Positions 1 through 64,000 of a DNA stretch of 64,000 bases are shown one piece after another. The DNA is taken from the NCBI GenBank assembly GCA_023974075.1, contig CM043797.1:28475523-28539522 (forward strand), in the 5' to 3' direction. Position 1 is the first letter of the stretch. The number at the start of each line of letters is the position of its first letter. Both the position numbers and the translations under genes were made by a program. The stretch is from Chaenocephalus aceratus (lineage: Eukaryota; Chordata; Actinopteri; Perciformes; Channichthyidae). A model generated the notes under the pieces. That model had not been told where the DNA came from. It searched no databases and saw only the letters and a list, made by a program, of their open reading frames with translations.

Positions 1-256
1 TATAGTTCGCTATCTGTGTACTTTTTTATATTTTAGTTTTTTATTTGTATGCACCACGACACCTAGTGAAATTCCTCATACGTGTGAACCTACCTTAAGT
101 AGTTTTCATAGTATACTAAAATAGTTAACTACTACTACTTCAAAACAAAACTCACTTGACAAAAGGGATATCTCAAAGTAAAGTTTCAGGAGTCAAAAGG
201 CCCAGGTTCTCACGACATGAAACATAACGAACTGACAAGGGAACAAAGAAACACCA

Positions 257-1300
257 GGGGGGTATACTGCGAAGCAGGATTTTCGCTTAGCCGGCTAAAT
301 TCAGGGAAAACTCCGGCTTTCCGGTCATCCGAAGCTGGTTCTCTTTTTAGCAGGCTAGATCTCCATGGTAATATATGCTAAGCAGCTAACCTGGTCGGGA
401 CCAGGTTAGGTTGCAGGCTAAGAGATCAACTCAGTGAAAGCACTGCCTGCTGACCAATCAGAGCTCAGTGTGCGGAGTTTAAAGCGATCAAGTCATATTA
501 CAGGAGAAAGGAAATACAGAAAAGCTGCCGTTGCAGGAAAGACGGCCGGCAAAAATCACCGACTGTGTGAACGTGAACATTAATAGAATATCACCTCCCA
601 TCTTCAGAGCAATCTGACTATTATAACATTAGCGTTAAGAAAGCTTAATTAAATATCTGCCACAACATAAGTAACCGGATCAGAGTACATTAAGTACAGT
701 CCGCGGCATATCACTTCATAATGTATCATATATCTCCTTATCTGAGTCAGCTGAGCCGTATCTGGCCGTGCAACACTCACAGTGTCACATACTGGATGCA
801 GAAGTATTATTTTAAGCAACACATAAGTTGACGAAACACTCGAGACAAATGTAATTGAAGTCAGATCGTGTTTTAGAGACGGGGCAGTGATATCATAAAC
901 CTGTTATGTACGCATTCAAACACTTTTTCTTTTGCCAGCTGTATTCACCTTGCAGGTGCAGCTATGTGGCTTTGATCCTGGATCAAGTGTTTAAGTCATG
1001 GATGTTTAAAGTTTAACTTCTTCATTTTTGACTAGTATTAAAGTTCACTTTTCATTCAGGAAGTATGACGCTGCGCTGTCAGTGCGCTTCTCCATGTTTG
1101 TGATTGGTCGAATGCTCCAAATACCACCCCTTTCATGTGAACGCGCACCTAACTAGATAGGACACGGCTGGCTTGAGCGATCCACTTGATAACCAGCGTC
1201 GTAGTACAGTTTAGCGAGAGCGCGTATGTTTTGGATTAGGCCAACCGGCTAACTCAAACATATCCAGGTTAGGTTGAACCAGCTTCGTAGCATAGGCCCC
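257..1300. mobile_element. DNA transposon/MITE with imperfect terminal inverted repeats, possibly Harbinger-like
   Basis: The left end reads GGGGTATACTGCGAAGCAGG and the right end, reverse-complemented, reads GGGGCCTATGCTACGAAGCT, so the termini are imperfect inverted repeats. Subterminal GCCGGCTAA motifs also occur near both ends. The family assignment rests on a general resemblance to fish Harbinger-type termini. I could not fix a clean target-site duplication (CCAG flanks both sides at best). No transposase reading frame is visible inside, so this would be a non-autonomous copy of about 1 kb. Confidence 0.4.
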
Positions 1301-1496
1301 AGGGCTATTTATAGGTGAGGAGGATGGGCACAGGTGAAAACTATCAGGGCAGGGCCAAGAAATCTCAAGGGCGGGAAACACACAAAGGCAGGAAATGTGG
1401 GATCTGGAATGAGAGGGAAGGATTACTTTCAAAATAAAAAAAGGAAGTGACAAGATCAAAACACAAGACTAGAGTAAAAAACATAACATAACATAA

Positions 1497-2460
1497 CTTA
1501 ACCTAACATAATAATAATAATAATAATAATAGATTTAATTTGTTAGCGCTTTTACAGGTGCTCAAAGACGCTTTACAGATATAGTGAAGAATAAAATAAA
1601 ATAAAGGAACAACAAATAAATATATAGTTAAAGTCAAATAATACAAAAACAATCACACATTAAAAGATTAAAATTGAAGAGGTGAGTTTTTGTAAGTTTT
1701 TTGAAGGTGGTGAGGTCAGTGCAGTCTCTGATGGGTTGTGGGAGTGAGTTCCAGAGGGAAGGGGCAGCAACGGAGAAGGCTCTGTCCCCCCAGGTCCGGT
1801 GATTGATGCGGGTGGGGATGGATAGGAGGTTGGCTTCTGATGAGCGGAGGCAGCGGGAAGGGGTGTGGTGGTGCAGCAGGTCTGTGAGGTAGGGGGGGGC
1901 CTGATTGTTGAGGGCTTTGTGAGTAATCAGAAGGACTTTGAAGTTGATTCTTTGACGGACGTGGAGCCAGTGGAGGTTCTGGAGGACGGGAGTGATGTGG
2001 TCTCGGGAGCGGGTGTGGGTGAGGAGGCGGGCAGCAGAGTTCTGGATATGTTGGAGTTTATTGAGGAGGTTGGATGGTATGCCGTAGTAGAGGATGCTAT
2101 TGCAGTAGTTGAGTCGTGATGTGATGAATGCATGCATCAGGGTTTCAGCAGCAGAGGAGGAGAGTGATGGGTGGAGACGGGCAATGTTTTTGAGGTCGAA
2201 AAAGGCGGTCCTGGTTGAATTTGAGCTGACTGTCGAAGATGACTCCGAGGTTGCGGATGTGAGGGGGGAGATAGAGTGTGGCTGTCAATGGTGAAGTTGA
2301 AATTCTGGATGTCTTTGATACGGGATGGGGGGCCGATGATGATGATGTCTGATTTGGCACTGTTCTGTTGGAGATAGTTTGTTTGCATCCATGCTTTTAT
2401 TTCTGAGAGACAATTGGTGAGAGTGGAGTGTGTTGGGGGGGTGATGGTTTCTGTTGAGAT
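1497..2460 (-). mobile_element. 5'-truncated LINE (L2/CR1-like), 3' part of reverse transcriptase
   Basis: On the minus strand, 1634-2137 is open for 167 codons. It contains motifs typical of the C-terminal part of fish L2/CR1-like reverse transcriptases: SRLNYCNSILYYGIP, LQHIQNSAARLLT, and a terminal segment with AFSVAAPSLWNSLP and FKKLTKTHLF. Upstream (about 2140-2480) the homologous reading continues only in other frames, with a KSDIIIIGPP segment and RNLGVIFDSQLKFNQ, so the copy carries frameshifts. The 3' end carries the usual AAAGCG...GAGCACCTGTAAAAGCGC box and a (TTA)n tail at 1509-1531. It is a dead copy; the 5' half of the element is missing. Confidence 0.75.
1634..2137 (-). pseudogene. 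LINE reverse transcriptase C-terminal fragment
   Basis: This is the longest open frame inside the truncated LINE. It covers only the thumb/C-terminal region of the polymerase. The catalytic DD motif and the endonuclease are absent, so it cannot encode a functional enzyme. The neighbouring upstream segments are in different frames, which indicates decay after insertion. Confidence 0.7.
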
Positions 2461-5694
<3,234 letters not shown>

Positions 5695-6344
5695 CTTTGA
5701 GAAGGTGGCTAAAGGTCTATTAGGAGAGCAGATGGCAGGACCTCTAGGCTCTCTCCTCTAATGGGCTTGGCAGTGAGTCTGTCATCTTTAGACTGTTTTT
5801 TACTAAAGCATACAGTTCACACACAAACATGTGTACTGTAGCCATGGAGAATATACAAAAGGCTCAATATACGACATAACTCTTGGTTGTATAAGAAAGG
5901 TTCGGTCTGCCTCACAGTTTTCAAAATACATTTTAATAGGCCTGTTTGGAAAGAATATTGACAAGTAAAACTTATGTATTATTCGAACAAAAATAATTGT
6001 CATTTATTTGTTTTAGTCAAAATGTTTTAGTAACAATTTCATCCCTGGCCTTTGAAAACACTGTTTTTGTAAAATTGGTACCATTTTGTTAGGGGGACTC
6101 TTTAAAAAGGGTTAGAAAAGCAAAACAAATAGATAGAAAAACCAATATTGAACTTGCTCATAGGCCATATTGCATTAGTAAACGACAGGAAAGACATAGA
6201 AACCTACGAGTTGTTCTTATTTATGTCTTCAAACTGATTTATAAAGCAGGGGTGGATGACTTATTCATTTAAAATAAATGTTTCATCTTTAAAAAGAGAC
6301 AAATATTAGAAGCTGGTATCTTAAAACCTGTGCCAGTGTCTAAG

Positions 6345-6870
6345 ACCCCATTTACACACAAACGCATACGAAACGCAAACGAACCGATTACGATATAGAA
6401 AAAATATCTTCCGATCATACGAGACCGCTCGAAAGCGCTGGAGACGCTGTGGTACATATGCCGGGGCTGTAAGTGGCGCTCTACTTCCGCCACAAAATAC
6501 ACCAAAAGCAGTGAAGAAGACCCCCGAACATGGTTGCCATGGTTGCCCTTCTGTTTATGCCCTGCGGTGGATTTAGCAACATGTAGTTCATGTAATTCTC
6601 CATGTCCACTTGTTGCTGATGGTTGTGGTAGAGGAGCTGAGAGGCGGGGCTATGGCTTCATCATTATCAGGAAATGATCGTATAGGGCGTACACACGGAG
6701 CTGTTTGCCCCCCCAGAGCGTTCCGTTTGCAGATCTATCCACCTTGGGACCCGTTATCGTTTGCGGGGTCCGTTTCCGCGTTTCCGTTACGGCCTCGTGT
6801 GAACGAATGGGCTATACGAAAGAGAAAAGTAGCGGATACAACCGTTTGCGTTCTCGTGTAAACAGCACCA
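6345..6870. mobile_element. Non-autonomous TIR element
   Basis: The left end TTTACACACAAACGCATACG (6351-6370) pairs with the right end, whose reverse complement is TTTACACGAGAACGCAAACG (ending near 6863). The interior has further CG-rich subterminal matches (AACGCAAACGAACCG against its counterpart). No transposase is visible. The segment 6421-6500 is closely related to part of another element at 52993-53067. Exact ends and target duplication were not resolved. Confidence 0.55.
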
Positions 6871-8355
6871 AAGTGATCCTGAGTTAAACAGTGTTAAAAA
6901 CAGTGTCAATTTCTTTATTTGCCAACATCAAGTGACCCTTTAGAACCAAAAATATCTCTCGTGCTTTGATGGTATTTCAAAGTCTATTCAAATGTGTTTC
7001 TGCACAGCTCTGGGTCGACTGTCACAATCTGACAGCAAATGTCTGGCAAACCAAAAGTGGCTTACACAGCGTTGGTGCACTCTTAGATTAACTCAACAAA
7101 CTCTGCTCTGCAGTCATTAGATGTGACAGGAGGTAAGTGTGCTGACGGTCCAATTTCCTGATTTGTGCTAAAAGATGGTGCAAAATTAATGAATTAAGAG
7201 ACATGCAACTAGCAAGTGTGCGTGTTTCTGGGGGGCTTGTCTTTCTAGCTTTGTGAGGACCAGTTTAAGCTTTAGGTATCAAGAGTGATAATGTTTTTTG
7301 GCATAATTTAGCTGGTTCTCATAAGACTTTATTTAGGGGTTTAACAAAAACAATGGTTCACACAATCTGGGTTTAATTTAGTTGTTCAACTAATCTAAAG
7401 TGCTACGATCTCGGACAAATAGCCCACAGATTTTAAATGTTTTTGCCAGATCAAAAGGGAGTAAAGCCGTAATGTTGCTAATAATCTCTCATTGCAAAGG
7501 AAAATCTTAAATGTGCATTACTACAGAAAATATGGTAGGTCAAAGTTGAACCAGGAAGTTGTTAATTAAAGAGACACTTGGGTAATTTTGACTTCAAGAC
7601 TTGTTGGACTAACATTGTGTAATTTGCTGCGTTGGAAATATTTTCTCCCACATTCCTGCAATTACTTTGGTGAGTACAATGTTAACTTAATTGAGTGAAT
7701 TGATGAGGAAATTACAACCTAAAGGTTTCCTTGGAGAATTCCTGAATAAGGTCAATGTTTTGGGAACACAGTTTTGGGAATAATCATTTTGTGTAAGGAT
7801 TACATTAAAAGGACAATGCAAAATGTCAATAAGGGTCCTCAAGTAAGAAAGTACACACTGTTTTGATTCACTGTTTTTAAACTCATAAACCAACTAAAAG
7901 ATACTTAGTAAAATACTTGTTTTTCTTCAGGTTAACTGTGTTCAGTTGTTCATTCAGCACTCTGTAGACTAGACCATGGAAATATGATCTGTACAATTCT
8001 ACACTGTAGCAACCAGAATCATATATTTTGATTTTAGTGAATGGTACGTTTAGAATGTCTGCTAACCTGTCAAAACTAATTCTCCATAATAAACTGATGC
8101 CATTACTAAGAGCATACATACACTTTGTAAGAAGTAATATTATATGCAATGATTAGATACATCTCAGTACGTATTTTCTCAAAAGCAAGCATGCGGAATT
8201 GTTAAGTGAAGAGTTGCTAGTTCATTTTGAGGTCCTGCTTGTTATGTCTTCATCCTGTGACTGATGGTGTATGAAAAGAAGTCTGTGCATGTCAATTATA
8301 TCAAGTTTTGTGCAATGGGAAACGACTGAAGAGATTTCTTTGGGTCCTCTCACTA
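6871..8355. other. No gene seen
   Basis: AT-rich sequence with only short random open frames. No repeat or RNA gene is recognised. Confidence 0.5.
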
Positions 8356-8871
8356 TTATGTCTTCTCTGGCGTGAGTTTGTTGGTGGAGAAGAGAATGAC
8401 GAAGATGAAGTGTAGATTTACGCCGGTCCTCTCTGTTTGCGTGTCAGCTGCATTGAGGTTTGCTCCTCCATTAGAGGCACAGTGCTTAGACCTAAACTCA
8501 TATCCATAGTGACGTGCAGCTCTAGGGGAAATGCTGTAACCCAATCCCAAAGAGTTTGTTGTGCATTTATGAGTTTCAACACAGATGGTAAGGACTTGCG
8601 CAGAGGCTTTATCTCTTCTTTTTCCAGACGATCCACACCCCCTCAATCTGATTTGTTTGTGGCTGTATTCCTTTGTGTTACACCGCAACATATCGCTGTC
8701 CTGATTTGTGTGAAATGTTCTTAGTTTCCCATTCTGCCTTCTCCACTGCTGCTCCGTGCAGGCTTTACGGATCCAATCACAGTAACATGACACCAGAAAA
8801 GAGGCAGAGAGATATTTGATGGTGTGATGAGACTCTTCACAGATTGAATCATTAACACCACTCAGTTCCAT
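8356..8871 (-). other. Unidentified open reading frame, 171 codons, low confidence
   Basis: This is an ATG-initiated 171-codon frame on the minus strand, and a second overlapping frame (8418-8636) stays open for 72 codons. The protein is Lys/Arg/His-rich with scattered Cys. I recognise no domain, signal peptide or membrane segment. It lies just downstream of the TUNAR-like ORFs on the same strand, so it could be part of the 3' untranslated region or a downstream exon of that transcript. It could also be a decayed repeat or a chance frame. I would not treat it as a protein gene without transcript or conservation data. Confidence 0.15.
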
Positions 8872-9261
8872 GTCTCTGGTTTTTTTTATAACATCAATAA
8901 GTCTGTAGAATAAACAGAATAACTTTAAGAAATGGCAGTCATTTATCAGGTGTTTTGGTCAAATCCTGATAGAGGTATACATTTGAAAGAAATACAAGTG
9001 AAAGTTAACAACTCATCATGCACATATGAGAACGATCACAATATAGAAAAACACCAACTGTAGGATACACATTTAAAAAAAAGGTAAATAATTAATGTGT
9101 ATTTCTATTATATCTGTTCTTGAAAAGTACTACAAATGTTAACCACAGTGTGCTTAGGTACAATATATACAGATGTGGTTGAACTGTGTACTCTATGGTA
9201 CTGGTGCTGTTAGGTGTGGCAAGATTATCTCATAACTGAATATGTGTTTAGGAATATATTT

Positions 9262-9384
9262 TTAAGTGGAGGTGTATAAGTAGACAAAGAGGAGGAGCAC
9301 GAGGTTGAGTACGATGCCAATGACACCCAGCACAGCCAGGAATCTCTCCTCTGGGGTGCTCAGGTGAGGACACATCAGGTCCAT
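9262..9384 (-). CDS. TUNAR-like single-pass microprotein (40 aa), tandem relative of tunar
   Basis: On the minus strand an ATG at 9384 opens 40 codons ending in TAA at 9262-9264. The product has a short polar head (MDLMCPHLSTPEER) followed by a hydrophobic segment of about 22 residues and the tail FVYLYTST. From the EER motif onward it aligns without gaps to the tunar ORF 0.8 kb upstream: 17 of 28 positions are identical, including EER, LA, LG, IG, LNL, FVY and YT. The remaining differences are mostly conservative (I/V/L). TUNAR-type proteins are tiny ER membrane proteins reported to interact with SERCA calcium pumps; by similarity this would be a second such regulin. The start context is moderate (G at +4, T at -3). 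An acceptor-like CAG just before the AGGAGAG codons means the ORF could instead be a spliced last exon joined to an upstream start. Confidence 0.6.
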   Translation of the reverse strand: MDLMCPHLSTPEERFLAVLGVIGIVLNLVLLLFVYLYTST

Positions 9385-9424
9385 GTAAAACGTTTACAGT
9401 CACTACTAAGTACAGAAAATAGTA

Positions 9425-9430
9425 TTTATT
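9425..9430 (-). terminator. AATAAA hexamer between the two TUNAR-type ORFs
   Basis: The plus strand reads TTTATT here, i.e. AATAAA on the coding strand. It lies about 760 nt after the tunar stop and about 40 nt before the second ORF. If used, it would end the tunar transcript before the second ORF. AT-rich DNA gives such hexamers by chance, so this is weak evidence. Confidence 0.25.
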
Positions 9431-10188
9431 AATGTGTGCGAGTGATTATCTGTATAGTTGTATAAAGGTTCTATTCAAGTATATTTAAGGGTTCTCACAA
9501 GTATATTGGCTTCAATTCCTCCGTTAATAGTTTACTTGGCAGTTTTGTTCGCTTTTAACCATGCGTATATTGTAAAGATATCTCCCTAACCACTCAATTT
9601 GTCAAGTTAACTCAAATGTGCATTGTTTGTCAAACCATTTAGATATATTTAAGTGACAGTGATACAATCCTAAATGTCAGAGTAGCTTGATTGTCAAAAG
9701 ACACACTTTAACATGTTAAGTCACAAAACAGAAGATATTTGGACAGAACACAGTCAAATATGATCACCATCAGACCGAAGACAGTTTGGCCCAGTTATAT
9801 AAATACAGATACATGTGACCATAACCAGAATGGACACCAGTCTTTACACATATACATTTGGGTAATTGGCCTGAAAAAAATTGGAAATGCAGTTAAAGAA
9901 TCGAAGCTGTGTGAGTGTGCATATAACTCCACCTGCAGCTATACTGCTCTGTGATTGGCAGCAGGCTTAAGCTAACAAAGCAGAGCTGTCTGAAGAGATA
10001 AGCAGTGATGCGGCTCTCGATAAATATGGCTTCTATCCAGCTTAACACACTGACAATGATCCTCACATCGTACTGCTCACTCTGAATAATCAAACCCTCT
10101 TTAGTATATAAATAAAGAGGAGGACGGCAGGAAAGAGAAGAGTGAGGGACAGGTCCAACAGCTCTCGTTCAAGTTCTTGTCGAAAAGC

Positions 10189-10347
10189 TTAGGTGACAGT
10201 GGTGTATATGTAGACAAAAATGACCACTAAAAGGTTGAGGATGGTCCCTATGATGCCCAGCATGGCTAAAATTCTCTCCTCGCGGTCGTTCTGGGGGTCT
10301 TCCTCTCTAGCGTGAGTGCTGCAGACGTAGCGGCTGCCGGGGACCAT
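10189..10347 (-). CDS. tunar: TUNAR microprotein (52 aa)
   Basis: The minus-strand ORF encodes a small single-pass membrane protein. It has a charged head (HAREEDPQNDREER), a hydrophobic helix containing ILAMLGIIGTILNLLVVI, and the tail FVYIYTTVT. The block LAMLGIIGTILNL...IFVYIYTT matches what I know of the 48-residue human TUNAR/BNLN microprotein almost residue for residue. That protein sits in the ER membrane, binds SERCA2 and tunes calcium during neural differentiation; the zebrafish locus was first described as the lncRNA megamind. I chose the ATG at 10347 because it lies in an ideal ACCATGG context. An in-frame ATG three codons upstream (10356) has a weaker context and would give 55 residues. 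The coding region lies wholly in one exon, whose likely acceptor (a pyrimidine-rich run then CCAG) places its 5' edge at 10387. TUNAR and HHIPL1 are both on human 14q32, consistent with old linkage. Confidence 0.85.
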   Translation of the reverse strand: MVPGSRYVCSTHAREEDPQNDREERILAMLGIIGTILNLLVVIFVYIYTTVT

Positions 10348-10387
10348 GGTTACCATCAAAGAACCCCACCCCCACAGGGCGTGACGC
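10348..10387 (-). other. tunar: Probable 5' part of the tunar coding exon (untranslated)
   Basis: On the minus strand a tract reading TCTGTCTCCATATCCAG precedes position 10387 and is a credible 3' splice site. The short stretch between it and the ATG would be 5' untranslated sequence. Upstream non-coding exons must lie at higher coordinates, but I could not place them. Confidence 0.4.
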
Positions 10388-11228
10388 CTGGATATGGAGA
10401 CAGACAAAGTTGACATTAAACAGAGGTCTGGTAAAAAAAGATATGCAGAAGAGAATGAAACATGTTCAGTATTTATGAGTAGCTGAAAAACGATCCCTCT
10501 CTTTCCCAAACACTTGCACACAAACGTCTTTTTAGTTCCAAAGATGTCCCTGCATTCATCTGAGCATTGCATATTAACAAAACATTTAGTCAGTGAATAA
10601 TTAGATTAAATGTTCATTGTGTTTTCTGATCACTTCTTTAACCATTGACCAAATTACAACTCCAACTGGTTCAAGACAAAACCCATGTGACAACATCCTG
10701 GAGTATCTTTTAACTGTACCTTTTTCAATAGATAAATACTATTCAATCGCTATTGATGATGTAAATGTCCTACTAGTCTTTAGTCTCTACTTTCTCTCTA
10801 CATACTTAACCTTCCTCTGTTAGTGGTGGTGTGATCAGTGGTGTCTGTTAAAAATTAATGAAGTTCGAAGCTGATTGGTGTATTATGTGCTGTGCTCTGT
10901 GACAGTTTGGGAGCGAACAGAGATAGCGAGGTTAGGATGAGGACTCTGAACGTGTGTGTATTTATATCTCTTTTTGTGCTAAAATAAGAACATCTCCTGG
11001 GCTTTCCACCGGATGTGAGATTTCCACTACACTGAACTCTTCACATTTAGGCCCACTAGTCAGTTACCTTGGCTAATTTTGTCAACTAGTGCATCATCTG
11101 TTTTTTTAATCTGCTTGTGCCAGGATCATAAGTGCAAAAGTTGTATAAAACAGAGACAGACAAACACAAAACCATATTTCTATCACCAGTAACGTAAAGC
11201 GGCATCTTTGTGAAGTGACGACCCCTTG
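10388..11228. other. No coding feature resolved upstream of tunar
   Basis: Upstream non-coding exons of tunar could be here, but no splice-bounded unit is convincing. The sequence is unique-looking. Confidence 0.4.
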
Positions 11229-11261
11229 TTAGCTGGAACGGCTCGTGTGTGTGTGTGTGTG

Positions 11262-11708
<447 letters not shown>

Positions 11709-12360
11709 TTTGATGCAGTTTAGCCATTCAACAGTGTAACATGATTACTTCCAACCCAATTAGAGGGAATGCATGGCACACCTCAACATTTAGGGCTGTA
11801 TGTAAATAAAATATAGAGAAGATGACAAAACAAAGGGGAAATCCAATAGAGGAAATATCATATGTACGTTCAGATGTTGACTATGACTGCCAGTGGTGTT
11901 ATAATGAAGGTATGCTATAACAGTTTAACATGCTTTTTACAATATAAGAGGATTGGTTACTGTAAACTGTGAATTGGATTGTCGTTATATTTTCACTCTT
12001 TGTAGGTGTGGGCGAAAACAGTTGGCCACTAGATTTTCTCCAATTAATCCATAGCATGAAACTGAACCCCTCCAATGTTGAGTTCCACAGCAGCCAAGGA
12101 CACAACCCTTTAAAGACAAAACTGCAGGTCAAGTTTTATTGCGTACTTTAAGTTGACCAAAAGCAAAACACTCTACAGAAAATAAACTGCTTCCAAATAA
12201 TGTATGTGGATTGCAGCAGGATTTTAGATCAACAGATTTGTATTTTTCACTTGCCTTTAAACAGTCTACTATGACCTTGTGACATTTGCTTTTGTTAAGG
12301 TTTTCTTAAATTATAATGTTGTGTGCTTGTACTTATTTGACTTGAAGGTTGAGGTTGAAT

Positions 12361-13533
12361 TAGGGCTGTGCGATTATGGCAAAAATCATAATCACGATTA
12401 TTTGGGTCAATAATTGATATCACGATTATTTTGACGATTATTCATTGACCATTTATTGAACTTTAAAACAAATAATATTTTACCAATAAACAAGATCAAC
12501 AAATATGTTGGAGCGCACTTCCAAAACCATACTAAACATATATTATTAATATGATAAATAAAAATAAATTAGACCAAAATAAATTAAATCAAATATGTTG
12601 CAGTGCACTGTCACAACCTACTGAAAACTCCTTAACATATAGCCAACATTTTGGTAAAACATATTCAACATATTCCACTCAGTTAAACGTTGAAGGCTGG
12701 CCAACCGTCATGGTCCAGAAGTAACAGGAAATAAATGTTGAACTACAATTTAAGACCAAATAAAAATGTTTAGGCCACCATGGCAAATGCTGGGAGGGCT
12801 GCTCATGTCATCTCTTAAAGATGTTTTGCAAGAAACACCAGCCTGTTTACATGGTCTGGTTTCAGAGATGAGCGCAGGCAGGTGACAATATTGCCACCTG
12901 TACTGAAGACCCTCAGCCACGCCCCGACACATGGGGTGACGCCGGCCAATCACAAAGCTTTGATGCGTTCAAGTGCATTATTCTGGCACAGGACATTAAC
13001 GATAAAACAGAATATTGTTGTTCTATTTTTAGACACATCTCGCGATCGACTGGTTGGGCACCCCAGGGCTAGACCATAGGTCCGTTGTGGTCGCAAAGTA
13101 GTCAGCTGAAGCCACATCTCTCTCAACTTCCCCACGGCATTTGTCATATAGTGCAGGCAGCGCAGACCTGCTGAAATAATACCGAGACGGCATCGCGTAA
13201 CGCTTGTCCAACGTGTTGACAAGCTGCTTAAAGCCCTGGTTGCTAACAGTGCTAACTGGGCACATATCTTTAGCGATGTGAAATGTAATGGCAAAGTACT
13301 TAGTGGAAATAGTTTTACCCTTCTTTTTAACGAGTTGCTGCTCTTGTTCTGACATCTTCGCTCGCGCTGAACACTCACAACACATGTCACTCCCACGTGG
13401 CCGAGTGGGCTTTTAGGGAGGGGCGAAAGCACACCCAGCAAAATAATCGTATTTTGTCAATTATGCTGTTTTCATAATCGTCGCAAACCATAATCGTAAT
13501 TGTGATTAAAATACGATTAATTGCACAGCCCTA
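12361..13533. mobile_element. hAT transposon, internally deleted, with 8-bp target duplication
   Basis: The element starts TAGGGCTGTGCGATTA and ends with the matching TTAATTGCACAGCCCTA. It is flanked by an exact 8-bp duplication GGTTGAAT (12353-12360 and 13534-13541), the hallmark of hAT insertion. Subterminal regions are full of ATAATCG/CGATTAT motifs in both orientations, likely transposase-binding repeats. The interior retains part of a transposase gene on the minus strand. Confidence 0.92.
13029..13385 (-). pseudogene. hAT (ZBED-type) transposase N-terminal fragment
   Basis: 118 open codons encode a segment with VNTLDKRYAMPSRYYFS, an ALYDKC motif and YFATTTDLWSS. This is the pattern upstream of and including the first catalytic aspartate of hAT transposases (TTD-W-S). 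The RNase-H-like core and the dimerisation domain downstream are missing, so the copy cannot move itself. Confidence 0.75.
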
Positions 13534-13845
13534 GGTTGAATTGATTAGTTTCAACATTAATGTTTGTACATTGTCAGTGTTGTCAGTCTTCTAGAGTTAA
13601 AGAACAAGCATGAATTAACACATACTACATATTTTTACCAAATGCATACTATTTTGCAATACAACTGCAGCATCTACTATCCAGTCACAAGCTAGACTTC
13701 AGACAACATACGGTTACTCCTAGAAAACACTCTTTCACTGCTATTAGTTTTTGTTCTCCCTCCTTCCCTCTCTTCAAGAAAACAAATATAAATGAACAGC
13801 AGCAGCTCAATCAATGGCATGTTTGCCCATTTTCTAACCTGTTAA

Positions 13846-15007
13846 ACCCAGAGCCTGTTTTTCAGGTTTCAGGCTCGAAAATGACATTCCCAGAACAAAT
13901 AACCATATCTTCCCTTCTAAAAGGGTTAAATTAATAATCTTTTTTCTCAAAGTAATGATAAACCTGTGAGTTGGATGTAGACAAGTCAGAATAAATATAG
14001 ATGTTTTTTATCTTAAAGAAAATTCAGATTGAACATGGTAAAAAACTGTAAATTATAGTGTTCGTCCAAAAAATATTTTGTACTTATAGTGAAAACTAAC
14101 CTTGGATGATGGGTTAGTAGACTAAAAGCTTTAGGAATCCAAAGTACAACATATAATAAGTACCCTGTATCAAGATTGATGCAAAACAAGTGATATTTGA
14201 CCTTTTAAGACAGATTTAGCAAAACAAAACCTCTTCTGGGGCCATTTGGATGGATTTTCCATATCTCTGGCCCCCCTTGCTGGATTTTGACATGTGACAT
14301 CTCTTTCTGACCGTCAGAGCCAATGGAATCGAGGGGAACTCCCACCTAGTCCTTATTTGGTAATTTCCGTGAGTTAGACTGCTGCATAGCCGAGACCGGA
14401 AGCAGCAGCCACTCTGGTGGCTACCATTAGCAGCTAACATTTGCTCTGCGATTTTTTACATAAAAATTGAATTATGGATTATAAATGAAATCTTTTTTTA
14501 TACAGAGACGTTAACAACCTATGGATTAACCGATTCAGTCGCGTTTTTTCTCGTTTTAATGCCATTGAACACGTCTTTTGATCAGATAGACAGCTACGCT
14601 GAGACGATCTCCCTAGAAGCTCCGTAAAGGTACGTGTTGTGATGTCTGTGTTTGCTCCCCTGTCGCGAGTTTGGATGACTCAGTGATGATACTATATACC
14701 TAAATAATCTGTGGAACCTCAGCTTTAATCGGGTATCTTGTATGTGTAGCTACGATAAGTAATAAGGGTACTTTTATCTTGAGTTCTGTGCCAATGTTCG
14801 TTAGCATTTTTCGCTAAGGGGTCATTTAGATGCTTCTTATGAGACTTGTGTTTTGTTTTAGTAAAAATGGTTTGTATCGTCAGTTAGCTGAGATTATTCC
14901 CGTTAATCTGGTATAACACATTAATAGGTTCTTAAATATTAAGAGCCCCTGAGACACAGTGTCGTGAAAAAAAAAACCAGGGTCCCCGCCGACGGGGACC
15001 TTGGGGT
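13846..15007. mobile_element. TTAA-flanked element, probably piggyBac-like non-autonomous
   Basis: TTAA occurs at 13842-13845 and 15008-15011. The inner ends are ACCCAGAGCC at the left and, reverse-complemented, ACCCCAAGGT at the right, giving a short imperfect inverted repeat. A GTCCCCGCCGACGGGGAC hairpin sits just inside the right end. No long reading frame is present. Boundaries are an inference from the TTAA pair and the end similarity. Confidence 0.45.
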
Positions 15008-15011
15008 TTAA

Positions 15012-16785
15012 CTGGGTTGGCTTTTATTCTTCATGCAAATAAGGTGTTTTAGGAAAACGTGTACTTAAAGCTTCCAAAATCCAATATAATTCTTAATTTG
15101 TGTTTAAACCACACTCTGAGGACATACTCCAGTGCAGTAGAAACACAGAGTGTAGCTCTGGGGAATTCAACGACGTCATCCTTGCTGAATGAACAATGCG
15201 CTGTGGTCTGCCCTATGAAACTCATGTATAATATTCATCATTATTGGTGCAGATAGCTACTCTGCTTGTTTCGCTGTCAAGTTCATTTATATAGGGTGTG
15301 ATATGAATCCCCTACAGATGGTCCATCTGCAGATTACTCTGGAAGTCTGAGAGGTTACAGTTACTAACGGGGTCATCTCAAGGAAACATCTAGAGTGAAA
15401 ATATGAGCCTGTGATATTACACAATGAAGACAAGATTGATTTAAGAAGTCATTTGTTATAATATTTTCTTTAAAAATGTATGTTTTAGTAATATTCATTT
15501 TTGAAAATGTGAGCAGTTGTGTAAACTCATGAAATAGTAAGCACTAATCTTTGCAGACATAAGGAGGTTAATGTTCTTGAAGGATTAGGTTGCCCTTCAT
15601 TGCACACTTATTGCTTCCTCTGAGGCTGTGTAATGCTCCCAAAAAGCCTCATCAACAAAATGTTGGATTTTAAGGTTTTATATGTAAGATTTCAAAGGGT
15701 GGAGCTATTTGGAGTGCAATGAAAATGCTGTGTGTAAGCACTGACTGAGAAGCCTTCCTCAAGGTAAAGAAAGTCAGTAAAGTATAAGGTTTGATTTTAT
15801 CTGACATGGGCTCATTACCGGGGGTTTTGAATTGCATTTATTTCAGAAGAAAATGTGGGGTTTTTTCGAACACAACTGCAATCTTCTACAATTAATGTGT
15901 GGAATGATTTAATCACAAGATTTGTTTCTACACACCTTCACTGTTTTGAGTAAGGTCCAAATAGCCATATGTCTAGATGGAGTGATAGAAAGATAGATGT
16001 GCTCGAATATAAGACAGATAGAGAGTGAGCATAAAGATGGACTGTTAAAGGTACAGTACATGAGATATGGCCAACATTTTAGTTTGGTAGTTTATCTAAA
16101 CGAACAAACATTATCCACAGAATTTGAAGATGTTTGATGTATTATTTTGAGATATCTATACTCACATGAGCATGATAAGCAGCTAGCCCCTGCCCTTCTG
16201 TCTTGTAATACTTGTTTTTTATGATGCAATGGTGAGTCACTGAAGTGTTCAGGCTTAACTCGGCCAGGGGTCAAAGGACTGGGCCAGCCCCAAAGGCTTG
16301 TCAATCACTTTGATGGGAGTGGATTTCTGAACATTCTGAAAATGTGTCAACTGGATTAAATGAACAATGGCAGAGACGAAGAAATGACCCCAGTAGGGCG
16401 GCTCCAGGAGATGGACCCCCAGCCAACAGTTGCAGCAACTCTAACCCAGCCAATGTAAACCCCACTGCCTGAAGTCTGATCCAAGGCAACTGTTGGCCGA
16501 ATCAGACATCACAACCGCCAACTGAAGGCCTTCCAACTGAAGGCCCTCCAACTGGAGCTACCACACGCTTCCCTCTCAGCAAAGTAGCCCCCCGGCAGCG
16601 AGGAGGATATAACTGAAATAAAAGTCACCTTCTCTTCTTCAGACCCAATCCAACAAATTGACTATCACACATAAACAGACCGTACAGCCCCGGGTTAGTG
16701 TCACAAACACACAGATGGCTAAAATAACTATAGGTTTGCATCACACAGTAAGTGTTTTATCAGTTAATTCTAAAAGTCTTATTAA
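15012..16785. other. No gene seen
   Basis: Mixed unique sequence with only short open frames. The region around 16180-16650 looks repeat-derived (GC-richer than its surroundings), but I could not assign a family. Confidence 0.4.
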
Positions 16786-17267
16786 AGGGGACCTATTATG
16801 CAAAATGCACTTTTTGATGGATTTTATACATAAATGTGTCCCCGGTGTGTCAGGGAACTCACAAAGTGTCAGAAAACAAAACCCTCTCTCATTTCCTTCG
16901 TACCCACATCTCTAAAAAGAAAAAGAAAAAGGGGGGTGCTAACAAGCAGTTTTGCCGCTGAGAGTGTGTGTGTGAGGAGCTCCACGGATTGGTCCATTTG
17001 GGCCAATGGGTACATTTGGGTATGGGCACATCACTGTACCCAGGAAGAAAACAATGGAAAAAGAGAAATCTCCAACGAGGCGTTCTGGGGCTGATTAAGT
17101 TCCAAGTCCCTGTTTGGAACAGGGCTGCAAAAGAGGGGTATGAGCAGTATGAGGCATGGCTACAATGGGTGATCTGTTTGATATTTTAAGCAACAAACTT
17201 CACAGACATGTTTTGTATAGGTATGGCCCTACAATATATGTTTCCAATATAGCATAATAGGTCCACT
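16786..17267. mobile_element. TTAA-flanked MITE, copy 1
   Basis: The ends AGGGGACCTATTATGC and GCATAATAGGTCCACT are inverted repeats with one mismatch, and TTAA flanks both sides (16782-16785, 17268-17271). The same termini define copies at 26047-27704 and 52776-53229. Shared internal landmarks include GTGTCAGGGAACTCAC, AACCCTCTCTC and TATAGGTATGGCCC. No coding capacity. Confidence 0.88.
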
Positions 17268-17271
17268 TTAA

Positions 17272-18663
17272 AGTACTTTAGACAAAATGTAAGTGTGCCT
17301 TGCTGTTAGTTTCTTGTTTACATCACCAATGATCTCATATTTTGATATGGCCCAGTAGTAACAGTGAAATGCTCCCCCCTATTTTTATATATACTTTAAA
17401 CACGGTACAAGAGAGCTATCCTGCACTGTTTACCCCCATCTACCTTTCTGAATCTTCACTGAACAGTAGTAATAGAGATACAGTCATTGAAGTATATGAA
17501 CTATAAACCATAGAGATAAATAAGGATTCAGATTGTTGGAGATAAAGCATTGAATAAAATATGTTGGAGACAGAAGAGATAAGAGATCGGTGTGAGCGTG
17601 TATGCGTTTGATTATTTTGTAAAGTCTCAAATAGCAGCAATTCTTTCCTGCAAGAAAACCTCAATCTTTTGCATACTCTTCTTTTACTCACAGGAATTTA
17701 ATATATGTGAAATAATCCACTTGTGTTAACCTAATTCACCCACTACTGCAGTATGAGTAGAGGAGATTCATTACCTAATGTCCTCTTTCCATTCACCAGA
17801 ACTGACTGGCACTGACTCCAATGCTGATAATGAGCCACTGACAAAGCACACTGATTGTAATTCACTGTCATAATCAGAAACAGGTTTATTGCCAATTAGG
17901 TTAACACATAAGAGGAATTTGTTTTGGTGTAGTGGCTATATAAATTATTTAATGGTAAGCAATGTATGTTTTCCAAGCGGGTAACAGGCTACACAAAATC
18001 TAAAGAAAAATGATTAAATATATGAATGAATAATGAATAAAGAAGAGTGATTGCATAACTAAAAACATCAGCAATTTGTCATGATATGAGAAAACAAAGA
18101 AAATATTTCAGATGTATCCCAATGTCTAAAACCTTTTTTTAACCAACTTTGTAGCAATCTAGATGTCAACGCTTGTAAAGTTCCAACTTTAAGAACACTT
18201 ACGTAGGTGCTTTATCTTATTGTATCATCTCCTTTGAGGTCAGAAATCTGAACATTTCAACTTCAATCCGCCAAAATATTTGAGTTTTGCTAAGCACTGC
18301 ACATTACCAATGATGTGTATTACAATATCAACACATTGAGTTCCATGTTGTAGTGCAGGGTACCTTGTCTATCCAGGAGTGATCAAAGGACGAATTGCAG
18401 GAAATTATTGGAGTCATTGATCAATGTTATTGACTTCACAGAAAGTCTCAATCAGTGATGTAATGGCTGTGTTACAATATAGACACTCTGTTCATTCCTT
18501 GCAGATCAATTACAAACTTGGAGATATGCTAACAGAGAGAGCTTTTGTGGGCTACTGTATTTTGATAAAGATGCATATTGCAAGGTGAGCAATAAGGCAG
18601 CGGTTTACTGCAAGTCGTACAAACATTCACAACGTCCCTATCTTTCCCTGTCTCTTCTTGACT
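17272..18663. other. No gene seen
   Basis: AT-rich, unique-looking sequence with no supported feature. Confidence 0.5.
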
Positions 18664-18831
<168 letters not shown>

Positions 18832-19200
18832 AAACTGATGCACAGAATGATGGTGTTGGAGCCAGATCCATATGACACTTGAGCGTCCCTCGGCCTCATT
18901 ACGAGCTCGGCTGGCCGGCGCTGCTTGAATATGAAGCCAACGGCCATGAAGCAACTGTCGTTTTTTCCTCAGCCACGACCCCGCTTCCTCCGCTTTTGGG
19001 CATATGTGTTTTCATAGTGTGTACTTGTATGTGAGGAACAAGACGGGAAGAGAGGATGAGTGTGCATAATGTAAGTTAGCGTGACTCCATTATGTGCTGT
19101 ATTCATATAGCAAAGGAAAAGTGACACTGTTAAGGAGAAAAAGTGTGCTTGGTTTGTTTAGCTATTGGTTGCTACTTCTACAAATATATAATGTAATAAG

Positions 19201-20087
19201 TAGTGCTGTCAAAATTATCGCGTTAACGGCGGTAATTAATTTTTTGAATTAATTGCGTTAAAATATTTAACGCATTTAACGCATGTGCAGAATGGCCCGC
19301 CCCATACGTGCCACGAGTGGCAGCGCCAGGGTATGGCTGGGGTAGGCTACACCCATACCAAGAAATGGCTTAGCCCCACCATGAAAAATTATGTTAAAGT
19401 AAGCAAAATAAAGTCTGCCAACTCACGCGGAGTAAATTGCACAGACAGCAGTTAGTCAGATTGATTTCAGTAGCCACGGTTTTGAAAACTTTTGTCACGT
19501 AGTGATCGTCTTCTCAATAGAACATCTTTGATAACGGCGTGGTGTTGTTGCAGGAAGTCCCGACGGAGAATACTTTTACTGTAGTACAGGGGTGCACATA
19601 ACTGGTATGCAGGTTATGGCGTAATCTGAAATGGGTACCGTCACTTGTGTCACAAAGCGCTTTTGCGTACCGACGTACTTGTGAAGCTTTTCCAGAAGGC
19701 GGTTAGATCACCGGACGACAGAGTCGGTCTCCGTGTGCACAGACAGGCTGCTGTTAACGTCGGTTTGTACAACGGAATTGTGCCAAAACTACGCCAACCG
19801 GCTGCGGAGGGAGACAGCGCTAAAACAGCTGATCACAACGTTCACACTCTGTGGTCACGAAGTACTCCACTAGCCCCCCCCCTCTGTCGACTTTCCTGAA
19901 GTACTCCCCCGTTGATAGAAATCAACAGGTAATGAATTAAGACCCCACGGTTTGATGATTGATAGGTGTCAATATACATAAAGAAATGGCATATTTTGGA
20001 CATAGTTCGAATGGTGATTAATCATGATTAATTAATTTTTAAGCTGTGATTAATCTGATTAAAAATGTTAATCGTTTGACAGCCCTA
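19201..20087. mobile_element. hAT-type non-autonomous element
   Basis: The left end is TAGTGCTGTCAAAATTATCG, and the right end reads AATCGTTTGACAGCCCTA. Flanks are GTAATAAG (19193-19200) and ATAATAAG (20088-20095), an 8-bp duplication with one mismatch. Subterminal TTAATTAA/TGATTAAT motifs recur near both ends. The 0.6-kb interior has no recognisable transposase. Confidence 0.85.
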
Positions 20088-20345
20088 ATAATAAGATAAC
20101 CATTTCCATTGTAACACTGAACACTTTATAAAATATGTTCTAATCATGAAGCTTTGAGAGGTTCTCAGATGGAAAACTCTTGCAGAACTATGAGAAAGTC
20201 ATGGCATTGCCTTGCAGCAGGTGATGCATTCATTCGCTTTGATATCAAGTACATTTCTCACACAAACCCAGGCTCCAAGCACTTTCTGCCTGCCAAATTA
20301 TTCAAAGCAAGTCAAATCCTTCCTCCCTATGATCCAAAGGCAATA

Positions 20346-20808
20346 GGCGCATTCACACCGCAGTACTTTTCCCACAAAGGTTCATGAGAACTCTTTTTCG
20401 CGTTCACACCAAAAAGAGCCGGTACTAAAATGTGTTCATGAGAACCTTTTCACTCCCTTTTCCGTCCCTGCTAGAGAGCAGGGACTTTCGTGGGAGAAAA
20501 AGGTTCCTATGTCTGATTGGCTGGGCGGATTGCAAACCACGCCCCGTAAAACTCCCAAAAAGTGTTGTGAAGCCGCCATTTTATTATCCTTGCATTAGCA
20601 TTATTAGCATTAGCATCAGCCCAGCGCAGAAACGCAGAGAAACTAACTTATGGCAACACAAAATAAAACATGGGAGCGGTGGAGATGAGGAGGTGTAGGC
20701 GTTCTGGCGATTTACTCGGAAGGCTTCAGTAGAAGCTGCTGGGAGTCTCAGAGAACTAAAGAGTTCTCATGAACCTTTGTGGGAAAAGTACTGCGGTGTG
20801 AATGCGCC
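20346..20808. mobile_element. MITE with perfect 51-bp terminal inverted repeats
   Basis: Positions 20346-20396 (starting GGCGCATTCACACCGCAGTA) are the exact reverse complement of 20758-20808. The element is flanked by TA on both sides (20344-20345, 20809-20810). The 463-bp unit has no coding capacity. Perfect identity over 51 bp suggests recent insertion or strong selection on the ends. Confidence 0.92.
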
Positions 20809-20810
20809 TA

Positions 20811-23800
20811 ATAATGAGTTCATGAGGAGGGCAGGGCGCCCATATCTCTGATTTCAGTATCATTTTAACTGGCCATATTCTAACCAGTTACACACTACAG
20901 TTACTTTTATTAGTAGAGTTGAGTTCTCTGACAGTAGAATTCTCCAATATAGTTGATACTGTGATTGGTCCAAGTCTACACATACTCTTTCATGCACAAT
21001 ACATTGATTACTAGTGGAAAGGCATTGTTTAATATTCATACCGGAGAGGTTTCAGAATGTCAAAATGCATCCTAACTCAGACACTCAGGACAGCAAAGAA
21101 GTCTCTGAAGTTTGTATTATTGCATGCAATATGTAAACTATTGGGGCATACTACTTTGTAAAAAGCGACCGGATGCACTATGATAATCTGGCAGTATTGG
21201 CATATTGCATTTAATATGTATTGGGACGTACTAAATCTGTTTCTGGCATACGAAATAGTATAGTAGTATGGGTACTGAAACAGGGGTCAGTTTCTTTCCG
21301 GTTAAAAGCTCTATTTCACGTGACCTACTGGACAATGTGGTTACAATAAATGTGTGAATCAGAGAAAGGAAAAAGGACTCGTCCAACTGGACCAACCTAT
21401 TATGTGAAGATGACATATCCAGCATCCAATAATGGGACCTATCATAATACTCCTGATCCCTAACTCCCCAAGTAACCTCTCACCTTTGACCTTGGCCAAC
21501 ATTCTGGTGGGAATATGATGCGATATGATTGGTGGATATACATGCACTCACACATAAGCAGAGACACATGGAAGCCACGACGGCGGATAAATGTTTACTC
21601 ACCACACATTGCACCAGTGGGGCAGCTGAAAACTCCCTTTTTTCTTCTCTTTATCCAAGCATGTTGTCAGTTGTTTCTTCTCATCTGTCCAGTTGGTTCC
21701 TTTCACCTCCCTCTTCTCCTCCTCCTCCTCCTCCCCCTCCCTGTCCCCCGTCTCACCACTGTTGTTCAGGTCCAGCTCTGTCGCTGGTGGGGAGAATCCA
21801 GGCGACACACACAAACACACACTCACTCAAAAGCTCCGGGCAATCCTTTGAAAATGCACTTCGACACAGCTGGGCTCACACACACCTCTACATCCACACC
21901 CACACAAACATACGCACAAACACAGCTGAGCTCCTTGACAGTCCTTATACCCCCACGCAGCCACACACACACACATGGACACACATGAAGCTGCAGCTGG
22001 TCTATCCGCAGCTGAACGGAGACTGTGGTGTTGTGTCTTTCTTCATTGATGTCGTGATTTTTGGAGAATCTGTGATTTAGGTCAGACTGTAGGAAGTCTC
22101 TTTCCTAATTAGAAGTTGGAGAATCATTCTATGTAGTTATGTAGACAAATACAAAGTGTACGTCCTCCTTCCAATTTAAGGATCCTGCGTGTTGATGCAC
22201 ATCAAAGCGTTTCCACACTGATATCTCCTCAAGACATGACAGTAGTCCTCCACTGGCTAAATCTCTGTAATGAGGCCGTTTTCAAGATAGTTGGAACATT
22301 TCCAATCAGTGAAGGAAAAAATAAAAGTAGGAAACATTTATGAATGCTTCAGCTCTCTTTGGCTCCTTTCATCTGGCGGTGATCTTCTAAGAGTGTCTGT
22401 CAAGGCATCGACAGCATGTCAATCCAAAATATACATTTGAATTGATCAGCCAGAGTTGGTTCTTGTTCTCGTAGAAAAGTAAGAATTGTTTTGGTCCTTA
22501 CGTAGTTTCAGTGATGTCCCAAATGTACTTCTTTCTTGTTTTCCCCACACAAGCAGAAGGTCCAGTTCCTCTCTCTGTAGTTGTTTCAATCTCCGTAAAA
22601 ACGTAAGAATAAAATAGCCGCTCTGTTTCTTCCTCCTGTTTCCTCCTCTGTGGTGCAAGGAGCGAGCAGTTCCAGAGTGGTTTGTCGGCATCAATATTTA
22701 ACGGGAACCTCTCGCCGTGTTGCTGTCACAGTTCAAGTTTCCACATGCTGTATATTGGATGACATGTTCTCTGGTTTGCGGTATGTTCCTTTCAGCTCTT
22801 GCTCTCTGCTTGAACGACGAAGTTTGCTTTTATCTGGCCATGTTTCTTGTACCTATATGTTCTCTCTTCTTGTATCTGTTCTGCTCTTTTAACCCCTCGA
22901 CTTTCTCATGTTCTTCTTTATGGACAACCTTGCCCTACCACATGCAAACCTCAGTAATGCTCCCTCACTGTAGCAAGAAACAGTCACTCAGGACTCCCCG
23001 CCCTGGAGCTGCTCACGTTTTTCATTAAGCCTGTCCTTCTGTCATCCGATGTCCACTGTCCACCCTGCAGCCAACCTTCATTTAACCTTCCCTCAACCGT
23101 CTTCAGTCAAACCCTATACTTTCCAGAATCACGCTCTTCTTGCCTTCTTCTCCCTCTAGCAAGCTGAATCACTTGGCCTATATCTCACTCACCGCATGCC
23201 AATGTAGCTGCTTCTGTCTCATCCTGTCGTTCTTCTGTCTGATGATCGCTTCACTCTGCTGCTATTTTTTCAGGCTATATCTCTCTCATTGCTCCTCTAT
23301 CTCCATCTACCTCTCTCTTTGCTGACTAGAAAGCATTCTAGCTGCTGTGCTCTGACTCACACTGCTCTCTCCTCCCATCTCCCTCCAGAGGCTTGCAAAT
23401 GGTCCTCTGTTTTTTTTTTACTTTTCTCTCTAACATCACGTCAGGATCCGTTTAGCATTTCTCTTTGTCCAAGGCACCAAAATGACACCTCTGCATGCCG
23501 CTGAGTAGATGGAAGGATGTCCTGTGGAGACACAGTCGAGCAGAGAGACACACAACAGAGGCACAAGTGTGCCTTTAAATGCTTGTCGTTTTGTTTGCTT
23601 GTGTTCACACAGCAGCTGATTACAGGTGGTCTCCTCTATTCTGACAGTTGCCATTGCTGACGTCAGAGATGCAAACGTTATCCTATTATTCACCTCTCTG
23701 TTCCCCCTCCTGTTACTTTTACAAGTACACGTTTGTCACAGTCTAGACAAAATGAAAATGAAATCTTAAGTGGTAAATGTTAAACAAAGAAGAGAGAAAG

Positions 23801-24931
23801 AAGGATATTTGGAGATGAATAAAGAGAAAGTTGCCCTCAGGATCTTTGGATGTGACAGCAGAGGAGATATGAAGGGAGGAGGACAGTGATGAAGAGGGGG
23901 GGTTGTGGAGAAAAAGCTTGTGTGTGGGTGGAAATGAGAGATGATTGTAAGATGGATAGTGAAGCAAGAGGAGGAGCTTGGAAGAAAGAAGGGAAGACTG
24001 TATGGATGAGTGAGTGGAAGCACATGGATGGATGGAGGGCTAGATGGGGGATAACGATGGACATGTGCATGGATTTATGGATGGATGCTTTGACAGGTTG
24101 ACTGCTCCTCTATGACATCCAGGAAATCTTTGAGACAGCTGTCGTTGAAGAGAAAGCCCTAAGCTGGTTATTCATTTAACAATACTATTAGACTCCAAGA
24201 TGTATTATGTAAATGTTTCATAATTAGTTTGTAGCTATTTGATATTTTTACCTGTATGGGATTGCTGCCGTTCTCCCTTTAATAATGCTCCGCTGTGCTC
24301 TCTTAATTTCTAAGTTTCTCATCGATGTTCTTCTTGCCTCTGTCTGCTCCTGCAGTCTCAGTCTGGGCTATCACCAAAATGCAGCATCCCGGACCCTCCC
24401 TCCCTCCCTCCTCATCCACTCCCTGTCTCTCCCACTCTGTTTCCCTCATCTCCTCTCCCCTTCCCACTCCTGTTCTCTCTATATTTGTCCTTCTCTGCCT
24501 CTGTTTCCCGGTCTCATTCCACTTCTTCTCCTCATCCTTCCTTTACTACCCCTCATAACTTCTTTCACCCCCCTTCATATTCCACCAGCACCTCTCAGTC
24601 TCTTTTTCTGTCCTCTCACTTTGTTCACCCCTCCCTCGCTGAGAGAAGCTTCGAGAACAGAGTGGCCAGAATCTCGGAGTGGAAAGCTCTCAGGACATGT
24701 GAACACCATTCATAATGATGCCACATGAATAATACACTCGCAGTACATTCATATTTCCTCATATGCATTTGGAAAATACACATTCTCTGACTCTCCTGTT
24801 ATCTGCAACTGGCTGACAAAAACAACAATACATCCTGCTGGAAAAGAAACATGCAGCAAGCTTTTTATTATGCATGCATACCTGACAAACATTCACAGTG
24901 CAGCCACACACACATACACAGTTCCACATGC

Positions 24932-24934
<3 letters not shown>
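20811..24934. other. No gene supported; pyrimidine-rich patches
   Basis: Several open frames of 60-180 codons occur (for example 21529-22080 and 24285-24728), but their translations are low-complexity Ser/Pro/Leu/His-rich sequence. They read through CT-rich or CA-rich DNA (21700-21980, 24370-24630) without domains. Non-coding transcription is possible but not shown. Confidence 0.45.
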
Positions 24935-25019
<85 letters not shown>

Positions 25020-25074
25020 AGACACAGACACAGACACAGACACAGACACAGACACAGACACAGACACAGACACA
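24935..25074. repeat. Compound (AC)n-(ACAGAC)n microsatellite
   Basis: An AC dinucleotide run up to about 25013 changes into about ten ACAGAC hexamer units. Confidence 0.97.
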
Positions 25075-26046
25075 CTGAGTAGAGAACACTTTCATTTGAA
25101 TTGGCGATTGTTTTTGACAAACAGTGACCAAGTTATTGAACAAATAAATTATACATCAGCCCCATTGTGTGACCAGGGAAAGAAATTGTGTGTGTGTGTG
25201 TGTGTTTAGAGCTGTCCTTTTGGCCTCCAGCATCACCCAGTGCCACCATCTGTCCTGCCAGCCGGATCGGAAGGGTGTGTGTCTTTGCATATATGTGTGT
25301 GGGTGTGTGTATAGTAGATATTTTTTGCACACACATGTGGTAATGTTATTTAGGAGGCAACTTTTTATTTGTTTTTTGTCTTATCAATTGATAGTCTGAA
25401 AGCCCTTATAACCAAAGAAAGGCCTATCGATACAGAACGGTTAGAGACCCAAGGTTGAACATTTTGCAGTCAATAAAATACTTCCTCGCATGACATCAAT
25501 CATCAGTTCAGGACTCGAGGTAGTTATTGGAAAATATATGAAATTGGCAACTAAAACAAGGGGTGAGCCTTGTCTCTCTTTGGCAATTGATCCAGTTGAA
25601 ATGGCAAGTAAGTGTCTTTGATTATCTGATCGATCTTTTAAGATCATATTGAAGGTGAATTTGATTCTTGTTGGAAGATAATGGTCTCGATCTTGTTGAT
25701 GATCTAGAGGTGCAGATATAACTTGCCACTCATACAATATCTAAATCTGTGCGTAAATGTAGAAAATATGAAGAGGTTAAATGCGTACACTGCCACTATA
25801 TCAGACTTCACCGTTGTTCAGTACAATGTATGGAAGTTAACATCTGGCATGTGAAAGAATATAATTTAATTGTGTGAATGTTTAATCGCACATAAAACAT
25901 ACATCTATCACTGTTGTATTTCTTATAAGTCATAACTCATTTGCTGCTTTAAATAAAACAAATACAGGACTAACCATTCTGAATACTAACCCGTGGTTAA
26001 ATGCCATGTGACCTTTCAAATCGAAATGAATACATTATTTATTTAA
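25075..26046. other. No gene seen
   Basis: Short open frames only; no motif or repeat assigned. Confidence 0.5.
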
Positions 26047-26301
26047 AGGGGACCTATCATGCAAACTGCACTTTTGTACGTCTTTTATACATGAATATGT
26101 GACCCGGTGTGTCAGGGAACTCACCAAGTGTCAGAAAACACAACCCTCTCTCTTTTCCTCCATACCCAAATCTCTAAAAACGGGGCTGCAACGGATCTGA
26201 TACAGACTGATACAGATTTGAAATATCTCTGACGTCAGAAACAAGGAGCTCCGCCTATATGGGCAACTCTCCACCTATCAGGGGAATGAGAGGTTGCCGT
26301 G

Positions 26302-26378
26302 GCATGGTAACAGCATGGTAACAGCATGGTAACAGCATGGTAACAGCATGGTAACAGCATGGTAACAGCATGATAACA
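26302..26378. repeat. 11-bp minisatellite, seven units
   Basis: Six perfect copies of GCATGGTAACA are followed by one GCATGATAACA, entirely inside the MITE. Neither of the other two MITE copies has the array. Confidence 0.95.
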
Positions 26379-26411
26379 TGACGCTCATGCCTCACCTCCC
26401 TCCTTTGCAGG

Positions 26412-27497
26412 CAGTAGCGTGGCGTGGGAAAAAAATTAGGGGAAGCCAATAATACGTCCTTTCTTTTGGGTCGGGGGGGTGTGGTGGTCAATATAATAAC
26501 GTAACCAGATGAGTGATTACAGCACCCGGTATCATTTTACACACATTTGTATCATACAGATGCAGGACTTACACATGCCTGTTATCTAACCGACGGGTCC
26601 GCACGCACTCTCCAGCCCAAACTCTAATAAGCAACTAAATCAGGAGACCTTTAACGTTTTACGTCCGATTCGCTCCTTTTTTCCTCGCTGTACACAGCTC
26701 CAGTTTGGGCATCGGCCTGTCATCAGATTGTATTTGTTGTTGCTGCTGTAGCGGAAGTTTAGTACAATTATTTTAGAGTAAATAATCCAAATCTCCACCC
26801 TCCATAATTGCACTTGCTTCAGTTGCTTGCTACTTTCTAACGGCTGTGAGAGTGGTGCAGTGGCGCTATCTATCTTCTATCGATTCGATTTATGATTCGA
26901 AAATTATAAAAGTAGGGTAGACATGTGAATATTATCCGACTGAGCACAACGTGCATTCATCTAACAGGTTGGTTTTCCACTGACCTTATTTCGAGCTATT
27001 TTCCAAAATCCTATGGAGAAATTCCATTGCTTTCTGTCGAGGGAACCCGAGCGCAGCTTACTTCCGGGTTTTAGGACGCGTCACTGCACCACTAAGTTGA
27101 TGCGATTTGATTGGATTGTGAGGCAAGGGAAGCCAGCCGCCTCTGGCTTCCCTTGGCATGGCCCTGACTAATCACAGGTTGGCAGGGGCATCACGTGAGC
27201 CTCATCTGATTGGTCAATCTCTCCATTTTTTTTCACCAAGGGAAGCCAATTTCGGCTAGCCTCCTCTCGCAGCAGAGAGTGCAATCTACTGTTTCACCAT
27301 AACATCTAGAGGGGCGCTGTTTCACTCTTTGTAAAATACTTAATGAGAATGGGGGAGAGATCGGCCGGCAGCAACACACAACAAAGAATTTCCGAAACTA
27401 AACTAAGTGTTTTTATTTATTTATTAAAATTATAACTACACTCCGAAAAAACAGGGGAAGCCTGGCTTCCCTTGGCCTCCAGGAGAAAACGCCACTG
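26412..27497. mobile_element. hAT element nested in the MITE
   Basis: The ends are CAGTAGCGTGGCG and, reverse-complemented from the right, CAGTGGCGTTTTC. These are typical hAT CAG-TGGCG termini, and they are flanked by a perfect 8-bp duplication TTTGCAGG (26404-26411, 27498-27505). The interior has AGGGGAAGCC motifs in both orientations and no intact transposase. Confidence 0.92.
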
Positions 27498-27708
27498 TTT
27501 GCAGGGGGGTGTGGTCAGCTGCAGCTCATTTGCCACAGAATCAGCCCTTGCAAAAACAGGGCTGGAATACAGCAAATAGAGTGAAATGAGGCATGGCTAA
27601 AATGCATGATCTGTTTGGTATTTTGAAAAACAAACTTCACAGACATTTATTATATAGGTATGGCCCAACAATATAGTATTCAAATATAGCATGATAGGTC
27701 CACTTTAA

Positions 27709-30700
27709 GTTGTCTTGCTCATGAGTCACAATGTGATACAGCTGAATAGGCACATCACGTTCTTATGTTTGGAGTGAACAGTTTTAACTATTATTCAGTT
27801 TTGTTAGTGGCATTTGATGCTATGCATTGCTGACCATTTGACTGTGACAAAGTTGGCAGTAAAGAAGTAAACAGGAAGTGGGACACATCATCGCAATGTT
27901 TTCTCCAATCATTCAAACATGCTCACTGGTTAGAGTTTGCTTTGCCTCTAAAATTGTTGCCTGATTAAGCAACAGTATTATTGTTTTAATATAAAAGCAC
28001 CCAGTGTGCAGAGAAAGATTATAGAGGCATCAGCATTGGTAACACATTTCAGTTGCCCATTGTTCATTCTATATATGTAAGTTGCCTGTCAAGAAGAGTA
28101 TTCACAGATGAATATACTGCCCACTCGATCTCCCTCTCACATCCCTATACAGTAAAACCTCTGTCTCTCTGATCACTGTTGCAATGTTAATTCATTTAGG
28201 GGCTGAATGCCAAATGCATTTGTGTGCCAAATACGTCACATCAAGTCAACATGGCTGTACTTTTCATTTTTAAAGGCTGCTCTTAATGCGACAGAGGAAT
28301 ACATCCTCATCCATAGCACAGATTCTGCTTGACTGCTGATTCCACTATGCGTTTTCTAATGCTGCCTGTTAATTATTCACTATGAATGAATGACTAACTA
28401 GGATATTCCCTCTATTCTTCGGTCTTATCTTTCTAAGAGTCTTCATTTGTATATATGATCATCCGCTATACCAGTGTATTGAAAATTAATAGTAACAAAA
28501 AAGAAACTCTTCTCACCTTCAGATGACTTTAGAATACATATGTTTGTAGACTCAGGGATTCACTGTTATTTTATTCTTTTAAATGTTATGTCCTATCATA
28601 ATAAAAGAAAAGAAAATAATATTTATGGTGTAAAAGAACCCATTTGCAACATAAAAAGGCTAAATACACAACATAACCTACAGTCGGAAGTATGCTGATG
28701 CCAAACAACATGAATCAAGATCCATCCTTAAATTCTCTTAACTGGGATATTAATTTGTTCTTGTTTTCAATGTTCTTACCAGAAATAATTACCATCCAAC
28801 TTTTACTACAATAAGCTAAGTAAGTACCCACCTACCTATTACTCATACTGTAGCAGCCCTCACCGATTCAAAAACGTTAAGCCTATAGATATCATTTTAA
28901 CATGTTATATAAATTCTCTTCCCACACAGTTGTCATGAACAGGCACATTTGCAATATAGACCAAAACTGTTTTGTTTTTTTATCAGGTTGTAAATGTTTA
29001 TTTCTGCTGTAAAATTGGACTCATTTACATGGATTTATGAAGATTGACTCGTTTTTTAAGCCAGCTTTGAGTGGCCATTGGGGATCTTCAGCAATGTAAT
29101 ACCACCTTGGCTTCAGTGCCTGGATTTTGCTGCATGTTTCTGACACTCTCTCTTGTATCAGTTATATAGTGAAGCATTTGTTGAAATGGAAAGGAGTGAG
29201 GCCAGAATGAGATGACAGAATTTAATTGGTCATTATTAACATTTTCAAACTGATTAAAACATATTCCTCTGTTGCCAATCAATTGGTTTGGTTTGTCTTA
29301 ATGTTACTCGTTTGTTCCAAAGACGCTTTAATCAGCCTTGTCTGTAGCTTCAAGAAAAGGGTCTTTACCACTCTTAAGAACTCATGATTAAATCGTGATG
29401 TGACAACAATTAAATTGTTTCCTTCTTTTTATGTTAAATGAAACCCTCTCTCGATCCACAGAACAATTCACTTTATAATCTATTGACATTATAACCAGCC
29501 TTCTTCTTACTAATTACTTTCACAAGGCACCATCAAAGATTAACACTGTTATGTTGTTTATTACGGGGATTAAAAAAGTGTTGCAATGTAGGACAGTCGG
29601 TGGTGTCTATTATGGTTTGCATTAATTATAGTAATGTTTTCCCATGACAATGTTGTTATGCAGAAGTCTACAGTTTTTTTCATGTTAAATATTTTTAGAT
29701 TTTCATCATAATTGTACCCACTGAAACCCCCAGTCGCCATTCATGTGAAGGCTCGTATGAACTGCTCTCATAACATCTTCCACTAGTGATAATACTTAAT
29801 ACATGACTGCCTCCCTGTGGTCTAGAAGCAGAAGCAAAACAAATATCAGACCATTTGTTCACAGTGTGCTGTTGAAAAACTGTGTTAGTAAGGATCATTT
29901 TATTCTTTAATACAAAATTAATTTTAGGCAAAGTTTCACGTTTGTTATATAGGCTTAAACGGTTCTATCTGAAAGGCCTTATATTTTTATAACTCACTAA
30001 AATACTGAGAGCCAAAGTAGATGGATATTTTCTGCCCATGTTCATGAACTCCGATGCTTACCTGCCTGACTGCCTGGAGACTCTTTAGCTCTAAAAATAG
30101 TACAGAGGTCTTGAAATAAAAAACACTTTTCCCTTGGCAAGGTCAGGTTTGTCTTTTGGCGTACATGCTGTCTGACATCACACACTCTGAATGCCATCAA
30201 AGTATGCATGGATTCATAAAAAGAACAGGGATAGAAACATATTCTTCGCAGACAGACACACACATGAGGTTCACACACATGTTACCTTTACTGTAATCAT
30301 TCATGCACACCGCTGTGACTGAGCAATGCACTGCACCTTATAGTTTAGTGGTGTGTCAGGAACTGTAAAACATTACAGTGTGCAAGCAGACACATGTATT
30401 TGCCAGACAGCTAGTCTGCATTTACTGCTTGTTATTCTTGTTGTTTTAAGATGTACCGTATGTGCAAAACTGGCACATTTTATATTTACATTGATTCTAT
30501 TCAATGGTTATATAAGAAAAACAACAACTCTTAAAAGATGCGTGTGGCAGTGTTACAATGTAGTCAATGAAGTCTTCATATAATGTAGATACAAAGAGTT
30601 GGAAAACCAGATTTTATGATGTGCCCAATCTGGAGTTCAATCATTTATTTTTCTCATTTGGCAAATGTTATTCTGACATTTGTATGTAAACTGATTATTT

Positions 30701-31191
30701 TCCTTATCATAAATATGTTATTTGTTTATTAATTACAGTTTTGCCTCTGAAATTACTTAACTGAAATGAAGGGGGAGAACATGTTCACTTTACTGAGCAG
30801 TGATAATTCTATCGAGAGTATAATTGTCGGCACTTAAATATGTTTGTAGTCTGTTTTGTTTCCTTCTTTCCCTTGACAATATTGAACTTAAAAAGGCAAG
30901 CCAGTTGGACTTTCCCTTCCTCTAAAACAAATGTTCTTTCCCATGGTAAAAATCTTGCTTTAATCCCACAGATTTCTAAAAATCAGTCGTGTATTAGTGG
31001 AGTGTTATTGGAACTCTCAGAAACCAAACACAAGCAGAGCCATACAGTGGGAAAAATAGTTTCATGATTAATATGTGTCTGTTCTCACAGCTGTAGAGAA
31101 GCCGGTGTTGATCAATGTAAGCCTTCATTCCTCAGATCACTATTGGCAGAGAATAATAGAGAAGAGCAAGGCTGTCATTTTGCAGTACATC
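27709..31191. other. No gene seen; AT-rich downstream flank of hhipl1
   Basis: No splice-bounded coding segment, RNA gene or repeat family was recognised. Open frames are all under 80 codons and lack motifs. Confidence 0.5.
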
Positions 31192-31197
31192 TTTATT
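31192..31197 (-). terminator. hhipl1: Candidate poly(A) signal AATAAA for the SRCR form
   Basis: The coding strand reads AATAAA about 605 nt after the exon-B stop; a second hexamer lies at 31231-31236. Either would define a 3' UTR of roughly 0.6 kb. Confidence 0.4.
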
Positions 31198-31801
31198 CAT
31201 ATCACAGTCTTTATATAAAATAGGAAACCTTTTATTACATTCATCATTCAGAATGTCCAGCATTTCCTTGTTAAAACTCTTGAGATGTGTTCATCTTAAA
31301 ACTACATTAAAAAAAGGTATCAAAATGCAAATATAAGAAGCTGTTTGAGAAAAAGAAAAGACCTGCTTGAGATGATACAAAAATACAAATATATTCTCTT
31401 AGGACACACCTGACTGTCTAACAGGATCTGGTGTCTGCCACATGTAAGTATGTAAACAGAAAACACTTCAAAAGTAGGATTCAAGTTACTCCGACACTCA
31501 CTCATTCCTTATTGACCTTTTAAAAAAAAAAATCTCATAAAAAACATACATATGTCTTCTGACATATGAAACATGAATATGTATAAAAAAATACAATTCA
31601 TAGACATTTAAGCAACCTGTCCAACCTCACCAACATTCATGCTTGAAAATAAAGCAGTCTGCAGTCATCTTTTATACTCTCTTCTAATACTTTTTTTCCT
31701 CATCCTGTTACTTCTTGTATGCAATACATAACACACATTCCTCCCCTGCCTCCTTGTTTCCTTTCCTTCCTATACTTTGTTCTACTTTCCTCTCCTCCAT
31801 G

Positions 31802-57927
<26,126 letters not shown>

Positions 57928-58783
57928 TCAGATCAGGACGTGTGCTGGAAGTAGAGACCAATGGATTCTCCAGGCACAAATCCAAATCTTATGTTAAAGA
58001 ACAGAGCCGGCCAACATTTGTATTTCATTAAATTGCCTCAAACATTTTCTTCAACCAACTCAGACACCATCAAACAAATGGCTTAGGATATTGCTTATAT
58101 TGATGTGCTGCTTGATTTTGGACTGAGTTACAGTATATGTAAACTAATTGTATTTGTATGGTTTATTTATGTTTCTTAAATGTCTCACATGCATAGGCCT
58201 ACTGGTAGCGATAATCATTTGTTATGTCCATTATGGATTGAAAGCATACATTTGTCTTATCAGAGCACTATTGGGATGCTAAACACTTTTTGAATTCATG
58301 AACAAGTCTTTCAAAATGATCAGGGGGAAACAGTTTTTGCGGTACATTGTGAGTTTTAGCAGACTATAGCAGAGGTTATCTATTCCTTGTTCCACAGTGA
58401 CATACGATGGCGTCAACATATCCAAATGTACACAGTCATCTTTGCTCACAGACTTTGGAAATCCACGCTTTCTGTGGTGCCTATGATTTTGTTTGTGATT
58501 GTGTGTTTGAGCTTGTATGTCGTGTAAAATGTAATCTCTACATTTCATTCGGCTCTGGTCAACAAACTCTAGCTATTGGCTATTTACTTCTCCAGTTTCT
58601 AGGATGTTATTAATGACGTCATTTGGGGTTTAATTTCACTCTGGAGACAGCTTTTCAGAAATGATACAGCTGTGTCTGTAATCAAATATATTCATTTCAT
58701 AGTCCCTTAAAAACAGCAATTGAACTGAACAATGAGCTGTATTTTTAGTGTTAATGAAATATCACATTCTATTAAACATATTG

Positions 58784-58912
<129 letters not shown>

Positions 58913-59563
58913 GCTACCATCTGTGTCTCATTATTGCCCAGCCACCTTTCAGATCAGAGAGTGACTCCCATCTGGCTGTTTGTCAGACACTTAATCACAG
59001 ATAGAAACATAATCTAGAGCCAGATGTTCCCCAGATTAAAAAAGATTGATGGGCACTTTATCATGTTATGTAACTTCATGGTTCATCACTGGTCTAATAG
59101 ATTACCATGACAAAGTGTTCATCATTCGACACTCTTTGAGGTTCCGGCATCTGATTCAAATATTAAACAAATGCACCAAAAAGTCCGAAAAAAAGAGAAA
59201 GGTGAAATAGGTGCCTTTTTAAAGTAGACTCCCCTCATGACATCAACTATTTTTGGTTCCAGACATAAAAGATAAAAGTTTCTGAAGCATGAACAAACAG
59301 GTATGTAACAATGAAGTAAATCACAGGATGTTCCAGGACATCGTCTTCCTGTATCGCAATATTACACAAGCTTTGTTATGACCTATGGAGATGAATATCT
59401 AAATGTTTTCAGAGCTTTATACAGCTGTTTATCCCTGATACTGAAAGCATGCAAAGCTGCTCTATTAACCCCTCAGAAGATTGTGCTTGAAAATTATCAG
59501 ATATTTCCCACGAAACAGCTAAAACACATTGTCATAGGCGAGTGAGTCAGCCCTTACTGGAAA

Positions 59564-59643
59564 ACACACTCACACACACTCAGACACACACACACTCAGA
59601 CACACACACACACACACACACACAGACACACAGACACACACAC
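59564..59643. repeat. Interrupted (AC)n microsatellite
   Basis: AC dinucleotides with ACTCAC and ACAGAC interruptions. Confidence 0.93.
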
Positions 59644-61612
59644 CTTAGCAATCAAGGCACCAAGCACACTGATTTTCAGAATGTGAGCGTTACCTTTTTT
59701 TTCTTTTCTTAGACAAACTTAAAACATAGGGTACTAGTTAAAACACACCTCAGTGTCATAGTACATACTTTATCTAGTTGCACTCTGTCAGTATTCTTAG
59801 TTTAAAATGCCATTTGCATCATAATTTAAACACGAGTTCCTGAGGCTTCTTCTTCATCATCAACATCATCACTAATCTAAACCTAATGTACAGTATACAA
59901 TGCCCTCCTGTGGACTGTCAGAGTACTGCAGAAAGTAGAGGATAATCCACCCATCTAATACAAATTGACAATGACAATATGAACAATGTTGCCACAAATT
60001 GCTGTTTAATATGGCAGTATAAACACATAATGTGTTTGTAAATACGAGGTCAGTTTTACCTACAAAGTGACCACCTGGACTCCTGCGGCAGGGTTTGCTG
60101 CTGCATAGAATTCCCTTGCCTCTGAGCCAATCTGACTGCCAAGGTGACAGTGCCTGCTAAGGTACGGCTAGAGAGCAGTTTGCCAAGAAAAACTAGTGAG
60201 CCAGGTTTCCATCATTATTTTCCACTGCCCTTCTCACACAATATCTTCACACATGTTTAATGTGTATCCATCTTAGTTCTGGGGAATGGTTTCTGGGTAA
60301 AATCTTGTTTATCTCACAGATAAGTCGGTAAGGTCAGGACGCCCGGCTCCCCGGACTGAGGGGTTATTTATATAAAATAATTTACCACAACAGTCTGGCT
60401 TCTATTAGGCTGTTACTTCGTCCAACGTCACTTTGTTTATCATTATTTAATCTGTTCCTCTTTTCCTGGCATGGCCCCTGTTCTGGATTACATGTTCTGC
60501 CAAAGAGATCAGAGATCACTGTTTTGTCGTAATGCAGCCAATGGTTTGTTTTATGTTTCCCTTCCAGGAGGAGCTTTTACAAGCTTGAATGAAGGCCAAG
60601 AGACAATTTAACTTTCTTGGTAAGAGATATCTTCAGGGTTTTTTGGTGATGACTCGCTATTTGGCCATAGGATAGATTAGATTATGTGATCCTCCCCTGA
60701 AGATATTTAGTTTGGAGTAAAGTTTAAATATACAGTGTATCTGTGTTCTTTTTCTAGCTCTTAGGCTGGTCATTGAAACCATTCACATTACTTTTATTTA
60801 TTTATTTTGACATTATATCTCCCAGCTGCCATATTCATCTATTTCATCCAAATAATGAAACTACTATTTCAGTAAAGCAAAAAAGGAAACATCTAAATAC
60901 CTATTCCTGTACATTTTAATATGTTTGGCTCGCTTACTGATGTGCCACAAATACAACCTCAAAACAAACTTCATTCAAACTGGAAATAAACTAAATTAAG
61001 CCGCCTTGGCAAGGTAATTACACTGTTGGAACAATCTCTGGTTTGTTAAAAATAACCCTTAGTCTGAGTCATATGTTTAAAAAGGCCGGCTCTACAGGCT
61101 GCTTATCCCCACTTTCTCTCTCTTTCCCTCCACAAAGCGCATGTCGATGTAATGTGACAGAAGTTGTCCAAAAAACATCATACTTACTGTGGATGTCGTA
61201 GTATGTCTGGTACCTGTTAGCTTTAACCACACAAGGTTATCAGCAGGTTAAGAGCAGTGAGTCAATGACGGTATCAAACAGTAAATACAATATTTAAACT
61301 AGTAGAGAACTGCAACAAAGAGAGGTCTTTAAAAATACAGTGATAAACTAAACACACACACACAAACACACGCACAACCAAACACAAGATCTCCCTGGCG
61401 AAGAGAAATCACTTTTGATACTGTATACAGTAAAGGAGATTCCTTTTGTCTGTTTGTTCATGTTTGCGTGTACAGGAAATGTTTGTCCCCATGTGTGCTC
61501 GTGAGTTCATTCATCTGCAGGCTGTGTGTTGGAGGATCTCACATCTCCCCAAAGACAGCCGTGCCTGGCAGGAACACAGATGGAGTGTCTGGGATAGCCT
61601 CAAGTGCACTCT

Positions 61613-61614
<2 letters not shown>
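59644..61614. other. No gene supported
   Basis: One segment (about 60569-60620) is bounded by TTCCAG and GGTAAG and could be a small non-coding exon, but it has no open frame with recognisable content. The rest shows nothing definite. Confidence 0.4.

Positions 61615-61666
<52 letters not shown>
61615..61666. repeat. (AC)n microsatellite
   Basis: About 52 bp of AC, bordering the telomere-like dispersed repeat. Confidence 0.95.
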
Positions 61667-61669
<3 letters not shown>

Positions 61670-61930
61670 CATGTATACATCACTTCAGGGGACATTACAT
61701 TGACTTACATGCATTTCCTGGAGACTTATCCTAACCTTAACCATAACCAACACATGCCTAACCCTAACCCTTACCCTAACCTTACCCTAATCCTAAACCT
61801 AACCAAGTCTTCACCCTAAAATTAATGATTCCCCTCATGGGGACCTCCAATGTGTCCCCGTAAGGGAAGCCAGTCCCCACACGTGACTATGTAAACAGAT
61901 GTAGGTCCCCACAAGTATAGTAATGCTAGA

Positions 61931-61931
<1 letters not shown>
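61667..61931. repeat. Dispersed repeat with degenerate CCCTAA units between two (AC)n arrays
   Basis: Contains GGGGACATTACATTGACTTA, then CCTAACCCTAACCCTTACCC-like units at 61731-61805, then CCCCACAAGTATAGTAATGC. It is the inverted counterpart of 11262-11428 and includes an outer part missing there. Confidence 0.85.

Positions 61932-61974
<43 letters not shown>
61932..61974. repeat. (AC)n microsatellite
   Basis: About 43 bp of AC closing the dispersed repeat unit. Confidence 0.95.
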
Positions 61975-61976
<2 letters not shown>

Positions 61977-64000
61977 TTATACAATGCTTTTCAAAATCCA
62001 CAGTTAAAAGAACACACTGAAAGGAATGAATGGTTATAATAAGAATAAGAAGAATTGCGCTTACCCAGAACTGTCTATCATTATTCTTTGCCATTGGGAC
62101 AACGAAATGGATTCATAAATCATTTGAGAAAGAAGGAAATTAGAGAAATAATGAATGACAGTGATTGGGGAAGAAGAGCGGTAGCGTGTGACACACTTTA
62201 GATATTGGAAAAAGATACGCAGAGAGAAAGACTTTCTCTCTACCACAGATTCTGCCTCTATTACTCTATGTCATGAGTCCATTAGTTCCATTCATTAATA
62301 CCATTACTGTATCTAATGGGACTGTTGTAACATGCAAAGACTACATTACTGTAAATAATGTCTAGAGATGTTTTAGAGAAAGCCAACATTCCCTTAAGAT
62401 CAAATTAATATGTAATGAGCCACTTGAAGAGCTCACATCATCTGTATATTCAGTGTAAAGTAGATTGATGTATCTTAAATCAAACACATACAAATATGCA
62501 ATCAGAAACACATTTAAAGTTTTCAAAAACACTCAATATAAAGAGTGTGGAGACAAATCAAGAAATGGGGTTTTCTTAAGAACTTAATGTGAGTAATACT
62601 GCCACTGCCTTTACAATACACAACATATAGTTTTATAACAAACATGTGCATTACAAAAGTTTTGAATTGTATTCATCAAGTCAGATTTAGATTATGTGAT
62701 ACTACTTTAGAAAAAAAAAGACAACATGAATTCATCCTTTCTTGGTCTGTGTAATGGAGCTGTAGGAAAGCCTTTGGTCATTATTAAGTCAGAAGAAGTT
62801 GATTCAAGATGAAACCACATTACTTTAAATTAACATTTAGTGAGCATCAGGAAGACAGCCTGTCATTACACATTTCCTGGTAGATATCAAAACCAACCAC
62901 TCACATTTCATCATTTCATTCATACTAATTAGAAAACCAATTATAAGAATATATCCCTAATAAAGTGTCACTATTTTTTAACCATTCTGTTTTCTACAAT
63001 TGTACTTGCCTTCCTCAAAATTGACATACTTATAAGAAAGGAGAGTGAAATTGGATTAACGTAAGCATTTAAATTGCCTTTGATATTATTTTATGATCGG
63101 TTCATTTAATATGGCTAACATTCTCTTGATATCAGCAAAGATAAAATACAAAGATTAAGAAAATTGATGATCTGCTGTACACGCTATGTAATTCACAAGT
63201 ACAGTAAAACTACATTATTTCTTTATAAGCTGCATGAGACAAGCAATCATCAACAAACATTGCACATTCTTACTACTTTAATAAGGTTACATTACATAAC
63301 TCATACAGTAGACAGGTCCACCTTAAAAACACTTCCTGATAGCTCCATGACCTTGGATTTACAAAGAGAGAAATTCCTCAAATAAAACTTAAAAGTAAGA
63401 TATAGAAGCAAGTAAAATGTAAAGTCAAACTCCAACATATACATATACATATATATACATTAACTCATAAAACCAAGAGGCTAAATTGTTTTACTGAAGT
63501 CCAATTACTGACTTAAGTATGTGTGAATAGGTAAACACTTACTACATTAGTAAGAAAATAAGACATGTGCTAGTTGCCATGCATGTTCAGTGAGGTACAC
63601 TGGTAGCATGTAGTCCATTTGTGCTGCTGCTAACCAAACAGTGCTGTCATACTGTGTCTGCTTCATATCTGCATCCAGCTATCACTATTTGTTTTAATAA
63701 AATCCTGATGTAAAGTGAGTGTACTGTGTGCATAGTACATGTATGTGCTTCATAACACATTGTTGTTCAACCATCTTTCAGATATAACACAGAGTGTTAT
63801 GTTTTTGCCGATTTGAACATGTTTGAGTACGTTAGCTTGTTGTATCACAAATACAAATTCATTATCCAGACCTTGACAAGTTTAATGGTTGTTCTGTTAA
63901 GTTTCATTTATTGTTTTTAGATAATTTTACATTAAAGGATAAAGGTTTATCACCAAACCTCTTCTTCGATTCAGTCCCATAGTGTCCACAGAAGGAATTG
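61975..64000. other. No gene seen
   Basis: AT-rich sequence with only short random open frames and a small ATATAC run near 63437-63460. Nothing was supported up to the window edge. Confidence 0.5.

Follow-up and report, generated by a model that had tools for sequence, protein, structure and literature searches.

We identified two TUNAR-family open reading frames, ORF1 and ORF2, on the minus strand of the window (the whole 64,000-nt stretch of Chaenocephalus aceratus DNA analysed here). ORF1 (10189..10356) encodes a paralogue of what we call class B of the family (Pfam PF21954, E 1.7e-17), and its best named relative among the matches listed is the Nerophis 'protein TUNAR-like' (93%). An earlier note on this DNA had given ORF1 52 codons, which is what the ATG at 10347 (context ACCATGG) opens, but an in-frame ATG 9 nt upstream, at 10356, opens 55. 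ORF2 (9262..9384) reads from 9384 to 9262, starts in a weak context (T at -3), and comprises 40 codons plus a stop, as previously described; it encodes the 40-aa TUNAR-family microprotein MDLMCPHLSTPEERFLAVLGVIGIVLNLVLLLFVYLYTST, with ten homologous clusters and a predicted helix at residues 11-39. Its residues 12-39 align to positions 20-47 of the 48-position PF21954 profile with a score of 38.1 bits (E 1.5e-9) against a cut-off of 27; both ORFs exceed the Pfam TUNAR cut-off, in agreement with the earlier description of a TUNAR-type pair, and ORF2 lies downstream of ORF1 across a gap of 804 nt, close to the 0.8 kb originally given.

The two ORFs share 17 identical residues from EER to the YT tail, the number first reported, but the span is 27 residues and not 28. 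Their local alignment scores 100, whereas the maximum in 5000 within-segment shuffles was 55 (0/5000 reached 100), and the next-best of the 2802 ORFs in the window after this pair scores 41. A family HMM trained on 127 database relatives of both ORFs recovers the two with E values of 6e-32 and 2e-17 and nothing else in the window below 0.65; a third TUNAR-like copy, sought in the window with this HMM, was not found. On the shuffle scores, the Pfam matches and the family HMM we rejected chance similarity. At the DNA level the ORFs are 70% identical over an ungapped 94 nt inside the coding part, and an ungapped search of their flanks gave no comparable match; with similarity down to 70% and located within coding sequence, the copy is old. 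The 27 aligned codons differ 10, 1, and 11 times at codon positions 1, 2, and 3, and the NG86 estimates between the paralogues are dN 0.19 and dS 1.14 (only 27 codons). A hydrophobic helix under constraint would be expected to give this pattern, though it is read from few codons in a comparison of paralogues.

Upstream of the ORF pair, on the same strand, are hedgehog-interacting-protein-like exons (31805-42324 and 56322-56681). They include an SRCR domain (31805-32731), a match to HHIP structures (40915-41307, 4e-15), a folate-receptor-like stretch (41800-42324, below the cut-off), and an HHIP-like part recognised by eye only, with no Pfam matches (56322-56681), all on the minus strand. In human, HHIPL1 and TUNAR are both on 14q32. 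Between the HHIP-like exons, a threonine-rich minus-strand frame (34118-34648) ends in a hydrophobic tail followed by a stop, and is perhaps an alternative C-terminus. The window also holds inverted repeats of about 427 nt (42964-43390 and 49936-50361, 99-100% complementary), which enclose an open LINE-type frame of 1096 aa (43623-46910) with endonuclease and reverse-transcriptase domains. Minus-strand fragments of hAT-type transposase and LINE character were noted by eye at 12953-13456 and 1637-2484; a Pfam scan of 12953-13456 and 1637-2284 gave no matches. Neither ARAGORN, run with bacterial settings, nor Rfam, searched at its gathering cut-offs, gave a hit in the window.

We scored potential splice acceptors with an ad hoc splice-site matrix, and give percentiles among 7875 AG sites. 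The likely acceptor of the ORF1 exon (10388..10409, minus strand, AG ending at 10388) is at the 99.4th percentile, and a second AG near this exon, at 10428, is at the 99.0th. Just upstream of ORF2, at 9406..9427 on the minus strand, is a candidate acceptor that reaches only the 87.6th percentile; its AG ends at 9406 and is twinned by one ending at 9403, and the ORF2 start follows without an intervening ATG. Three AGs outscore it: 9871 (99.2), 9990 (98.3), and 9351 inside ORF2 (96.6 percentile); nine ATGs separate the AG at 9871 from ORF2. Because of these stronger AGs, models other than an alternative last exon are possible. In three of the related clusters described below (P0001, P0002, and P0007), the upstream extensions can encode a pyrimidine tract and an AG 9-27 nt before the ATG, a reading that is degenerate and has no chance control. 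An AATAAA at 9425..9430 (minus strand; a pattern match in a scan of 5500-12500) could serve as the poly(A) signal for ORF1 transcripts, and the next ones downstream are an AATAAA at 7333 and an ATTAAA at 7377. Taken together, the acceptors and this AATAAA are compatible with alternative last exons.

A protein search with ORF2 returned seven clusters with 79-90% identity over 98-100% of the query, all seven with the TUNAR Pfam label; a profile search, which scored 7980 candidates sharing most words, added P0128, P0129, and the more distant P0130, giving ten ORF2-type clusters in all. The precomputed PF21954 label is present on all ten. Their sources are marked lgn (which we take to be Logan assemblies of sequence archives), ENA, or JGI, where P0130 is a 'hypothetical protein'. 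An NCBI, UniRef, or nr name is found on none of the ten in the database searched, and the suggestion that the second ORF is undescribed thus holds there, with no annotation label on any cluster. The clusters are most likely from fish, given their likeness and given that, in their ORF1-type partners (P0024, P0031, and P0017), 43-48 of 49 positions agree with Perca and Poecilia proteins.

Loss of the 40-codon frame in relatives had been named in advance as evidence against ORF2; the frame is intact and its distinct head is kept in the ten clusters, which retain the start, head, helix, and a stop 2 or 3 residues past YT. M-[DE]-L and S-[ST]-P-E-E-R-F are kept in all 11 ORF2-type sequences (including that of the window), and over the 55 pairs identity averages 0.72 in the head (minimum 0.36) and 0.89 in the core (minimum 0.74). 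As a stand-in for a dN/dS test we used the step in conservation at the ATG, comparing the long in-frame extensions of three clusters with each other and with the frame upstream of ORF2 in the window, where stops occur just before the ATG. Upstream of the ATG only 1-4 of 17-26 positions agree (six pairs), while the head and core are conserved, so that constraint begins at the ORF2 ATG. Across the window and the three sets linked by equal contig size, the ORF2 core is kept almost as well as that of ORF1 (23-27 versus 25-27 of 27 positions). From these comparisons ORF2, a conserved and unlabelled microprotein ORF, is almost certainly a coding sequence, and very probably specifies a genuine gene product that forms a new branch of the TUNAR family.

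The tandem arrangement is probably shared beyond the window, as suggested by linkage read from longest contigs of equal size. In three of the ten ORF2-type clusters, against 0.09 expected (10 against 32 clusters), the longest contig is identical in size to that of an ORF1-type cluster: P0001/P0024 (4511), P0002/P0031 (2028), and P0128/P0017 (4646). P0005 equals the canonical TUNAR cluster P0063, and not a class-B one, at a longest contig of 2475 (0.04 expected, 14 clusters), which may be a coincidence or a second linkage; the remaining six have no equal-sized longest contig among the clusters listed. By reading, the predicted proteins of three ORF1-type clusters (P0010, P0017, and P0031) extend upstream through an apparent pyrimidine-rich splice acceptor. 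The contigs therefore appear to be genomic, and are uninformative on transcription.

To place ORF2 within the family we analysed 149 sequences (147 database proteins, which include the best 120 of 208 matches from one search, and the two ORFs), and assigned classes by patterns of our own making before any tree was built. Class A, the canonical TUNAR (KESKEE...TTL), accounts for 65 of the 149; class B, the ORF1 type, for 56; class C, with MGTTxxxIEEV-like heads, for 16; and class D, the ORF2 type, for 11; one lamprey protein falls outside classes A-D. Class C (P0132-P0147) is named in Anguilla, Dallia, Menidia, and other teleosts, and forms a clade with 97/93 support. In the shark Heptranchias there is one A protein, on a contig of 87.3 Mb, and one B protein, on a contig of 17.1 Mb, and named B-type proteins occur in sturgeon, newt, Xenopus, and teleosts. 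TUNAR is therefore not single-copy, contrary to what the earlier note stated: A and B coexist in Heptranchias, B-type proteins also occur in sturgeon and amphibians, and teleosts have class C. By pattern and tree, class B looks like an old paralogue separate from canonical TUNAR, with the shark proteins grouped with class B at only 81/77 support. TUNAR is treated as one vertebrate-conserved microprotein in a paper in whose main text the word paralog is absent (PMC8758570). Our literature search, which covered few subscription papers, found no paper on TUNAR-like or TUNAR paralogues in teleosts, and a scan of viral contigs gave 60 pattern matches and no relatives.

In a first tree, of the 51 distinct cores from the 149 sequences, class D is a single clade (100/100) on a long stem of 0.55 changes per column. 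Its mean core identity is 0.69 to B, 0.61 to A, and 0.62 to C. Class D joins class B at 81/77 in this tree, and B+D receives 90/77 in a tree of 50 rows, so B is the class closest to D by both core identity and tree. We then compared topologies on 30 columns and those 50 rows, with P0130 left out: keeping B without D gave p 0.513 and a slightly higher likelihood, A+D gave p 0.375, and C+D p 0.391. B without D is thus as good a fit, neither A+D nor C+D is rejected, and we set the tree aside as proof of ORF2's descent from class B. Because the tree leaves other parents possible, descent from the neighbour rests mainly on adjacency; ORF2 probably arose by tandem duplication of ORF1's class-B lineage at this locus.

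The ORF2 peptide is predicted to be a single membrane helix, at about residues 11-39, with a short head. AlphaFold2 (from an alignment of 8) models one helix at 11-39 with a pLDDT of 84.8 overall, 55 over residues 1-10, and at least 90 in 24 of the 40 residues; the maximum 19-residue hydropathy is 2.99, at residue 16. S/T-P-E-E is a textbook helix N-cap, and the conserved S/T-P-E-E of ORF2 could in addition be phosphorylated by a proline-directed kinase or by CK2. Mammalian TUNAR is described as an ER membrane microprotein that binds SERCA2 and accelerates the clearance of calcium, probably by way of this pump; under the name BNLN, in islet beta cells, it is reported to interact with SERCA3, with reuptake lowered at high glucose (PMC8758570). 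As far as that source extends, SERCA binding is reported for mammalian TUNAR only (PMC8758570). By analogy through the shared helix face, a SERCA-type calcium pump is an even bet as the target of ORF2.

We suggest the following explanation, to which as a whole (a duplicate terminal exon, an alternative last exon, and a SERCA-binding microprotein) we give a probability of about 0.5. ORF2 would stem from a local duplication, in a fish ancestor, of the terminal coding exon of a class-B TUNAR paralogue, and would be expressed as an alternative last exon sharing the upstream exon of ORF1; transcripts would either use the ORF1 acceptor together with the AATAAA at 9430, or be spliced to the ORF2 acceptor near 9406. 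The peptide would insert in the ER membrane with its S/T-P-E-E head motif capping the helix, and would bind a SERCA-type pump via the shared LG-IG-LNL-FVY-YT face, while the exchanged head would alter its regulation or its partner. The alternative-last-exon route, taken by itself and from sequence signals, has in our judgement as much for it as against it. It is also conceivable, though we put this forward quite tentatively, that tandem terminal exons under one promoter yield, by splice and poly(A) choice, two calcium-pump-tuning microproteins that have one helix in common but exchanged heads, one activating and the other opposing, with the conserved S/T-P head of the second as a possible phosphorylation switch.

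The most serious competitor is that the whole gene was duplicated in tandem, so that ORF2 belongs to a separate gene that has a promoter and a 5′ exon to itself. The head of ORF2 is distinct, the flanks of the two ORFs are unmatched in the ungapped search, and the strong acceptor at 9871 could be part of an independent exon arrangement; but the ORFs are just 804 nt apart, and because the gap is that small the promoter and first exon would need to lie in the spacer or upstream of ORF1. We therefore regard a separate gene as possible but clearly the less likely arrangement. Still less probable is a single bicistronic mRNA spanning ORF1 and ORF2, in the manner of Drosophila sloth1/sloth2 or Sarcolamban. 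Related smORFs do share one transcript in Drosophila (PMC9681215), and the AATAAA past ORF2, at 7333, could terminate such an mRNA; but the AATAAA at 9430 could terminate a first mRNA ahead of ORF2, and the spacer here (9385..10188, minus strand) runs to 804 nt with 11 ATGs, unfavourable to bicistronic translation, versus GCAAA between sloth1 and sloth2 (PMC9681215). We set the bicistronic mRNA aside as the main model on this distance and the 11 intervening ATGs. That ORF2 is an untranslated pseudo-exon with residual similarity would fit the lack of an annotation label on the ORF2-type clusters, but ten clusters keep the start, head, helix, and stop while the upstream frame has diverged, and the 70% DNA similarity to ORF1 is confined to the coding part; we consider this very improbable.

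The TUNAR family thus has at least four classes. One of them, the ORF2 class, bears no label from NCBI, UniRef, or nr, and ORF2 is short enough to be missed by routine gene calling. If ORF2 is expressed, studies of fish 'tunar' must reckon with paralogues, and a pair of peptides with the same helix and different heads would be a natural experiment on which part of the peptide determines pump choice and the sign of the effect.

Among known systems, the regulins (PLN, SLN, MLN, ELN, and ALN) resemble ORF2 only in proposed function, as single-helix ER-membrane peptides. The TUNAR paper gives xLFxxF as the regulin motif and has TUNAR itself without LFxxF (PMC8758570). By reading, LFxxF is likewise missing from all 11 ORF2-type sequences (0/11), and the term regulin-like, used previously for these peptides, is only a loose fit. 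Sloth1/Sloth2 and Sarcolamban of Drosophila, compared by description only, are likewise paired paralogous microproteins at one locus, but are reportedly made from one mRNA (PMC9681215). The class-B 'protein TUNAR-like' adjoins ORF2 in the window and shares with it the EER core start and a mean core identity of 69%, whereas the ORF2 type has IGI for IGT and LLLV or VLLL for LVVI, and forms its own long-stem clade. With canonical TUNAR (pTUNAR/BNLN; PF21954, class A), ORF2 shares the C-terminal single helix, the LG-IG-LNL-FVY-YT pattern, and a similar size (40 vs 48 aa); it is 8 aa shorter, its core identity averages 61% over 27 residues, and it carries the head MDLxCPHLSTP in contrast to the charged KESKEE head of class A.
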